From positions 21,738 to 85,737 of the forward strand of contig JAFUTW010000038.1 of NCBI GenBank assembly GCA_017484085.1: a DNA stretch of 64,000 nucleotides. Reading direction: 5' to 3'. Shown in pieces: positions 1-64,000 of the stretch (its first letter is position 1; every line of letters begins with the position of its first letter). A program made the translations under genes and the position numbers. The notes under the pieces are model-generated. The model made no database searches, had not been told where the DNA came from, and saw nothing but the letters and a program-made list of their open reading frames with translations. Source of the stretch: Clostridia bacterium. Lineage in GTDB: Bacteria > Bacillota > Clostridia > Christensenellales > Aristaeellaceae.

Positions 1-369
1 CAGGAATGGCAGCGTCTTCTTTTGACGAACATCCTCGGCAAGAACGACGAAGGCCTCTGGACGCACACGAAGTTCGGGTATGCAGTCCCGCGCCGAAACG
101 GCAAGAACGAAGTCGTTGCAATGCGCGAGCTGTACGGCCTTCGCGAGGGTGAAAAGATCCTTCATACCGCGCACAGGACGACGACCAGCCGGTCGGCATG
201 GGAGCGCCTGTGTCAGCTGCTGGACGATGCCGGAATCGAATACAAGGCCACGGGTGCGCTGGGGCAGGAAAGCATCCGGCTTCCGGGAATGAACCTAACG
301 GCAAATATGCCCCAGATCGGGATAAAAAATCGCAGACAAGGGATAACCCTTTATCTGCGACTCTTATAG
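1..369 (+). pseudogene. Phage terminase large subunit, truncated remnant
   Basis: The reading frame is open from base 1, so the 5' end lies outside the window. It encodes a typical N-terminal ATPase part of a phage large terminase: the Walker A-like stretch PRRNGKNE, then GEKILHTAHRTTTSRSAWE and QESIRLPG. In this family the next segment should carry the Walker B acidic residues. Here similarity stops around base 290, and about 25 unrelated residues follow to a stop at 367-369, running through the terminator of the neighbouring minus-strand operon. Full-length terminases have roughly 450-600 residues, so this is a broken gene, probably the scar of a decayed prophage. The family call rests on motif recognition only. 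Confidence 0.72.
323..360 (-). terminator. Intrinsic terminator of the VTC/DUF4956/CotH operon
   Basis: On the minus strand a 13-bp stem (360-347 with 342-330, one mismatch and one bulge) with a short ATAA-type loop is followed by six T residues (328-323). It lies 34 bases past the VTC-domain stop codon and inside the 3' part of the terminase remnant. Confidence 0.85.
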
Positions 370-393
370 CTGTAAATCTGAGAAGGACCGGCC

Positions 394-1101
394 TTAATAC
401 TCTTTATTCTCGTACCTTCTGCACCAGACATACTTGCTGACGGCGCTGCGCTGCGCGGTAATGCCGCTCAGCACGGTCTGAAGATAGGAGGGGAGAAACT
501 CGTCGTATTTGACTTCCAGGATCTCCACCGGATCATCAAAGACCGGATAGGTGGGCAGTGCTGCATTGAACAGATCATGCGAAAAGAGGCCGGTGCGCAA
601 ATGCTTGTCAAAGGTGATGCGCACCTCTTCCGCTTCGTGGATGTAGGCTTCCCGCACATAATCCACGATGACGGCCGGACGGAGCAGGCGGGTCTTCATC
701 TCCCGGTAAACATCGTGGAGGAGAGGATGCTTCATCCGCTGCAGGCCTTCCGGATCGCCGGCGATCAGCTGGTCCGCGAGATCGCGCGGGATGCTGACAC
801 TCTGCTTGGAGATGAGATCGCCGAGCTTGTGCTTGCATTCCAGCTTGATGACCCGGTCGCTGAAATTGTAGATCCGGATCCGGTACTTCTTTCGCATGCC
901 GACACCGGCGATCTTCTCCTCCAGGGCCTGATCATCGAAGGTGTCGAAGTACAGGGAACGGATGACATACTCATTGTTCCGATCTCCGTTCGGGTCCGGC
1001 GTGAGCAGCGGTTTCAGGATGCCCCGCAGAACGCCGAGCTCGGCCGGAGTAATCAGATACTTCAGCTCATGGCGCAGGGGCATGCTGCGAATCGTAGGCA
1101 T
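394..1101 (-). CDS. VTC-domain (polyphosphate polymerase-like) protein
   Basis: A 235-residue cytoplasmic protein of the VTC/CYTH tunnel-fold family. Visible family motifs in order are RHELKY near the N-terminus, RSLYFDT, KYRIRIYN, KLECK, ILEVKYDEFLP and the closing SKYV. The alternating basic and acidic residues are those that line the triphosphate-binding tunnel. In yeast, VTC domains make polyphosphate; the role of short bacterial versions beside DUF4956 and CotH genes is not established. The start has AAAGGAG five bases upstream. It is the last gene of a minus-strand operon, 11 bases after the DUF4956 gene, and a terminator follows. Confidence 0.88.
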   Translation of the reverse strand: MPTIRSMPLRHELKYLITPAELGVLRGILKPLLTPDPNGDRNNEYVIRSLYFDTFDDQALEEKIAGVGMRKKYRIRIYNFSDRVIKLECKHKLGDLISKQSVSIPRDLADQLIAGDPEGLQRMKHPLLHDVYREMKTRLLRPAVIVDYVREAYIHEAEEVRITFDKHLRTGLFSHDLFNAALPTYPVFDDPVEILEVKYDEFLPSYLQTVLSGITAQRSAVSKYVWCRRYENKEY

Positions 1102-1112
1102 AGGCGCTCCTT

Positions 1113-1787
1113 TTAGTTGCCGGCTTCAGACTGGCAGGCGATCAGCGTTGCGCTGTGGACGCCATTGGTGTCAAGCAGCTTGTTGACGATATCCAGACGC
1201 TCGCGAAGCTGTACTTCAACGGTCAGTTCCACGCCGCCGGCCGTGACGGATTTGCTGCGCAACCGCTGAACCTTGATGCGGCGGACGTGATCCATGACGG
1301 CATCCTCTGCATCCTGGGCGTAGTGGATGACGAGCAGGAAGGTGTTGGGAGAGCGCAGGCGGAAGAAGGTCAGCAGCAGCATGACGATGGAAATGCCCGC
1401 GACTACGACCAATGCGATGGTGTACAGCTCAGCGCCCAGAAGGATGCCCATCGTAAGCGACCAGAACATGTAGGCGGTATCGAGCGGATCCTTGACGGCC
1501 GTACGGAAACGGACAATGGAGAGGGCGCCGACCATACCCATTGAAAGAGCGATGTTAGACTTGATACACATGACGACAGGCGTCGTGATCATGCAGAGCA
1601 TGATGAGCGTAGTGGAAAACGAAGGGGAATAGAGCACCCCGCGGAAGGTCTTGCGGTAGACCAGCGCGATGATGAGCCCGACGAGGAAGCCCATCGCCAG
1701 GGCCAGCACCATCTTCATGGGGGTGAGACTGGCCATCTGCTGGGAAAACCATTCATTTACGCTGGCGTCGTTGATTAAGCTTTTCAT
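1113..1787 (-). CDS. DUF4956 family membrane protein
   Basis: A 224-residue integral membrane protein. Three to four hydrophobic segments are visible between about residues 22 and 145, and the family signature GMVGALSIVRFRTAVKDP lies in the middle. A soluble C-terminal domain of about 75 residues follows. The molecular function is unknown; members are regularly encoded between CotH-type and VTC-domain proteins, as here, which suggests one membrane-linked pathway. The ATG has AGGAGG nine bases upstream. It sits 35 bases after the CotH gene and 11 bases before the VTC gene, so co-transcription is likely. Confidence 0.88.
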   Translation of the reverse strand: MKSLINDASVNEWFSQQMASLTPMKMVLALAMGFLVGLIIALVYRKTFRGVLYSPSFSTTLIMLCMITTPVVMCIKSNIALSMGMVGALSIVRFRTAVKDPLDTAYMFWSLTMGILLGAELYTIALVVVAGISIVMLLLTFFRLRSPNTFLLVIHYAQDAEDAVMDHVRRIKVQRLRSKSVTAGGVELTVEVQLRERLDIVNKLLDTNGVHSATLIACQSEAGN

Positions 1788-1822
1788 TAACAGATACCTC
1801 CTAATGATGTGTAATGACTGAT

Positions 1823-4800
1823 TTATTCTTCCGGTTTATCCGGACAGGGTCCGAAGTAGGATTCCATTTGTACATCACTCAGCTTGAAATAAGATTGAAT
1901 CTCCTGGTACATGTACCAGGGACGCCGGGTGAAGATACGGGTCAGCGCGCGTTCACAGCGGGTCACCCAGTAGTTGTAGCCGCCTTCCGGATTCTTCGGC
2001 TGGTCGAAGCTGATCTTCGGATGGACTTCCGCGGCCCAGCGCTGCATGTGCATCTGCATTTCCGGCTTGATTTCGGCAATCATGCTGTTGAACAGCCGGG
2101 TGAGGTAATCCGTGGTAAACACCGTCTGGAAATAATGGCCGTAACGCGTGAGGAAGCGGTCCTGTATCTCCGGGACTTTGATGAGATGGCGGATGAGGAC
2201 GTTGCTCTTGATCTTCTGGGCGCCCATGCCTTTATCGTTCAGCACGTAAGCGACGCCGCCGCTCAGTTTTCCGCGGCTCACCGTTACGTTGAAGAAGCCC
2301 CAGTCAGAGTCATAGAAGAGGTAGCGCCACTTTCCGTCCCCGGATTTGGCGTTTCGGTAGAAGCGGATGTTGCCGGGGTCGGTATTGCCGAAGAAGGATT
2401 CGAAGATGAAGTAGTCGAGCATGTTGTCGATGTCGATCTGGGAGCAGACATACTCGTATGCCGCTTTGTCATTGACGAGATCGTGGCTCTCCACGTACTC
2501 GACCAGCTTTTTGTAATCCCGGTTGGTTCCCTGCTTGACCTGCGTGGAACTGGTGCCGCTGGATTCCAGCATGTCGATATCGCCGGGATTCTCCCAGCCC
2601 TCATGCTGTGCGACCATCTTGACGCCTGCACGCTCGCGCATGTTGTAGTGGCCCCAGTACTGACCGTTGATGTAGACGATGACCGGATTCCACGCCTGGG
2701 TCACGACGCTGCTGCCGGAGGCATCGATGATGCGGGCCTGCATGCCGTCGATGACGCGTGTATACAGGCCGTCCTGGCCGCCGTTGCGCAGCACGAAGCT
2801 TGCGTAACTGTCATACGGCCTGTCAGAGAAGAGGGGATAGTTGAAGCGGTCGACGCCGTATTGTCCATCCGCCTTAATGTAAAGGCTTTTCTGCGGCATG
2901 TCAAGGGAAAACTGTCCCATGACGCGGAAGGTCATGCCCTGGCTGAAGCGCTGCACACGGTCGTTGTCATAATACTCGACCCAGCCGCCGAACCAGTTCT
3001 TCTGCCAGTAGGTCGCATTTTTCCACGGCGTTTTCTGCGCCTCGCGGTCCAGCGTGGGGCCGTCTGCGAACATGCCCGTTTCGTCATTCCAGAGGTTGTT
3101 CGGATCGGTCGTGATGCACACGACGGGCATCGTGTGATAAACAGAGATGAGATAGGTCTGGGAGACGACCTGGGAGGGTTCGACGCCGTCCCGCCACGCG
3201 CGGGCGCGGATGACGGTGTTGGAACGGACCTCGATCGGACCGGTATAGAGCTCGGATGAGAGGGTCGGGTCGCTTCCGTCGGTGGTATAACGGACGACGC
3301 TGTCAGCAGGGACGGAGAGGGTCACGCCGTTGCTTCCCTCGAGCGGGCGCTCAAAAAGTCCGCCAACAGTTACAAAAGCCGGGGTGTCGGCAAAGCCGAT
3401 GAAGCCTTCGCCGTTAGGCGCGCCTGGGGTAGGGACCGTATAGTAAAAAAGACCGGCCTGGCCCAGCGTTCTGCCGTAAGAGTTGTCGTCATAGAGCTGG
3501 GGAACGACGACTTTATCAAGGATCTTCCCTTCCGGGGTGGAGAGGCAGACCGTTTCCCCGGACTGCTTGAGGCCGTAATTCGTAAAGGTGTAGACGCCGG
3601 CCTTGCTCGTCTGCGTCTTGTCACAGTGGATGACGATGTAGCTGTTGTTCTCGATGGTGATATCGGGGAACTGCCATTTCCGGGGCTTTTTGATATTATC
3701 GGACAGGCCGTACCCTTTCAGGTTGACTGCCTGTCCGCTCATGTTATAGATTTCAATGTAATCATAGAAGTAGTTGACGCCGGGCGTGTGCGTTTTGGTA
3801 TTGCCCGTCATGACTTCTGTGATGTAAAGCCCCGATGTGTTCGCCAGACAGAGCTTTGTATCCATGGCGATCTCACTGGTGTGCGTATTGGGCAGCCCGG
3901 GCGTCGGCTGGGTAAACCGCTTGAAGACCTCGGGGTTGTTGGTCTCGTCCCGGCCCCAGGACTCGTCGGCGCCGAGCAGATCGTAACTGACGAGATCCAC
4001 CATGCGCCCCTGGATATCGGAGAGGATGACCGTCTCTGCGTTGCTGCGCAGGCGGAAGCTTGCGTGAGGCCATCCGCCGTCGGCTGCCGCACGGTTTTTG
4101 CCGGAAGCAAAGACGACGTAGTAGCCGCCCGGAGCGATGGTGGCGCCGGCCGGGAAGCGCCATTTGACACGGCTCTCCGTGTTGTCGCTGAGCGCGTAAT
4201 TGGAGAGATCGATAGGGGACGTGGAGTTGTTGTGCAGCTCGATCCAGTCCGGATACTCACCGTCCTCGTCCTGCAGGGTCGTAATCGAACTGGCGCAGAT
4301 TTCGTTGATGACGAGGCTGCCGGCTGTCAGAAGGGTAGAGGCGCGGAACTCGGCGTAACCCTCCTGTGTATTGCCGTATCCGGGTGTGTACTGTTCGGTG
4401 ATGATGTACCGGTCATCGCCGATCCAGCAATAGCTCATATTGGCATCCATCGCGGGAACTTCGACAGTCTCGTAAGCGACGCCGTCTGTCCCGAACAGGA
4501 AGAGCTTGTCTCCTGCGCTAGAAAGCTTGAAGTTGGCGTGATACGCTTTGCCGATTTCGTTTTGCGTACTGTCGGAAGCGAACACGATGATGTGCTCTCC
4601 GGGCGCCGCCGTCACATCCGGGAAAACGAAGATGATCTTGTCCTCCCGGTCGCTGAGACCGTATCCGCCGATGCGGATGTAGTCCGAGGAGGTGTTGGTG
4701 AGCTCGATCCAATCCGGGAAGGAGCCGGTTTCATCCGGGAAAGCGCTCCGGTTGGAGGACATGACCTCCGTAATGCGCAGCCGGCGGTCGCCTGTCCCGG

Positions 4801-4999
4801 CTTCTGCCGGTTCGATCTCGGTACCGGAGACGTTGGCTGCAGGAGCCGGAGCGATCCGGGGAGCGAAGACGACCAGCGCGGCGAGGGCCGCACACAGGAT
4901 AATAAGATAGGCCAGCGTATATTTCTTCGGCTTTTCCCGCCGCAGATGCTTGCGCATGGGCTTCTTCGGGAGACCGCCGCGGGTTCTTCGTTTTTGCAT
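1823..4999 (-). CDS. CotH kinase family surface protein with lamin-tail domains
   Basis: A 1,058-residue secreted or membrane-anchored protein. A basic N-terminus is followed by one transmembrane segment (about 28-46). Three lamin-tail domains follow, beginning near residues 74 (LRITEVMSSN), 229 (LVINEICASS) and 390 (LYITEVMTGN), each with a WIEL- or YIEI-type strand and a GLSD or ALSD turn. A chitobiase C-terminal-like domain (about 549-602, RYTTDGSDPT) leads into a CotH domain (about 625-1020) with FFGNTDPGNIRFYRN and the DSDWGFF metal-binding segment. CotH of Bacillus spores is an atypical protein kinase; the substrate here is unknown. AAAGGA lies seven bases before the ATG. It is the first gene of the CotH-DUF4956-VTC operon. 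Confidence 0.9.
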   Translation of the reverse strand: MQKRRTRGGLPKKPMRKHLRREKPKKYTLAYLIILCAALAALVVFAPRIAPAPAANVSGTEIEPAEAGTGDRRLRITEVMSSNRSAFPDETGSFPDWIELTNTSSDYIRIGGYGLSDREDKIIFVFPDVTAAPGEHIIVFASDSTQNEIGKAYHANFKLSSAGDKLFLFGTDGVAYETVEVPAMDANMSYCWIGDDRYIITEQYTPGYGNTQEGYAEFRASTLLTAGSLVINEICASSITTLQDEDGEYPDWIELHNNSTSPIDLSNYALSDNTESRVKWRFPAGATIAPGGYYVVFASGKNRAAADGGWPHASFRLRSNAETVILSDIQGRMVDLVSYDLLGADESWGRDETNNPEVFKRFTQPTPGLPNTHTSEIAMDTKLCLANTSGLYITEVMTGNTKTHTPGVNYFYDYIEIYNMSGQAVNLKGYGLSDNIKKPRKWQFPDITIENNSYIVIHCDKTQTSKAGVYTFTNYGLKQSGETVCLSTPEGKILDKVVVPQLYDDNSYGRTLGQAGLFYYTVPTPGAPNGEGFIGFADTPAFVTVGGLFERPLEGSNGVTLSVPADSVVRYTTDGSDPTLSSELYTGPIEVRSNTVIRARAWRDGVEPSQVVSQTYLISVYHTMPVVCITTDPNNLWNDETGMFADGPTLDREAQKTPWKNATYWQKNWFGGWVEYYDNDRVQRFSQGMTFRVMGQFSLDMPQKSLYIKADGQYGVDRFNYPLFSDRPYDSYASFVLRNGGQDGLYTRVIDGMQARIIDASGSSVVTQAWNPVIVYINGQYWGHYNMRERAGVKMVAQHEGWENPGDIDMLESSGTSSTQVKQGTNRDYKKLVEYVESHDLVNDKAAYEYVCSQIDIDNMLDYFIFESFFGNTDPGNIRFYRNAKSGDGKWRYLFYDSDWGFFNVTVSRGKLSGGVAYVLNDKGMGAQKIKSNVLIRHLIKVPEIQDRFLTRYGHYFQTVFTTDYLTRLFNSMIAEIKPEMQMHMQRWAAEVHPKISFDQPKNPEGGYNYWVTRCERALTRIFTRRPWYMYQEIQSYFKLSDVQMESYFGPCPDKPEE

Positions 5000-5034
5000 G
5001 GAAAGATCCTTTCAATCGAAAATGCAGATAAACT

Positions 5035-5063
5035 ATTATATCATTGAAAACGTGCGGAGAAAA
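5035..5063 (-). promoter_or_regulatory. Possible promoter for the CotH operon
   Basis: On the minus strand a perfect TATAAT (5040-5035) lies 36 bases before the CotH start codon. The -35 position, 17 bp upstream, reads TTTTCT and is weak, so this may only supplement read-through from the caspase gene upstream. Confidence 0.45.
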
Positions 5064-5111
5064 GACGGGAAATTCTTTTACTTGTTAAATATTGTTTAAT
5101 TTCTGCGCTGC

Positions 5112-6497
5112 TCAGGGGGTGTCCGTCGTCAGGGATACCTCATAGGAAGAAGCACCCCAGAGGTCTTCAACTTCGATGCGGAGCACGCTGCCGGGGGGAA
5201 GGAAGCGCCTGGGCGGAAAAGAAAGGGAGAGCGTATTCGCCCCGTCAGCTGAAGGGCGGTACAGATAGCCGGTGAGCAGAGGAACTTCTTCCTGCATGAG
5301 GCTTCTCGAGAAAACGGAGCAGAGCACCGGCTGACGGGCAGACAGGCGCAGCGCAAGGCCGCGCCCCTCGGGGGAGATGGCGCCGGAGAGACTGAGACCG
5401 GCACGGTTATCCGGGCTGTTGGAGCAAAGGGCAAACAGCTTTTCAGAGCACAGCAGCAGGGCGTCTTCCTCAACGGAGAAAACCTGCAGGATGAAATAGT
5501 CTCCGATAAGCGCATCCGCATCCAAAGAGAAGCTGCGGGTCATCCTCCCGGGCTGCAGCGCAGGATCGGACGGCTCCCGGACGCTGAAAGCTCCGGCCCA
5601 GTCCCAGCCGCGATCGGTATACTCGATCAGCCGGTAGAGGATACTGACAGGCCGCCGGAGGGTAAAGGAGAAGGAAAGCGTACACGCATCGCGCGCAAGG
5701 AGTTGCTGGCCGTAAGAAAAATCCGTCAGCGGACACAGAGGGGCGGCGCCCTTGACGGAGGGCAGGACCAGAGTATCGGCGCAGTTGGAAGAGATCTGCA
5801 CGGTAGACGAGGGAAGAGCGTGCAGAAGCTGGTGGTAAACCTCATCCAGGGTGACCTTCCGGTCCCCGTTCCGGTCGGCTTCCGCCGGCCCGTACAGACC
5901 CAGCGCGGTGCAGAAGGAAGAGGCAAAGTAGGAAAGCGCTCCGCTCTGCACGCCTTCGCCGAGATAATACCATGCGGCTTCCGAAGAGGAAGACGAGGTC
6001 AGGACGCTGAGGGAGGGTTGATCCTCTGTCAGGTACGACAAAACAGCGCCGGAATGACAGGCATCCAGGATCAGCAGCGTCTGCCCCGGCAGCGAGGCAA
6101 GCAGGCGCAGGAGCGCCCCGGCGGAAACCGCCTCTTCCTCCGCTCCGTCGGAGAGGATCAGCTGATAGCCGCCGTCTTCAGACAGAACGCCATGTGTGCA
6201 GAGATAAAAGACAGAAAGGTCATCCACCTGTGCGCCGGAGAAAAAGGAGAGGGTGACGGCAGACAGAGCGTCGAAGCTGCTCAGCGTACCGTCCTCAACA
6301 TCAAGGCTGTCGCCCGTAACACCGGAAGCAGAAAAGACGGAGGCCAGGAACTGCAGATTGCCGGAGGCCTCATAGCCCAGGGAGGGGTAGGACGCAAATT
6401 CCCGGCAGGAGGTGAGCAGGACCCGGGTCTGACCCAGGACGGGGGCCTGCAGAAGCAGTAAAAGCAGAACTGTGCATAGAAACGCGAATCGCCGCAA
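5112..6497 (-). CDS. Secreted caspase-like (C14 family) cysteine protease
   Basis: A 461-residue predicted extracytoplasmic protease. I place the start at the TTG at 6497: AAAGGAGG lies eight bases upstream, and translation from there begins at once with a signal peptide (two arginines, a long leucine run, then an A-P-V-L-G-Q cleavage region). The upstream ATG at 6536 overlaps the -10 element and cannot be used. The caspase/metacaspase fold shows a catalytic histidine (H102, LCTHG) and cysteine (C147, LILDACHSGA). An EF-hand-like loop, DRNGDRKVTLDE, suggests calcium dependence. The C-terminal half, about 200 residues, has beta-rich character and no match I recognise. No terminator separates it from the CotH gene 112 bases downstream, so the two may be co-expressed. 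Confidence 0.8.
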   Translation of the reverse strand: MRRFAFLCTVLLLLLLQAPVLGQTRVLLTSCREFASYPSLGYEASGNLQFLASVFSASGVTGDSLDVEDGTLSSFDALSAVTLSFFSGAQVDDLSVFYLCTHGVLSEDGGYQLILSDGAEEEAVSAGALLRLLASLPGQTLLILDACHSGAVLSYLTEDQPSLSVLTSSSSSEAAWYYLGEGVQSGALSYFASSFCTALGLYGPAEADRNGDRKVTLDEVYHQLLHALPSSTVQISSNCADTLVLPSVKGAAPLCPLTDFSYGQQLLARDACTLSFSFTLRRPVSILYRLIEYTDRGWDWAGAFSVREPSDPALQPGRMTRSFSLDADALIGDYFILQVFSVEEDALLLCSEKLFALCSNSPDNRAGLSLSGAISPEGRGLALRLSARQPVLCSVFSRSLMQEEVPLLTGYLYRPSADGANTLSLSFPPRRFLPPGSVLRIEVEDLWGASSYEVSLTTDTP

Positions 6498-6534
6498 ATC
6501 TGCAGGCCTCCTTTCATCGATCCTATATGAGGTC

Positions 6535-6563
6535 ATTTTACTCCGGCAGATGAGAGAATTCAA
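6535..6563 (-). promoter_or_regulatory. Promoter of the caspase-like gene
   Basis: On the minus strand TTGAAT (6563-6558) and TAAAAT (6540-6535) are separated by 17 bp. This leaves a leader of about 30 bases to the TTG start at 6497. Confidence 0.75.
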
Positions 6564-6579
6564 CCGGAGCGGAACAACT

Positions 6580-6609
6580 AAAAAAGCACAGGCTGATGAA
6601 AGCCTGTGC
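6580..6609 (-). terminator. Intrinsic terminator after the TetR gene
   Basis: On the minus strand GCACAGGC (6609-6602) pairs perfectly with GCCTGTGC (6593-6586) across an 8-base loop, followed by six T residues. It closes the TetR transcript 15 bases after its stop codon. Confidence 0.9.
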
Positions 6610-6624
6610 AAGAAAAACAGGAGG

Positions 6625-7158
6625 TCAATGGCGCCCAAAGACAGCCTCATAAGCTTTGGCAATGACTTCTTCCGGCTGATCGACCGTTTTTCCGGTCGCG
6701 ACCATGCAGGCCAGCCCGTGAACATAGATGTGCAGTTCTTCACAGGCTTGCAGGACAGCTTCCCGGGACAGGCCGGTCGATGCGCATTCGGCAGCAATTA
6801 CGGCTTCGGGCATCTGCATCAGAACGACGCAGGGATCTGTCTCCCTGACAGAAAGAAGATGAAGGAAGACCATTGGATAATCGGCTGCAAACCGGACATA
6901 TGCGCAGCAGCGCCCGATCTCGGAAAAACCTTCATTCTCTGCAGCGGCGAGTGCATTCCTGAAATCCTGGATGCCCTTTTCGATGAGCGCTTTGCGCAGG
7001 CCGCTCATATCCGGAAAATAACTGAACAGCGGCTGTGTGGAGCAGTTCAGCGCCTTGGATACGGAGCGGGCATTGACGGCGGTCATCCCGCCGCGGGCGA
7101 ACATCTCGTAGGCTTTATTCAGGATGATCTCTTGTGTAAATCTCTGTTTTGGCGGCAT
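6625..7158 (-). CDS. TetR/AcrR family transcriptional regulator
   Basis: A 177-residue DNA-binding repressor. I choose the ATG at 7158, which has AAAGGAG ten bases upstream; a longer frame reaches 7197 but lacks a good ribosome binding site. Residues 8-55 form the TetR helix-turn-helix (ILNKAYEMFARGGM, then ARSVSKALNCSTQPLFSYF). The rest is the helical ligand-binding and dimerisation domain, whose inducer cannot be predicted. It stands alone between its own promoter and terminator. A 14-bp palindrome over its -35 box suggests self-repression. Its other targets are not visible; the nearest divergent or adjacent genes do not share that palindrome. Confidence 0.88.
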   Translation of the reverse strand: MPPKQRFTQEIILNKAYEMFARGGMTAVNARSVSKALNCSTQPLFSYFPDMSGLRKALIEKGIQDFRNALAAAENEGFSEIGRCCAYVRFAADYPMVFLHLLSVRETDPCVVLMQMPEAVIAAECASTGLSREAVLQACEELHIYVHGLACMVATGKTVDQPEEVIAKAYEAVFGRH

Positions 7159-7277
7159 ATATTCCAGACTCCTTTGAATTTGTTGTGTGCGTGCCACTTG
7201 AAGAGAACGGCCTGTGTAAATAAATAATGATTGGATGCATGAAGGCTGAAGTCAAGGAATGACACGTTACAAAACAC

Positions 7278-7306
7278 ATTATATCTTAATCTGAATATAT
7301 ATTCAA
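7278..7306 (-). promoter_or_regulatory. Promoter of the TetR gene with overlapping palindromic operator
   Basis: On the minus strand TTGAAT (7306-7301), 17 bp, TATAAT (7283-7278). The perfect 14-bp palindrome TGAATATATATTCA (7292-7305) covers most of the -35 box and part of the spacer, a good position for an autoregulatory TetR operator. The leader to the start codon is about 110 bases. Confidence 0.78.
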
Positions 7307-7380
7307 GTGATATGTAAGAAGAATATCTTATTATCAACACATAAAAGCGTTATGATAAAGAATGAACGGAATAATTGGGG

Positions 7381-7414
7381 AAATAAAGAAAAGACGAGGA
7401 AAACCCTCGTCTTT
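7381..7414 (-). terminator. Intrinsic terminator after rpmE
   Basis: On the minus strand AAAGACGAGG (7414-7405) pairs with CCTCGTCTTT (7399-7390) around a 5-base loop, then a T-rich tail (TCTTTATTT). It lies about 30 bases after the L31 stop codon. Confidence 0.85.
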
Positions 7415-7446
7415 CATGCAGTCTTGGTTTCAGGCGATCAGCCGCA

Positions 7447-7644
7447 TCACAGGCCGTAACGCTTCTTGAAGCGATCGACACGTCCGCCGGTATCTACCAG
7501 CTTCTGCTTGCCGGTGTAGAACGGATGGCACTTGGAGCAGATTTCAACGCGAAGCTCTTTCTTCGTGGAACCCGTCACAAAAGTGTTGCCGCATACACAG
7601 GTGACCGTGGCCTTCTGGTACTTGGGATGGATACCCTCTTTCAT
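7447..7644 (-). CDS. rpmE: 50S ribosomal protein L31
   Basis: A 65-residue protein of the large ribosomal subunit, zinc-binding (type A) form. Zinc ligands are visible as C16, C18, C36 and C39 (CVCGNTF and [10 protein letters not shown]), followed by the conserved basic tail [15 protein letters not shown] choose the ATG at 7644, which is preceded by GAGAGAGG. A GTG three codons upstream overlaps that site and would give a slightly long protein. The cysteines mean expression is normally tied to adequate zinc. It is a single-gene unit with its own promoter, a hairpin leader and a terminator. Confidence 0.95.
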
Positions 7645-7673
7645 CGTTTTCACCTCTCTCGCCGCAATACTAT

Positions 7674-7708
7674 CGCATGAAAGGCAACCTTTAAAGCCTT
7701 CTCATGCG
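7674..7708 (-). promoter_or_regulatory. Candidate L31 leader hairpin upstream of rpmE
   Basis: In the rpmE leader the minus-strand arms 7708-7696 and 7685-7674 pair in 12 bp with a single bulged base around a 10-base loop. The hairpin ends about 15 bases before the ribosome binding site, the layout expected for an autogenous ribosomal-protein leader. L31 leaders of several classes are known; I could not test membership. Confidence 0.55.
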
Positions 7709-7728
7709 CCTAAACGGTGACAGTCCGC

Positions 7729-7757
7729 ATTATAAACACTTTGAGGCCTGAATGCAA
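7729..7757 (-). promoter_or_regulatory. Promoter of rpmE
   Basis: On the minus strand TTGCAT (7757-7752), 17 bp, TATAAT (7734-7729), giving a leader of about 80 bases. The stretch 7758-7980, between this promoter and the adhesin's, holds no gene I can support. Confidence 0.75.
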
Positions 7758-7981
7758 GCCCTATTTTGATTTCTGAGGCGGGTTTGATGAAGCTTTTGGC
7801 AAGAACAGGGCAAGACGTGTACATTGCTGCATCTGTTTGCTCAAAAGAGGCCGAAGTCTATTATAAAGCATAAAATATACCGCAAGTCTGTTTTGAATCA
7901 TCAGCCGCATCAGGGACAGAAAAAGGGTTGACATGCCAAGAAATGAAGACGACACAGAAAAATATTTAAGTTTGATTAATA

Positions 7982-8013
7982 TTGTATCTTTTAAAACAAG
8001 AAAACAGTATAAT
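7982..8013 (+). promoter_or_regulatory. Possible promoter of the giant adhesin gene
   Basis: A perfect TATAAT lies at 8008-8013, 54 bases before the adhesin start. The best -35 (TTGTAT, 7982-7987) is 20 bp away, which is long, so the promoter may need an activator. A consensus TTGACA at 7928-7933 has no matching -10. Confidence 0.4.
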
Positions 8014-8067
8014 AATAACACGAAACGATATTGGACAAATACATGCGCGGAAGGCGGAAGCAATAGA

Positions 8068-11000
8068 ATGAACAGACGCGGCCAGTTGATCAAAACAATC
8101 CGGAAACTTGCAACCATCCTTCTGATTCTGTCTGTGTGCGGAATCGGCAGGTTTGGCATAGCAGAAGAAGCAAGCGATCTGGGAAGCGAAGCGGATGGCT
8201 CTAAAATCGAGCGCATCGATGTCTTCTGGATCACGCCTGATAAACCGGCAAACGACGGGATAGACGATCATCTGTATATCAGCACCTCAGACAATCGTCC
8301 GCTGACCATGCAGTTTCAGATGGAAGTAGCTCTGTCCGGTCAGTACGATTACGCGCCGGGGGATATAACGATCCGGTTCCCGGCACAGATCTGGCATAAG
8401 CGCGGCAGCGACAGCGGCTATGGCGATATGAGCTATTCCATTCCGGAGGCTCCGGATACCCGCCAGGATTTCAACTGGACACGCATCGGAGATGACATTG
8501 TCATCACCAACGCGAAGGTCATCGGCGCAACCAGCAAGGCCATGTTCCAGTTTACCATCGAAGACCTGATCCCGGTGGACTTGCAGGACATGAGCATCTC
8601 GGACAAGCTGAGCGCGGAATGCTTTGTCACTACGCATGAAGGAAACACGATCCATTTAAAAAGCTCAGATATCACGGCGCAGGTCGATACTTCCGAAAGG
8701 GTAACCGGCGCACATAAAAGCGGGCGCCTTTATGAGGAGGCGCCGTCTTCTCTGCCTGCCAATCTGCTGGAGAACCTTCCGGGCGGAGCGCAGGCCAAAG
8801 ACGATTATATTTATGTCCAGTGGGCGAACTATGTATATCATCAGGGCAATCAGCCCTTTTCACTGACCGTTGCCGATGATGTCACAGGGGATCAGTATGA
8901 TGCTTACCGCATGGTCAAGAATGATGACGGGAGCACCGAGAAGCAGCTGATCACCGATGCCGTAATGCTGGGAATGGTGGGCGGTGATGCGCCGGAGAAC
9001 AACAGGGTGGAAGCGGAGATCCTTCATGACACCTATCACTCGGATACGTCCGGCAGCTATGATCATAACCGTTATATCTGGACGGCGTACAAGAAAGACG
9101 CCTTCTATGTTCCCAATGCAAACGAACCCCAGGTCACATATTATATGCACAATGATTCAACCTGGACACTGACGGAAGCAGATCCGTATGTCGGGGAGAA
9201 TGCCGACCTGAATAAACCGGAAGACAAGCAGCAGGTGACGACTGTCACAGCCGGATCCACGGTTACGTATTCACCGGTAAAGTGGAAGCGGCCGACAGGC
9301 CATTTTTCAGTCAACAAGTATACGATCGGCAAACCTTATAAGGATCATCTGTATGGCTATGCGCTGAACCGGCTTCAGAACGGGGAAAACGTACAGATAC
9401 CGTTCGAACTGGAAACCATCGCAAGAGGCTATCCATGGACGGTTTCGCCGGCCGTTCCGCATGACAACGAAAAAGCGCTGGAAGAAGCGGACCAGAAATA
9501 CTACGGTTATCTCGGCTGGCGCCAGTACACGGAAGATTTTGAGACCTTCTATCTTCCGCTCAGCGATGAGATCCCGCTGACGACGGAAGATTATGAGATC
9601 AGTTCTATGCGCATAGCCGCGCCGAGTACCTATCGCTACGGCAAGCGTTCCGACGGAACTTGGGACTATATTTACGACAGTAATCAGCCGAAGCCGGATC
9701 TGGAAATCTATTATCAGCTGAATAACGACGGCAACTGGATTCACGGTGGAACAGCCAGCTGGGGAGAGACCGGAAGAGGACGGATGACGCTTGTCGCGCA
9801 TAATGACGCCAGCGTACAGACGGTTGGCGGCAGAGAGGTGCTCTCTTTCCCGCCCAATACCAGCCGGACACGCCATGAGTATGTGAGCAATGTCTGCGGG
9901 GGAAAGACGCTTGAGCACACGGACCTGGCTGAAGTTGTCTGGTCTGTGTATGACACCATCACACTGAAAGCCAGTCCGCGGGTAATGCAGGCTGTGGAAC
10001 AATTGTTTGACCAGACCGATACACCGAGCTCCAAATTCAAAAACGACGACAGGATGAATGTCGATGTTTGGCTGGGACAGCCTTATGAAACAAAAGAAGC
10101 ATTGGGAAGCTGGGATTTTGACTATTCAGAAGCGACGCTCGCCGGAGCCGCATACGGTGTAGCGCCCAGCAAATCCGTCAGGTTTGACCGCAGGAAGGAC
10201 AATGATGTCGGCAATCAACGCGTCATACTCCATTACCAAGCGCGTGTAGCGGAACAGAGCAATCTGACAGAACGGAAGGATTATACGGATGCGGTTGCGT
10301 CCGGTGTCATTCCGAAAGAAACAAAAGGAATATGGTATGACCTTCTGCCCCCGGGTGTTTATCCGGATCTGGATACGGTACGCCTGCGCAATGCGGACAA
10401 AATTACAAGTATTTATACGGTTCCCGATTTCAAAAATACGGGCCGTATCCTTATGGTTGTCGAGTGCGATCTCACACCGACGCCTTCTACGGTATACGGA
10501 GCCACATGGGGGGATCAGCCGACCCTGACATTTGACGCATACTACCCCTGGGAAGCGATTCTGGAACATGGGCGGGAAAACGTCATGAACTATGTGGCGT
10601 TTGAATCGCTGTCGGAAAACCTGCCGCACGATACCCTGGGTACGATCAAAGGACAGCAGGGTGAGGCAGACGTTCCGGAACAGAAGTATACAGAGCGGAA
10701 AAACAACCTCACACCGCAGATGCCGGCGGATATCGTCGCGGCGCTGACCGACCTTGATCCGGAGACGGATGAAAACCGTTTTCTCTATGCGAAAGCCGGC
10801 ACCAGCCTGACCATCAACCTGGAAGCTTTGGCAGGTATAGCAAAACTGGTTCAGGACGATCTGAAAGGCGTATGGACACAGGGACTGGACGGGCAGGAAC
10901 AAGTCAATGTGTATGAAGGACACAACTATACCTACCGGCTGCGCGTGACCAGCGGTCCAAATACGATCACCAAAGATATAGTGATCTACGATACGGTGGA

Positions 11001-14000
11001 GAACTATGATATCCCGGATCCGAAGGATGAAGTGGTTCATGATGCTACCAAGATAGAAGACTACAACGACCGTGAGGAAAAGAAAAACTGGTACGGTGAC
11101 TGGAGCGAGCGCGATGACTGGCATGGCGGCCAGTGGCGCGGCAGGCTTTTGCAGATCGATTTGTCAGAGTTCATCAAAAGGGGAGTCGATGTAAAACTCT
11201 GGGTTTCGGATAACTGGAATCTGCAGTTCAAGGATGCACCGGAGGATTACAATAGCGAGCAAAAGCGCATCCTCTTCTCCAGCGATGCCTATGCGATAGA
11301 CGACCCGGCTGAACGGGCGATCTACGGCTGGCAGCAGATGACCCCGGACTCAAAAGGCATTTGGACTGCCCCGGAAGGCATGGATGTCACGGCTGTCGCG
11401 ATCGATGCGAGATACAAAAAAGACGGGACGCCGTTTGAACTGGATGAATTCGAGAAGATCACTGCTTATCTGCATATGAAGGCGCCGGACGATGGGACGA
11501 CCGACGAGGAACTGCAAGAAAACTACCATGCCAAGGGCGCCTATGCGCACAAGGCAGACGGAACGGAGACGTCAGAAAATCCGACCATCGATTGGGAAGC
11601 GGCATTGGACCCCGAAAACAATATGCATGCTTTTAACAATACCCGGTTAAAGGCAAGGATTCAGATCAAAGGGACCGATGGAGACGGGGCATCCTCGGAT
11701 CAGATGTTCCGCAACGACTATACCCGCGTTGGCATTGTTCCGCGGATACTGACGGTTGAAAAGCAGTGGAAGGATGAGGACGACTACGATGCGATCCGTC
11801 CGGATCATGTCGTAGTGCATCTGCGCCGCAAGGTAATGGGCGGAACCTGGGAGGATTTGGGGCGCAGCGCCACGCTGGATGACAGCAACGACTGGAAAGC
11901 GGTCTTCCAGCAGATCGACGTGGTGGATGAAAAGAACCGGCCGTACCAGTATTCCTTTACGGAGGATCCGGTACCCGGTTATACGGACAGCGTAAGCCGT
12001 GACAAAGACAATGAAAGCCATTTTATCGTCACCAATACGCATGAAAAAGATACGGTCAGCGTTGAAGGCCAGAAGATCTGGAGCGGCGAAAACGGGGATA
12101 CATCCTTGCGTCCGGAGAGCATCCGGGTCAAACTGTACCGTGATGGGGAATATCAGAGGACGCTGACCGTGCGGCCGGACAGCAGCGGAGACTGGCACTA
12201 CAGCTTCGGGGACCTCATTAAGAACAAACGCGGCGGCGAGCCTTATGTCTATACGGTAGAGGAAGAATATGTCCCCAAATATGTGGTTGCCTATGACGGC
12301 TATAAGGTTATAGACAATACGCTTAAGCCTTACGGCGATTTAAGCGTAGAGAAGGTAATCGAGAACGCGACTCCTGCAGCTTCCGACAAGGATTTCACCT
12401 TTACGTTTTCTGCATTCGGCGAAGTGACGCAGGAAATGATTGACGAGGCAAGGCACGAGCAGCAGGAAGCGGATCCGACTGCAGCGTTTGTGCCGCCCGA
12501 ACCGGTGCCGCTGGACGCGGCTTACCGTTACACCATCAAAGAGGGTGAAACAGAGATAAAAAGCGGCGAGATCATGAGCGGAGAGAGCTTTAAGCTCAAG
12601 GGAGGCCAGAAGTTTACCGTTTATGATCTTCCTTCCGAAGCGACTTATAAGCTTGAGGAAGTTCCTGCTGCAGGCTATACGCAGACAAGCGCGCAAAATG
12701 CAGAGGGGGCCATCCGTGCTGGCCGTACGCAGGAAGCGGTCTTCACCAATACGTATCATGCTCAGGGCAATGCGCAGCTGAGAGCCATTAAAACGCTGAC
12801 AGGCCATAAGCTGAACCGTAACCAGTTCCGTTTTGACGTGACGGATAAGACAGAAGGCAGCGAAACCTACGGTGAAATCATCCGGAGCGCGGGCAATGAT
12901 GTGCCGACGAGTACGCAGCAGGATGAAAGCAGCGGCGTTATCACCTCGCAGGCATCGGTCGCTTTCGGTCAGATCCGCTACACGGAAGCGGACGCGGGGA
13001 AGACCTTCACTTATGAGATAACGGAACAGAATACCGGCAAAGACGGCTACACATACAGCACCGAAGTAAAGACCGTTACCGTGAAGGTAGAGGATTTGAC
13101 GGGCGACGGGAACCTTACTGTAACGGTGACCCCGGACCTGGGGTCGGATGACGCATATAATTTCAATAATACCTATAAAGCCGAAGGAGAGATTTCCTTC
13201 AAGGCCTGGAAGGTGCTGGAAATCTATGACCTGGAGAAGGATCAGTTTGAATTTGAATTGTACAAATATGATCCGAACACCAAGGACAAAGTGGGTGCGC
13301 CCCTGCAGACGGCAAAGAACAACGAGGATGGCACGATCAACTTTGCGCCTATCAAATTCACCCAGGACGATGTGAACGTGGCCCCCAATAATCCCAACAT
13401 CTATTGGTATCTGCTGCGGGAGAAAAGGGGCAGCGATCCTGCCGTGGTCTACTCCAACAAAGAGTATATCATCAAGATCACCCCGTATGACAACAACGAC
13501 GGCACCATAAGCTTCTCTCAGGATGATCAGCAGGTGGAGCGGGAATGGACAGAAGAAACCTGCCCGGACTGCGAGGGAAGCGGTATGCTCACTTCTTCTG
13601 ACGCACCGGTGCCAATCGATGAAGCTGCCACCGGAGAAGAAGGTCAGGAAGTATGGCTCTATGATACCCGCAGAAGCCCGAACAATAACGGCATTGAAGG
13701 GAATACACCCAAAGCCGTAATCTATGTGCCGAATTCTGCGCTGTGCACCATATGCAAGGGTAAGTGCTACATCGGCAACAGTACTTGTTCTTCGTGCTCT
13801 GGTACCGGCTTGCAGGTTGGTGCAAGGCTGGATATTACAAGCAGTGATATCACGCCTGGTATTTTTGACGCGTCTCTTGTTTTTGAGCAGCTTGTCTTTA
13901 CAGATGTTGCCAGTCATGCACAGGGCAAGAGTTCCGGTGGCGCAGCGGATTACTGCATGCGCGTCGGTCGGGTCGTGAACGGCAGTATCGTCAGCACGGA

Positions 14001-17000
14001 GAATCCGGGCGGAAGCCGCGCTTTCCGGGCATACGTGCCCAGAAACAGGATTGGAGTGACCGGCCCGGTTACAGGCGGCATCCATGAGTGTGAGAACTGC
14101 AACGGAACTGGCATCGTTCTCGTAGAGGGAAACATTACCGTTACCGGAGAAACCACCGGCCCGGTGTTTGTAAATGGCTATCACGACGGCAACCTGAAGC
14201 TGACCAAGAATATCACCAACGGGAACCCCTCCCAGAAATTCACGTTCAAGGTGAAGCTGGTTGGTCTGGGGACGGGCAGCTTCGATTTGGAGCGTAAAGG
14301 AGACGGTGACAATAGCGGCGCCGGCACAGACAGCGGCGCAAGCGGCGGCGAAACCACGCCTGATATTTCCGGGATTCTGCCGGTGTATCATGCGACAGCG
14401 GCTGAAATTGCCGGCACAAAGGCGTATGCTGTATTGAATAAGGAAACGGGGGAATTCATATTCTTCCGCACAAAACAGAATGAGGCGATGGATCCTTGGG
14501 GCAACAGCTTCAATATGAGTGGAGCGACCACCGCCAACTCTAACCGGCGGAAGGAAACCGATGGATTCATCTACTATGACAACTTTGACAATGCTCCATA
14601 TGGATATAGTTCAAGTTATCGTCCCCAATGGTCCACCAATACTTACGATCAGAAGCTGATCAAAACAGTCACCATGCGTGATCCTGTTCAGCTAAAGACG
14701 ATTGCGCACTTTTTCCGTGACTGCAGCAATATAGAAACAATCGATCTGCGCTTGGTGGACGTGCTGCAAGGCGGCAAATTTAGCCTGTTTTATACGTTCT
14801 ATGGATTGAACAAGCTGAAAGAACTGAATCTGGGGAACATGGATTTAAGATACTGCTATGACCTGGACCTGCTTGTGCAGAACTGTTCCTCCCTTGAAAC
14901 GATTAATATGGGACATTTGAATACCGCCAGAGTTTTCATCAGCAATTATTGGAATTTTCCTTTCAAAGGAACGAAAATTACCCGTATTACGATTGGCGAT
15001 CAATCGAAGTTCATTGAAAAATACAACGGCTCAATTATTTATCCACAACCCATTTCGGGATATGAGGATAAGTGGGTAAATGTGGACACCAATGAGTCGC
15101 TGAACAGCCATGACTTGTTCACGCAAGGGAACCATGGCGGCACCTGGGAGCTTGACCCCAAGTATTACAACATTACCTTCGATGCAAACGGTGGCAGCGG
15201 CTCCATGCAAAGCCAGCGCGTTAACACGCATCGTGATTTCACGACCGGCTATAATTTCTATCGCTTCGGTTATGACTTCACCGGCTTTATGGACAATTAC
15301 GGCCATTTCTATGCAGTAGATGAGAATGGGAAAGTCAAGATTCCCAGCAACACCTATTCCAACACGAGCAGTACCACCGACGTGCAGGTTACCCTGACGG
15401 CTCAATGGACGCCGGTGGACAATACCGCCACCATGGAAAACGATACCCTGACGGTGAGCTTGTACGGTGGAGAATCGGTGACTATCCACAATATTCCTGC
15501 CGGTACGGCCTATGAGATTTGGGAAGAAGTACCCGATGGATGGATTCTTGTCAGCAAGGTTAACGACAGTGGCGTGATCGTGCCCCTGGAAACGGCTGAA
15601 TCTGTATTTACTGATGAATATGCGCCTAACAAGGCAACTGCCAGCATGACCGCGTCCAAGATGATGGACGCTAAGCTGACAGGTGGGTATACCTTCGGCT
15701 TGTACAAGGTAAATAATGGCACGGAAACCCTGATTGATACCAAGGAAAGCTCTGTGGGCGGCATCGCGAGCTTTGACATCATCACCTATACGTTGGATGA
15801 CGTGGGCACGCATGAGTATGTGATCCGCGAGATCGTGGAGAATCCCGATCCTACTATCCAATATGATACCCACGCTGAACGCGTACGCGTGGTGGTATAT
15901 GACGATGGCAGAGGAAACCTGGATGCTACAACGGGTTATCTGGATCGCAACGGCGTGTTTGTCAACAGCACCAAGCCGGGCGATCTCAAGCTGAGCAAAA
16001 CCATAGAGAAAGCTTCGCCGAAGGCAGCTGAGCAGGAGTTTACCTTCAAGGTCAGTTTCCTGGACCGGTTTGAGCAGCCGACCAAGCTGCTTGAAGGCGG
16101 GACGACGGAAAAGACAACAGTGACAGCCTTGAACAGCAATGGGACCGAAGCGACCCTTGATATCGTCGACAATTCTGTCACGGTGACCCTGCGTGGCGGA
16201 GAAACGGTTACCTTGAAGGATATCCCGGCAGGCATCCATTATAAGGTGGAGGAACTGAACATCCCTGTCGGATGGGCGAAAACCGGCGAAAGCGGAACGA
16301 CGGGAGAGATCAGAAGCACTGAAACGAGCAGCGCTGCGTTCACCAATACGTATACGGCGGCCGGGCGTGTATATCTTGAAGTCGTTAAAGAACTGCTTGG
16401 AAGTGCACCCAAAGCCGACTCGTTCACTTTTGAACTGTATGCGGAGCAGGATTGGGATGAGGATGAAAACGTGCCCAAGGCAGGCGCAAAGCCGCTTGAT
16501 ACACAGAAGAACGCGGCTCCGGATATGCGTGAGGAGATCGCGGATCCGAACAGCAGCGAGCGGGGCGCTACGATCCCTAATCCTGACTACGGAAAGGCAA
16601 TAGCACACTTCAACGCGGTGAACTTCACCGAAGCGGATGTCGGAAAGGCATTTCATTACTATATCCGCGAGGTGCCGGGAACAGACAGCCAAATCGTCTA
16701 TACGAAGGAAACACGAAAGGTTACGGTCACCGTGACGGATGAAACCGGAGAAGGCCGGCTAACTGCGACACCCGACTACTCTGAAACTGCAAAACCGACG
16801 CTGACAAACAGCTACAAACCCGGTTCTCTTGAAGTAAGCAAGCACTTGCTGAAATCAACCGCTGAGACGAAGGACAAGGTATTTACCTTTACCGTCCGGC
16901 TGGAGGATGCTTCCGGAACACCGCTGACGGGAACCTTCCGGACAATCAAAGAACGGAATGAAGAAAGGGAAACCGGTACTGCAAATGCAGAGAACGGCAA

Positions 17001-18705
17001 ACTGGTTTTTACGCTGAGAGACGGAGAAAGCATCCTGATCTCAGGGCTGCCGGACGGTTCGGACTACAGGATCGAAGAAGCCGAAGAAACCGGTTTTATA
17101 CTTTCCGGAAAAACAGGCGAGGAGGGGACCATCGTTGCGAATGAGACACAGCATGCAGTATTCCGCAATACATATGACGCAACCGGTGAACTGAAGCTGT
17201 CTGTCGGCAAACGCCTGCTGATCGGTGCAACACAAGAAGAAACCAAACTGGAGGCCGCTCAGTTCAGCTTTACCCTGAGGAATCAGGATGGGCAGGCATT
17301 GCAGCAGAAATACAACGATGAAAGAGGAAGGGCTGTCTTTGATCCCATTGAGCTGACATTGGATGATATCGGCACATCGAGCTATACGATTACCGAGAAC
17401 AATTATGGCGTGGATGGAATCAACTACGACGACAGCAAGATCCGGGCGGATGTCACGGTCAAAGACGACGGTCAGGGACAGCTGAAAGCTGAGGTCGAAT
17501 ACACGCGAATCATTCCGGACCGCAATGGCGGCGATCCGGCAGAAGAGAAAATACCTGAAGATGAAGTGGAGTTTATAAACAGGAAAGTGAAGAATGGCAA
17601 GTGCGCCATCCGCGTGGAAAAGACCCTGGAAGGACAGAAACTGAAAGCCCGCCGGTTCAAATTTGAATTGGTCGATGAACGGGGAAATGTCATTGCCACC
17701 AGATATAACAATGCAGCAGGACAGACGATTTTCGATCCGGACAGCATACCGGCTCTTCGGTTTGACACGATAGACATGGAGGGAAAGAAAGAGAAGCAGT
17801 TTAACTTCGTTGTGCGTGAAGTCAATGACGGCCTGAAAGGGATGCAATATGCCGAACCGGTACCGATTTGCCTGACGGTGACGGAGGATGAAAGCGCCGT
17901 GTTGAAAGTAAACGGCCAGGAGAATCCGGTCCTGAAGGCGGAGTTCCACAATGCATATCAGGCAGAGACGGAAATAGTCCTTGAGGCGGAGAAGCAGTAT
18001 TTGGGTGGGACGCTGAAAGAAGGAGACTTCCTGTTTGAACTCCTTGAGGGCGGAAAAGTCATAGCTGCGGCCTCCAATGATGCACAAGGGAAGGTGAGAT
18101 TCAACCTCAAATATACCATCCGGGATGTCGACCCGGATACGCACCGGGGAGAGAAGCGGTATGTAATGAGAGAATCAGTGCCGGAAAAACGGGGCAATAT
18201 ACGGTATGATACGCATGAAGAAAGCATCATCGTCAGCCTTGTTGACAACGAAAACGGCGAAATGATGGCCTCAAGCAACCGTGAAGGTGAAACAATCAAA
18301 TTTATAAACGAATGGCGAAAACCCAACCGGTATTACTTCAGTTTCCGTAAAGTCTGGAAAGACGCACCGGCTGAGGGACTGCAGTTTACACTGTACAACT
18401 CAGACGGGACAGTGCATGTACATGGCTTTAACAAAACGGTGCTGAATGACCGCGAATGGCTGTTTGAAGCGTGGCTCGACAAGCCGGATGATTATTATGT
18501 CATCGAAGAGGTGCCGGATGGGTTCAGCGCGGCATATGATAATGCTGGGAACCATGCTGACGAGACAGACCGCTGTTACAACGGGGGAACGATTGTAAAC
18601 AGCCGTGTACCGGACACCGGGGATCGGAGCCACGCAGGCCTGTGGGCCGCAGTGCTGACTTCCTCTGCAGCGCTGCTGGTGTTGCTCGTCAGGAAGAAGA
18701 GATGA
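8068..18705 (+). CDS. Giant LPXTG-type adhesin with pilin-like isopeptide domains
   Basis: A 3,545-residue surface protein. The ATG at 8068 is preceded by a GGAAGGCGGAAG site and opens a signal peptide (about residues 1-33); the frame extends upstream to 7933 without a better start. Residues 34-1225 form an adhesin head I cannot classify. Two Cna_B-like domains follow (about 1226-1417), then about ten pilin-type domains (FctA/Spy0128-like alternating with DUF5979/DUF7601-like), marked by recurrent linkers such as FTNTYHA, FNNTYKA, LTNSYKP and FRNTYDA. One domain carries four CxxCxGxG-type cysteine motifs (first cysteines 1832, 1893, 1907, 2008). The next carries a BspA-like leucine-rich region and an InlB-type B-repeat. 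A last Cna_B-like domain precedes VPDTG, a hydrophobic helix and an RKKR tail: a sortase anchor. No sortase gene is in the window. Confidence 0.92.
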   Translation: MNRRGQLIKTIRKLATILLILSVCGIGRFGIAEEASDLGSEADGSKIERIDVFWITPDKPANDGIDDHLYISTSDNRPLTMQFQMEVALSGQYDYAPGDITIRFPAQIWHKRGSDSGYGDMSYSIPEAPDTRQDFNWTRIGDDIVITNAKVIGATSKAMFQFTIEDLIPVDLQDMSISDKLSAECFVTTHEGNTIHLKSSDITAQVDTSERVTGAHKSGRLYEEAPSSLPANLLENLPGGAQAKDDYIYVQWANYVYHQGNQPFSLTVADDVTGDQYDAYRMVKNDDGSTEKQLITDAVMLGMVGGDAPENNRVEAEILHDTYHSDTSGSYDHNRYIWTAYKKDAFYVPNANEPQVTYYMHNDSTWTLTEADPYVGENADLNKPEDKQQVTTVTAGSTVTYSPVKWKRPTGHFSVNKYTIGKPYKDHLYGYALNRLQNGENVQIPFELETIARGYPWTVSPAVPHDNEKALEEADQKYYGYLGWRQYTEDFETFYLPLSDEIPLTTEDYEISSMRIAAPSTYRYGKRSDGTWDYIYDSNQPKPDLEIYYQLNNDGNWIHGGTASWGETGRGRMTLVAHNDASVQTVGGREVLSFPPNTSRTRHEYVSNVCGGKTLEHTDLAEVVWSVYDTITLKASPRVMQAVEQLFDQTDTPSSKFKNDDRMNVDVWLGQPYETKEALGSWDFDYSEATLAGAAYGVAPSKSVRFDRRKDNDVGNQRVILHYQARVAEQSNLTERKDYTDAVASGVIPKETKGIWYDLLPPGVYPDLDTVRLRNADKITSIYTVPDFKNTGRILMVVECDLTPTPSTVYGATWGDQPTLTFDAYYPWEAILEHGRENVMNYVAFESLSENLPHDTLGTIKGQQGEADVPEQKYTERKNNLTPQMPADIVAALTDLDPETDENRFLYAKAGTSLTINLEALAGIAKLVQDDLKGVWTQGLDGQEQVNVYEGHNYTYRLRVTSGPNTITKDIVIYDTVENYDIPDPKDEVVHDATKIEDYNDREEKKNWYGDWSERDDWHGGQWRGRLLQIDLSEFIKRGVDVKLWVSDNWNLQFKDAPEDYNSEQKRILFSSDAYAIDDPAERAIYGWQQMTPDSKGIWTAPEGMDVTAVAIDARYKKDGTPFELDEFEKITAYLHMKAPDDGTTDEELQENYHAKGAYAHKADGTETSENPTIDWEAALDPENNMHAFNNTRLKARIQIKGTDGDGASSDQMFRNDYTRVGIVPRILTVEKQWKDEDDYDAIRPDHVVVHLRRKVMGGTWEDLGRSATLDDSNDWKAVFQQIDVVDEKNRPYQYSFTEDPVPGYTDSVSRDKDNESHFIVTNTHEKDTVSVEGQKIWSGENGDTSLRPESIRVKLYRDGEYQRTLTVRPDSSGDWHYSFGDLIKNKRGGEPYVYTVEEEYVPKYVVAYDGYKVIDNTLKPYGDLSVEKVIENATPAASDKDFTFTFSAFGEVTQEMIDEARHEQQEADPTAAFVPPEPVPLDAAYRYTIKEGETEIKSGEIMSGESFKLKGGQKFTVYDLPSEATYKLEEVPAAGYTQTSAQNAEGAIRAGRTQEAVFTNTYHAQGNAQLRAIKTLTGHKLNRNQFRFDVTDKTEGSETYGEIIRSAGNDVPTSTQQDESSGVITSQASVAFGQIRYTEADAGKTFTYEITEQNTGKDGYTYSTEVKTVTVKVEDLTGDGNLTVTVTPDLGSDDAYNFNNTYKAEGEISFKAWKVLEIYDLEKDQFEFELYKYDPNTKDKVGAPLQTAKNNEDGTINFAPIKFTQDDVNVAPNNPNIYWYLLREKRGSDPAVVYSNKEYIIKITPYDNNDGTISFSQDDQQVEREWTEETCPDCEGSGMLTSSDAPVPIDEAATGEEGQEVWLYDTRRSPNNNGIEGNTPKAVIYVPNSALCTICKGKCYIGNSTCSSCSGTGLQVGARLDITSSDITPGIFDASLVFEQLVFTDVASHAQGKSSGGAADYCMRVGRVVNGSIVSTENPGGSRAFRAYVPRNRIGVTGPVTGGIHECENCNGTGIVLVEGNITVTGETTGPVFVNGYHDGNLKLTKNITNGNPSQKFTFKVKLVGLGTGSFDLERKGDGDNSGAGTDSGASGGETTPDISGILPVYHATAAEIAGTKAYAVLNKETGEFIFFRTKQNEAMDPWGNSFNMSGATTANSNRRKETDGFIYYDNFDNAPYGYSSSYRPQWSTNTYDQKLIKTVTMRDPVQLKTIAHFFRDCSNIETIDLRLVDVLQGGKFSLFYTFYGLNKLKELNLGNMDLRYCYDLDLLVQNCSSLETINMGHLNTARVFISNYWNFPFKGTKITRITIGDQSKFIEKYNGSIIYPQPISGYEDKWVNVDTNESLNSHDLFTQGNHGGTWELDPKYYNITFDANGGSGSMQSQRVNTHRDFTTGYNFYRFGYDFTGFMDNYGHFYAVDENGKVKIPSNTYSNTSSTTDVQVTLTAQWTPVDNTATMENDTLTVSLYGGESVTIHNIPAGTAYEIWEEVPDGWILVSKVNDSGVIVPLETAESVFTDEYAPNKATASMTASKMMDAKLTGGYTFGLYKVNNGTETLIDTKESSVGGIASFDIITYTLDDVGTHEYVIREIVENPDPTIQYDTHAERVRVVVYDDGRGNLDATTGYLDRNGVFVNSTKPGDLKLSKTIEKASPKAAEQEFTFKVSFLDRFEQPTKLLEGGTTEKTTVTALNSNGTEATLDIVDNSVTVTLRGGETVTLKDIPAGIHYKVEELNIPVGWAKTGESGTTGEIRSTETSSAAFTNTYTAAGRVYLEVVKELLGSAPKADSFTFELYAEQDWDEDENVPKAGAKPLDTQKNAAPDMREEIADPNSSERGATIPNPDYGKAIAHFNAVNFTEADVGKAFHYYIREVPGTDSQIVYTKETRKVTVTVTDETGEGRLTATPDYSETAKPTLTNSYKPGSLEVSKHLLKSTAETKDKVFTFTVRLEDASGTPLTGTFRTIKERNEERETGTANAENGKLVFTLRDGESILISGLPDGSDYRIEEAEETGFILSGKTGEEGTIVANETQHAVFRNTYDATGELKLSVGKRLLIGATQEETKLEAAQFSFTLRNQDGQALQQKYNDERGRAVFDPIELTLDDIGTSSYTITENNYGVDGINYDDSKIRADVTVKDDGQGQLKAEVEYTRIIPDRNGGDPAEEKIPEDEVEFINRKVKNGKCAIRVEKTLEGQKLKARRFKFELVDERGNVIATRYNNAAGQTIFDPDSIPALRFDTIDMEGKKEKQFNFVVREVNDGLKGMQYAEPVPICLTVTEDESAVLKVNGQENPVLKAEFHNAYQAETEIVLEAEKQYLGGTLKEGDFLFELLEGGKVIAAASNDAQGKVRFNLKYTIRDVDPDTHRGEKRYVMRESVPEKRGNIRYDTHEESIIVSLVDNENGEMMASSNREGETIKFINEWRKPNRYYFSFRKVWKDAPAEGLQFTLYNSDGTVHVHGFNKTVLNDREWLFEAWLDKPDDYYVIEEVPDGFSAAYDNAGNHADETDRCYNGGTIVNSRVPDTGDRSHAGLWAAVLTSSAALLVLLVRKKR

Positions 18706-18815
18706 TCTGCCTCATTGGATTCTGCCGCAATACCGGACAAGGCGGTTTCAGCCGGTGCAAGTGAAGGAGAACTGCCGGCAAGCCGTTGGAAAACCTGCAG
18801 ACAAAAGAAGTATGA

Positions 18816-18850
18816 CAAAGCCCCTGCCGCAATCAGCGGCGGGGGCTTTG
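18816..18850. terminator. Bidirectional hairpin between adhesin and CoA-transferase genes
   Basis: Arms 18816-18830 and 18836-18850 form a GC-rich 15-bp stem (one mismatch, 5-base loop) midway between the two convergent genes. T-runs on both sides are short, so termination may be partly structure-driven. Confidence 0.7.
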
Positions 18851-18877
18851 AACAAACGAAAAGGGCAGGATCCTCTG

Positions 18878-20389
18878 TCATTGCTCGACAGGGAAGGGGA
18901 GCAGATCCAGAATATCCCGCTGCACGTCGATGCCGGGATAGACCTCCAGCAGCTTGAGGCCGTTTTTGGTGAGGCTCATCACGCAGCGCTCCGTAATGTA
19001 GAGGACGCGCTGCCTGTTTTGGAGGGCGCGCTTCGCCGAAAAGCTGACGGAACGGACCTTTTCGACAAATTTCGGTATCTGGCCATTTTGCTCGATCGTG
19101 ATGATCCCGCCTTTGCGGGAGACAGCCAGGCCTTTTGTGTTAAAGGTCAGACAGAAGACGACGGTAGGGGTGCGCGAGGTGATGTTTGCAAATCCGCCGA
19201 TGCCCGCATAGGCTCCGGGGCCTCTGTGCGCGTTCACGTTGCCTTCCCGGTCGACCTCAAAAGCGCCCATGAAGCAGATATCCAGGCCGCCGTTATCGTA
19301 CAGGTCGAACTGATTGGACATGTCATAAACGGAAGAGGCGCCGATCATGGCACCGAAAACCTTGCCGGAAGCGGGGAATCCGCCGACGCTGCCGGATTCC
19401 ACCGTCAGGGTGATATGATCCAGCAGGCCGTTCTTCTTCGCGTAATGAGAGATCGCCTCGGGAATGCCGATGCCGATATTGACGATGTCGTCGATGCGGA
19501 GCTCTTTGGCAGCGCGGCGGCCGATGATGCGGGCGGGCAGGGAGTCCTCCCGCTTGCCGGCGGTCAGGGCGTCGATCTTCTCCATCCAGACGCCCCATTC
19601 TTCAAAGGGAATTTCAAAGTCGCCGGTCAGCGCTTCGTACGCTTCATCCCGCCAGGCCGGCGGCTCGACCACGATGGCATCCACAAGGCAGCCGGGGATG
19701 ACGGCGTTGCGGGGGCGGGAAGGCAGATCGACCAGACGGTCGACCTGAACGATCACGATGCCGCCGTTGGCTTTAACGGCCTGGCAGATGGAGAGCGCGT
19801 CGCCGGACATGTACATGTCATCAAAGGAAATGTTGCCCTTTCGGTCGGCAGCAGTCCCCTTGATGAGCGCGACGGTCAGCCGGGGGAGCTTATAGTAAAG
19901 GAATTCCTCGCCGTCCACTTGAACGTGGCGCACGAAGGAATCGTCCACCGAGATGGAATTGATCCCCGGGCCTTCGCGGCGCGGATCCACAAAGATGTCG
20001 AGCCCGACCTTGGAGAGCGCGCCGGGGAGCCCGCTGGCCTGCGCACGGATAGCGTGGGAGATGCAGCCCAAAGGGAGGTTATAGGCCTCAAACCGTTCCT
20101 CGGTCACAAGCTTCTTCGTGCTCGGCATGGCGCCGAAATGGCCGCAGATGATCCTGTCCACCGCGCCGTCGCGGATATACCCTTCCGCGGCACGGTCCTC
20201 CTCCCACACGCCGAAACCGGCGGAGGAGACAATGGTCAAATGGCGGGGGGAGCGGGTACTTAGGTACTTTTTGTAAAGCGCCTCGTGAAGCTCTACCGGG
20301 TTTTCAATGCCGACGAAGGAATTTACGCAGATGCAGTCCCCGTCGCGGATGAGCCCGATGGCCTCATCGGCCGTCATGATCCGGAACAT
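18878..20389 (-). CDS. Acyl-CoA:carboxylate CoA-transferase (acetate/propionate type)
   Basis: A 503-residue family I CoA transferase with the alpha and beta halves fused in one chain, as in propionate and acetate CoA-transferases. It moves coenzyme A between acyl-CoA and a short-chain acid. The ATG at 20389 has AAGGAGG just upstream. The N-terminal half shows FVGIENP and GLGxxxDPR-like sequence (IFVDPRREGPG). The catalytic glutamate is E331, in TVESGSVGGFPASG, followed by GAYAGIGGFANIT. It is a single-gene unit with its own promoter, convergent with the adhesin gene. In an anaerobe it fits butyrate, propionate or acetate formation; the acid cannot be told from sequence. Confidence 0.88.
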   Translation of the reverse strand: MFRIMTADEAIGLIRDGDCICVNSFVGIENPVELHEALYKKYLSTRSPRHLTIVSSAGFGVWEEDRAAEGYIRDGAVDRIICGHFGAMPSTKKLVTEERFEAYNLPLGCISHAIRAQASGLPGALSKVGLDIFVDPRREGPGINSISVDDSFVRHVQVDGEEFLYYKLPRLTVALIKGTAADRKGNISFDDMYMSGDALSICQAVKANGGIVIVQVDRLVDLPSRPRNAVIPGCLVDAIVVEPPAWRDEAYEALTGDFEIPFEEWGVWMEKIDALTAGKREDSLPARIIGRRAAKELRIDDIVNIGIGIPEAISHYAKKNGLLDHITLTVESGSVGGFPASGKVFGAMIGASSVYDMSNQFDLYDNGGLDICFMGAFEVDREGNVNAHRGPGAYAGIGGFANITSRTPTVVFCLTFNTKGLAVSRKGGIITIEQNGQIPKFVEKVRSVSFSAKRALQNRQRVLYITERCVMSLTKNGLKLLEVYPGIDVQRDILDLLPFPVEQ

Positions 20390-20436
20390 TTTCCTCCTTG
20401 CGGCTTTTTGCCGCGCCAAGGGAATACAGTCCGAAA

Positions 20437-20465
20437 AGTATAACATGAAACAACCGAATATTCAA
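20437..20465 (-). promoter_or_regulatory. Promoter of the CoA-transferase gene
   Basis: On the minus strand TTGAAT (20465-20460), 17 bp, TATACT (20442-20437), about 50 bases before the start codon and divergent from the tilS promoter. Confidence 0.75.
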
Positions 20466-20552
20466 ATGGCTCAAATGGGCAATATCGGGATTTGTCTGCG
20501 TTTCCCTCAGAGGAGCGGAGTCTGCGGGGGCGGACGCGCAGAGGGCTGAAAC

Positions 20553-20580
20553 TTGACACAAGTAGCGGAAACGCTATAAT
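20553..20580 (+). promoter_or_regulatory. Promoter of the tilS-hpt-ftsH gene run
   Basis: Consensus TTGACA (20553-20558) and TATAAT (20575-20580) with a 16-bp spacer, 65 bases before the tilS start. It is the strongest promoter visible ahead of the next 23 kb of plus-strand genes. Confidence 0.88.
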
Positions 20581-20644
20581 GAGAGACGTCAAAATGGACG
20601 GATTTGTCCCTGACGGCGACGCGGGGAGAGACAGGAGTGCGTGC

Positions 20645-22012
20645 ATGACGCCGGAAGCGTTTTCGGAATCCCTTGAGCACTGCGGCATTCCGCACGGTGC
20701 CAGAGTTCTTGCCGCTGTCAGCGGCGGTGCGGACAGCCTTTGCCTGCTGTGGCTGCTGTGCGCCGTCCGCGATTCCTATCCGCTTCAAGTGGAATGCGCG
20801 CATGCGGAGCACGGCCTCAGAGGCGCGGACTCGCTGGAGGACATGGCGTTTGTTCAGGCGGTTTGCCGCAAGTGGAACATCCCGTGCCACACAAAGCATC
20901 TGGAGGTCCCGCTGCACGGCGAACTCGGAGGGACGGAAGAGGCGGCAAGGACGCTGCGCTATGCCTTTCTGCGGGAAACCGCTGCGAAGACGGAGTGCTG
21001 CTGCATACTGACGGCGCATCACCGCCGGGATCAGGCGGAAACGGTGCTGATGCGCGCGGCGCGGGGAACGGATCTGAAAGGGCTCTGTGCGATGCGCGCG
21101 CGGGAAGGCGACCTGGCCAGACCGCTGCTGGACTGCGAACCGGAGGAATTGCGTGCACTCCTGGCGCTCCATGGAATTGCCTGGAGGGAGGATGAAACGA
21201 ACCGGGATACGGCATATGCGCGCAACAGGGTCCGGCTGCGTATCCTGCCGGAACTGGAGAAGGTCGCTCCGGGTGCCGAACGGGCGCTGTGCCGGCTGGC
21301 TGCCGCGGCAGCGAGGGATGAGGACTTTTTTGACACAGAACTCCGGAAGGCCGGGCTTTCGTCTCCGGTCATGCTGGCTGACGGAGCTGCCCTTCCGACT
21401 GCGGCGCTGATGCGTGCGCATCCGGCGATCGCTTCCAGGGCGCTGGCGCGACTGCTGGCCTTTGCCGGGTGCACGGCAAGCGCGCAGCTGATCGGCGAGA
21501 TCCTCAGCGCGATGCGGGAGGAGTGCCCGAAAGAAGCGCTCAATCTGCCGGGGAAGGGCCGGCTGTACCCGGGGAAGCGGCTTACCTGTGCGGTTTTTCC
21601 GCACAGACCGATCCCATCCTTCCGAATTGTTCCGGGACTCAATGAGACAGCATTCGGCCGCTTTTTGCTGCGCCGTGCCGATCAAGGGGAAATAGGCGAC
21701 GGCCGATCCGCCCAGGCGATCCCGGAGACTTTAGTGGGCAGTCTGACGGTTGGCGCGAGGGCTGCCGGGGAAACCATGATCCCGTTCGGGAAGCGGTCCC
21801 CATGCGAGCTGCGCAAGTTGATTTCGGACGCGGGGATCGAACCGGCGGTGAGGCGGAGCGTACCGGTGGTGCGGGCAGAAGGCGAAGCCCTGTGGCTGGC
21901 CGGCATCCGGCCTTCGGAGCGGTGCAGGACATATGGTGTGGGCAACTGGATGCTGGAATACGAGGGCCCGGTAATGCCGTCATCAGACCGGGGTCCGGCA
22001 GATCATAAGTGA
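20645..22012 (+). CDS. tilS: tRNA(Ile)-lysidine synthetase TilS
   Basis: A 455-residue cytoplasmic ATP-dependent enzyme that attaches lysine to C34 of tRNA-Ile(CAU), making it read AUA. The PP-loop is SGGADS (26-31), followed by the family motifs AHAEHGLRG and LTAHHRRDQAETVLMR. A C-terminal tRNA-binding region extends to the end. The ATG at 20645 follows ACAGGAG by seven bases; the longer open frame upstream crosses the promoter and is not coding. It is the first gene of a long plus-strand run and is followed by hpt and ftsH, a standard Firmicutes order. Confidence 0.93.
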   Translation: MTPEAFSESLEHCGIPHGARVLAAVSGGADSLCLLWLLCAVRDSYPLQVECAHAEHGLRGADSLEDMAFVQAVCRKWNIPCHTKHLEVPLHGELGGTEEAARTLRYAFLRETAAKTECCCILTAHHRRDQAETVLMRAARGTDLKGLCAMRAREGDLARPLLDCEPEELRALLALHGIAWREDETNRDTAYARNRVRLRILPELEKVAPGAERALCRLAAAAARDEDFFDTELRKAGLSSPVMLADGAALPTAALMRAHPAIASRALARLLAFAGCTASAQLIGEILSAMREECPKEALNLPGKGRLYPGKRLTCAVFPHRPIPSFRIVPGLNETAFGRFLLRRADQGEIGDGRSAQAIPETLVGSLTVGARAAGETMIPFGKRSPCELRKLISDAGIEPAVRRSVPVVRAEGEALWLAGIRPSERCRTYGVGNWMLEYEGPVMPSSDRGPADHK

Positions 22013-22054
22013 TTCAAAACAACCCAAACGATTGAGAACAGGGAGGAAACCGAA

Positions 22055-22621
22055 ATGACATTGAAACCGAACGGGGCGGCTTACGAGGGCCTGAAAGACG
22101 AATTGCTGCTGACGAAGGACGAGATCGCGGCGAAAGTGGCGGAGCTGGGCGCACAGATCACCAGGGATTACGAAGGAAAGGATCTGGTCGTGATCTGCAT
22201 CCTTAAAGGGGCGGTCGTTTTCTTCGTCGATCTGATCCGCAAAATCGATCTGCCGCTTACGATGGATTTCATGTCGATTTCCAGTTACGGCAGCGCGACC
22301 AAGTCTTCCGGCGTCGTTCGCATACTCAAGGATCTGGATAAGCCGATCAACGGGAAGGATGTCCTGGTCGTTGAGGATATCGTCGATTCCGGCATGACGC
22401 TTTCTTTCCTGCGTGACAACCTGATCAGCCGCGGCGCAGCCTCGCTGAAGATCGCAACGCTGCTGGACAAGCCGGACAGGAGAAAAGTGCCGCTGCATGT
22501 GGATTACTGTGGTTTTGTCATACCGGATGAATTCGTGGTCGGTTACGGGCTTGACTACGCGGAACAGTACAGGAACCTTCCGGATATAGGGGTACTCCGG
22601 CCGGAGATCTATACCAAATAA
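22055..22621 (+). CDS. hpt: Hypoxanthine phosphoribosyltransferase
   Basis: A 188-residue purine-salvage enzyme that converts hypoxanthine or guanine plus PRPP to IMP or GMP. The PRPP-binding motif VVEDIVDSGMTL spans 105-116, and the upstream SISSYG loop and the DYCGFVIPDEFVVGYGLDY segment are typical of the family. The length is normal. The ATG has GGGAGGAAA nine bases upstream. It lies 42 bases after tilS and 15 bases before ftsH, so it is co-transcribed with both. Confidence 0.95.
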   Translation: MTLKPNGAAYEGLKDELLLTKDEIAAKVAELGAQITRDYEGKDLVVICILKGAVVFFVDLIRKIDLPLTMDFMSISSYGSATKSSGVVRILKDLDKPINGKDVLVVEDIVDSGMTLSFLRDNLISRGAASLKIATLLDKPDRRKVPLHVDYCGFVIPDEFVVGYGLDYAEQYRNLPDIGVLRPEIYTK

Positions 22622-22636
22622 ATCAGGAGGCACCGT

Positions 22637-24538
22637 TTGAAAAGACAGTACAGGGGATTCAGCATGCCTTTGCTGGTCCTGCTCATCGCACTCATCGTAA
22701 CGGAGATCGTCAGCGCTGTGCTGACGACCCACCGCGGGCCGCGCATCTCTTATGCGCAGATGCTCCAGTATGTAAAGGAAGACAGGCTGGAGACGGTAGC
22801 GGTCCAGGGAGATACGGCCTTCGCGCTCACGAAGGGCGGATCGATCCAGGCTTCGGAATTCTCTTCATCCGCATACGACGTTTCGACGATCGTGCCGGAG
22901 GATTTTGAAAGCACCTGCATTCAGCTGACGGCGGAAAAGCTGGGCACCGAAGCGGAAGCGTTGACTGTGCTGGATCTGCCCTTTACGCTGACGTACTGGC
23001 AGAGGCAGTCGACGCCGTGGTACCTGGAGATCATACCCTACGTCGTCATGTTTGCGGCGATGGCCTTCTTTTTTATGATGGTGACCCGGCAGCAGGGCGG
23101 CGGCGGAAAGATGCTGAACTTCGGGCACAGCCCCGCCAGGCTGTTTGAGCCGGAGGGGAATCCCGTAACCTTCGCCGACGTGGCGGGAGCGCAGGAAGAA
23201 AAGGAAGAGATGCGGGAGCTTGTGGAGTTTTTGAAGGACCCCGCACGCTTCGCAAACGTAGGCGCCAGGATCCCCAAGGGCGTGCTGCTGGTAGGCCCTC
23301 CCGGAACGGGCAAAACGCTGCTGGCGAGGGCCGTGGCAGGCGAGGCGGGCGTCCCCTTTATGACGATCTCCGGCTCCGACTTCGTGGAGATGTTCGTCGG
23401 CGTTGGCGCCAGCAGAGTCCGCGACCTGTTTGATCAGGCGAAGAAGAAAGCGCCCTGTATCGTCTTTATCGATGAGATCGACGCCGTAGGCCGGCGCAGA
23501 GGGGCGGGCCTCGGCGGCGGACATGACGAGCGCGAGCAGACGCTCAACCAGCTGCTGGTGGAAATGGACGGCTTTGCGGCGAACGAAGGCGTTATCGTTC
23601 TGGCTGCGACCAACCGCAAGGACATACTGGATCCCGCGCTGCTGAGGCCCGGCCGTTTTGACCGGCAGATCACGGTGGGCTATCCGGACGTCGAGGGCAG
23701 AGAGGCCATCCTCAGGGTTCATGCCAAGGACAAACCGCTTGCCGACGACGTGGACCTCTCGAATGTGGCCAAGCGGACCCCTTTCAGCTCGGGCGCGGAT
23801 CTTGAAAACATCATGAACGAAGCGGCCATCCTCTGCGCCAGGGCACACGGGGAAAAGATCACCGCCGCGCAGATGAACGAAGCGATCGAACGCGTTCAGA
23901 TGGGGCCGGAAAAGAAGAGCCACAAGGTTAACGCTGAGGATAAGCGGCTGGTAGCCGTTCACGAGGCGGGTCATGCGATCGTAGGCGAGCTGCTTGAAGG
24001 CTGCGATGAGGTTCATCTGGTGACCATCATGCCCAGAGGGGGCAGCGGCGGGCATACGCTCCTGCTGCCGGAAAGGGAGAGCGATTTCACGACGCGTGCG
24101 CAGCTGCTCGACTACGTCGCGATGGCGCTGGGCGGATACGCCGCGGAACAGCTCGTCATGGGACAGGTCTCCACCGGAGCGGGCAGCGACCTAAAACGGG
24201 CTACCGATATCTGCAGGCGGATGGTGACCCAATACGGCATGAGCGACGATATGGGTCCCATCTATCTGGGCGGGGAGCAGGACGAAGTCTTTGTCGCCAT
24301 GGAGTACGGCCAAAAGGGACGCAGCTACAGCGAAGAAGTCGCCTCCCGCATCGACGCCGAGGTTCAGCGCAAGATGAACGAAGCGCTGTCGCGCGCAACG
24401 GGGATCCTGCAGGAGAACCGTGAGAAGCTGGACGGGCTTTCCGGTCTGCTGATGGAAAAGGAGACGATCGACCGCGCAGGCTTCCTGGCCTTCCTGAAAC
24501 GGGACACAGAGGCAAAGAATGACAGCGCTGAAAGCTGA
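22637..24538 (+). CDS. ftsH: ATP-dependent zinc metalloprotease FtsH
   Basis: A 633-residue membrane-anchored AAA+ protease that degrades membrane and regulatory proteins. Two transmembrane segments (about 10-28 and 130-149) flank a roughly 100-residue extracytoplasmic loop. Walker A is GPPGTGKT (220-227), with Walker [12 protein letters not shown] and the SRH region downstream. The zinc site is HEAGH (442-446). The start is a TTG with AGGAGG six bases upstream, which a default ATG search would miss. Its last 20 bases overlap the PHP-domain gene, so the two are translationally coupled. Confidence 0.96.
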
Positions 24539-25373
24539 TCTGCATCTCCATTCCACAGCCTCGGACGGGATGCTTTCCCCTGCGGAGGTCGTCCGCAGGG
24601 CGGCGGAGAAGGGCTGCACACACCTGGCGCTCACGGATCACGACAGCGTATCCGGCATCGCAGAAGCCCGGCGGCAGGCCGAGGCCTCCGGCCTCTTCCT
24701 GGTCCCCGGTGTGGAAATGAGCTGCGGCGGAGACAAGGAGATCCATGTCCTGGGGTACGGGTTTGATCCGGACAATGAAGCGGTAAGGGCTTTTTGCCGG
24801 AGCAAAGCCGAGGAGCGCCGGACGCGGGTCGAAAAGATGGTCAGACAGCTGGAGGACAACGGGATCTCCGTCAGCCTGGAAAGCGTGATGGAGATTGCGC
24901 GCGGCGTCCCCGGGCGCGCGCATCTGGCAAGGGTGCTGGTGCACGAGGGATACGCGACTTCAGTGCGGAATGCTTTTGACCGTTATTTGGCGCAGGGGCG
25001 GTGCGGTTTTGTGCCCAAACGCCTCTTTACGGTCCGCGAAGCTGCTGCACTGATGGAGCAGGCCGGCGGCATTGCCGTGCTGGCACACCCCATGCAGCTG
25101 GGGAAGAGTTTCCACGTGCTGGAGCCGCTTGCGGCATCCTGGACGGAAGATGGCTTGCGCGGGATGGAGGTGTACCATCCGAGCGCAGATGCGGGGGATG
25201 AGCCGGTACTGCTCGGCATCGCAAAGCGCTGCGGGCTGCTTGTGACCGGCGGAAGCGATTTTCACGGAGCCCAGGTAAAGCCCGATATTGAGATCGGGCA
25301 GGAATTCCAAAGATGGAAGACGATGGACGAAGATGTGCGCAGGCTGCTGTCTGCGCTGAAGATCCCCGCATAA
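24519..25373 (+). CDS. PHP-domain phosphoesterase (RNase/nucleotidase TrpH-like)
   Basis: A 284-residue metal-dependent phosphoesterase of the PHP superfamily, closest in layout to YciV/TrpH enzymes, which hydrolyse 3',5'-nucleotide bisphosphates or act as 5'-3' exonucleases. Metal ligands are visible in [11 protein letters not shown] at the N-terminus, [15 protein letters not shown], the LAHP segment in the middle and GGSDFHG near the C-terminus. The ATG lies inside the 3' end of ftsH (20-base overlap). The natural substrate cannot be decided from sequence. Confidence 0.85.
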
Positions 25374-25405
25374 ACAAGACAAAGGAGGCGACAGAGCTGC
25401 CTACG

Positions 25406-26887
25406 ATGACCAAAGCAGGCTACAGGCCGACGGAGGAACCGAAGGCACCTGCGCCGAAAAGGCCGAAGAAGAGCAATAAGAAGAACCGGAAAAGACCGTC
25501 AGGATTGAAGCGGATCAACGCCGCAACGATCGTATCCCTGATCGTATTCATCTTCGCGGCACTGGTAGCCCTCGGGGTCGTTTTGATCTGGCGGTACACG
25601 CAGCCCTACCAGAACGCTTTTGTACCCGGCTGCCGCCTGATGGGAAGGCCGCTCGACGGTATGAGCGCGCAGCAGGGAGCACAGCTGCTGGAGAGCCTCA
25701 CGGCGGACCGCATCCGTGACTGGCGGGCTGATCTTTACTGGGGCGACCAGGTATACACGCTGACAGCGGAAGACATCTCACTGGCTGTGGATACGCAGGC
25801 GACGCTGGAACCGCTTTGGGAAATCGGAAGGGACGGCGGGATGCTCGCGCGTTTCCGCGCGATCCTGCTGCGGCAGGGCGATACGACGGATGCCCAGCCG
25901 GTGCTGACGATGGATGAGGCGCCGATCGAGACGCTTGTTTCCGCGCTGAAGGATGAGGTGGATTGCGAGCCCGTGGACGCTGCAGCCCGGCTGGAGAGAA
26001 ACAGCGCCGAGCCTTTCAGTTATACAGATGAGTCCATCGGCTACCGCCTTGATGCGGCGGCGCTCGTCAGTCAGATCCGCAGCGCGGCGCTGGCGATGGA
26101 GAAGCTGGAAACGGAAGTTGAGCCCCAGATCCTGAAGCCTTCGGTTGACCGCGCGTCGCTGGAGGCGGCAACCGTGCTGCGCGCCCGCCTGCGCGCGGAT
26201 TTGGGAGAAGGCGCCGGCGCGGACAATGCGGTGCTGTCGTTATCAGCAATGGACGGGCTGTGCATAGCGCCCGGCGAACAGTGGTCCTTCAACCAAACGG
26301 TGGGGTCCAGGACCCAGGAGGCGGGCTATGCGCTGGCCGCGGAGCCTGCGTACGGGCCCATGGCCGAAGGGATCGGCGGAGGCGTATGCGCAGCCTCAAC
26401 GCTGATCTACCGTCTGGCGCTGCTGGCGGATGTGACGGTAACGGAGCGGCACGCCGCCGCTTATCCGACCGGTTACGCAGAGGCCGGTCAGGAAGCGGCG
26501 GTAAGCGGACAGGGCCTTGACCTTGTGCTGGAAAACCGGACGGGCAGCCCGCTGTGGCTGCGCGTACGGCTCTGGCAGGAAGAAAGCAGGCAGATGGCCG
26601 AGCTTCAGTTCATCGGGGTGCCGCTGACGGAGCACATCACGCTGGAGTCGGAAACGGCTATGGGCGCGGTGCCGGCGGAGCCGGTATACGTGAGGGACAG
26701 GGAAGGACGCTACGCTGTTTACACCGATGAGCAGATTGCCGTCGGAGAAGCTCTGCCGGGCATAACGGCAGTTACCACACGCGTGAGGACGGATGAGGCC
26801 GGCAGCGGGATCACGCGGGAAAAACTCTCTGAGGATGTTTACGAAGCAGTACCGCAGCGGATTTATGTGGGCGCATCTGAGAGATAA
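25406..26887 (+). CDS. VanW family protein
   Basis: A 493-residue membrane-anchored extracytoplasmic protein. A very basic N-terminus is followed by one transmembrane segment (about 33-57), a roughly 180-residue domain with peptidoglycan-binding-4-like features, and then a VanW domain with PGEQWSFN, GIGGGVCAASTLIYR and RHAAAYPTGY. The last 80 residues resemble a G5-type beta domain. VanW was first seen in vancomycin-resistance clusters, but its function is unknown and it is common in cell-wall contexts. The ATG at 25406 is 17 bases from AAAGGAGG; an in-frame CTG at 25397 has ideal spacing, so a rare CTG start is possible. Confidence 0.85.
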   Translation: MTKAGYRPTEEPKAPAPKRPKKSNKKNRKRPSGLKRINAATIVSLIVFIFAALVALGVVLIWRYTQPYQNAFVPGCRLMGRPLDGMSAQQGAQLLESLTADRIRDWRADLYWGDQVYTLTAEDISLAVDTQATLEPLWEIGRDGGMLARFRAILLRQGDTTDAQPVLTMDEAPIETLVSALKDEVDCEPVDAAARLERNSAEPFSYTDESIGYRLDAAALVSQIRSAALAMEKLETEVEPQILKPSVDRASLEAATVLRARLRADLGEGAGADNAVLSLSAMDGLCIAPGEQWSFNQTVGSRTQEAGYALAAEPAYGPMAEGIGGGVCAASTLIYRLALLADVTVTERHAAAYPTGYAEAGQEAAVSGQGLDLVLENRTGSPLWLRVRLWQEESRQMAELQFIGVPLTEHITLESETAMGAVPAEPVYVRDREGRYAVYTDEQIAVGEALPGITAVTTRVRTDEAGSGITREKLSEDVYEAVPQRIYVGASER

Positions 26888-26908
26888 GGGAGAGCAAAGG
26901 AGGTTGCC

Positions 26909-28876
26909 GTGAGCGATTACAGTATGGCGCAGGAGGTCCGCTACCTGGAACTCCTGAGACGCGAATACCGGACGATCCGGGAGGCGTCGGCGGAGGTGGC
27001 GCATCTGCGCGCCGTCCTTAAGCTGCCCAAGGGGACGGAGCACTTCCTCTCGGATCTGCATGGAGAGCATGCAGCTTTCCTGCATATGCTGCACAATGCA
27101 AGCGGCGTCATCAAGCGCAAGATCAACGATCTGTACGAAAACGTCCTGCCGAAGCACGAGCGGGATCTTCTCGCGACGCTGATCTATTATCCGGGCGAAA
27201 AACTGGCGCTGCTGAAAAAACAGGGCATCGTGGACGACGAGTGGTACAGGCTGACGATTTACCGCCTGCTTGAGGTTTGCCGCATGTGCTCCGTCAAGTA
27301 CACGAGGAAGCGCGTGCGCGATGCGATGCCCAGGGAGCTCGGCAGGCTGATGGAGGAACTCCTGCTGAGCGACAACGCACCGGATAAGGAAGGCTATTAC
27401 CGGGAAGTGATGCAGTCCATCCTGGATACGGGGCTTGCGGATTCCATGATCATTGAGCTCAGCCGCGTCATCCAGTCCCTTGCGATCGACCGGCTGCATA
27501 TCATCGGCGATATTTACGACCGCGGCCCCAGGGCGGATCTTATCATGGATGCGCTGGAACGCTATCACCAGGTCGATGTCCAGTGGGGCAATCACGACAT
27601 CGTCTGGATGGGCGCTGCAGCGCTCTCTGAAGCGTGCATCGCGCAGGCGATCGTTACGACGGTAAAATACGGCAATCTGGAATCCCTCGAGGTGGGGTAC
27701 GGTATCTCCCTGCGCCCCCTGCAGACGCTGGCCTCCGCCTTTTACGCGGATGATCCCTGTGAGGCGTTCCTGCCGAAGGACAACGGGGACGATGCCAAAG
27801 AGGACGAGATGCTCGTCGCCAGGATGCACAAAGCGGCTGCCATCCTGCAGTTCAAGCTGGAGGGACAGCTGATCGAGCGCCATCCGGAATATGGGATGGA
27901 CAACCGGCGGCTGCTTCACCGGGTCAACTTTGAGAGCGGCACCATCGATCTCGACGGCGTGCGCTACCCGATGCGATCCTGCAGGTTCCCGACGGTGGAC
28001 CCCGCCGATCCTTATGCGCTGAACCCGCAGGAGCGGGACGTAATGGACAGGCTGATCCAGGAATTCGCGCATTCGGAGAAGCTGCAGCGGCACGTTCAGT
28101 TCCTCTACAGTGCGGGCGGCATGTACCTTCGCTGCAACGGCAATCTGCTCTATCACGGGTGCATCCCGATGAACGAGGACGGTTCTTTTGCGGCGATCCC
28201 CGTGACGGGGGCCGAGGGGCTCAGCGGCCGCGCGGGCATCGACGCGGCGGAGCAGCTGGCGAGGCAGGGCTACTTCGGCAAAGCCGGACAGAAGAACCGG
28301 CGCGACGGTCAGGATTTCCTGTGGTATCTGGGATGCGGGCCTGCGTCCCCGCTCTTCGGCAAGGATAAGATGACGACCTTTGAGCGCTATTTTGTCGCCG
28401 ATAAATCGACACATGCCGAAAAGAAAAACGCGTATTACGACAGGCAGGACGACGAGGAGACCGCGCTGCGGATCCTGCGGGAATTTGCGCTGACGGAGAC
28501 GGGGCTGATCGTCAACGGGCACGTGCCCGTGAAGGTCGGCAAGGGTGAAAGCCCGATCAAGGCGGGCGGACACCTGCTGGTGATCGACGGCGGCATGAGC
28601 CGCGCTTACCAGCCGGTTACGGGGATCGCAGGCTACACGCTGATCTTCACCTCGCACGATGTCAGCCTGTCCGCACATCAGCCGTTCATCTCCAAAGCGG
28701 CTGCCATCTCCGACGAGCAGGACATTCACTCCATGCAGAGCGTCGTGCGGAAGATGCCGCACAGGCTGTTGATTGAGGATACGGATGAGGGCGAGGTCCT
28801 GAGGGCGCGCATCGACGATCTGATGCGCCTCATTCAGGCTTACCGCAGCGGCCTCATCAAAGAAGCGAGAAACTGA
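26909..28876 (+). CDS. fbp: Fructose-1,6-bisphosphatase, class III
   Basis: A 655-residue enzyme of gluconeogenesis that removes the C1 phosphate of fructose 1,6-bisphosphate. It belongs to the calcineurin-like Firmicutes class III and has the usual length. The phosphoesterase motifs are SDLHGE near residue 50, IIGDIYDRGP, WGNHDIVWMG and NGHVPVK. The GTG start follows AGGAGG at a normal distance. It sits 21 bases after the vanW-type gene and 22 bases before the ACT-domain gene in the same run. Confidence 0.95.
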   Translation: MSDYSMAQEVRYLELLRREYRTIREASAEVAHLRAVLKLPKGTEHFLSDLHGEHAAFLHMLHNASGVIKRKINDLYENVLPKHERDLLATLIYYPGEKLALLKKQGIVDDEWYRLTIYRLLEVCRMCSVKYTRKRVRDAMPRELGRLMEELLLSDNAPDKEGYYREVMQSILDTGLADSMIIELSRVIQSLAIDRLHIIGDIYDRGPRADLIMDALERYHQVDVQWGNHDIVWMGAAALSEACIAQAIVTTVKYGNLESLEVGYGISLRPLQTLASAFYADDPCEAFLPKDNGDDAKEDEMLVARMHKAAAILQFKLEGQLIERHPEYGMDNRRLLHRVNFESGTIDLDGVRYPMRSCRFPTVDPADPYALNPQERDVMDRLIQEFAHSEKLQRHVQFLYSAGGMYLRCNGNLLYHGCIPMNEDGSFAAIPVTGAEGLSGRAGIDAAEQLARQGYFGKAGQKNRRDGQDFLWYLGCGPASPLFGKDKMTTFERYFVADKSTHAEKKNAYYDRQDDEETALRILREFALTETGLIVNGHVPVKVGKGESPIKAGGHLLVIDGGMSRAYQPVTGIAGYTLIFTSHDVSLSAHQPFISKAAAISDEQDIHSMQSVVRKMPHRLLIEDTDEGEVLRARIDDLMRLIQAYRSGLIKEARN

Positions 28877-28898
28877 AGCAGAACACAGGAGGAAAACA

Positions 28899-29174
28899 GT
28901 GGAAACGGTGAATAAAGCGGTCGTTACCGTCCTCGGTACGGATACGACAGGCATCATTGCAAGGGTCAGCGCCGTGCTCTTAAAGCATGACGCCAACATT
29001 CTGGACATCTCGCAGACCGTTCTGTCCGGCATGTTCACCATGGTGATGATCGTGGATTTGCGGAACAGCGTCTTTGCGGATCTGGCGGACGATCTGAACC
29101 GTGCAGGGACAGAGATGGGGCTGCAGATCCGCATTCAGCGCAGCGAGATCTTCGACGCGATGCACAGGATCTGA
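28899..29174 (+). CDS. ACT domain protein, UPF0237 family
   Basis: A 91-residue protein made of a single ACT domain (VVTVLGTDTTGIIARVSAVL, then ILDISQTVLSGMFTMVMIVD), a fold that usually senses amino acids. The start is a GTG with AGGAGG upstream. It is followed nine bases later by the UPF0210 gene. This two-gene pair is conserved across Firmicutes and archaea, so the ACT protein probably senses a ligand for, or forms a complex with, its neighbour. No direct function is known. Confidence 0.9.
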   Translation: METVNKAVVTVLGTDTTGIIARVSAVLLKHDANILDISQTVLSGMFTMVMIVDLRNSVFADLADDLNRAGTEMGLQIRIQRSEIFDAMHRI

Positions 29175-29183
29175 GGAGGACGC

Positions 29184-30539
29184 ATGATCAACACTTCGGA
29201 AATCCTGCAGACCATTCACATGATCGAGGCGGAGAAGCTGGATATCCGCACGATCACGATGGGCATTTCGCTGTATGAATGCGCAGACCCCGATCCGGCA
29301 CGCATGGCGGTGAAGATTTACGACCGCATCACCAAACAGGCGGAGAACCTCGTCAAAACCGGTGAGGCGCTGGAGAGGGAGTACGGTATACCGATCGTCA
29401 ACAAACGGATCTCTGTTACGCCGGTGAGCCTTGTTGCCGCCGCCTGCGGAGAACCGCTGCGTGCGGCTGGAGCGATGGATGATGCCGCGCGGGAGACGGG
29501 CGTCAACTTTATCGGCGGATACAGCGCGCTGGTGCAGAAGGGCATGACGGCATCCGACAGGCGGCTGATCGATTCCCTGCCGGAGGCGCTCTCCACGACA
29601 GAACGCGTCTGCGCTTCCGTCAACGTCGCCAGCACCCGTGCGGGCATCGACATGGATGCCGTGCGGCTGTGCGGCGAAGCGGTAAAGAAAATCGCCGAAG
29701 CGACGAAGGATACCGACGCTTCCGGCTGCATGAAGCTGGTCGTCTTTGCCAACGCGGTGGAGGACAATCCGTTCATGGCGGGGGCGTTCCACGGCCCGGG
29801 AGAGGGCGATTGCTGCATCAACGTCGGGATTTCCGGCCCGGGCGTCGTCAAAAGGGCACTGGAGCGCGAGGCAAAAGGCGCGCCGTTTGACCAGGTGGCG
29901 GAGACGATCAAGCGCACGGCGTTCAAGATCACGCGCGTGGGGCAGCTGATCGCAAGAGAGGCATCAGACAGGCTGGGCGTGCCGTTCGGCATCGTCGATC
30001 TGTCCCTTGCGCCTACGCCCGCCATGGGTGATTCCGTCGCGCACATCCTGGAGGAAATGGGGCTGGAGGTCTGCGGCTGCGCGGGAACGACGGCTGCGCT
30101 GGCGCTTTTGAACGATGCTGTCAAAAAAGGCGGCATCATGGCCTCCGGACATGTCGGCGGCCTGTCCGGCGCGTTTATACCGGTCAGCGAGGATATCGGA
30201 ATGATCAATGCGGCCGCCCGCGGCGCGCTGCATATCGAAAAGCTGGAGGCGATGACCTGCGTCTGCTCCGTCGGTCTGGATATGATCGCCGTGCCGGGTG
30301 ATACGCCGGCCTCGACGATCGCGGCGATCATTGCAGACGAAGCGGCGATCGGTATGATCAACGGAAAGACGACCGCGGTGAGACTGATCCCGGCGCCGGG
30401 CAAGAAGGTCGGAGACGAAGTGGAATTCGGCGGCCTCTTCGGTCGGGCGCCAATCATGAGCGTTTCGCCTTATTCGGCGGAACAGTTTATCGCGCGCGGC
30501 GGCCGTATACCTGCGCCGCTGCAGAGCCTCAGGAACTGA
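29184..30539 (+). CDS. UPF0210 / DUF711 family protein (PFL-like)
   Basis: A 451-residue cytoplasmic protein related in fold to glycyl-radical enzymes (often labelled 'PFL family') but without the C-terminal glycyl-radical motif. Visible family segments are [45 protein letters not shown] and [16 protein letters not shown]. It starts nine bases after the ACT gene and has its own AGGAGG. The biochemical role is unknown; the constant pairing with an ACT protein points to amino-acid-linked regulation. Confidence 0.88.
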
Positions 30540-30563
30540 TTTTGAAAGGAAGAAACAGCGGGT

Positions 30564-32381
30564 ATGACAGAGAAAGGGAATAAAATGGCTGCACAAAACG
30601 GAGAGGACTGCCGTCTGCATTGGGATATGACGCGGCTTTTTGCAACGGATGAGGATTGGGAGGAAGCATATCAAAAGGCCGGTGCCGGTGCCGAGGACTT
30701 TGCCGGGAGAGCGGGAACGCTCGGCGGCGGAAGAGAGAAGACCCTTTCGGCACTGACGGAATACATGGAGCTGAACCAAGGCCTGGAACGCCTCTACACC
30801 TATGCGATGATGAAGCTGCATGAGGATACGTCAAACGGCAAGTATCAGGGGATGCAGGACAGGGCAGCGAGCCTGGCCAGCAGGATGGCGGCTGCCTCCG
30901 CGTTCCTGACGCCTGAGCTTTTGGCGCTGCCGGAGGAAGAACTGCAGGGCATGGCCGCGGATGAGCGTTTTGCGGACTATGATGTCTTCCTGCAGGAGAT
31001 CCTGCGCACCAAGCCGCACGTACTGGGTGCAAAGGAAGAGCGCCTGATGGCGATGGCTACCGAAGTGACCGGCGTGCCGGAGAACACCGCGGAACTGCTG
31101 ATGGGCGCCGATTTGGATCTCGGGAAGACAATCAGCGAGGACGGGAGCAAAATCCAGCTGACCGAAGCCGGCTTTATCCCGTTGATGTCCAGCGAGAGCC
31201 GCATTGTGAGGCGCAAGGCTTATACCGCTATGATGCAGGGCTACGGACGTATGGGAAACACGTTTGCCGCGCTCTACGGCGGACAGGTCAAGGCGGATAT
31301 CTTCGCAGCGCGGGCCAGAGGCTACGCCTCCTGCCGTGAAGCGGCGTTGTTCCCGGATCAGGTGCAGCCTTCGGTTTACGACAGTCTGATCGAGTCCGTG
31401 CACGGCGGGATCGGGACGCTTTGCGCGTACCTGGAGGCAAAGCAAAGGCGGCTCGGCGTGCCCAAGCTCCACCTGTATGACCTGTACGCCGAGAAGAAGA
31501 CAGACTTTGAGATCTCTCCGGACATCGATGAGGCTTTCCGTATTTTCCTGGATTCCGTAAAGCCCCTGGGCGCGGATTACGTGAGAGACGCGTCGAGGGC
31601 GCTGCCGGAGCGCTGGATCGACGTTATGCCGGCGAAGAACAAGCGCGCAGGCGCTTACAGCACCGGTGTATACGGAACGACTCCGTATGTGCTGCTGAAC
31701 CATAAGCCGACCTATGACGGCCTCTCCACACTGGCCCACGAGATGGGGCATGCGATGCACACTTTCTATTCCTCTGCTGCGCAGCCCTATGCAAAGGCGG
31801 ACTATACGATCTTTGTAGCTGAGGTCGCTTCCACCACCAACGAGATCCTGCTCTGCGAGCATCTGCGCCGCGTTTATAAAGGAAACCGCGATGCCCAGCT
31901 GGCATTGATCGGCTCGCTTCTGGAGCATTTCAGGACGACGGTCTTCAGGCAGACGATGTTTGCCGAATTCGAAATGAAGGCGCACAGCATGGCGGAAAAC
32001 GGGGAGAGCCTGACGCGGGACAGCCTGTGCGAGCTGTATTACGGCCTTAACCGCCTCTATTACGGCAAGGCCTGCGCGGTCGATAAAGCGGTGGAGACGG
32101 AGTGGATGCGCATACCGCATTTCTACAGCCCGTTCTACGTCTACAAATACGCAACGGGGTTCTGCGCTGCGGCTGCGCTCTCCAGAAACATCCTGAGCGG
32201 GGATCCCGCAAAGGTAGCTGCATACCGCAAATTCCTCACACTGGGCGGAAGCATGCCGCCGATCGAAGAGCTGAAGGTTGCGGGCGTCGATATGTCCACC
32301 CCGGCGCCGGTCTGCGAAGCGCTGGATTATTTCGCGGAGCTGCTGCTGGAATACACAGCTCTGCTGGCGCAGGAGGATTGA
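30564..32381 (+). CDS. pepF: Oligoendopeptidase F
   Basis: A 605-residue M3-family zinc endopeptidase that cleaves short peptides in the cytoplasm. The zinc motif HEMGH is at 392-396, followed by the third ligand in the EVASTTNE segment. The preceding GAYSTGVYGTTPYVLLN stretch and the closing YKYATGFCAA helix are typical. Length is normal. The ATG at 30564 has only a distant AAAGGA; an ATG at 30585 with GAAAGGG nearby is an equally good start and would remove seven residues. It is followed one base after its stop by a membrane-protein gene. Confidence 0.93.
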   Translation: MTEKGNKMAAQNGEDCRLHWDMTRLFATDEDWEEAYQKAGAGAEDFAGRAGTLGGGREKTLSALTEYMELNQGLERLYTYAMMKLHEDTSNGKYQGMQDRAASLASRMAAASAFLTPELLALPEEELQGMAADERFADYDVFLQEILRTKPHVLGAKEERLMAMATEVTGVPENTAELLMGADLDLGKTISEDGSKIQLTEAGFIPLMSSESRIVRRKAYTAMMQGYGRMGNTFAALYGGQVKADIFAARARGYASCREAALFPDQVQPSVYDSLIESVHGGIGTLCAYLEAKQRRLGVPKLHLYDLYAEKKTDFEISPDIDEAFRIFLDSVKPLGADYVRDASRALPERWIDVMPAKNKRAGAYSTGVYGTTPYVLLNHKPTYDGLSTLAHEMGHAMHTFYSSAAQPYAKADYTIFVAEVASTTNEILLCEHLRRVYKGNRDAQLALIGSLLEHFRTTVFRQTMFAEFEMKAHSMAENGESLTRDSLCELYYGLNRLYYGKACAVDKAVETEWMRIPHFYSPFYVYKYATGFCAAAALSRNILSGDPAKVAAYRKFLTLGGSMPPIEELKVAGVDMSTPAPVCEALDYFAELLLEYTALLAQED

Positions 32382-32382
32382 C

Positions 32383-33714
32383 GTGTCCTTGAAAGAGAGA
32401 GCAGGGCAGGTTTGGCGGGTGCTGCACGAGAGCGCAGCCAAGGCTGAAGGTCTGGCGTATATCCTGCTGTTTGCAGGCTTGTTTCTGACGCCTGTTTACC
32501 TGCGCTACCCGCTTCTCGCCCCGGCGGTGGGGTATTACGGCCAGATCAATGTTCTGGCCGTATTGGCGACAGCCATCTTCATCGTGGGATCCGAGCGCTT
32601 TGGCGGGGCGGAACGGACGGCATTCTGCCTCTACACGGCGATGCTGATCCCGCTGGTCGTGACGGACAAGCTGGCCGGTATCCGCCTGGGGCACACGGCT
32701 GCGACGCTGTGCAACTGCTGGCTCCCCTTCTTTCTGCCGCTGGCCCATACCGCGAAAGCGCACGCCAAAGAACGGCTTGGACACTTTCTAACGGCATATA
32801 ACGTTTTTACCGTGCTGCTGCTGGCGATCGCCGTCTGGGACAGGCTGAGCGAAACAAAGCCGCTCTATGCGGTTGCCGGCTGGTTCTGGGATCACGGGCT
32901 GTATGAGTATGAGGAAATCCGCGTCATGCTCCGCCTGATCGAGGAAGAGGCCGGCAGAAAGCTCTCCAGGTTCTACTTCATCTGGGGGCATACGCTTACC
33001 AACGCCATTTTCTTCAACGGTTTCTTTATCCTGAACGACATTTATTACCGTTCCGTGGGCAGACGGTATCCGCGCATGGCCTATTTTGCGGTTGCCGTAT
33101 GCGGGACCCTGTTGTGCGGCGCGAAGATGGCGATCCTGGTATTGGGGATCTATCTGGTCATCGCGAATTGGGAGGATAAGAGGTGGCTCATCGCTTACGC
33201 GGTGATGTTCGCGGTTCTCTATTTTACAGGCGCTTTCAATTCGGTCCTTCAGCGTTTCCGCAGCACAAGCCTGACCAGCGGTCGGCTGGAGGCGATGCAG
33301 CGCTTTTTCGCGGAAGGAGAGTATCCGCTGCATCTCCTGTACGGATACGGCGGGAACGTCACACGCATCGCGCATACCTATCTCTACGATATCCGGGCTG
33401 CTTTTGAGTTCCCGCCCCTGATGTTTGCGTTGGACTACGGCATCCTGTTTTCCGCGGTGATGATCCTGACCTTTGTCATTTACGTTTCCCAACGGATGCT
33501 GCGCGGCTCTGTCATCTGCTGGATGGGCATCGGGCTGTGGTACCTGCAGATCAACACCTATTACGCCAGCAGCCTCAATTGCCACGACGCCGGCTGGATC
33601 ATGGCGGCGGGGATACTGATCGCCGTCAACTGTGCGGATCTGGCCGCCGACAGGCGGGGGACTGCCCGCGGGGACGGAAGCGGCGCGTTGAATCAGATGA
33701 AGGCGAAAGCATGA
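32383..33714 (+). CDS. Polytopic membrane protein, O-antigen ligase/polymerase-like
   Basis: A 443-residue protein with about ten hydrophobic segments and a large loop near the C-terminal third. The sequence TSGRLEAMQRFFAEGEYPLH followed by LLYGYGG resembles the SGR...NPLFGxG signature of O-antigen ligases and Wzy-type polymerases, so a role in surface polysaccharide assembly is possible. The GTG at 32383 follows AGGAGGA five bases upstream; its ribosome binding site lies in the last codons of pepF. Its stop overlaps the next start as ATGA, indicating coupled translation. The family call is tentative because overall similarity cannot be measured here. Confidence 0.6.
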   Translation: MSLKERAGQVWRVLHESAAKAEGLAYILLFAGLFLTPVYLRYPLLAPAVGYYGQINVLAVLATAIFIVGSERFGGAERTAFCLYTAMLIPLVVTDKLAGIRLGHTAATLCNCWLPFFLPLAHTAKAHAKERLGHFLTAYNVFTVLLLAIAVWDRLSETKPLYAVAGWFWDHGLYEYEEIRVMLRLIEEEAGRKLSRFYFIWGHTLTNAIFFNGFFILNDIYYRSVGRRYPRMAYFAVAVCGTLLCGAKMAILVLGIYLVIANWEDKRWLIAYAVMFAVLYFTGAFNSVLQRFRSTSLTSGRLEAMQRFFAEGEYPLHLLYGYGGNVTRIAHTYLYDIRAAFEFPPLMFALDYGILFSAVMILTFVIYVSQRMLRGSVICWMGIGLWYLQINTYYASSLNCHDAGWIMAAGILIAVNCADLAADRRGTARGDGSGALNQMKAKA

Positions 33715-34529
33715 CGATGACGAGCATAGGCGAAGGAATCCAGCGCGTGGCCCCCAAACCGTTTGGCGGAGGGACTCTTGTGCGGGCGGCAGGAAGCATC
33801 TGGCTTCGGCTGGCAGCCCTGCAGCTGGCGGTAAACCTGCTTGCGCTGATCACAGACTCAGGGGTGCCTACTAAACTGCTGTGCATCTATGCGCTCTGGC
33901 TGCTGGCCAGATGCCTGTTTGAAGCGGTGGAAGGGGCTATGTATACGATCCGGGGCGACCAGATCATCCTGGAGAAAAAGCTTGGGGATATCACCGTCAA
34001 CCGGGTCAGTATCCCGTTTGGCAGCATCCTGTCCGTGAGGCCCGCCGTATGCGCGGAAAAGCTGTCTGTCAGCTATCGCCAGGTGTCGTGGTTCGGTAGC
34101 GGCCTGAAGCCGTCGCTGCGGCTTCGCGCGGCGTGGCTGAGTTCCCTTGTTTCAGCCCGTGCGGCCAGGAGAATTGCCGGAGAAGCAGCGCTTTGTGACA
34201 AAGGCATGCTGATAGCTTATCTGGCGGACGACAGGCCGTATGCCTGCGTGTTCGCCCCGTCCCAGCGGATCGCGGAGCAGCTGGCACAGGCGGTCGGCGA
34301 ACGCTGGGGATGGGACGACCGGCTTTCAAGGGCGGAGGTCACCTCTTTGCAGGGACATTGCCTTCAGAGGGCATTCCCGGCGCTGTATCCGAACGTCAGG
34401 CCGCTGATCTCTCAGGAAGACGAAGAGTGGCTGGCCGAGTGGCAGGCGGAACGCGACGCCGCAAAACAAAAGAAAAAGGCCGGGAAGGAAAAGAAAAAGC
34501 AAACCTCCCGTACTGATAACAAGGAGTAA
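33711..34529 (+). CDS. Membrane protein of unknown function with PH-like domain
   Basis: A 272-residue protein that I do not recognise as a named family. One or two transmembrane segments lie at about 27-70. They are followed by a beta-rich stretch (YTIRGDQIILEKKLGDITVN, then RVSIPFGSILSVRP) resembling bacterial PH-like domains of YdbT/YcxB type. The C-terminus is a highly charged lysine-rich tail. Its ATG overlaps the preceding stop codon by four bases, and it ends three bases before the HAD-kinase fusion. The coupling suggests it works with the polysaccharide-ligase-like protein upstream. Confidence 0.6.
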   Translation: MTMTSIGEGIQRVAPKPFGGGTLVRAAGSIWLRLAALQLAVNLLALITDSGVPTKLLCIYALWLLARCLFEAVEGAMYTIRGDQIILEKKLGDITVNRVSIPFGSILSVRPAVCAEKLSVSYRQVSWFGSGLKPSLRLRAAWLSSLVSARAARRIAGEAALCDKGMLIAYLADDRPYACVFAPSQRIAEQLAQAVGERWGWDDRLSRAEVTSLQGHCLQRAFPALYPNVRPLISQEDEEWLAEWQAERDAAKQKKKAGKEKKKQTSRTDNKE

Positions 34530-34532
34530 GGC

Positions 34533-35813
34533 ATGCAGTATACAGCGGTGCTTTTTGATCTGGACGGCACGCTGACCCGTTCGGAGGAAGGGATCACGCG
34601 CTCTGCACTCTGGGCGGGCGAACAGCTGGGTTATACCGGCTTTCGGCAGGAGCAGCTGAAGGCGTTTATCGGGCCGCCCCTCTATGTGTCTTTCCCGGAG
34701 ATCATGGGCATCCGGGACTCCGATGTCGATGAAGCTGTACGCCTGTACAAAGAGCGCTATGCCAGGATCGGTTGGCTGGAGAACGAGGTTTACCCCGGGA
34801 TACCGCGGCTGCTTCGCAGCCTTAAAAAGCATGGCGTCAAAGCCTTTATCGCGACTGCTAAACCGCAGGTCTTCGCCGAGCGGATAGCGGAGCGTTTCGG
34901 GCTTCTGCCGTATCTGGACGGGATCGTGGGACCGACGACGGAGCGGGTCTCCGTCTCCAAAGCGGATTTTGTGCGGCGCGCGGCTGGGCTTGCGGGCGGT
35001 GCGGCGGTGATGGTCGGCGACAGATGCTACGACATCGACGCGGCAAAGGAAGTCGGCCTCCCCTCGATCGGCGTGAGCTTTGGATACGGCAGCAGGGAGG
35101 AGCTGCTTGCATCCGGTGCGGATTCTGTTGCATCGGACGTGCGGGAGCTGCAGCGGCTGATCCTGGGCGACAAAGAACCGGCCCGCGGTCTGTTCATCTC
35201 CATGGAAGGGATGGACGGCTGCGGCAAGACGACGCAGAGGATGGCGCTTGTCCGGCATTTGGAGCGGCTGGGCTGGGAAGTGACGGTCACGCGCGAGCCC
35301 GGCGGGGACGGCATCGCAGAGCAGATCCGCAGGATCATCCTGGATCCTGCCAACGAGGCCATCTTTGACGAGACGGAAGCTTATCTGTATGCAGCAAGCC
35401 GGGCACAGAACGTGAGAGCGGTCATCCTCCCTGCGCTTACGGACGGAAGAGCCGTAGTCTGCGACCGCTTCGTCGACTCCTCCATCGCTTACCAGGGCGG
35501 CGGACGGGGACTCGGTACGGAGCGGATCCGGGAGTTGAATGCGATGGCGGTTGACGGCTGCATGCCGGACCTTACGGTCTACCTTGAGATGGCGGCGGAC
35601 AAGGCGATCGAACGCCGCAGGAGCGCCGGGGAAGCAGACCGCCTGGAACGGCAGAAGGACAGCTTTTATGAGCGGACGGCGGCCGGATACGAGGCGCTGT
35701 ATGCAAATGAGAAACGCGTTCTGCGTGTGGATGCGTCGGGCAGTATCGAAGAGGTCAGCGGCAGGATGCTGGAAGGCCTTGACAGACGCCTGACAGCGCT
35801 GGCTGCAGAATAA
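34533..35813 (+). CDS. tmk: HAD phosphatase - thymidylate kinase fusion
   Basis: A 426-residue two-domain cytoplasmic protein in one uninterrupted frame. Residues 1-212 form a complete HAD phosphatase of the phosphoglycolate-phosphatase type: nucleophile motif VLFDLDGTLT, cap domain, a conserved lysine in SVSKADF and the acidic motif VGDRCYDIDAA. Residues 217-426 form a complete dTMP kinase: P-loop GMDGCGKTTQ, REPGGDGIAEQIR, the CDRFVDSSIAYQGGGR core and a lid with DRLERQKDSFYERTAAGY. dTMP kinase makes dTDP for DNA synthesis; the phosphatase substrate is unknown. An internal ATG at 35202 could release kinase alone, though it has no clear ribosome binding site. No other dTMP kinase is in this window. 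Confidence 0.9.
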   Translation: MQYTAVLFDLDGTLTRSEEGITRSALWAGEQLGYTGFRQEQLKAFIGPPLYVSFPEIMGIRDSDVDEAVRLYKERYARIGWLENEVYPGIPRLLRSLKKHGVKAFIATAKPQVFAERIAERFGLLPYLDGIVGPTTERVSVSKADFVRRAAGLAGGAAVMVGDRCYDIDAAKEVGLPSIGVSFGYGSREELLASGADSVASDVRELQRLILGDKEPARGLFISMEGMDGCGKTTQRMALVRHLERLGWEVTVTREPGGDGIAEQIRRIILDPANEAIFDETEAYLYAASRAQNVRAVILPALTDGRAVVCDRFVDSSIAYQGGGRGLGTERIRELNAMAVDGCMPDLTVYLEMAADKAIERRRSAGEADRLERQKDSFYERTAAGYEALYANEKRVLRVDASGSIEEVSGRMLEGLDRRLTALAAE

Positions 35814-35822
35814 GGGGGAAAT

Positions 35823-36917
35823 ATGGCCAGGATCGTAGTGGGGCTTTCGGGGGGCGTCGATTCCTCGGTGGCAGCGCTGCTGCTGAAGCGCGCCGGGCAT
35901 GAGGTCATCGGCGTCTTCATGAAGAACTGGGAAGAGAAGGACGAGAACGGCGTCTGCACCAGCGAAGCGGACTGGGCGGACGTCCGAAGCGTCTGTGAAA
36001 AGATCGATATCCCGTATTATGCCGTCAATTTCGCAAAAGAGTATTACGACCGGGTCTTTTCCTACTTTCTGGAGGAATACCGCAGAGGGCGGACGCCTAA
36101 CCCGGATGTGCTGTGCAACAGGGAGATCAAGTTCCGCTCTTTTCTTGATTTTGCGATGAAGCTCGGCGCGGATGCCTTGGCAACCGGGCATTTCTGCAGG
36201 CTGGGCGAAGACGCACAGGGGCGGAAAACGCTGCTGCGGGGCGTCGACCCGGCAAAGGATCAGAGCTATTTCCTGTATATGCTGGGGCAGCAGGCCTTAT
36301 CGCGCGCACAGTTTCCCGTCGGCGGCATGACCAAGGGCGAGGTGCGGCGCATTGCGCAGGAGGCCGGCCTTGTAACGAGCGGCAAAAAGGATTCCACCGG
36401 CGTCTGCTTTATCGGGGAGCGCCGCTTTAAGCCTTTCCTACAGCAGTTCCTGCCCGCACAGCCCGGGGAGATGCAGACGCCGGAGGGCCGGGTCGTCGGG
36501 CGGCATGACGGGCTTATGTATTACACGCTGGGACAGCGCAGAGGCCTGGGGATCGGCGGCAGCGGGACAGGAGAGCGCTGGTTTGTCCTCGGAAAGGACC
36601 TGGAACGCAACGTGCTCATCGTGGCGCAGGGTGGAGATCATCCGCTGCTTTACAGCAAAACGGCGAAAGGAAGCGGCCTTACCTGGATAGCCGGGGAAGC
36701 GCCGCAAAACAGGTTTGAATGCACCTGCAAGTACCGCTACAGGCAGCCGGACCAGCCCGTCACGGTTGAAATCTGCGAAGACGGAACCGTGCTGGTGACA
36801 TCCAAAGAGCCGCAGAGGGCGGTGACCCCGGGACAGAGCATGGTGTTTTATGACGGTGAACGGTGCCTTGGAGGTGCCGTGTGTGACGAAGTGCTGGATG
36901 CGGGTATGTGCGGATGA
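35823..36917 (+). CDS. mnmA: tRNA 2-thiouridine(34) synthase MnmA
   Basis: A 364-residue tRNA thiolase that makes the 2-thio group of wobble uridine in Lys, Glu and Gln tRNAs. The PP-loop GLSGGVDSS begins at residue 7. The two catalytic cysteines are C98 ([14 protein letters not shown]) and C195 ([12 protein letters not shown]), followed by [13 protein letters not shown]. Sulfur is supplied by a cysteine desulfurase not seen here. It begins nine bases after the kinase fusion, and its stop overlaps the next start as ATGA. Confidence 0.95.
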
Positions 36918-37456
36918 ACGGAATCGGGAAGCTTTGGGGACACTTTAAAACCATAACCCAGCACCGGCACACGGTCATGCGCCTCTGCGCCAAAGCGGGG
37001 CTGCTGAAGCAGGGGCTTGTGCATGATCTGTCCAAGTATTCTCCTGCGGAATTCATACCGGGCGTGCGCTTTTTCGACGGTCATCATTCCCCGACGGAGG
37101 ATGAACGCAAAGCCTGCGGGTACTCTGCAGCCTGGATGCATCACAAAGGGCGGAACCGTCACCATTGGGAATACTGGACGGATCTCAATCCGGCCGAGCA
37201 CCGGTATATGGCCGTGTCCATGCCCCGCCGGTATGTGGGCGAAATGATCTGCGACAGGATCGCCGCAGGCAAGACCTATCACGGAAAAGACTACAGAGAC
37301 GGTGATCCGCTGGATTATTTTCTCAGCGGAAAGGCGAAGGACGCCATGCACAAAGACACGGCAGAAGCGCTGACGCGGTTTTTAACGCAGCTGCGGGACG
37401 AAGGCGAGGATGCGATGTTCGCTTCTCTGCGGGAATGGATACGGGAAGAGGAATAA
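36914..37456 (+). CDS. DUF5662 family protein
   Basis: A 180-residue soluble protein of the DUF5662 family, sometimes mislabelled 'catalase'. The family pattern is clear: [19 protein letters not shown], then [11 protein letters not shown] and [15 protein letters not shown]. The many histidines and aspartates ([20 protein letters not shown]) resemble an HD-like or other metal-dependent hydrolase centre, but no activity has been assigned as far as I know. The ATG at 36914 overlaps the mnmA stop by four bases, so the two are translationally coupled. Confidence 0.85.
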
Positions 37457-37460
37457 TTGG

Positions 37461-38171
37461 ATGAGATTACAGAAATACATGGCGGAATGCGGGGTCGCCT
37501 CCAGACGCAAATGCGAGGAGATCATCCTGCAGGGCCGGGTGGCTGTCAACGGGCAGACCGTGAGCGAAATGGGCACCCAGGTTGAAGAAGGGGACGTTGT
37601 CACGCTGGATGGGGAAGTGATCCGGCCGGAGGAGGAGAAGCGGTATATTCTCTATCACAAACCGGCGGGCGAGGTGACGACGGTCAGCGACGACAAGGGG
37701 CGGGAGACGGTCATGGACCGGTTCCGCGGCCTGCCGGTGCGCGTGTATCCGGTCGGCCGCCTGGATTATGACAGTGAAGGGCTCCTGCTGCTCACCAACG
37801 ACGGCGCGCTGGCGCAGCGGCTGACCCATCCCTCCTGCGAGGTGGATAAGACCTATCTGGCGCGCGTGACCGGACAGCCGACAGCGGAAGAACTGGAACG
37901 CCTGAGAAAGGGCGTCATCATGGAAGGGGACGAGCGGCGCACCTGGCCGGCAAAGGTGAAGGTGCTGCGAACCGGCGAGATCTGGACGGAACTGCTCATC
38001 ACGATCCATGAGGGAAGAAACCGCCAGGTCCGCAGGATGGCGGCCGCGATCGGGCACCAGGTCGTCCTGCTGCGGCGGGTCAGGTTCGGCCCGCTGGATC
38101 TGGGCGGACTTCGCCGGGGAGAATGGCGGGAACTGACTGAAGGAGAACTGGAAAAACTGAAGCGGCTGTAA
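37461..38171 (+). CDS. 23S/16S rRNA pseudouridine synthase (RluB/RsuA family)
   Basis: A 236-residue enzyme that isomerises uridine to pseudouridine in ribosomal RNA. Residues 1-50 are an S4 RNA-binding domain (LQKYMAECGVASRRKCEEII). The catalytic domain has KPAGEVTTV and the nucleophile D102 in GRLDYDSEGLLLLTNDG, followed by EGRNRQVRRM. The ATG at 37461 follows GAAGAGG. In Firmicutes the closest characterised relative is RluB; the exact target site is inferred from family only. It lies four bases after the DUF5662 gene. Confidence 0.92.
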   Translation: MRLQKYMAECGVASRRKCEEIILQGRVAVNGQTVSEMGTQVEEGDVVTLDGEVIRPEEEKRYILYHKPAGEVTTVSDDKGRETVMDRFRGLPVRVYPVGRLDYDSEGLLLLTNDGALAQRLTHPSCEVDKTYLARVTGQPTAEELERLRKGVIMEGDERRTWPAKVKVLRTGEIWTELLITIHEGRNRQVRRMAAAIGHQVVLLRRVRFGPLDLGGLRRGEWRELTEGELEKLKRL

Positions 38172-38195
38172 CTGGCCGGCAGAGGAGGCTGCAGC

Positions 38196-40979
38196 ATGAA
38201 GAGCGATCTGACGTGCCCGGTAGAGATCATCGGCGTGGAGATCCACAGAGAGAACGAATCGGAAGGTAACACCGGCCGGATCGTCTGCCTCATCGACTTT
38301 TTAAACCTTGCGGAGCGGGAAGTCAGCAGCATCCAGATGAACATCATCTGTTTTGACCAGGAGGATCACCGGCTGGGCGGAAGACTGGTCCGCGCGACGG
38401 TGCACGGGGAGGCAAAAGCGGCTTTCACGGGCGCCTTTGCGCCGGAGCACGTTGATGGAGCTGCGCGGGTGGAATCCTCCGTTGAGAAGGTCTGGTATTC
38501 GGACGGTGTGCTTTGGCGCAGAGAAGAAAAAAATGTGCGCGAGTACGAGCCGAACCTCCTTCCGGAAGGGCGGGAGCTGGACAGGCTGCGCGCCTACGCA
38601 GGGCCTGACGCCAGAGGATATGCCCGTGAGGACGACTCGGTCTGGCTGTGCGTGTGCGGCAGGGCCAACCGCACGAGCGAGGATCTGTGCATGCGCTGCG
38701 GGAGAGAGCGCGGTTTTGTCATGCGGCAATACTCCTTTGAGGCGATCGATCAAACGCTTGGGGACAAGGAACGCAGCCTGCAGCAGAAGACGCTGGACAA
38801 CGTGCGCAGGAGCAGCGAGGAGAGCGCCTGGGACGCAGATATGAAGCAAAAGCGCCGGATCCGGCGCAGGAAAAGGACGATCCGGACGATCGTGCTGCTG
38901 GCATTGGCTGCAGCTGCACTGGCTGCCTGGCGGTGGGGGATCCCCGCTGCGCTCTGCTTCATGGGGGACAAAAAGCTTGCGGAGGGTAAGGCGGGCGACG
39001 CGAAAGCGCTTTATGAACGTGTCAGCAGCGGATGGCCGGGTCTGTACGACGCACAGGCAAAAGCACAGGCTGCGGAACTCCAGGTCATCGACGGGCTGAT
39101 CGAGGAAGGGACGGAGCAGGCGCTGCAGCTTGCGGCGGAACGCGCCGGAGAAGCCGGCGACGCTGCGCGGCAGAAAACGGCCAAACTCCGTCAGGCAGCT
39201 CTGCTGGAGAAGAACGGAGATGCCGCCGGAGCTGAGAAGATCCTGAGGAGCATGGCAGGCGACAGGGAAGCTGAGGAAGCGCTTTGCAGACTTGTTTACA
39301 GCGCTGCGCAAGCTGCGCAGGAGAAGCTCGATTACCCGCTGGCGATTGAGAAGTTTGCTTCTCTAGGCGCATATGAGGACGCTGAGGCGAGGCGGACGGA
39401 ATGCGTATACCTTTACGGCCGCCAGCTTTTAAGAGAGGGTAAATACGAAGAGGCCTGCGTCCAGCTGGAAGGCATTGCCGGTTATCAGGATACCGTTTCA
39501 CTGCTGCGAAGCGCGCGTTACGGGCTGGCCGCAGCTTACGAAACAGCCGGGCGCATGCAGGATGCGGCGCAGCTGTTTGAAAGCCTCGGCATCTACGAGG
39601 ACGCGCAGAGCCATGCGAAAGCCTGCCGCTATGCAGCCGGACAGGCGGCGCTGAAAGAAGGAGACGCGGTCACGGCTGCAGAGCAGTTCAGCCTTGCGGA
39701 AGACCATGAAGATGCAAGGGCGCTCTTCGCCGAAACCGCGGCGAACCTGGCGGATGAAGCCATCGCGGCGGAGGACTGGCAGGAAGCCATCGGTTGGCTT
39801 ACCCAGCTTCCGAGGGATGCGGAAACGACGGATAAGCTGAACCTGGCGGTCTATGCCTGGGCGGAGAAACTGCTTTCTGAAGACAGGACAGAAGAGGCCG
39901 CAGTGGAATTCGCCTCTCTGGGGGATTATTCTGACGCGAGAGAAAAGGCCAATGAGCTGGAGTACACGCTCGCGACCGGGGAGATGGAGCAGTCGCCGGA
40001 AGAGGCTATGGCGCGCTTTGAAGCGCTGGGGGCTTATAAGGACGCTGCTGCGATGGCCAAAGAATGCCGGAAGGCGTGGGCGGAGCAGCTTTACGCCGAG
40101 CGGGACTATGAGAATGCGCTGTCGGTCTATCTGTCCCTGGAAGGAGATCCGCAGGCGGCGGAGCAGGCGAGGCGCTGCCGTTACGCGATGGCAGAGGAGA
40201 GCTTCAAAGCGGGTGATTTTGAAAAAGCCGCATCGCTTTACGTGCTGTGCGGCACCTATCTGGACGCGGAAGAAGGCGTGCTCCGCGCCAGGTATGCGAT
40301 GGCCGTACAGATGGAAGAGAGCGGCGACTACCAAAAGGCCGCGGAGGCCTTTGGCCGGCTGGGGGCTTACAGCGATGCCAAGCTGGCCGTGACCCGCTGT
40401 GAGGACGAGTGGCTGCGGGAAAGATGGACGGAAGCGCAGCTGGATACGGATCTCGGCAACTACCGCGGTGTCATCGGGGCACTGGAAGACGTATGGCAGG
40501 AAAAGCTGCCGCAGCGGTATGCTGATATCCCCAAGCTCTACGAAGATGCCTGCCTGGGTCTGGCCCAGGAACTGATCGGTTTGGGACGCCCGCTGGAGGC
40601 TCTGCCGTATCTTGAGAAGATACCGGAGAACCGGACGGCCAAAAAGCGGCTGAACGATTATGTCTACCGGATCATCGGCCGGTGGAAGGAAACGCGGGGA
40701 ACAGAGTTCAACTTCCGGCGTGACGGGACCTGCAGCATTGCCGGCACAGAGCGGTTTTTCGGCGGCAGCGGATACGAAGTTTACATCGGAGACGAACCCT
40801 GGCCAAGGAGCGCGGCCTACTCGGTCGTCAGCCTGCGCGGCACGACCCTGACGCTGAAGGATAAAGCGACGGGCAAAAACCTGCGGCTCACTTATCTGGG
40901 CGAACCGCTGGAAGCGCCGGAGGAAACGGCGGGGGCGGCGGAAGCGCCGGAACAGCAGGGAGAACAGAAAGCGGAATGA
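38196..40979 (+). CDS. Membrane-anchored zinc-ribbon protein with tandem TPR-like repeats
   Basis: A 927-residue protein with no assigned family. Residues 1-140 form a beta-rich N-terminal domain. A four-cysteine zinc ribbon follows (C152, C154, C165, C168), then a basic stretch and one transmembrane segment (about 229-246). From about 250 to 790 it has helical repeats of about 36-40 residues in the pattern G-A-Y-x-D-A, with recurring cores such as FASLGAYEDAEARR, FESLGIYEDAQS and FGRLGAYSDAKL. A small C-terminal beta domain (about 800-905) and a low-complexity tail close it. Repeats of this type are scaffolds for protein contacts. Its stop overlaps the next start as ATGA. Confidence 0.8.
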   Translation: MKSDLTCPVEIIGVEIHRENESEGNTGRIVCLIDFLNLAEREVSSIQMNIICFDQEDHRLGGRLVRATVHGEAKAAFTGAFAPEHVDGAARVESSVEKVWYSDGVLWRREEKNVREYEPNLLPEGRELDRLRAYAGPDARGYAREDDSVWLCVCGRANRTSEDLCMRCGRERGFVMRQYSFEAIDQTLGDKERSLQQKTLDNVRRSSEESAWDADMKQKRRIRRRKRTIRTIVLLALAAAALAAWRWGIPAALCFMGDKKLAEGKAGDAKALYERVSSGWPGLYDAQAKAQAAELQVIDGLIEEGTEQALQLAAERAGEAGDAARQKTAKLRQAALLEKNGDAAGAEKILRSMAGDREAEEALCRLVYSAAQAAQEKLDYPLAIEKFASLGAYEDAEARRTECVYLYGRQLLREGKYEEACVQLEGIAGYQDTVSLLRSARYGLAAAYETAGRMQDAAQLFESLGIYEDAQSHAKACRYAAGQAALKEGDAVTAAEQFSLAEDHEDARALFAETAANLADEAIAAEDWQEAIGWLTQLPRDAETTDKLNLAVYAWAEKLLSEDRTEEAAVEFASLGDYSDAREKANELEYTLATGEMEQSPEEAMARFEALGAYKDAAAMAKECRKAWAEQLYAERDYENALSVYLSLEGDPQAAEQARRCRYAMAEESFKAGDFEKAASLYVLCGTYLDAEEGVLRARYAMAVQMEESGDYQKAAEAFGRLGAYSDAKLAVTRCEDEWLRERWTEAQLDTDLGNYRGVIGALEDVWQEKLPQRYADIPKLYEDACLGLAQELIGLGRPLEALPYLEKIPENRTAKKRLNDYVYRIIGRWKETRGTEFNFRRDGTCSIAGTERFFGGSGYEVYIGDEPWPRSAAYSVVSLRGTTLTLKDKATGKNLRLTYLGEPLEAPEETAGAAEAPEQQGEQKAE

Positions 40980-41356
40980 AAAAGAGGGACTGGATCGTCA
41001 TCCTGGGAATGCTGCTGCTGGCGGGCGGCCTGTACCTTTTCAACAGGCTGTCTGCGGGTAAAGCGGGGAGCGCTTTCAGCGTGACGGTTGACGGGAAGCA
41101 AGTGCTGAAAGCCTCTCTCGGCCTGGATGCCGTTTACCCGGTAAAGCAGGAAGACGGAGCCGTTAACCTTATCGAGGTCAAAGACGGCGCTGTCAGCATG
41201 CGGGAAGCCAATTGCCGGGACGGCCTGTGTATACGGCAGGGAAAGACCCGCAGCCCTGCGAAGAATATCGTCTGCCTGCCGCACAAGCTGGTCGTATCCG
41301 TGCTAAGCGATGGAGAGAGCGGACAGGACAGCGACCTGGATATCATCGTGCAGTGA
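40976..41356 (+). CDS. NusG domain II-containing membrane protein
   Basis: A 126-residue protein with one N-terminal transmembrane segment (about 6-23) and an extracytoplasmic NusG-II-like beta domain. The family pattern ANCRDGLCIRQGK followed by NIVCLPHKLVVSV is clear, with three cysteines in the positions usual for the family. Such proteins are frequent in Clostridia, and their role is unknown. The ATG overlaps the stop of the repeat protein by four bases, so the two are likely made together at the membrane. Confidence 0.85.
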   Translation: MKKRDWIVILGMLLLAGGLYLFNRLSAGKAGSAFSVTVDGKQVLKASLGLDAVYPVKQEDGAVNLIEVKDGAVSMREANCRDGLCIRQGKTRSPAKNIVCLPHKLVVSVLSDGESGQDSDLDIIVQ

Positions 41357-41368
41357 TCTGGAGGAGAA

Positions 41369-42577
41369 ATGCGTCTGTTAACACGCTGGCTGGAGGATGC
41401 CCGCAGCAAACCGGATACGGGCTATGTTGACATCTGCGACGGCATCCGGGTGCTGGCGATCGGCATCGTAGCGTGGTTCCACATCTGGCAGCAGTCCTGG
41501 CTTTGGCCGGGATTTACGCTGTTCGGGGTGCGGATCGATCTGGACCCTGTCATCCGCTCCGGGTATATGTGGGTGGATATCATGATCCTGATCAGCGGAT
41601 TCTGTCACTATCTGCCGTGGGCCAGGCTGGAGGACGGGGCACCCGATCCGTCGGCGCTCGTCTTCTACCGTAAAAGGATAGCCCGCATCCTTCCGTCCTA
41701 CGTGCTTGCCGTCGTCGTGTGCTTCCTTGGGGCGCTTGGCGCCGGGATCTTCTACCGGACAGGAGCGCAGGCGGCGAAGGATCTTGCGGCACACCTGACG
41801 TTCACCAACGTCTTTTTCTATGATACTTATTACGGAACGCCGATCAACGCGGGGCTGTGGACGATTGCGGTGGAGATGCATTTTTACCTGCTGTTCCCGC
41901 TGATTGCCAAAGCCTTCCGCAGATTACCGGGCGCAACGGCAGCTGCGATGATCGCCGCAGCGCTCTCTTTCCGCGGCTGGGCGGCGGCGAACCGGACGGA
42001 CGTCAGCCTGCTTTTTAATCAGCTGATCGCTTATCTGGATATATTTGCGCTGGGCATGCTGACGGCGCTGCTGCATGTCAAGCTCTCTCATACGAAACGC
42101 GGCCCGGCAAGCCGGATTCTCTGCAGCGTGCTGGCGGTGGGGGCTTTCCTGTTGCTGCTGAGGCTGGGAAGAGAGCAGTCCAAGTGTCCGAATGTGGATG
42201 CGATCCGACTGGGACAGATGCAGCGCAGGCTGGCCATGGGGATCTGCGGATCTCTGCTGCTGCTTTTCGGTGCCAACGCGGGGCTGTGCCTGAGAAAGCT
42301 GCTTGCCAATCCCGTGATGCGCTTCCTGTCCGGCATATCCATGCAGTTTTATATCTGGCATCAGGTTCTGGCAGTACAGATCAAATGGCTGAGGGTGATT
42401 CCTTCTGCCTTTGAGGACCCGAATTTTGCGGGGGATATCATCTGGCAGAAGCAGTATACGCTTATGTGTGTCCTTGCCGCGCTGGCTGTTTCAACGCTGC
42501 TGACCTACGGCTTCGAGCACCCTATTGCCCGCAGGATGCTGCGCGGCGCAAACGGGAGGAGGAAAAAAGCCGGATGA
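41369..42577 (+). CDS. Membrane acyltransferase (acyltransferase 3 family)
   Basis: A 402-residue integral membrane protein of the OafA/YrhL acyltransferase-3 family, which acetylates sugars or other surface molecules using cytoplasmic acyl-CoA. The start of the family domain is visible in DICDGIRVLAIGIVAWFH (the catalytic histidine lies in WFH), followed by about ten transmembrane segments. The basic RKRIARILPSY segment and GLWTIAVEMHFYLLFPL are typical of the family. GGAGGAGAA precedes the ATG. Near the O-antigen-ligase-like gene it would fit polysaccharide acylation; the acceptor is unknown. Its stop overlaps the asparaginase start. Confidence 0.87.
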   Translation: MRLLTRWLEDARSKPDTGYVDICDGIRVLAIGIVAWFHIWQQSWLWPGFTLFGVRIDLDPVIRSGYMWVDIMILISGFCHYLPWARLEDGAPDPSALVFYRKRIARILPSYVLAVVVCFLGALGAGIFYRTGAQAAKDLAAHLTFTNVFFYDTYYGTPINAGLWTIAVEMHFYLLFPLIAKAFRRLPGATAAAMIAAALSFRGWAAANRTDVSLLFNQLIAYLDIFALGMLTALLHVKLSHTKRGPASRILCSVLAVGAFLLLLRLGREQSKCPNVDAIRLGQMQRRLAMGICGSLLLLFGANAGLCLRKLLANPVMRFLSGISMQFYIWHQVLAVQIKWLRVIPSAFEDPNFAGDIIWQKQYTLMCVLAALAVSTLLTYGFEHPIARRMLRGANGRRKKAG

Positions 42578-43584
42578 AGCGGATCCTGATGATCGCGACC
42601 GGCGGAACGATCGCAAGCCGCCCGTCTGCGAACGGGTTAACACCGCAGCTTGGCGCAGCGGAATTGCTGGCGATGGTGCCGGGGATCGCTGCGTTTTGCA
42701 GGGTCGAAACCCTTCAGCTGATGAATATTGATTCCACCAATATGTCGCAGGACTGCTGGCTGCGGCTTGCGGCATGCATAGAAGAGCATTACGCGCAGTA
42801 TGACGGATTTGTGGTGACGCACGGTACGGATACCATGGCGTATACGGCGGCAGCATTGTCCTATCTGATACAGGGAAGCACGAAGCCGATCATGCTGACG
42901 GGATCCCAGCGGTCGATTTGGCTCCAGGACACGGATGCAAGGATGAATCTGCAGGACGCATTCCGCGCAGCTGCAGACAGCTCGCTTCCGGGTGTCTTTA
43001 TCGTCTTCGACGGCAAGGTGATCTGCGGGACCCGGGCGAGGAAGATGCGGACAAAATCCATGAACGCGTTTTCTTCGATCGACTGGCCGGAAGCGGCACT
43101 GCTGCGGGAAGGAAGGATCCTGCACCTCATGAAGGACGAAGAGAAAGGGCATCTGCAGTTTTACAGGAAGCTGAATAAAAACGTGTTCGTGCTGCGGCTG
43201 ATTCCGGGGATGGATCCTGCGATCCTGCCGAAACTGGCCTGCCATTATGACGCGCTTGTCATTGAAAGTTTCGGCGTCGGGGGATTGCCGTGCTACGAAA
43301 ATGAGAACTTCCTTTCAGCACTGAAGGTGTGGACGGACGCCGGAAAACCGGTCGTCATAACGACGCAGGTCCCGCATGAAGGCAGCGATCTCGGCGTGTA
43401 TGAGGTGGGGCTTCGGGCAGCGGAACTGCCGGGTGTTCTCCAGGCTTATACCATGACGATCGAGGCAGTCGTCACCAAACTGATGTGGCTGCTTGCCTGT
43501 ACCGGCGAGCCGGACGAGATCAGGCGCCTCTTCTACCAGCCGATCGCTCACGATCTGCTCCGGTTTGAAGAGCCGGAGAACTGA
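42574..43584 (+). CDS. Type I L-asparaginase
   Basis: A 336-residue cytoplasmic asparaginase converting L-asparagine to aspartate and ammonia. The first active-site threonine is in ATGGTIAS (residues 8-15) and the second catalytic set in THGTDTMAYTAAAL; MLTGSQRSIW and the ESFGVGGLP segment are typical of the AnsA group. No signal peptide is present, in agreement with the cytoplasmic type I form. The ATG at 42574 overlaps the acyltransferase stop (ATGA), with AGGAGG about ten bases upstream. It is the last gene of the plus-strand run, and a strong terminator follows. Confidence 0.92.
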   Translation: MKRILMIATGGTIASRPSANGLTPQLGAAELLAMVPGIAAFCRVETLQLMNIDSTNMSQDCWLRLAACIEEHYAQYDGFVVTHGTDTMAYTAAALSYLIQGSTKPIMLTGSQRSIWLQDTDARMNLQDAFRAAADSSLPGVFIVFDGKVICGTRARKMRTKSMNAFSSIDWPEAALLREGRILHLMKDEEKGHLQFYRKLNKNVFVLRLIPGMDPAILPKLACHYDALVIESFGVGGLPCYENENFLSALKVWTDAGKPVVITTQVPHEGSDLGVYEVGLRAAELPGVLQAYTMTIEAVVTKLMWLLACTGEPDEIRRLFYQPIAHDLLRFEEPEN

Positions 43585-43589
43585 ATCAT

Positions 43590-43618
43590 AAAAGAACTGC
43601 CCGGACGGCAGTTCTTTT
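43590..43618. terminator. Bidirectional terminator between asparaginase and HAD genes
   Basis: A perfect 12-bp stem (43590-43601 with 43607-43618) around a 5-base loop, with four A residues at the left base and four T residues at the right base, so it works on both strands. It ends the long plus-strand run and the minus-strand HAD operon. Confidence 0.92.
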
Positions 43619-43634
43619 GCATAAGTACAATCGA

Positions 43635-44309
43635 TCAGAAACGGAAGGGGCCGGGCAGTTCTTCAAGGCTGCTGGCCACTGCGTCGCACCAGGGCGCGAG
43701 CGCTTCACTGTAGGGGACGAGATCCGGCACCATACAGACGACGGACTCTGCTGCCCGACCGGCTTTGATGCCGTTGACGGAATCCTCCAGCACGAGGCAA
43801 TCGGCGGGGGATACGCCAAGCCGTTCGGCCGCCGCCAGGAACAGGTCGGGTTCCGGCTTGGAGTGCTTGACGTCATCGCCGGTCAGACGTACGGGGAAGA
43901 GCGATGCAAGGCCGGACAGGGCAAGCGATTCCTCGATGCGGTCGGGGCTGGAAGAGGATGCGATTGCGTACGGGATCCCTTGTGCGGACAGCCGGCGGGC
44001 AAAGGCTGCCGCTCCGGGCTTGGCCTGCAGATCCTTACGGAAGGCCGCCTCAAGCGCGCGTTTGGATCTCGCAAAATACTGGGAGGTATCGATACCGGGG
44101 AACGCTTCGCTGATGATGCGCGCACACTCTGCATGCGTGCAGCCCAGGAGCTTCCGGGTCACCCGTTCATCGATCGGGTAACCCATTTCGCGACCGGCGG
44201 TAAGGCAGCTTTGCTGCGCCAGCCGTTCGGAATCGACCAAGAGGCCGTCCATATCAAAGAGCACAGCACGGATGGTGGGCAGAGGACGCCGGGTTATCAG
44301 CTGCATCAT
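43635..44309 (-). CDS. HAD hydrolase, beta-phosphoglucomutase-like
   Basis: A 224-residue HAD-superfamily phosphatase or phosphomutase. The nucleophile motif is AVLFDMDGLLVDSE, followed by a four-helix cap, the SSSS motif II, the lysine in KHSKPEPDLFL and the acidic motif LEDSVNGIKAG. This arrangement is typical of beta-phosphoglucomutase and of general sugar-phosphate phosphatases; the substrate is not predictable. AAGGAG precedes two adjacent ATGs (44309 and 44306). It starts ten bases after the aldo/keto reductase and is the last gene of that operon. Confidence 0.9.
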   Translation of the reverse strand: MMQLITRRPLPTIRAVLFDMDGLLVDSERLAQQSCLTAGREMGYPIDERVTRKLLGCTHAECARIISEAFPGIDTSQYFARSKRALEAAFRKDLQAKPGAAAFARRLSAQGIPYAIASSSSPDRIEESLALSGLASLFPVRLTGDDVKHSKPEPDLFLAAAERLGVSPADCLVLEDSVNGIKAGRAAESVVCMVPDLVPYSEALAPWCDAVASSLEELPGPFRF

Positions 44310-44318
44310 GCTTTCTCC

Positions 44319-45347
44319 TTAACTGACGCTGACTTCGCCGGCCAGGACGCGCTTGTAATCCTCCAGGTTTTTGGCGAGCAGGTCAGGGGTGTGCAGACCG
44401 TAGGGGCAGTGCTGCATGCACTTGCCGCAGTGGAGGCATCCTTCTATTTTGGCCATCTTTTCCTGCCATTCGGTCGTGAGCCAGTTGGCGCTGGGCGCAC
44501 GGCGAAGCATGAGGGACATGCGGGCGCAGTTGTTGATCTCGATGCCGGCGGGACAGGGCATACAATACCCGCAGCCGCGGCAGAAATCGCCGACGAGTTC
44601 GCTGCGGTCGTGCTCGATGACGGCCCGCAGATCATCGTCCATTGCCGGAGGCTCCTTGATGAAGGAGAGGAATTCCTTCAGCTCTTTCTCGCGCTGGATC
44701 CCCCAGATGGGCAGGACACCCGGGTTTTCACCCATAAATGCGCAGGCTGCGCGGGCGTTTGAAATGAGGCCGCCGGAGAGGGCTTTCATGGCGACAAAGC
44801 CCATGTTCTTTTCGTGACAGTGACGGATGAGGGAGAGCTCCTGCTCGCCGGAAAGATAGCTGAAGGGGAACTGCAGCGTTTCGTACAGCCCGGACTCTAC
44901 AGCTTCTTCAGCGATGTTCAGACGGTGATTGGTGATGCCGATGTGGCGCACCTTGCCGCTCTTTTTCGCTTCCAGCATGGCCTCATAAAGGCCGGTACCG
45001 TCGCCGGGACGCGGACAGAAGTCGGGATTGTGAAACTGATAGACATCGATGTAATCCGTCTGCAGCAGCGACAGGGAGGTTTCCAGATCGCGGCGAAGCT
45101 GTTCGCCTGTCTTTGCGCCGCTCTTGGTCGCAATATAGAGCCTGCCACGAAGCCCTTTGAAGGCCAGACCGAGCTTTTCCTCGCTGTCGGTGTACCAGCG
45201 CGCGGTGTCAAAATAGGTCATGCCGCCGTCAAGCGCCATGCGCAGGAGACGGACGGCCTCTTCTTTGGTGACGCGCTGAATCGGGAGCGCGCCAAAACCA
45301 TTTTGGTTGACGGTAATACCGGTTGATCCCAGAGTGACGCAATTCAT
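44319..45347 (-). CDS. Aldo/keto reductase with C-terminal 4Fe-4S ferredoxin domain
   Basis: A 342-residue oxidoreductase. Residues 1-240 form the aldo/keto reductase barrel, with the catalytic pattern FDTARWYTDSEEKLG and YQFHNPDF. The C-terminal third binds iron-sulfur clusters through two cysteine sets, CRGCGYCMPCP and CLHCGKCMQHCP. This type is common in anaerobes and probably couples NAD(P)H or ferredoxin to carbonyl reduction; the substrate is unknown. A GGGAGG site precedes the ATG. It has its own promoter, and its stop is ten bases from the HAD gene. Confidence 0.92.
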   Translation of the reverse strand: MNCVTLGSTGITVNQNGFGALPIQRVTKEEAVRLLRMALDGGMTYFDTARWYTDSEEKLGLAFKGLRGRLYIATKSGAKTGEQLRRDLETSLSLLQTDYIDVYQFHNPDFCPRPGDGTGLYEAMLEAKKSGKVRHIGITNHRLNIAEEAVESGLYETLQFPFSYLSGEQELSLIRHCHEKNMGFVAMKALSGGLISNARAACAFMGENPGVLPIWGIQREKELKEFLSFIKEPPAMDDDLRAVIEHDRSELVGDFCRGCGYCMPCPAGIEINNCARMSLMLRRAPSANWLTTEWQEKMAKIEGCLHCGKCMQHCPYGLHTPDLLAKNLEDYKRVLAGEVSVS

Positions 45348-45379
45348 CTTTTTATCCTCCCGTTATGTAATCCCCGCTC

Positions 45380-45408
45380 ATTGTAGCAAGCTTTGGTAAA
45401 CTGGTAAA
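45380..45408 (-). promoter_or_regulatory. Promoter of the aldo/keto reductase operon
   Basis: On the minus strand TTTACC (45408-45403), 17 bp, TACAAT (45385-45380). The same segment contains the inverted repeat AAGCTTT/AAAGCTT, a possible operator. The promoter sits just past the stop codon of the upstream hydrolase gene. Confidence 0.65.
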
Positions 45409-45412
45409 GCTT

Positions 45413-46513
45413 TTACTTTAAATCGAGATGCTGTGCCAGCAGCCATTCCCGGAGCGAATCATCCCGAAGCGCCAGAAGATCAACTGCGTGCTGTGAAGAA
45501 ATGCCCTCGGCTTCGAACTCTTCCGTGCGATAAACCGTGCGTTTACAGAGGCTGCTTCCCATGGATGCCAGCCTGTCGGCGATCTCTCCGGGGTTGGGAA
45601 CGACTGTATCCCGCTCTCCGTAAAGGACCCATAGTGGCGTATCCACAGCGCGTTCGATCTCCTGTGTTGTCAGCGTGCGGTAGAGCCAGGGACAAAGCAG
45701 GATACCGGCGGCAAAGAAGGGCTTTTCGCTGCAGCGGGTCAGAAGGCGGAAGGCGTTCCATCCGCCCATGGAGAGGCCGGTGACATAGATGCGGGAGGGG
45801 TCGAGAAGACCTTCCTTGACCATGGACGAGATTTTCGCCTTGGCGGCGCTCAGCACTTCATCGTTGGACAGCAGCGTTGCCTCCTGAAAATACGGAACGA
45901 GAACGTAACAGGGATGCTTCTGCTGGAATTCGGGTTCCGCGAAGCACAGTGCCTGTCTGCCGCTTCTCAGGATATCAAAATCTCCGGAACCGTGCAAAAC
46001 CAGTACCAGCGGTAAAGGCTCACCTGAAACCTTTGGGGTGAAGAGGCTGTAATCGAACGTTTCGCCCGTAGGGCTCCAGTCCTCCTTATAAGGGCCAAAA
46101 CGCCTAAAATCATCTGCGACATCAACAGAATCTTCTGTGATATCGGTTTTGCTGAAGGAGAAACGGGCATCACTGCAGGCAACGCGCCACCAGGCCGTCT
46201 CATTCCAGGTCTCCGGCATGCCGGCAAAGCAGAGAACCAGGCCCTGCGGCGTATAGCGCAGTTCCGAAGGAACGGCATGAAAAGAGCGGTCAGTCCAGCG
46301 AATTTCGGCATACAGATCAAAGTCAGATGCGGACAGGTGCTCCGCGGAGGCGGGTTCGTCCAGCATGAGTGTCATCGTATCCAGTATCTGACCACGGTTT
46401 TCAACATGCGAGTGCAGCGACACCGAGCTTATGTGAAGCTGTTCCGCTGTCTGCATGATCCCCGCCGCAGGCGTGAGGAGCAGCAGAAGGAACAGAATCA
46501 GTATTCTGCGCAT
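45413..46513 (-). CDS. Secreted alpha/beta hydrolase (esterase/prolyl-oligopeptidase-like)
   Basis: A 366-residue secreted hydrolase. A short signal peptide (two arginines, then a leucine-rich core, about residues 1-22) leads into an Ig-like N-terminal region of about 130 residues and then an alpha/beta hydrolase domain. The oxyanion region is LVLVLHGSGDFD, the nucleophile serine is in VTGLSMGGWNAF, an acidic residue lies in YGERDTVVPNPGE and the histidine is probably in SSQHAVDLL. The domain layout resembles feruloyl or acetyl esterases of plant-polymer degraders. The ATG follows GGAGGGG. It starts 12 bases after the AEC transporter gene. Confidence 0.82.
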   Translation of the reverse strand: MRRILILFLLLLLTPAAGIMQTAEQLHISSVSLHSHVENRGQILDTMTLMLDEPASAEHLSASDFDLYAEIRWTDRSFHAVPSELRYTPQGLVLCFAGMPETWNETAWWRVACSDARFSFSKTDITEDSVDVADDFRRFGPYKEDWSPTGETFDYSLFTPKVSGEPLPLVLVLHGSGDFDILRSGRQALCFAEPEFQQKHPCYVLVPYFQEATLLSNDEVLSAAKAKISSMVKEGLLDPSRIYVTGLSMGGWNAFRLLTRCSEKPFFAAGILLCPWLYRTLTTQEIERAVDTPLWVLYGERDTVVPNPGEIADRLASMGSSLCKRTVYRTEEFEAEGISSQHAVDLLALRDDSLREWLLAQHLDLK

Positions 46514-46525
46514 GGCACCCCTCCG

Positions 46526-47485
46526 TTAAAGCAGAGACAGGGAACGAAGCACCCAGATGAAGCCGGTGAGGGTGAAAGCGCTGAGGAGCGTCGTCAGGAT
46601 GACGACGGTCTGGGAGAGGATGCCTTCGTGTCCCATGTTTTTAGCCATAACATAACCGGAGAAGGTGGTCGCACTGCCGAACATGACGAGAGCGGCAATG
46701 AGTTTCTCGGTGCGGAAGCCAAGCAGCACGGCAACCGGCGTAAAAAGGAGGGCAAAGCCGACAAGTTTCAGCGCGGAGGCGAGGACAGAGGCCCCCAGCC
46801 GGCCGCGGATCTGCTTCGGATCCAGCGTGGCGCCCATGGCGATAAGGCCCATCGGCGTTGCCGTCTGGGCGACATTCCTGCAGGTTTTATCCAGAATTGC
46901 AGGGATCGGGAGCCTTAGCACGGACCAGGCGAAGCCGGCGACGATACCGAGAATGATAGGATTGGTTATGATCTCCAGCATGAGATGGGGCAGGCGTTTG
47001 GAAAGAGAAAGGCCGGCTTGCTCATCCTTGCTGCCGGGACGCAGCAGTTCCAGAATGAAGACGGCGGCGATGTTGTAGAGCGGTACGCTTCCGAGGATCA
47101 TAAGGCCGCCCATGGCGCCGTTACCGTACATGTTCTGGATATAGGCAAGCCCCAGGAGCGATGCTGAGCTGCGGTAGGATGCCTGTATGAATTCGCCGCG
47201 GACTTCCGCAGAGATGACAAGGCGTGAGAGGATCCAGGCGATCGCTATGCAGGCGGCTGTGGTAAAGAAGCAAAAGAGGACGAAGCCGGTGTCCCATATG
47301 GCAAAGAAATCCATCGGAGCCAGTTGGATAAACAGGTTGAACGGCAGAGCCACCAGAAAGACATAGGTGTTGACTTTGGCCGCGAATTCTGCGCTCATCA
47401 CGCCGACACGGCGCAGAAGCATACCCAGTGCCATCGTGAGAAAAATGGGCATCGTCACATTCAGCGCAAAAAACAAACTGTCCAT
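46526..47485 (-). CDS. AEC family transporter (auxin efflux carrier-like)
   Basis: A 319-residue inner-membrane transporter with about ten hydrophobic segments in two inverted halves. Family features include TMALGMLLRRVGVMS at the N-terminus, NPIILGIVAGFAWS mid-protein and PMGLIAMGATLDP in the second half. Bacterial members carry malate, malonate or related small acids; the substrate cannot be told. GAGGTG lies eight bases before the ATG, and a TATACT (47523-47518, minus strand) lies about 35 bases upstream. The secreted hydrolase follows in the same direction, so it may supply the transported product. Confidence 0.88.
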   Translation of the reverse strand: MDSLFFALNVTMPIFLTMALGMLLRRVGVMSAEFAAKVNTYVFLVALPFNLFIQLAPMDFFAIWDTGFVLFCFFTTAACIAIAWILSRLVISAEVRGEFIQASYRSSASLLGLAYIQNMYGNGAMGGLMILGSVPLYNIAAVFILELLRPGSKDEQAGLSLSKRLPHLMLEIITNPIILGIVAGFAWSVLRLPIPAILDKTCRNVAQTATPMGLIAMGATLDPKQIRGRLGASVLASALKLVGFALLFTPVAVLLGFRTEKLIAALVMFGSATTFSGYVMAKNMGHEGILSQTVVILTTLLSAFTLTGFIWVLRSLSLL

Positions 47486-47564
47486 AGTATGGTCACCTCT
47501 TCAATTGTTATGCAGGCAGTATACCACAAACGGCTGCAATACTGCACCCGTAAAAGCATAACAA

Positions 47565-47591
47565 CCGCCCCGGGCGATACTCCCGGAGCGG
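47565..47591. other. GC-rich hairpin upstream of the AEC gene
   Basis: Arms 47565-47574 and 47582-47591 pair in 9 of 10 positions around a 7-base loop. Neither side has a good T-run, so this is an unassigned hairpin in the divergent region. Confidence 0.4.
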
Positions 47592-47840
47592 CGTTAAAGA
47601 GAAAGAAGGAAGGGAAAGCCTGAAGAATCGATCAGTTGCTGCTCTTCAACTGACACGGTCAGAATACCAGAGAAATGTGTCGGAAAGATGTACGGAGGAA
47701 GGCTTTTCTGAAAAATCAAGAGAACAAGAAGGGAAGAGTCTCTCTCTTGTGTCTTGCCGGAATTTGGACACAATATATGGTATAAAAGAAAATCTTTGGT
47801 TAAAGCGCTCAATGTGCATCAATTCTTTCATGAAAACCGG
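47592..47840. other. Intergenic stretch without a gene
   Basis: No coding potential is supported here. The only structure seen is a short inverted repeat, TCAGTTG (47632-47638) and CAACTGA (47647-47653). The stretch is AT-richer than its surroundings and may hold the AEC promoter's upstream region. Confidence 0.5.
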
Positions 47841-47869
47841 TTGACGGGATTCAGATTCTATGGTAGTAT
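47841..47869 (+). promoter_or_regulatory. Upstream promoter (P1) of the frl cluster
   Basis: TTGACG (47841-47846), 17 bp, TAGTAT (47864-47869). A transcript from here would run about 90 bases into a hairpin followed by a T-run before reaching the second promoter. Confidence 0.6.
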
Positions 47870-47917
47870 ATAGACGAGCAAAGGAGAGATCCGAAGCTCC
47901 CTGACAGGATGATCAAT

Positions 47918-47962
47918 GAACCGTCGAACAGGAGGCCTCTGTTCGGCGGTTCGCCAATTTTT
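47918..47962 (+). terminator. Attenuator-like hairpin in the frl leader
   Basis: A 14-bp stem (47918-47931 with 47939-47952, one G-T pair) is followed after five bases by TTTTT (47958-47962). The gap before the T-run makes it a weak or conditional terminator for transcripts from P1. Confidence 0.55.
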
Positions 47963-47990
47963 GGGAAAAATGACGAAAAATGAAAACAGC

Positions 47991-48027
47991 AGCCGAATCT
48001 GACAATTAGCAGTTGACAGATTCGGTT
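47991..48027 (+). promoter_or_regulatory. Inverted repeat overlapping the frl P2 -35 box
   Basis: Arms 47991-48005 and 48013-48027 are complementary at 13 of 15 positions around a 7-base spacer, and the right arm contains the -35 box. A TTTT follows, so it may act as an operator, a second terminator for P1 transcripts, or both. Confidence 0.5.
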
Positions 48028-48041
48028 TTGATATGTATGAT
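48013..48041 (+). promoter_or_regulatory. Main promoter (P2) of the frl cluster
   Basis: Consensus TTGACA (48013-48018), 17 bp, TATGAT (48036-48041), with a leader of about 60 bases to frlB. Confidence 0.82.
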
Positions 48042-48048
48042 TGCAGCA

Positions 48049-48078
48049 TAAGACGTCTTAATACAACCTAAAGACGTC
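48049..48078 (+). promoter_or_regulatory. Candidate GntR-type operator pair at the frl start site
   Basis: The perfect 12-bp palindrome TAAGACGTCTTA (48049-48060) covers the expected start of transcription. A second GACGTC core lies at 48073-48078. The two cores are 21 bp apart, two helical turns, as expected for cooperative repressor dimers. FrlR, encoded at the end of the cluster, is the likely ligand by inference. Confidence 0.6.
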
Positions 48079-48107
48079 GCGGTGACACTTAAAAGGAGGG
48101 CTTAGCC

Positions 48108-49082
48108 ATGAATCAGGATCAGGTTCGTCAGCTTACGGAAGCCATTGAGGCCGTACGCGGCCGGGAAATTGAAAACGTCTATTTTGTAGCCTGCGGCGGA
48201 TCAAAGGCCATATTTGATCCGGCTCAGTACATCTTCGACCGCGAGAGCACAATCCCTGCCTTTGTCTATACGGCCAATGAGTTCGTCCATCGCTGCCCCA
48301 AAGGTCTGGGTGAGAAGAGCCTGGTGATCTCCTGCTCTCATTCCGGCAATACGCCTGAGACCGTGCGGGCGACTGAGCTGGCCGGTGAAAAAGGCGCGCT
48401 GACCATCAGCTTCGCGTTCAAGACGGAGTCTCCGCTCTGGGAAGCGACACAGCACGGCGTATCGTATGAGTGGGGCCCGGAGACGGATGCCGGCAACCAC
48501 AATAACGGCATGCTCTTCCGCGTTGTGTTCGGCGTGCTGAACGCGCTGCAGCCCAATGAGAAGTACGAGCGTGCGATCAAGGCGTGCGACAGGCTGGATG
48601 AAGTCTTCCGCATCAATAAGGAAAAGTTTGCGGCGCGCGCCGACGCCTTCGGCAGCAAGTACAAGAGGGCTCCGCTTATCTACACGATGTCTTCCGGTCC
48701 CTGCTACGGCGTCGCGTATTCGTTTGCGATCTGCCTGCTGCAGGAGATGCAGTGGATCCATTCCGCCGCGATCCATTCCGGCGAGTACTTCCACGGCCCG
48801 TTTGAGGTGACCGACTACGACGTCCCCTTCCTGCTCATCAAGAACGTGGGGCCGACCCGTCCGCTCGATGAGCGTGCGGAGGCGTTCGCCGTAAAGTATT
48901 CCAAGGAAGTCAACGTCATCGACTGCGCGGAATTCGATATGAGCGCCATCGATGAAGACCTGCACGAGTTCTTCGCGGTTCTGGTGCTGGGCGCCGTCAT
49001 CCGCACCTATGCGGACGGGCTCGCCGATCACCGCGGACATCCGCTGAGCGTCCGCCGCTATATGTGGAGGATGCAGTACTGA
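48108..49082 (+). CDS. frlB: Fructosamine 6-phosphate deglycase (FrlB-type, SIS domains)
   Basis: A 324-residue cytoplasmic enzyme with two SIS sugar-isomerase domains. It resembles FrlB, which splits fructoselysine 6-phosphate into glucose 6-phosphate and lysine. Visible features are YFVACGGSKAIF, SCSHSGNTPETV and the catalytic-site segment IHSGEYFHGPFEV, with EWGPETDAGNHNNG in between. AAAAGGAGGG lies upstream of the ATG. A PfkB kinase, an ABC importer and a GntR regulator in the same cluster support a fructosamine pathway. FraB (fructose-asparagine) and GfrF (glucoselysine) deglycases are close alternatives that sequence alone cannot exclude. Confidence 0.88.
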   Translation: MNQDQVRQLTEAIEAVRGREIENVYFVACGGSKAIFDPAQYIFDRESTIPAFVYTANEFVHRCPKGLGEKSLVISCSHSGNTPETVRATELAGEKGALTISFAFKTESPLWEATQHGVSYEWGPETDAGNHNNGMLFRVVFGVLNALQPNEKYERAIKACDRLDEVFRINKEKFAARADAFGSKYKRAPLIYTMSSGPCYGVAYSFAICLLQEMQWIHSAAIHSGEYFHGPFEVTDYDVPFLLIKNVGPTRPLDERAEAFAVKYSKEVNVIDCAEFDMSAIDEDLHEFFAVLVLGAVIRTYADGLADHRGHPLSVRRYMWRMQY

Positions 49083-49136
49083 TTCCCGCATTGCAGCAAG
49101 CAATGAGGCAATAAAACCTGTACAGGAGGAAAGAAC

Positions 49137-50387
49137 ATGAAGAAACTTGCTCTGGCCCTGGCACTGGTGCTGTGCCTGACGGCGTGTGCCGTCGCGTTTG
49201 CGGATCAGGTGACGGTGAAATTCTTCCACCGCTGGCCGAACGAGCCGAAGCTCAGCTATCTGAACGGCCTGATCGCTGAGTTTGAAGCGGCGAATCCCGA
49301 CATCAAGATTGAGACCGACCAGGTGCTCAACGACTCCTACAAGGAGAAGATCCGCGTTCTCGTTTCCACTGACGACATCCCCGATGTGTTTATGTCCTGG
49401 TCCGGCAGCTTTGCCACCAACCTGGTGAAGTCCGGCCGCGTGCAGACGTGGGATGACATCCTGGCTGCCGATCCGGAATTCAAGGATTCCATCATTGAGA
49501 GCCAGTGGCCCCCGTTCCAGATCGACGGCAAGCAGTACGGCGTGCCGTGGTCCATGGACGGCAAGGCGTTCTTCTACAACAAGGACCTGTTCACCGAGCT
49601 CGGCCTCGAAGTCCCGACGACGCTGAACGGACTCTATGAGCTCTGCGAGGCGCTGAAGGCTGCCGGCTACGAAGAGCCGATCTCTGCCGGCTTCTCCGCG
49701 CCGTGGGCGGTCTCCCATTACCTCGGCACCATCTGCCAGCGCGTTGTCGATCCCGAGACCCTGGCGAAGGATTACGCGGGTGAAGGCGACTTCACCGATC
49801 CCGGCTACATCGAGGCGCTGAACATCTTCAAGAAGCTCGGCGAGTACATGACCAAGGATCCCAACTCCGTCGACCATGAGTTTGCGCGCAACGCGTTCAT
49901 CTTCGGCGAGTCCCCGATGGTCTACCTGCAGCTGGGCGAGTGCAAATACCTGCGCGATGATATCGAATTCGATTATGGCTTCTTCAACTTCCCGGCCGTG
50001 GAAGACGGCAAGGGCGACCCGGGCCAGCTCACCGGCGCTCCGGAAGGCATGATGATCTCCAACGTTGCTTCTCCTGAGGTCCAGGAAGCGGCCATCAAGT
50101 TCGTGAAGTTCGTCATCAGCCAGCACGGCGGCTATGAGATGACCAAGCAGACCGGCGAGCTCTCCTGCGTCAAGGGCGCTCTCGACGAGACCAACCTGGA
50201 TGCCAAGCAGCTTGAGGCTGTCGACCTCATCCTCAAGTCCACCGAGCCTGCGCTTTGGCAGGACAACGTGACGGACGCTGTCATCGCCGATGCCTTCATG
50301 GCTGGCGGCCAGCTGCTGCTCACCGGTGACAAGACTGCGGAAGACGTCATGAAGGACGTCCAGACTGCCGCGGCTTCCATCAAGTAA
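49137..50387 (+). CDS. frlO: ABC transporter substrate-binding protein (FrlO-type)
   Basis: A 416-residue extracellular solute-binding protein, family 1. The signal peptide contains a possible lipobox ending at C17 (LTAC), but an AFA/DQ cleavage site for signal peptidase I is also present. The mature part shows the sugar-binder pattern FHRWPNEPKLSYLN, IPDVFMSWSGSFA and YGVPWSMDGKAFFYNKDLF. It captures the fructosamine and hands it to the FrlN/FrlM permease. The codon choice is strongly biased (GTC, CTC, AAG), in keeping with high expression. A hairpin right after the gene probably keeps its transcript more abundant than those of the permeases. Confidence 0.9.
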   Translation: MKKLALALALVLCLTACAVAFADQVTVKFFHRWPNEPKLSYLNGLIAEFEAANPDIKIETDQVLNDSYKEKIRVLVSTDDIPDVFMSWSGSFATNLVKSGRVQTWDDILAADPEFKDSIIESQWPPFQIDGKQYGVPWSMDGKAFFYNKDLFTELGLEVPTTLNGLYELCEALKAAGYEEPISAGFSAPWAVSHYLGTICQRVVDPETLAKDYAGEGDFTDPGYIEALNIFKKLGEYMTKDPNSVDHEFARNAFIFGESPMVYLQLGECKYLRDDIEFDYGFFNFPAVEDGKGDPGQLTGAPEGMMISNVASPEVQEAAIKFVKFVISQHGGYEMTKQTGELSCVKGALDETNLDAKQLEAVDLILKSTEPALWQDNVTDAVIADAFMAGGQLLLTGDKTAEDVMKDVQTAAASIK

Positions 50388-50398
50388 GATTGACAAAA

Positions 50399-50453
50399 GG
50401 GAGGAACCGTCTACCGGTTGCCGCTTGGCAGGGGCGGTTCCTCCCGCTCTTTT
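50399..50453 (+). terminator. Intercistronic hairpin after frlO
   Basis: GGGAGGAACCG (50399-50409) pairs perfectly with CGGTTCCTCCC (50435-50445), and TTTT follows at 50450-50453. Between a binding-protein gene and its permeases, such partial terminators or 3' stabilisers usually raise binding-protein output. Confidence 0.75.
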
Positions 50454-50538
50454 CCGCAGGCATGCTGCGGCTGTCTTTTAAGGGAGACAAGCGGGTCTCT
50501 TGAAAGGCAGCATGCAGTAGAACAGAGGAGGTGTGGCC

Positions 50539-51429
50539 ATGCAATCCAGAAGAGCCGGAATGAATGTGATGACGCCTTACATCTATGTGCTTCCGTGCGT
50601 GTTGCTGCTGGGCGTTTTCGTTTACATTCCTCTCGTAGCGAACTTTTACTACTCCGCTTACAGTTTCAGCGCACTCTCGCCGACAAAGGAGTTTGTCGGC
50701 CTGCAGAATTACAGGACGCTGTTTACCGATCCCGTCATTGCGACGGCGATCGTCAACAACATCTGGTATTGTCTCATCTCGGTCGCCATCCAGGTTCTGC
50801 TGGCGCTGGTCATCGCCTCGCTGCTCGAGGATAAGCTGTTCGCGAAGATTTCTACGGTGCTGCGGACGACCTACTTTCTGCCCGTGCTGATTTCCATGAC
50901 GGTCGTGGCGCTGCTGTTCTCCTTCGTGTATCATCCGAAGATCGGCCTCATCAATGCCGCGCTCAAATTCTTCGGGATGAAGAATCCGCCCGCCTGGACA
51001 GGCGATCCGAAGACGGCCATCTTCTCGGCGATCATCATGTCACAGTGGCATTCGACAGGCTACACGACGATGCTGTTCATCGTTGCGATTCAGGGCATCT
51101 CGGAAGATCTGTACGAAGCGGCGGAAATCGACGGCGCGAACCGGCTGCAGCGCTTCTGGCACATCACGGTGCCGCAGGTCAGGGAAATGATGTTCGTGAC
51201 GATGGTGACGACCGTGACGGGCGCTTTCCTCGTCTTCAACGACGTGTACATCCTGACGCAGGGCGGACCGGGCAACGCATCGACGACGCTGGCTGTTTAC
51301 ATGTACCGCAATGCCTTCAATCTGGACAAAATGGGCTATGCCTCCACCATCGCCGTGATCATGCTCATCATCTGTATGGCGCTGGCGATCATCCAGAATA
51401 CGGCGTTCCGCTCCGGAAAGGGGGATTGA
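50539..51429 (+). CDS. frlN: ABC sugar permease (FrlN-type)
   Basis: A 296-residue inner-membrane permease of the MalF/CUT1 type with six transmembrane segments. The conserved cytoplasmic EAA loop, which contacts the ATPase, reads EAAEIDGANRLQRFWHITVP. The ATG at 50539 follows GAGGAGG at seven bases; a GTG two codons earlier overlaps that site. It forms a heterodimer with the next gene product. No ATPase gene is in this cluster, so a shared MsmX-like ATPase encoded elsewhere probably powers it, as in Bacillus. Confidence 0.9.
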   Translation: MQSRRAGMNVMTPYIYVLPCVLLLGVFVYIPLVANFYYSAYSFSALSPTKEFVGLQNYRTLFTDPVIATAIVNNIWYCLISVAIQVLLALVIASLLEDKLFAKISTVLRTTYFLPVLISMTVVALLFSFVYHPKIGLINAALKFFGMKNPPAWTGDPKTAIFSAIIMSQWHSTGYTTMLFIVAIQGISEDLYEAAEIDGANRLQRFWHITVPQVREMMFVTMVTTVTGAFLVFNDVYILTQGGPGNASTTLAVYMYRNAFNLDKMGYASTIAVIMLIICMALAIIQNTAFRSGKGD

Positions 51430-51431
51430 GC

Positions 51432-52322
51432 ATGTCGCAGGCCGCCATTACGAAGTCTGAAGCTGAAAAAACGCTGAAGATCCGCAACAAGCTGCCGGAA
51501 GACCGCATGACGCCGGGTATGGCAGTGGCGCTGTTCTTCCTCGTTATCTACTTTTTGCTGATTGCGTACCCGCTGTTCTGGCTGATTTCAAACTCACTCA
51601 AAACCTATAAGGAAATCTACAAAAACATTTGGGCGCTCCCGGCCAACCCGCAGTGGTCAAACTACGTCAATGCATGGAACCGCGGCATCTCCCGCTACTT
51701 TCTCAATTCAGTGCTGGTTACGGTTTCGACGATCGCGCTCACGATCTTTGCGGCAGCCCTGGGCAGTTATGCGCTGGCAAGGTTCCGCTTCCGCGGCAAT
51801 CAGCTGATCTTTATGATGTGCATGGGCGGCATGATGCTCTCCCCGCAGGTCACGCTGATCCCGCTCTACCAGATCATCCGGGCGATGCGTATCCACGACA
51901 CCTATCTGGCCATGATCATACCGTATACGGCATACCGCATACCGATGATGGTCATGCTGATCCGCTCCAGCTTTCTGACGATCCCGAAGGAGATGGAGGA
52001 GAGCGCGTCGCTCGACGGATGCAGCGACTTCCGGATCTTCTGGCAGATCTTTCTGCCGATGTCCAAGCCTATCCTGCTGACCTGCTGCATCCTCATCGCT
52101 TATTATGCGTGGAACGAGTTCCTGTTCGCCATCATCTTCATCAACAGCGAGAAGTTCAAGACGATCCCGACCGGCCTCATGAATCTGCGCGACGCGCTCC
52201 AGACGGACTGGGGCACGCTGCTGGCAGGCATGACGATCTCCGCGCTTCCGCTCATCATCCTGTTCTTCTGCATGCAGAAGCATTTCATCCGCGGTATGAC
52301 CGCCGGCGCTGTGAAGGGCTGA
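51432..52322 (+). CDS. frlM: ABC sugar permease (FrlM-type)
   Basis: A 296-residue permease of the MalG/CUT1 type with six transmembrane segments. Its EAA-type loop reads KEMEESASLDGCSDFRIFW. A long cytoplasmic N-terminus (about 30 residues) precedes the first segment. The ATG is two bases after the frlN stop; the first ribosome-binding bases lie in the last frlN codons, so translation is coupled. A larger frame exists upstream inside frlN but is out of phase with that gene and not used. A 120-base gap, without features I can name, separates it from frlD. Confidence 0.9.
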   Translation: MSQAAITKSEAEKTLKIRNKLPEDRMTPGMAVALFFLVIYFLLIAYPLFWLISNSLKTYKEIYKNIWALPANPQWSNYVNAWNRGISRYFLNSVLVTVSTIALTIFAAALGSYALARFRFRGNQLIFMMCMGGMMLSPQVTLIPLYQIIRAMRIHDTYLAMIIPYTAYRIPMMVMLIRSSFLTIPKEMEESASLDGCSDFRIFWQIFLPMSKPILLTCCILIAYYAWNEFLFAIIFINSEKFKTIPTGLMNLRDALQTDWGTLLAGMTISALPLIILFFCMQKHFIRGMTAGAVKG

Positions 52323-52443
52323 CGGATACCCGGCCGCAGGCCGTCCACGTGTGCGCTCCACAGGGGGAAAAGCCCATTTCCAACGAACAAGACGTATTAA
52401 GGGAAAACCTATTCAATCTTTAACGAAAAGGGGAAGATGACTT

Positions 52444-53268
52444 ATGCCTTCTAAAATGATCGCCGTAGGCGATAATGTGGTTGACTGTTACCTCGACGAT
52501 AGGGTATATTATCCGGGAGGAAACTCTGTCAACGTGGCTGTGAACTGTAAACGGGACGGCATCGAAGAAGTCGCATACATGGGCATCTTCGGCAGTGACA
52601 AGAAGGCGGAGCACATCAAATGGGCGCTCGCGCGTGAAGGTGTTCACTTTGAGCGGAGCCGGACGATCCTGGCCGGCAGCGGTTCGCCCGGTGTACGGCT
52701 TGTGGACGGCGACAGGAAGTTCGTGGGCGGGCCGAGGGATACCGCGCAGCATATCGCGCGGATCCGCCTGACCGATGACGATCTGGAGTATATCGCGTCG
52801 TACGGGCTTTGTCATACCAGCTGCTTTTCCAGCATCGAATTCGAACTTCCGAAGATGAAGGAAGCTGTACAGGTCTCGTTTGATTTTTCAGAGCGGACAG
52901 AGGATGAATATCTGCAGAGGGTTTGCCCTTATCTTTCCTATGCGTTCTTTTCCGGCAGCGGGCTGACCGAGGGGGAGATCACCGGACTGATGGACAGATG
53001 CCATGAGCTGGGAACGCCTGTCGTCGGCGTGACGCTAGGATCGCGCGGCTCTGTCTTCTCGGACAATGGGAAGCGCTACACCCAGGGGATCAAGCGGGTG
53101 GAAGCGATCGACACGATGGGGGCCGGAGACAGCTTCATTGCGGGCTTTTTGACCCGGAGAATCCTCGGAGATGAGATCGCGCCGGCGCTTGATTACGCGG
53201 CGACGGTTGCGGCGAATTCCTGCAGAATACACGGCAGCTTCGGCTATCCGCATCCACTGGAGGACTGA
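52444..53268 (+). CDS. frlD: Fructosamine kinase (FrlD-type, PfkB family)
   Basis: A 274-residue PfkB-family sugar kinase that phosphorylates the imported fructosamine at C6, the step before FrlB. The N-terminus reads MIAVGDNVVDCYLDD, with the substrate loop YYPGGNSVNVAVNCKR, and the C-terminal PfkB signature is DTMGAGDSFIAGF with its catalytic aspartate. The CRIHGSFGYPHPL ending resembles FrlD proteins of Bacillus and Escherichia. AAAAGGGGAAG lies before the ATG. FraD (fructose-asparagine kinase) is the close alternative. Confidence 0.9.
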   Translation: MPSKMIAVGDNVVDCYLDDRVYYPGGNSVNVAVNCKRDGIEEVAYMGIFGSDKKAEHIKWALAREGVHFERSRTILAGSGSPGVRLVDGDRKFVGGPRDTAQHIARIRLTDDDLEYIASYGLCHTSCFSSIEFELPKMKEAVQVSFDFSERTEDEYLQRVCPYLSYAFFSGSGLTEGEITGLMDRCHELGTPVVGVTLGSRGSVFSDNGKRYTQGIKRVEAIDTMGAGDSFIAGFLTRRILGDEIAPALDYAATVAANSCRIHGSFGYPHPLED

Positions 53269-53294
53269 GGCTGCCCTTGCGGAAAGGGGAACCT

Positions 53295-54035
53295 ATGAAA
53301 CTGGATGCCAATAACGCGGTCCCGTTATATGAACAATTGAAGATAACACTACAGTCGCAGCTGGGCACGAAAGTGTATGCGCCCGGTGAACGGCTTCCTG
53401 CCGAGTCGGAATTGTGCGCCAAATACGGGGTCAGCCGCGTGACCGTAAGAAGGGCCCTGGATGATCTGGTGGCGGACGGCGTGCTGGAGCGAAAGCAGGG
53501 AAAAGGCACGTTTGTGGCGCAGGCCAAGTCTCGGGTGACGATGAAGCCGCTGAACGATATGGGCGGAGGCTTCTCCGATACGCAGTATCCCGAGGGCAGC
53601 GTGAAGCATACCCGTGTGATCTCCAAAAAAGAGTATGTCAGCAACGCGATGGAGCAGGAAGCGCTGGGCATCGGCCCGGAAGACAAGGTGCAGGTATTCC
53701 TGCGGCTTATGCTGGTTGACAAAGCGCCGCTCTTTCTGGACAGGGCGACCTACGCGGCAGACCGGTTCCCAGGGCTGTTTGACCAGGTAAAGGACGACGT
53801 TTCGACCTATAAGATCCTTCGGGAGCAGTTCGGCGTACGCTCCATGCATGCCCAAAAAGAGCTTGGGCTGGCCTATGCCACGGAGGAACAGGCAGCCCTG
53901 CTGGGCTGTCCGGTAGGGGCCCCGCTCTTTCGGATGTTCAAATGGGTGAAAGACGAGAAAGGGCGTCCCGTCCATCTCTCCAATCTCTATTTCGTGGCGG
54001 ACAGGATCGTCTTCACGTACGACGGAGGAGAGTAA
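53295..54035 (+). CDS. frlR: GntR/HutC-type transcriptional regulator (FrlR-type)
   Basis: A 246-residue regulator. The N-terminal winged helix-turn-helix (about 7-72) shows PLYEQLKITL, RLPAESELCAKYGVSRVTVR and ERKQGKGTFV. The rest is a UTRA ligand-binding domain. By position at the end of the cluster it should repress the frl genes and be released by a pathway intermediate, as FrlR does in Bacillus. The likely operators are the GACGTC palindromes at 48049-48078. The ATG at 53295 follows GGAAAGGGGA; an in-frame TTG at 53277 is less likely. It is convergent with the alpha-glucosidase gene. Confidence 0.88.
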   Translation: MKLDANNAVPLYEQLKITLQSQLGTKVYAPGERLPAESELCAKYGVSRVTVRRALDDLVADGVLERKQGKGTFVAQAKSRVTMKPLNDMGGGFSDTQYPEGSVKHTRVISKKEYVSNAMEQEALGIGPEDKVQVFLRLMLVDKAPLFLDRATYAADRFPGLFDQVKDDVSTYKILREQFGVRSMHAQKELGLAYATEEQAALLGCPVGAPLFRMFKWVKDEKGRPVHLSNLYFVADRIVFTYDGGE

Positions 54036-54046
54036 TCGAAAAACAC

Positions 54047-54079
54047 ATCCGCCCCGCCGCAAAACGCGGCGGGGCGGAT
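54047..54079. terminator. Terminator between frlR and the alpha-glucosidase gene
   Basis: A perfect 14-bp GC-rich stem (54047-54060 with 54066-54079). On the minus strand it is followed by a T-rich tail (complement of 54036-54044), so it mainly ends the alpha-glucosidase transcript. Confidence 0.85.
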
Positions 54080-54084
54080 CTCTG

Positions 54085-55758
54085 TCAGTTCAGGGTCAGG
54101 ATGAGGAATTCATATCCGCGCAGATGAAGGCTTGCGCCCTCCAGCTGTGTATCGGGAAGATTGGACAGGAGGATGCTTTGCGGAACGGACGGCAGCTGCA
54201 CCTCCCGCGGCTCCTGCTGCCAGTTGCCCAGCACAAGCAGCGTGTGCGGGCCGCGGCGGTAATACGCCATCAGGCGGGATTCATCCTCGTGCCAGGGCTC
54301 TGTGGCGCCATAGACGATCGTTTCCTGCCACTGCTCATTTCTCCGAAGCGCGATGAGATCGCGATAAAACGACCAGAGTGAATCCGGGCGCTGACGCTGC
54401 TCCTCAAGGTTGATGTGCCGGTAATTCGGGTTGATGGGATACCAGGGTGTGCCGGTGGTGAAGCCGGCATTTTTTTCGCCTGTCCACTGCACCGGTGTGC
54501 GGGCGTTGTCCCGTGACATGCGGGAGACGATGGCCAGGGCCTCTTCCGGGGTAAGTCCGGCTTCCAGCATTGCGGCATATTCTCCGTGGGTGTTGCAGTC
54601 GTCCGCCTGGTCGATCGTCGGGAAAACCGTGTTTTCCATGCCTATTTCCTGTCCCTGATAGAGAAAGGGCAAGCCGCGCAGCATGAAGCTGAGGCCTCCG
54701 AGCATCTTTTTTGCGGTTTCGCTGCGCTCACCCTCCGGTATGTACCGGGAAACACCGCGGGGTTCATCATGGTTTTCAATGATGTTCGCCATGAAGCCGG
54801 TGTCTTTGGCCAGACGCTGGGAAGTGAACACCGCGTGCTTCCACTGATCGGGTGTCACCTCTTTAGCGCCCATCCAGCCATCTGGGCTTTTGCTCAGCAT
54901 CTCGGGGGCAAAGTCAAAAATGCAGGAGAAGCAGCCCTTGTCGCCGATGAACCGGGGCAGTTCCTCCGGCTTGTTATCAAAAAGCTCGGCGATGGCGAAA
55001 GCGTCATGCTTCCGGAAGGTCTCCTCAGCCATCTCATCCAGGAACTCCAGAACGCCGGTCGCTTCCTCCAGCATGCGCTGGACAGAGCACAGGCCGTCCG
55101 GGCGGTCGGCCGGATAGCTGCGGAAGGGCAGCACCTTTTTGATGTTGATGATGGCGTCGATGCGGAAACCGGCGATGCCCCGGTCCAGCCACCAGTTGAT
55201 CATTTTATAGACTTCGCGGCGGAGCTGCGGGTTTTCCCAGTTGAGGTCGGGCTGCTTTTTATGGAAGACATGCAGATAAACGTAATCCTCATGCCCGGGC
55301 AGAAGATCCCAGACGGGGCCGCCGAAGTATCCGCGCCAGTTGCAGGGCATGGGATCGCCGGGCTTGTGTTTTTCGATGTAAAAGAACTGCCCGTACGGGC
55401 CTTCGGGATCGGCGCAGGCCTGCCGGAACCAGTAGTGCTCATCGCTGCAGTGGTTGACGACGAGATCCATCAGGAGGTACATATTCCGCTGCTTTGCCTC
55501 TGCAATCAGCCGGTCAAGATCCTCAAGCGTACCGAAGTGCGGATCCACCGCATAATAATCGGAAATATCATAACCCTCGTCGGCCAGCGGAGAGCAATAA
55601 ACCGGTGAAAGCCAGAGGATATCCACGCCCAAAGCGCGCAGATCATCCAGCCGGCTGATGATGCCGGGAATGTCTCCGATGCCGTCTCCGTTGGAATCCT
55701 GGAAGCTCTTGGGCCAAATCTGATAGGCAACTTTGTTATGCCACCATTCTTTCTTCAT
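54085..55758 (-). CDS. GH13 alpha-glucosidase / oligo-1,6-glucosidase
   Basis: A 557-residue cytoplasmic glycoside hydrolase, GH13 oligo-1,6-glucosidase/trehalulose-like group. It cleaves terminal alpha-glucose from short oligosaccharides. The calcium loop DSNGDGIGDIPGI is at 21-33. The catalytic residues are D201 (GFRIDAI), E258 (AIAELF) and D331 (ENHDEPR), and DLVVNHCSDEHYWF is typical of the family. No signal peptide is present. It has its own promoter and terminator and is not part of the frl operon. Confidence 0.93.
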   Translation of the reverse strand: MKKEWWHNKVAYQIWPKSFQDSNGDGIGDIPGIISRLDDLRALGVDILWLSPVYCSPLADEGYDISDYYAVDPHFGTLEDLDRLIAEAKQRNMYLLMDLVVNHCSDEHYWFRQACADPEGPYGQFFYIEKHKPGDPMPCNWRGYFGGPVWDLLPGHEDYVYLHVFHKKQPDLNWENPQLRREVYKMINWWLDRGIAGFRIDAIINIKKVLPFRSYPADRPDGLCSVQRMLEEATGVLEFLDEMAEETFRKHDAFAIAELFDNKPEELPRFIGDKGCFSCIFDFAPEMLSKSPDGWMGAKEVTPDQWKHAVFTSQRLAKDTGFMANIIENHDEPRGVSRYIPEGERSETAKKMLGGLSFMLRGLPFLYQGQEIGMENTVFPTIDQADDCNTHGEYAAMLEAGLTPEEALAIVSRMSRDNARTPVQWTGEKNAGFTTGTPWYPINPNYRHINLEEQRQRPDSLWSFYRDLIALRRNEQWQETIVYGATEPWHEDESRLMAYYRRGPHTLLVLGNWQQEPREVQLPSVPQSILLSNLPDTQLEGASLHLRGYEFLILTLN

Positions 55759-55802
55759 TCTGTACCGCTTTCTCCCGACGGGCGGGCTTTTTTGCAGGCG
55801 TT

Positions 55803-55831
55803 ATTATAATCAACCGGCTTTTGCATGACAA
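55803..55831 (-). promoter_or_regulatory. Promoter of the alpha-glucosidase gene
   Basis: On the minus strand TTGTCA (55831-55826), 17 bp, TATAAT (55808-55803). Upstream lies the inverted repeat AACCGTT (55851-55857) and AACGGTT (55867-55873) with a 9-base spacer, a possible operator for a sugar-responsive regulator. Confidence 0.75.
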
Positions 55832-55904
55832 GTTCTTTTTTACCGGACAAAACCGTTTTGTTCTTGAACGGTTATCTAATGAGCTGTGATAAGCTTAAAC
55901 CGGA

Positions 55905-55933
55905 TTGAATTAAACACACCAAACGCCTATAAT
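55905..55933 (+). promoter_or_regulatory. Promoter of the DIP1984-family gene
   Basis: TTGAAT (55905-55910), 17 bp, TATAAT (55928-55933), 36 bases before the ATG. Confidence 0.8.
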
Positions 55934-55969
55934 GCTATTGGGAAAGCGCATGAAACGGAGGAAGAGAAA

Positions 55970-56425
55970 ATGAAACTGGCTGAAGCTTTGCAGGAACGGG
56001 CGGATCTGGTCCGCAAAATCGGCGAATTACGGGGCAGGCTGAGCGATAACGCGACTGTGCAGGAAGGGGAGAACCCGGCAGAGGACCCGGCGGTCCTCCT
56101 TACGGATCTGCGATCTGCGATTGCGAAACTGGAACAGCTGACTGCGGCTGTTAATCTGACCAATACCCGAACGGAGCTGGACGGGAAAACACTGACGGAA
56201 CAGATAGCCCGGAGGGATGCGCTGCGGCTGCAGATCGAAGCCCTGAGGGAGGTCATTGCCGAGGGCAGTCGGCTTGCCAAAAGGGCAGCGCATACCGAAA
56301 TCCGCATTCTTTCGGCTGTGGATGTACCTGCGCTGCAGAAAGAAGCGGATGCGCTGTCGGCGGAGCTGAGAAAGCTGGATAACCGGATACAGGAGACCAA
56401 CTGGACGACTGAAATGGCGCTGTAA
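55970..56425 (+). CDS. DIP1984 family protein
   Basis: A 151-residue, almost wholly helical protein of the DIP1984 family (some entries carry the unsupported name 'septicolysin'). It has charged heptad-like helices (LAEALQERADLVRKIGELR, DLRSAIAKLEQLTAAVN) and a conserved-looking NLTNTRTELDGKTLTEQIA segment. The ATG at 55970 follows GGAGGAAGAG, and the open frame upstream crosses the promoter. The function is unknown. The last three codons (GCG CTG TAA) form one arm of the first helix of the structured RNA candidate that follows, so gene and RNA appear to be a single unit. Confidence 0.85.
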   Translation: MKLAEALQERADLVRKIGELRGRLSDNATVQEGENPAEDPAVLLTDLRSAIAKLEQLTAAVNLTNTRTELDGKTLTEQIARRDALRLQIEALREVIAEGSRLAKRAAHTEIRILSAVDVPALQKEADALSAELRKLDNRIQETNWTTEMAL

Positions 56426-56545
56426 GCGCTGCTGGTAGCTTGCGGTGCGGGTGCATCTCGGCGACAGAGAACGGAGTCGTGCGCTATGGAGCCCGGGAGC
56501 AGGGCGGGGTTCGAATCCCTACAGCATCGTAAGGCTCTATCGCGC
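56417..56545 (+). ncRNA. Candidate structured RNA with tRNA-like T-arm
   Basis: About 130 bases starting in the last codons of the DIP1984-family gene. Helix A pairs 56417-56427 with 56438-56448 (11 bp, some G-U) and has a 10-base loop ending in GGTA, as in a tRNA D-loop. A hairpin with the canonical T-loop TTCGAAT (56510-56516) has a 4-bp stem, 56506-56509 with 56517-56520. Helix B pairs 56481-56493 with 56533-56545 in 12 of 13 positions and encloses the T-arm. The loop of helix A (56428-56434) is complementary at six of seven positions to 56522-56528, directly after the T-arm, which would make either an acceptor-like stem or a pseudoknot. There is no normal anticodon arm. No Rfam class could be tested. 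Confidence 0.55.
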
Positions 56546-56694
56546 ATAAACGCATTGACAAGGCGCATACTTCATTACCGCGCACCGGCTGCAGGCGAGG
56601 GTGGGAACGGGGATACTATAGTCGCGCTTTTAACGGCTGATCCGGTCCTGAACGGAACGGACAGCAGAAGAGATGGCATGAAACCGGAGAAACA

Positions 56695-57282
56695 ATGGCG
56701 GAAATCTTGAGCAGCATCACATCTTTGGATTTTTGGCTCCGGCTGTTTGAGCGGTATGCGGCAATCGGTCCGATTGCGCCGGTTGCGCTGGCCATGCTGG
56801 AATCGCTGATACCGCCGCTCCCGCTGATCGCGATCGTAACGCTGAACGTGGCGGCCTGCGGTCCGCTTTGGGGATTCCTGTACAGCTGGGCAGGAACTTG
56901 CGCCGGCTGCACGATCGTCTTCAGCGTGTTCCGCCTGGCCCTGAGAGGGGCGGCAGTAAAGGCGGACGAGCGCTGGCCGCGCGGGGCGCAGGCAAGAAAA
57001 TGGGTCGGCGGCATCAGCGCTCCGGCGATTTTTATCATCCTGGTGATGCCGTTTACACCCTCCGCGTTCATGAATTTTGCATTCGGCCTTTCAGACTGCC
57101 CGGCCGGAAAGTATCTGTTAACCCTCTGTCTGGCCAAACTGGTGATGATCGGCTCACTTGCGCTGTTTGGGCAAAGCACGGTATACGCAGCCGAAGACCG
57201 GCGGTTCATTTTTGCATCGGCAGCATTGCTGCTGGTACTCATCCTTGTTTCACGGCGGGTAAGAAAACGCCATGATCTTTGA
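56695..57282 (+). CDS. VTT-domain (TVP38/TMEM64, DedA-like) membrane protein
   Basis: A 195-residue membrane protein of the VTT (SNARE-associated Golgi protein) superfamily with about five hydrophobic segments. Family features are the ESLIPPLPLIAI re-entrant segment, GPLWGFLYSWAGTCAGC and the second re-entrant MPFTPSAFMNFAFGLS. Relatives move undecaprenyl phosphate or phospholipids between membrane leaflets. An AAACCGGAGAAAC site precedes the ATG. The gene lies 150 bases after the RNA candidate; the stretch between holds a TTGACA (56555-56560) without a convincing -10 box. It ends 13 bases before the GH20 start. Confidence 0.82.
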   Translation: MAEILSSITSLDFWLRLFERYAAIGPIAPVALAMLESLIPPLPLIAIVTLNVAACGPLWGFLYSWAGTCAGCTIVFSVFRLALRGAAVKADERWPRGAQARKWVGGISAPAIFIILVMPFTPSAFMNFAFGLSDCPAGKYLLTLCLAKLVMIGSLALFGQSTVYAAEDRRFIFASAALLLVLILVSRRVRKRHDL

Positions 57283-57295
57283 AAGGCGGATGCTT

Positions 57296-59047
57296 ATGGA
57301 GACACTCCGGCTGGTGCCGTACCCCAGAAAAATCCGGATCAATGAAGGATTCTGCAGCGCAAGCGTGCAGGCCGTGCAGACGCTGATTGAACCGATGGGC
57401 GAAGAATACTCGATCAAAATACGGCCTGACGGCATCGAGATAAAGGGCGGCAGTGCAGGGCTGCGCTATGCCGGTTTGACGCTTCGCCTTCTCCGGGAGC
57501 AGTTCGGCGACAAACTGCCCTGCCTGTCGATCGAAGACGGGCCCGTTATGCGCAGCAGGGGCTTTATGCTGGATGTCTGCAGGCACTTTATGCCAACCGA
57601 ACAGATCAAGCGCCTGCTGGATGCAGCCGCGCTGCTGAAGCTGAACCGCTTTCACTGGCATCTGACGGACGATCAGGGCTGGCGTTTGGAGATCAAAAGC
57701 TGGCCGGAACTGACCCGCACGGGAGCCGTTCGCGGCCGTTCGGCCTTCGGTATCTGCGACCCTGAGCAGAGCAACGACGGCTACTATACGCAGGAGGAAG
57801 TCCGGGATATCGTGCGGTATGCGCAGGAGCGGGACATTGAGACCATCCCGGAGATCGAGATCCCCGGACACGCAAGCGCCATGCTGGCGGCGTATCCCTG
57901 GCTGGGCTGTGAGCTGCCGGACAGGGACAGCGCTGAAATCGGCAGGAGCGCCGGTATTTTTGACAGACTGCTGTGCGCCGGCAAGGATGAATCGATCGCT
58001 TTTATCAAAGATGTGCTGAGGGAAGTGACGGCGTTATTCCCTTCCAAATATGTGCATATCGGCGGGGATGAAGCGCTGAAGCTGCGCTGGAGGAGATGCC
58101 CCTGCTGTAAGAGGCGGATGAAGGCGCTGGGCATCACAAGCGAAGACGCGCTGCAGCGGTGGCTTGTGCTTGAAATAGGCGCATATCTCTCACAGCTTGG
58201 GAAAGAGACGATCGTATGGAACGATGCGCTGGAGGGCGGCGAACTTCCGCCGTATTTCATCGTGCAGTTCTGGCGCGGCAATCCGGAAGCGGCGAAGAGG
58301 CACGCAGCGGCGGGCGGAAGGATGATCGACTCGGATACGGCTTACGCCTATCTTGATTATCCGTTTCACAGGATCGACGCCTGGAAGATCCTTTCCGCGC
58401 CGCAGGCGGACTATGCAGTGCTGCCCGGTTTTCTGGGGGCGGAATTCCCGCTCTGGACGGAGTACGTTGCCGATTTCAAGACAGCAGGACGTCAGCTGTT
58501 CCCGAGGCTCGCAGCAGGCGCGGAGCGTGCCTGGCGCGGTGACGGTAACATGAAGGACTCGTTCGGTGATCGATGGGAAGCGTACATTCCCAAAATCGAA
58601 GCGCTGGGGATCCGCCCTGCGCCACCGGAAACGTGGCATATGGATGCTGACAGCGCACGGCGGGACAGAGAGCGTTTTGAGCAGCAGCGTCAATGTCCGG
58701 AATACTTGAGGGCGATGGCAGTCAAGACGCATCTGCACGATCAGGACCGGATGGAGCGCTTGATGCAGAGGATCGGTCTGCGCGAGGATACCTTGCGAAT
58801 GCTTTCGGATTACTGTTACGGTGGTTTGGATGGATCGAGAAAGAAGGCTCTGGAATTGGCTTTCCCAGGCATCGGAGAATTGGCAGAAAAACTGGACCGG
58901 GCAGCGGCTGCATGGGAGGCCGGCAAATGGGACGATGATGAGGAGCAGGTTTTAATGGACGCTTTGAAACCGTACTGTCCCACGGGAGAAGCGTTATTTA
59001 CCGCAGTGGGCAGGCAGGAGAATGAAGAGAACCGGACTGCAGGCTGA
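57296..59047 (+). CDS. GH20 beta-N-acetylhexosaminidase
   Basis: A 583-residue cytoplasmic glycoside hydrolase that releases terminal N-acetylglucosamine or N-acetylgalactosamine. An N-terminal GH20b-like domain is followed by the catalytic barrel with GFMLDVCRHFMP, FHWHLTDDQGWRLEI and the catalytic pair D258-E259 in HIGGDEALK. The C-terminal 130 residues are helical. I choose the ATG at 57296, with GAAAGGCGG well placed upstream; ATGs at 57272 and 57290 are alternatives. No signal peptide, so it would act on imported glycan fragments. Confidence 0.92.
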   Translation: METLRLVPYPRKIRINEGFCSASVQAVQTLIEPMGEEYSIKIRPDGIEIKGGSAGLRYAGLTLRLLREQFGDKLPCLSIEDGPVMRSRGFMLDVCRHFMPTEQIKRLLDAAALLKLNRFHWHLTDDQGWRLEIKSWPELTRTGAVRGRSAFGICDPEQSNDGYYTQEEVRDIVRYAQERDIETIPEIEIPGHASAMLAAYPWLGCELPDRDSAEIGRSAGIFDRLLCAGKDESIAFIKDVLREVTALFPSKYVHIGGDEALKLRWRRCPCCKRRMKALGITSEDALQRWLVLEIGAYLSQLGKETIVWNDALEGGELPPYFIVQFWRGNPEAAKRHAAAGGRMIDSDTAYAYLDYPFHRIDAWKILSAPQADYAVLPGFLGAEFPLWTEYVADFKTAGRQLFPRLAAGAERAWRGDGNMKDSFGDRWEAYIPKIEALGIRPAPPETWHMDADSARRDRERFEQQRQCPEYLRAMAVKTHLHDQDRMERLMQRIGLREDTLRMLSDYCYGGLDGSRKKALELAFPGIGELAEKLDRAAAAWEAGKWDDDEEQVLMDALKPYCPTGEALFTAVGRQENEENRTAG

Positions 59048-59064
59048 GGCTGATCAGCCGCCGG

Positions 59065-59088
59065 GCCTTCGGGCAGCTTTCATTTTTT
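59065..59088 (+). terminator. Weak terminator after the GH20 gene
   Basis: A short GCC/GGC stem closed by a TTCG tetraloop (59065-59074), possibly extended by GCTG/CAGC, is followed by TTTTTT (59083-59088). The stem is short, so confidence is limited. Confidence 0.4.
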
Positions 59089-59119
59089 GACATACCGGCT
59101 TGAAATGTCACAAAAGAGG

Positions 59120-59147
59120 TTGAAATTACCGGATAATCTGGTATACT
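59120..59147 (+). promoter_or_regulatory. Promoter of the degV gene
   Basis: TTGAAA (59120-59125), 16 bp, TATACT (59142-59147), with a leader of about 50 bases to the TTG start. Confidence 0.75.
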
Positions 59148-59205
59148 ATAACAGATTCGTGACGGCAATAAAGCACCGAAAAAGCATAAAGAGGAGGAAT
59201 ATCTC

Positions 59206-60093
59206 TTGTCGGAATACATTCTCAGCTGCTGCTCAACAGCGGATCTTTCAAAAGCGTATCTGGAGAGCCGGGATATCCGTTACATCTGCTTTCACTACGA
59301 ACTGGACGGGAAACAGTATCTGGACGATCTGGGAGAGACCATGTCCAGCGCAGACTTTTACAAAAAAATGGAAGAAGGCGCGATGACCAGGACATCCCAG
59401 GTGAACGAAGAGGAGTATGCCGGCTACTTTGAAGGCTTTCTGAAGGAAGGCAAAGACGTTCTGCATCTGTGCCTGTCCAGCGGTTTGTCCGGTACTGTAA
59501 ACGGTGCCAATGCCGCTGCCGCAGAGCTGATGGAAAAGTATCCGGGCAGAAAGATCTATGTTGTGGATTCCCTTGCGGCATCGTCTGGTTTCGGCCTGCT
59601 GATGGACACCCTTGCAGACAAGCGCGATGAGGGCATGGGGCTGGAAGAATTGCGGGACTGGGCCGTCAGCCATCGCCTGTATCTGCATCACTGGTTCTTC
59701 TCGACGGATCTCAAGTATTATGTGCGCGGCGGCCGCATCTCGAAAACATCCGGGTTTATCGGCGGTATTCTGGGAATCTGTCCGCTGCTGAACGTCAACG
59801 ACGAAGGCAAGCTGATCCCAAGGGAAAAGATCCGCGGTAAAAAGCGTGTCATTTCGGCGATCGTGGAACGGATGAAGGAGCACGCGGAGGGCGGAGCGGA
59901 GTACAGCGGGAAATGCTTCATCTCCATGAGTGCCTGCCCGGAGGATGCCGGCGCAGTTGCCGAGATGGTCGAGAAAGCTTTCCCCAAGCTGAACGGCAAA
60001 GTCCATATTTTTGATATCGGCACGACGATCGGCAGCCATACCGGTCCGGGTACGGTAGCGCTCTTCTTCTGGGGGGATAAGCGGGGACAGTAA
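59206..60093 (+). CDS. DegV family fatty-acid-binding protein
   Basis: A 295-residue two-domain DegV/FakB-type protein that binds a fatty acid and presents it to the kinase FakA for phosphorylation and membrane lipid synthesis. Features are SEYILSCCSTADLS at the start, TSQVNEEEYAGYF, LCLSSGLSGTVNGA and VVDSLAASSGFG, with the DIGTTIGSHTGPGTVALFF ending. The start is a TTG with GAGGAGG at the right distance. Own promoter and terminator; no FakA gene is in the window. Confidence 0.93.
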   Translation: MSEYILSCCSTADLSKAYLESRDIRYICFHYELDGKQYLDDLGETMSSADFYKKMEEGAMTRTSQVNEEEYAGYFEGFLKEGKDVLHLCLSSGLSGTVNGANAAAAELMEKYPGRKIYVVDSLAASSGFGLLMDTLADKRDEGMGLEELRDWAVSHRLYLHHWFFSTDLKYYVRGGRISKTSGFIGGILGICPLLNVNDEGKLIPREKIRGKKRVISAIVERMKEHAEGGAEYSGKCFISMSACPEDAGAVAEMVEKAFPKLNGKVHIFDIGTTIGSHTGPGTVALFFWGDKRGQ

Positions 60094-60099
60094 ACTGAC

Positions 60100-60125
60100 A
60101 GCGGCTTTCACAGCCGCTTTTTATT
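60100..60125 (+). terminator. Intrinsic terminator after degV
   Basis: AGCGGCT (60100-60106) pairs with AGCCGCT (60112-60118) around a 5-base loop, followed by TTTTTATTT. Confidence 0.85.
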
Positions 60126-60153
60126 TGCGCAGAAAGCCAGCTTTTTGTATACA

Positions 60154-60182
60154 TTGACAAGCGGAAACCGCAATGCTAAGAT
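60154..60182 (+). promoter_or_regulatory. Promoter of the isomerase-oxidoreductase operon
   Basis: TTGACA (60154-60159), 17 bp, TAAGAT (60177-60182), 36 bases before the first gene. Confidence 0.75.
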
Positions 60183-60218
60183 GACAGCAGAAATACAAAA
60201 GGAAAGCGGTGATCGGCA

Positions 60219-61034
60219 ATGAAGAGGATTGTGGCCGTCAACTCCAACTGCTATCACGGGTTCAGTCTGGATGAAGCGATTGAAGGCATACGCGACGCCG
60301 GATTTCACTACATTGAACTGACTGCGACAAAAGGATGGACGGAACACGTCTTTCCTTCAATGAGCTTTGAAAAGCTGGATGGGATACGGGATCGCCTCCG
60401 GGATGCGGGGCTGATCCCCTTCGCGATGAGCGGCCATTGCAATCTCATGGATACGGAACGCATCCGTGACTTTATTGAAAACATCCGCCTTGCCGCATTT
60501 TTCGGCTGTGATTACATCGTCAGTTCGATCGGAGAAGCGCATTTGAAGGACAGGGCTTCAGCGGACGACGCTTCGCTGGTCAAAACGCTGCGCGGCCTTC
60601 TGCCGGAGCTCGAAGACGCCGGGCTGACGCTTGTGCTGGAAACGCACGGGAAGGAACACGGAACGGGTGAGCGGATCGCCTCTATCGTGCAGCAGGTTGC
60701 AAGCAAGCGGATCCGCATCAATTATGATACGGCAAACGTCGTGTTTTACGGGGATGTTGATCCCTGCGAGGATCTGAAGAAGTGCGTCAAGGATGTCGGA
60801 TATCTGCACCTCAAGGACAAGGCCGGCCGGAATGACGTGTGGGATTTCCCGGCACTCGGGAAGGGGCGGATCGATTTCCCTGAAATCTTCCGCATATTGG
60901 AGGAGTCGGGGAACGACAGCCCGTTCAGCATTGAAATCGAGTTTACACAAAGCGGTCCTAAAAACGTGGCTGAAGTCCATCAGGCGGTAAAGGACAGCGC
61001 AGCGTATCTTGCCGCGCACGGCTTTGAGCTTTAA
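60219..61034 (+). CDS. Sugar phosphate isomerase/epimerase family protein
   Basis: A 271-residue xylose-isomerase-like TIM-barrel protein (IolE/IolI/hydroxypyruvate-isomerase superfamily). Typical segments are GFHYIELTATKGW, LEDAGLTLVLETHGKEHG with metal-ligand candidates, RIRINYDTANVVFYG and YLHLKDKAG. The fold catalyses aldose-ketose isomerisation, epimerisation or inosose dehydration. It is the first gene of a three-gene operon with a Gfo/Idh dehydrogenase and an iron-containing alcohol dehydrogenase, which suggests catabolism of an inositol- or sugar-acid-like compound. Confidence 0.87.
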   Translation: MKRIVAVNSNCYHGFSLDEAIEGIRDAGFHYIELTATKGWTEHVFPSMSFEKLDGIRDRLRDAGLIPFAMSGHCNLMDTERIRDFIENIRLAAFFGCDYIVSSIGEAHLKDRASADDASLVKTLRGLLPELEDAGLTLVLETHGKEHGTGERIASIVQQVASKRIRINYDTANVVFYGDVDPCEDLKKCVKDVGYLHLKDKAGRNDVWDFPALGKGRIDFPEIFRILEESGNDSPFSIEIEFTQSGPKNVAEVHQAVKDSAAYLAAHGFEL

Positions 61035-61050
61035 GGCAGGTGAACGGGCA

Positions 61051-62019
61051 TTGAAGATTCTTCTTGTCGGTTTGGGCGGTATGGGAAACTGCCATTTCAA
61101 GAACTGGAGCAGGATCGATGGGGCACAGGTGACAGCGGCCGTCGGATGCAGCGACCCGGACAGGATGCGTGCTGCGGAATGGGGCCTGCCCTATTACACG
61201 TCGATTCGGGAGGCATGCGGCGGGGAAGCGGTGGATCTTGTGGATATCTGCGCGCCGACTTTTCTGCATAAGCCGCTTGTTCTGGAGGCGCTTTCTCAGA
61301 AAAAGCACACGATTACGGAAAAGCCGATGGCGCTGAGCGTGCAGGATGCCCTCCAAATGTTTGCCGCGGCGGATCAGGCCGGCGTGCAGCTTTATGTGGC
61401 GCAGGTGCTGCAGTTTACGCGCGAGGTCGAAGTGCTGCGGGGCGTCGTAAAGGATGGCCGCTACGGAAAAGCGCTGGATGCGCATTTCGAACGGCTTTCC
61501 GCCTGCCCGAAGTGGACGCAGGACAGCTGGATGCTTGAAAAGGAGAAAAGCGGGCTGATCCCGTATGATCTGCACATCCATGACCTGGATGTGATCATCA
61601 GCCTGTTCGGCAAACCGGACGGCATCGAGACGGTAACCTGCGGCGGCGCGGATAAAGCGTATAAAGAGCACTACCGGTTCCTGTACAGCTGGGCAGACGG
61701 GCTGCATGTTTCTGCCGAGGCAGCCTGGTTCAACGCCTGCATCCCTTTCACGGCAAGGTGGCGCGTTTACTTTGAACGCGGATGCCTGATCGCTGAAGGC
61801 GGAAGCGTTTGCGGATATGGTGCAGACGGAGAAAAGACGGATTTTGACATCAGCGAAGCGGTGACCGTTTCGGTGGGGACCAATCTGCCTCCGAACGGCT
61901 GGTTCTACCGGGAACTGTCTCACCTGATGCATTGCGCTGAAGAAGGGAAGCCCTCGCCGCTCGTCCCCAGGGAACAGGTCATCGCCGTTTTGGAAACGGT
62001 TCAAAAACTCGATCAGTAA
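61051..62019 (+). CDS. Gfo/Idh/MocA family oxidoreductase
   Basis: A 322-residue NAD(P)-dependent sugar dehydrogenase. The Rossmann motif GLGGMG is at 7-12, which requires the TTG start at 61051, because the next ATG falls inside the cofactor motif. The conserved EKP motif is in ITEKPMALS, and the substrate-domain DLHIHDLDVI segment carries the catalytic histidine region. It follows the isomerase by 16 bases. It probably oxidises or reduces a cyclitol or sugar made or used by its neighbour. Confidence 0.88.
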   Translation: MKILLVGLGGMGNCHFKNWSRIDGAQVTAAVGCSDPDRMRAAEWGLPYYTSIREACGGEAVDLVDICAPTFLHKPLVLEALSQKKHTITEKPMALSVQDALQMFAAADQAGVQLYVAQVLQFTREVEVLRGVVKDGRYGKALDAHFERLSACPKWTQDSWMLEKEKSGLIPYDLHIHDLDVIISLFGKPDGIETVTCGGADKAYKEHYRFLYSWADGLHVSAEAAWFNACIPFTARWRVYFERGCLIAEGGSVCGYGADGEKTDFDISEAVTVSVGTNLPPNGWFYRELSHLMHCAEEGKPSPLVPREQVIAVLETVQKLDQ

Positions 62020-62050
62020 GGAACTGGAAGATGCCGGAAAGGAGACTCAC

Positions 62051-63232
62051 ATGTTTGGTTTCACGTATTATACCCCTACAAAAGTCGTCTTTGGCCGTAA
62101 GACGGAAGAACAGGTCGGAGAGCTGATCCTGAAGGAAGGCGCGGGAAAAGTCCTGGTCCATTTCGGTGGACAGAGCGCTGTGCGCTCCGGACTGCTGGAG
62201 CGGATCAAAGCATCCCTGGATGCAGCCGGGATCGAGCATCAGGAACTGGGCGGCGTTGTGCCGAATCCGCGCCTTTCCAAGGTCCGCGAGGGCATAGAGA
62301 TCGGCAGGAAGATGGGGGCGGATTTCATTCTGGCGGTCGGCGGCGGCAGCGTGATCGACTCCGCAAAAGCGATCGCCTATGCGCTTGCAGAGCCGGAAGC
62401 GGACGTTTGGGAGCTTTTCGCGCATACCCGGCAGGCAAAGAAATGTCTGCCTGTCGGCACTGTGCTGACGATTGCGGCGGCCGGCAGCGAAATGAGCAAC
62501 AGCTGCGTGATCACCAATGAAGAAACCGGGGAGAAGCGATCCTATAACGATGACATCGCGAGACCGCGTTTTGCCATCATGAATCCGGAACTGACCGTGA
62601 CGCTGCCGGACTGGCAGACGGAATCCGGCTGTGCGGATATCATGATGCACACGATGGAACGCTATTTTGTAAACGGCGGAACGATGGAGATCACCGACAG
62701 CATCGCGGAAGCGCTTCTGCGTACGGTCATGCATAATGCGGAGATCCTGCATCACGATCCCGCCAATTATGAAGCCAGGGCCGAAGTGATGTGGGCGTCC
62801 AGCCTGGCGCATAACGGCCTTACCGGATGCGGGAATGACGGCGGAGATTTCGCTACCCACATGCTTGAGCATGAGATGGGCGGCATGTTTGATGTGACGC
62901 ACGGGGCCGGCCTGGCTGCGATTTGGGGGACCTGGGCGCGCTATGTGATGAAGGACTGCCTGCCGCGTTTTGTCCGCTATGCTGTAAACGTCATGGGTGT
63001 TGAGCCCAAGGAGAATGACGAAGCGACGGCGCTTGCCGGCATCGAGGCTATGGAGGCGTTCTACCGCCGGATCGGCATGCCGACCAATATGCGGGAACTC
63101 GGTATTGAACCGACAGAAGAACAGATCCTTGAGATGGCCAAATCCTGTGCGGCGGCCAGCGGCGGGGTAAAAGGAAGCGCAAAGAAGCTGTACTGTGCTG
63201 ATATGGCTGAGATTTACCGGAGAGCAAGATAA
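62051..63232 (+). CDS. Iron-containing alcohol dehydrogenase
   Basis: A 393-residue group III (iron-dependent) alcohol dehydrogenase of the butanol dehydrogenase/YqhD type. The NAD(P) region is VGGGSVIDSAKAIAYA. Metal ligands are in the CADIMMHTMERYF segment and in THMLEHEMGGMFDVTHGAG. It reduces small aldehydes with NAD(P)H, either as a sink for reductant or for an aldehyde made by the operon. GAAAGGAG lies upstream of the ATG. No terminator is obvious before the tRNA promoter. Confidence 0.93.
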   Translation: MFGFTYYTPTKVVFGRKTEEQVGELILKEGAGKVLVHFGGQSAVRSGLLERIKASLDAAGIEHQELGGVVPNPRLSKVREGIEIGRKMGADFILAVGGGSVIDSAKAIAYALAEPEADVWELFAHTRQAKKCLPVGTVLTIAAAGSEMSNSCVITNEETGEKRSYNDDIARPRFAIMNPELTVTLPDWQTESGCADIMMHTMERYFVNGGTMEITDSIAEALLRTVMHNAEILHHDPANYEARAEVMWASSLAHNGLTGCGNDGGDFATHMLEHEMGGMFDVTHGAGLAAIWGTWARYVMKDCLPRFVRYAVNVMGVEPKENDEATALAGIEAMEAFYRRIGMPTNMRELGIEPTEEQILEMAKSCAAASGGVKGSAKKLYCADMAEIYRRAR

Positions 63233-63300
63233 AGCTATAGGGAAACGAAAGCTCGATCCCGTAAACCGGATGAAGAATCACTGTTATTCAGAAAAAGTTG

Positions 63301-63329
63301 TTGACATTACACCTGACGGGGAGTAAAAT
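63301..63329 (+). promoter_or_regulatory. Promoter of tRNA-Trp
   Basis: TTGACA (63301-63306), 17 bp, TAAAAT (63324-63329), ending ten bases before the tRNA. Confidence 0.82.
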
Positions 63330-63339
63330 ATCCGTCGTT

Positions 63340-63413
63340 AGGGGTATGGTGTAATGGTAACACGTGGGTCTCCAAAACCTTTGTTGAGGGTTCGAGTCCT
63401 TCTGCCCCTGCCA
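63340..63413 (+). tRNA. tRNA-Trp (CCA anticodon)
   Basis: A full cloverleaf: acceptor stem AGGGGTA with TGCCCCT, T-loop GGTTCGAGTCC, anticodon CCA at 63372-63374. The 3' CCA is encoded. It is a single-gene unit with its own promoter and terminator. Confidence 0.95.
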
Positions 63414-63460
63414 GCCTGTTTTTCTAATTACAATTAGAAGGACAGGCCTTTTTATTTTTT
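63414..63460 (+). terminator. Intrinsic terminator after tRNA-Trp
   Basis: Arms 63414-63429 and 63432-63447 form a 15-16 bp stem with two G-T pairs and a very short loop, followed by a T-rich tract. Confidence 0.88.
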
Positions 63461-63523
63461 TACGGCAACTGCGATCACATTTTGCTCCAAAGTGGATTGA
63501 TTAAAAGAAATTCAGAAAAAGCG

Positions 63524-63552
63524 TTGACAAAAAGGCGTCTTTCGTGTATCAT
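63524..63552 (+). promoter_or_regulatory. Promoter of the Val-Asp-Phe-Gly-Cys tRNA cluster
   Basis: TTGACA (63524-63529), 17 bp, TATCAT (63547-63552), about 47 bases before tRNA-Val. Confidence 0.8.
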
Positions 63553-63599
63553 ACCATCTGTCGCCGCGCTCGACACAGTCTTGCGATGCGGCGGCGCCC

Positions 63600-63675
63600 G
63601 GGAGCATAGCTCAGCTGGGAGAGCATCTGCCTTACAAGCAGAGGGTCACAGGTTCGAGCCCTGTTGTTCCCACCA
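63600..63675 (+). tRNA. tRNA-Val (TAC anticodon)
   Basis: Acceptor GGGAGCA with TGTTCCC, anticodon TAC at 63633-63635 at the standard position 34-36, T-loop GGTTCGAGCC, CCA encoded. Confidence 0.97.
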
Positions 63676-63679
63676 ATAT

Positions 63680-63756
63680 GGCGCGGTAGTTCAGTTGGTT
63701 AGAATGCCAGCCTGTCACGCTGGAGGTCGAGGGTTCGAGCCCCTTCCGCGTCGCCA
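63680..63756 (+). tRNA. tRNA-Asp (GTC anticodon)
   Basis: Acceptor GGCGCGG with CCGCGTC (one G-T pair), anticodon GTC at 63714-63716, T-loop GGTTCGAGCC, CCA encoded. Confidence 0.97.
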
Positions 63757-63758
63757 AT

Positions 63759-63834
63759 GCCTTGGTAGCTCAGTCGGTAGAGCAGGAGACTGAAAATCTC
63801 CGTGTCGGTGGTTCGATTCCGCCCCAAGGCACCA
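63759..63834 (+). tRNA. tRNA-Phe (GAA anticodon)
   Basis: Acceptor GCCTTGG with CCAAGGC, anticodon GAA at 63792-63794, T-loop GGTTCGATTCC, CCA encoded. Two bases separate it from tRNA-Asp. Confidence 0.97.
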
Positions 63835-63840
63835 TTCCCT

Positions 63841-63915
63841 GCGGTAGTAGCTCAGTGGTAGAGTGCCACCTTGCCAAGGTGGATGTCGCGAGTCCGAATC
63901 TCGTCTACCGCTCCA
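63841..63915 (+). tRNA. tRNA-Gly (GCC anticodon)
   Basis: Acceptor GCGGTAG with CTACCGC, anticodon GCC at 63873-63875, T-arm GAGTCCGAATCTC, CCA encoded. Confidence 0.97.
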
Positions 63916-63917
63916 TT

Positions 63918-63992
63918 GGCGCCATAGCCAAGTGGTAAGGCAAAGCTCTGCAAAAGCTTTATTCTCCAGTTCGAGTCTGGATGGCGCCTCCA
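63918..63992 (+). tRNA. tRNA-Cys (GCA anticodon)
   Basis: Acceptor GGCGCCA with TGGCGCC, anticodon GCA at 63950-63952, T-loop AGTTCGAGTCT, CCA encoded. The cluster may continue beyond the window. Confidence 0.97.
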
Positions 63993-64000
63993 CTTGCACC

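What the first reader, a model, noticed from the sequence alone, without database searches (positions are those of the whole stretch)
56417..56545. tRNA-like structured RNA fused to the 3' end of a DIP1984-family gene
Seen directly: an 11-bp helix that uses the last codons and stop of the gene, a loop ending in GGTA, a T-arm with the exact TTCGAAT loop, a 13-position helix (12 paired) around the T-arm, and complementarity between the first loop and the bases directly after the T-arm. Known: bacterial Y RNAs and tmRNA copy D- and T-arms. Inference: the DIP1984-family protein and this RNA form one functional unit, perhaps a ribonucleoprotein. I know of no described RNA at this locus, but I cannot search.
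Basis: partly seen in the sequence, partly recalled or inferred. Interest (0 to 1): 0.78.

Follow-up and report, generated by a model that had tools for sequence, protein, structure and literature searches.

The report
New bacterial RNA paired with protein
Right after a small protein gene of unknown function lies an undescribed, intricately folded RNA of about 185 bases that accompanies this gene in bacteria of several phyla, on plasmids and among the tRNA genes of some phages, so the protein and the RNA probably work as one unit.

Summary
Downstream of DIP1984-family (DUF6847) genes lies a structured RNA that no Rfam family matches. In the window it spans 56430-56614; the given interval cuts it short. 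Covariation supports its fold: a long-range closing helix P1 (56438-56454 with 56582-56596), an H-type pseudoknot, a hairpin whose loop pairs downstream (second pseudoknot), an optional tRNA-type T-arm and a G-rich tail. Over 34 pairs in 62 sequences, 313 double-change cells were seen against 96.5 in shuffles.

A covariance model finds the RNA at 55 of 58 gene loci not used to build it, near-duplicates included. In 100 related genomes it was found in exactly the eight with a full gene. Gene and RNA are absent together from the same site in another genome of the genus.

In five viral contigs the pair lies in or at the end of tRNA gene arrays; in three the RNA is doubled or separated from the gene by other ORFs. 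This favours a trans-acting RNA over a 3'UTR element. A tRNA- or translation-linked ribonucleoprotein is my inference; nothing was tested at the bench.

The parts
55905..55933 (+). sigma-70-like promoter TTGAAT-17-TATAAT before the gene
   Evidence: consensus scan, 10 of 12 matches; consensus match only
55970..56425 (+). DIP1984-family (NF038048, DUF6847) protein gene, 151 aa; coiled-coil type inferred
   Evidence: PDB 3kdq matches the family profile at 1.7e-45, designed antiparallel coiled coils at 8.9e-10 and 1.2e-5
56430..56614 (+). the RNA element, full extent of covariance model R1
   Evidence: 132 bits, 1.8e-42 (the window is one of the 62 training rows); structure test
56434..56437 (+). 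conserved GGTA directly before helix P1
   Evidence: 61 of 62 RNAs with exact GGTA also have the G-rich tail, as do 26 of 37 without; the looser NNTA-tail association is not significant after correction for the tree
56438..56445 (+). P1a 5' strand (pairs with 56589-56596)
   Evidence: top covariation
56448..56454 (+). P1b 5' strand: 56448 and 56450-56454 (pair with 56587 and 56582-56586); G56447 and G56449 nearly invariant
   Evidence: covariation z 9-20, pair fraction 0.93-1.00
56456..56470 (+). pseudoknot 1, stem 1: 56456-56459 with 56467-56470
   Evidence: 71 and 87% of cells paired
56462..56479 (+). pseudoknot 1, stem 2: 56462-56464 with 56477-56479, interlocked with stem 1
   Evidence: 82% of cells paired, all three pairs with double changes
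56491..56505 (+). hairpin P3; its loop holds GAGC (56497-56500)
   Evidence: 74% of cells paired, all five pairs with double changes
56506..56520 (+). T-arm, loop TTCGAAT (optional part of the family)
   Evidence: 97.7% of cells paired where present; 58 of 99 RNAs
56534..56537 (+). pseudoknot 2: GCTC pairs with the P3 loop GAGC (56497-56500)
   Evidence: 84.7% of cells paired, double changes at 3 of 4 pairs; the window row is misaligned by one column there
56546..56579 (+). mostly unpaired strand with conserved A at 56546, 56554, 56567, 56574 and ACC 56577-56579
   Evidence: conservation 0.96-1.00
56582..56596 (+). 3' strands of P1b and P1a
56598..56613 (+). G-rich tail A-GGG-N-GGG-NNN-GGGG directly after P1
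   Evidence: G tracts 0.94-1.00 conserved where present; present in 87 of 99 by the pattern used

Best explanation
The window holds a two-part cassette: a DIP1984-family coiled-coil protein gene and, a few bases behind its stop codon, the gene of a new class of trans-acting noncoding RNA. Both are transcribed together from the promoter before the protein gene; the RNA is then released or kept as the stable 3' part (inferred). The RNA folds into a core closed by P1, with two pseudoknots, an often-present T-arm that copies the tRNA elbow, and a G-rich tail (fold shown by covariation). The protein is the RNA's dedicated partner, and together they form a ribonucleoprotein that acts on tRNAs or on the translating ribosome, in a stress, defence or counter-defence role (inferred). 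My estimates: structured RNA 0.97; obligate unit with the protein 0.93; trans-acting RNA 0.8; direct ribonucleoprotein 0.6; tRNA- or translation-related 0.5. The confidence below is for the whole chain.
For: Structure: 32 of 34 pairs have double changes; covariation score 0.444 against 0.212+-0.007 in shuffles and 0.06-0.12 when slid. Linkage: model hits at 55 of 58 loci not used in training, near-duplicates included; RNA in 8 of 8 genomes with a gene over the cut-off and 0 of 92 others (own genome among the eight); in 18 of 18 gene-bearing genomes of 299 in the phylum. Match start 3-57 nt behind the stop in 96 of 98; by a crude rule without shuffle control, a terminator-like site within 160 nt after the RNA in 45 of 98, between gene and RNA in 1 of 98. 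Gene plus RNA absent together from the same site in same-genus G011. RNA and protein identities correlate (Mantel 0.53, null maximum 0.24, 54 loci). No recurrent third gene: the commonest neighbour cluster is in 9 of 77 loci. Trans action: L181 has two tandem RNAs; L183 has two RNAs, the first behind two other ORFs; L184 has a 46-aa ORF between gene and RNA. Translation link: T-arm; in five of nine non-Acinetobacter viral contigs 13-23 tRNA genes lie within about 4 kb on either side, L184 also has an RF-1-domain (GGQ) gene. Seryl_tRNA_N is matched weakly by 5 of 58 proteins (best 0.0013), but other coiled-coil families are matched by more, so this counts little.
Against: No transcript, processing or binding data. 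The protein is not basic: net charge median -1 over 58 members, window -4, unusual for an RNA binder. The T-arm is missing in 41 of 99 RNAs. In bacterial chromosomes the unit is not generally beside tRNA genes: 13 of 74 loci have one in the fetched flanks. Four of nine viral contigs show no array. Exceptions to linkage: L040 has the gene without the RNA, L122 (second gene of a tandem) has no model hit, L131 has a run of N there, viral L206 has no hit. The whole-genome searches scored only the best 25 or 8 candidates per genome with strict filters, so absence of stray RNAs is not exhaustive. No terminator-like site was found behind the RNA in the window itself. Most bacterial loci keep the RNA directly behind the gene, which a 3'UTR element would also do. 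The separated copies in L183 score only 33.1 and 26.8 bits.
Confidence: 0.5

Rival explanations
1. The element is a cis-acting 3'UTR structure of the DIP1984 mRNA: it stabilises the message or lets the protein regulate its own synthesis, and has no separate RNA product.
For: Same strand, 3-57 nt behind the stop in 96 of 98 loci, no terminator-like site between in 97 of 98; no intact gene-less RNA found within the limits.
Against: Two RNA copies in L181 and L183, and other ORFs between gene and RNA in L183 and L184; gaps of 103 nt in L036 and 113 nt in L039; two pseudoknots and a T-arm are elaborate for a 3'UTR element.
Confidence: 0.14
2. RNA-protein toxin-antitoxin pair of a type III-like kind: the protein is toxic and the pseudoknotted RNA holds it inactive, or the reverse.
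For: Accessory and patchy: 8 of 100, 17 of 299 and 10 of 246 genomes over the cut-off, each set holding the genome it was centred on; 371 plasmid records, 342 of them Acinetobacter; two gene copies in G002 (different contigs), tandem copies in G116 and G202; one p-dif-like site 77 nt behind the RNA match in an Acinetobacter plasmid, by a recalled pattern.
Against: No match to the defence library for three members beyond a 0.0073 hit to LmuB; RNA lies after the gene and is not a repeat array; L040 and L206 carry the gene without a detectable RNA, which an antitoxin-less toxin should not tolerate.
Confidence: 0.13
3. tRNA decoy or counter-nuclease: the RNA mimics the tRNA elbow to draw off tRNA-cutting or tRNA-modifying enzymes, the protein shaping or protecting it.
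For: T-arm in 58 of 99 RNAs, 54 of them with loop TTCRANY; place among phage tRNA genes. [quoted passage not shown]
Against: No anticodon arm or acceptor stem in the conserved fold; ARAGORN calls no tRNA or tmRNA at the element in 26 loci; T-arm absent in 41 of 99.
Confidence: 0.15
4. No RNA: chance fold of intergenic DNA, or a coding or DNA-level element.
For: Single-sequence stability no better than shuffles; no transcript data.
Against: Covariation far beyond both controls; hits in records of several phyla at the same place.
Confidence: 0.02

Closest known systems
Bacterial Y RNA (YrlA) with the Ro60 orthologue Rsr
   Same: A protein gene with a neighbouring noncoding RNA that copies parts of tRNA; in some bacteria only (PMC7790460, passages).
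   Different: No Y RNA family match in the Rfam scans made; the partner protein is DUF6847, not Ro60; core of two pseudoknots closed by P1; T-arm optional.
tmRNA with SmpB
   Same: T-arm plus pseudoknots, small protein partner, translation context (tmRNA features recalled).
   Different: No acceptor stem in the conserved fold, no tag reading frame noticed (not searched for systematically), no tmRNA call by ARAGORN or Rfam at the element.
Class II tRNA and the seryl-tRNA synthetase arm
   Same: Hairpin directly before a T-arm, like the long variable arm (recalled); 5 of 58 proteins weakly match Seryl_tRNA_N.
   Different: The hairpin loop is engaged in a pseudoknot; profile matches are at the level of other coiled-coil families; no fold comparison was possible.
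Type III toxin-antitoxin (ToxIN)
   Same: Small protein plus pseudoknotted RNA on mobile DNA (type III features recalled).
   Different: RNA after the gene, one copy in bacterial loci, larger, no repeat array; no PADLOC family match worth the name.
T-box leader
   Same: Tail AGGGTGGG recalls the T-box AGGGUGGNACC motif (recalled).
   Different: The position after the first GGG varies and no ACC follows, the element lies behind the gene; no T-box match at the RNA.
DIP1984 protein, PDB 3kdq
   Same: Same protein family, solved structure.
   Different: The entry names it an uncharacterized conserved protein; searches for 3KDQ and DUF6847 found no paper and DIP1984 one genome survey seen only in the listing.

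Membership tests
tRNA | cloverleaf with acceptor stem and anticodon arm | tested here: not met
   ARAGORN finds none at the element in the window or 26 loci; Rfam tRNA model does not match it
tmRNA | recognised tRNA-like ends plus tag reading frame | tested here: not met
   no ARAGORN tmRNA call at the element (a tmRNA is found about 2.8 kb before the RNA in L016); no Rfam match. The tag frame itself was not searched for separately
Y RNA / YrlA | match to the Rfam family and a Ro60/Rsr gene beside it | tested here: not met
   no family match; the gene beside it is DUF6847; a Ro60 gene was not searched for elsewhere in the genome
Type III toxin-antitoxin | toxic protein neutralised by the RNA | not tested
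   needs expression experiments
Type III toxin-antitoxin | RNA repeats before the toxin gene (recalled) | tested here: not met
   one model hit per bacterial locus, behind the gene
any Rfam 15 family | score above the gathering threshold | tested here: not met
   window and 17 other loci with the RNA scanned (at gathering threshold only); best is mascRNA at 17.0 bits in the window, gathering 42.5
DIP1984 family protein (NF038048) | score over the curated cut-off of 70 bits | tested here: met
   168.6 bits, positions 1-149 of 149
DIP1984-associated RNA (model R1, this work) | P1, two pseudoknots, position by a DIP1984 gene | tested here: met
   132 bits in the window, a training row; helices
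Ribonucleoprotein | direct binding of protein and RNA | not testable with these tools
   only genetic linkage and correlated identities

The most novel reading that the evidence does not exclude
A previously unseen, widespread class of bacterial and phage ribonucleoprotein: a ~185-nt double-pseudoknot RNA with an optional T-arm and a G-rich tail, dedicated to the DIP1984 coiled-coil protein, carried by mobile DNA and among phage tRNA genes, and acting on tRNA or ribosomes, for instance as a translation rescue or tRNA-protection device used by both sides of the phage-host conflict.
Probability: 0.4. Interest if true: 0.92.

Novelty: categorically new. Interest (0 to 1): 0.85.

Why it matters
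It gives a protein family of unknown function (solved structure 3kdq; 371 plasmid records with a relative) a near-constant RNA partner, which changes what one would test it for. One plasmid record names the gene 'septicolysin', and at least one Acinetobacter paper counts septicolysin as a virulence determinant (PMC10803598, passages). It adds a large structured RNA class found in records labelled Bacillota, Bacteroidota, Spirochaetota, Actinomycetota, Pseudomonadota and Cyanobacteriota plus viral contigs, and in no Rfam family tested. Its place among phage tRNA genes makes a direct hypothesis about phage control of translation testable with simple laboratory strains.

Tried and rejected
(2) My own D-loop reading of AGYNGGTA: not associated with the T-arm; only three independent pairs on the tree. 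(3) GGTA and G-rich tail as one module: strong uncorrected association (NNTA by tail 77/1/10/11, p=3e-8), but clade-clustered and partly due to local alignment truncation; not significant on the tree (6 pairs). A first version of this count with a lax pattern (p=0.08 for GGTA by tail, p=0.003 for T-arm by tail) was dropped; T-arm by tail is p=0.025, with 3 independent pairs on the tree. (4) RNA without gene: of the RNA-only or extra hits, G357 and the second G133 copy are 3' halves, G246 and G171 are tail-only hits that look coding, G325 has its gene cut by the contig end; G326 (17.9 bits, 35 nt) was not inspected. (5) Fold comparison of the protein: structure prediction off. (6) Literature: searches for DIP1984 (1 paper, listing only), septicolysin (24, of which passages of two were read), 3KDQ (0), DUF6847 (0), RtcB with tRNA-like and Y RNA (3), tRNA-like RNA terms (4), structured-RNA surveys (9, listing only) and phage tRNA arrays (0) found no description of the RNA; subscription papers and supplements were not searchable. 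(7) viral contigs with the window protein alone found nothing, with L182 only itself.

Rows dropped before counts: one search skipped 17 loci by name (repeats, truncated or non-family loci, and also L040, L131 and L121) and then 21 more whose tail did not fit the pattern; L039, L086, L112 were left out of the covariation; 8 of the 70 rows listed, and its second list of 20, were left out of A3; one search used 100 loci chosen to leave out near-duplicates and L040.

Full report
What was checked first. The gene at 55970-56425 belongs to the DIP1984 family. From one sequence the case was therefore weak.

Relatives. A genome-contig search kept the best 80 of 410 loci with a related gene (its pattern list was itself capped). 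In nearly all of the 80 the bases behind the stop codon share one element: GGTA, then [G/C-rich]GCGAATGC, an interlocked stem pair, a hairpin with GGGC in its loop, often a T-arm, then ...GCCC...CATTGAC and GAGGGYGGGNNNGGGG. I added loci from 100 related genomes, 299 genomes of the phylum, 246 genomes of the phylum of the Coriobacteriaceae locus L077, and plasmid and phage records. After orientation by a protein profile the element was visible behind most genes.

Structure. Covariation on 90 sequences (effective number 70) put one long-range helix at the top: 56438-56445 with 56589-56596 and 56450-56454 with 56582-56586, z up to 20. A hand-made structure of 34 pairs was then counted on 62 sequences: 87.0% of cells paired against 73.2% in shuffles, 313 cells changed on both sides against 96.5, covariation score 0.444 against 0.212+-0.007, and 0.06-0.12 when partners were slid. 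The alignment was made by MAFFT without structure, but I named the structure after looking at the sequences, so the slide control leans in its favour. Helix values: P1 inner part 95.5% paired, two outer pairs 76%; pseudoknot 1 stems 71-87%; hairpin P3 74%; loop-to-downstream pseudoknot 2 85%; T-stem 97.7% where present. The window's own hairpin loop GAGC meets GCTC downstream, a covariant of the usual GGGC/GCCC.

The strand behind GGTA finds no better partner upstream than in shuffled sequence (5.90 against 5.93 of 8) but pairs 7.24 of 8 with the P1a 3' strand. The 13-position helix pairs at the shuffled level (43.8 against 43.9%); one of five measures, cells with double changes, is slightly above (39 against 29.0). 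Both helices are features of the single sequence.

Extent of the family. A covariance model (R1) hit 99 of 100 chosen loci and 16 of 18 further family loci; without the training rows this is 55 of 58, several of them near-duplicates of one another. The misses are L122 (second gene of a tandem; by eye a degenerate RNA), L040 (gene without RNA) and L131 (run of N behind the gene). Weak family hits under the cut-off (L089, L120, L132, L133) have no RNA. The lowest hits behind a whole gene are Acinetobacter plasmids, 18.4 bits, at the expected place; L130, cut by a contig end, has 20.1. Later records not used for the model were hit in 11 of 11 cases (Streptomyces, Mycobacterium, Mycolicibacterium, Picosynechococcus, Psychrobacter and six viral contigs, of which L180 repeats the Acinetobacter plasmid sequence) and in L200, L202 (18.1 bits) and L204 but not L206.

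Linkage. In 100 related genomes, the window's own among them, the RNA was found in exactly the eight genomes with a gene over the cut-off, nine copies for nine genes, and in none of the other 92. In 299 genomes of the phylum all 17 with a gene over the cut-off, and one with a gene cut by a contig end, have the RNA; four more have weak RNA-only hits, of which three were read: one 3' half and two tail-only hits that look coding. These searches scored only the best 25 or 8 candidates per genome with strict filters, so stray copies may have been missed. The match starts 3-57 nt behind the stop in 96 of 98 loci; the other two are L036 (103 nt) and L111 (175 nt, a partial match). By a crude rule, terminator-like sites follow it but do not precede it (45 against 1 of 98); in the window none was found. 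In the same-genus genome G011 the flanking amylase and VTT-domain genes lie 224 nt apart against 932 nt between the same matched stretches here, without gene and RNA. The missing block begins near 55847 and ends somewhere between about 56640 and 56744; G011 has some unalignable sequence of its own there, so the borders are not exact. Neighbours do not recur beyond 9 of 77 loci. RNA and protein identities correlate (0.53, null maximum 0.24).

Viral contigs. Of nine non-Acinetobacter viral contigs with a full-length gene, eight have the RNA. In five of the nine, many tRNA genes lie within about 4 kb on either side: L179/L203 23, L182/L198 19, L184/L207 17, L200 21, L204 13. In four of these the unit has tRNA genes close on both sides; in L182 it sits at the end of the array, the next tRNA gene being 3.7 kb on. 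In L179 it lies between two tRNA-Ser genes. The other four have 2 (L202), 1 (L181) or none (L183, L206). L184 has a 46-aa ORF between gene and RNA and an RF-1-domain ORF overlapping the RNA's last 14 bases. L183 has a Lar-family ORF and another ORF between gene and RNA, then an endonuclease VII gene and a second RNA. L181 has two RNAs in tandem. In the six whole records L179-L184 no further copies were found. These arrangements are hard to reconcile with a pure 3'UTR role.

Reading. Shown: a new structured RNA, its fold in outline, and its close genetic tie to the DIP1984 gene. Inferred: that it is made as an RNA, that it acts in trans, that the protein binds it, and that the target is tRNA or the ribosome. 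Against a simple ribonucleoprotein: the protein is neutral to acidic. Against strong tRNA mimicry: the T-arm is absent in 41 of 99 RNAs and changes at least 18 times on the protein tree. The T-arm may be a handle rather than the core. The G-rich tail, three G tracts with variable loops, could take part in a quadruplex or pair with another RNA; this is speculation.

Novelty. No Rfam family matches in the scans made, and no paper found in the held library describes the RNA (searches; of PMC13141974, PMC10803598 and PMC7790460 I saw passages, of the rest only listings). I rate it categorically new as an RNA class, while the general idea of a protein with a dedicated noncoding RNA is known. Organism names of genome-contig loci are those of the records, mostly metagenome bins, and may be wrong in single cases.

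Noticed in passing
L208 3944-4324, L209 3869-4189 (same as L210), L211 812-1126, L212 3998-4357, L213 3830-4156: Short (about 100-120 aa) DIP1984-like proteins in viral contigs, sharing the two ends of the family but not the middle; no R1 hit. Behind four of them (L208, L209, L211, L213) lies a different hairpin, loop RCCTYAA on a stem whose pairs change together, and in L209 and L211 a T-arm-like sequence further on; possibly a second RNA class.
   Followed up: partly
L091 2501-2962 and other Acinetobacter plasmid records: A gene labelled 'septicolysin' in a plasmid record (H4) and counted as a virulence determinant in PMC10803598 (passages) is a DIP1984-family gene; where read (L091, L094, L095) the RNA lies behind it. 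The toxin name looks like a misnomer.
   Followed up: partly
G116 and G202 contigs (L106, L107, L121, L122): Tandem pairs of DIP1984 genes; the sequence behind the second gene (L121, L122) looks like a degenerate RNA without the G-rich tail.
   Followed up: partly
L154 (G133) and L153 (G357): Stand-alone 3' halves of the RNA without gene, which look like remnants.
   Followed up: partly
L018, L031, L032 and others without T-arm: Where the T-arm is missing, the hairpin P3 is often followed directly by a run of T, like an internal terminator (by eye).
   Followed up: no
L002, L003, L005, L006 (Bacteroidales records): The 3' strand of P1 is followed directly by TTTTT, so the closing helix may double as a terminator; GGTA and G-rich tail are absent (by eye).
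   Followed up: no
window 63340-63992: Cluster of six tRNA genes (Trp, Val, Asp, Phe, Gly, Cys) about 7 kb downstream.
   Followed up: no
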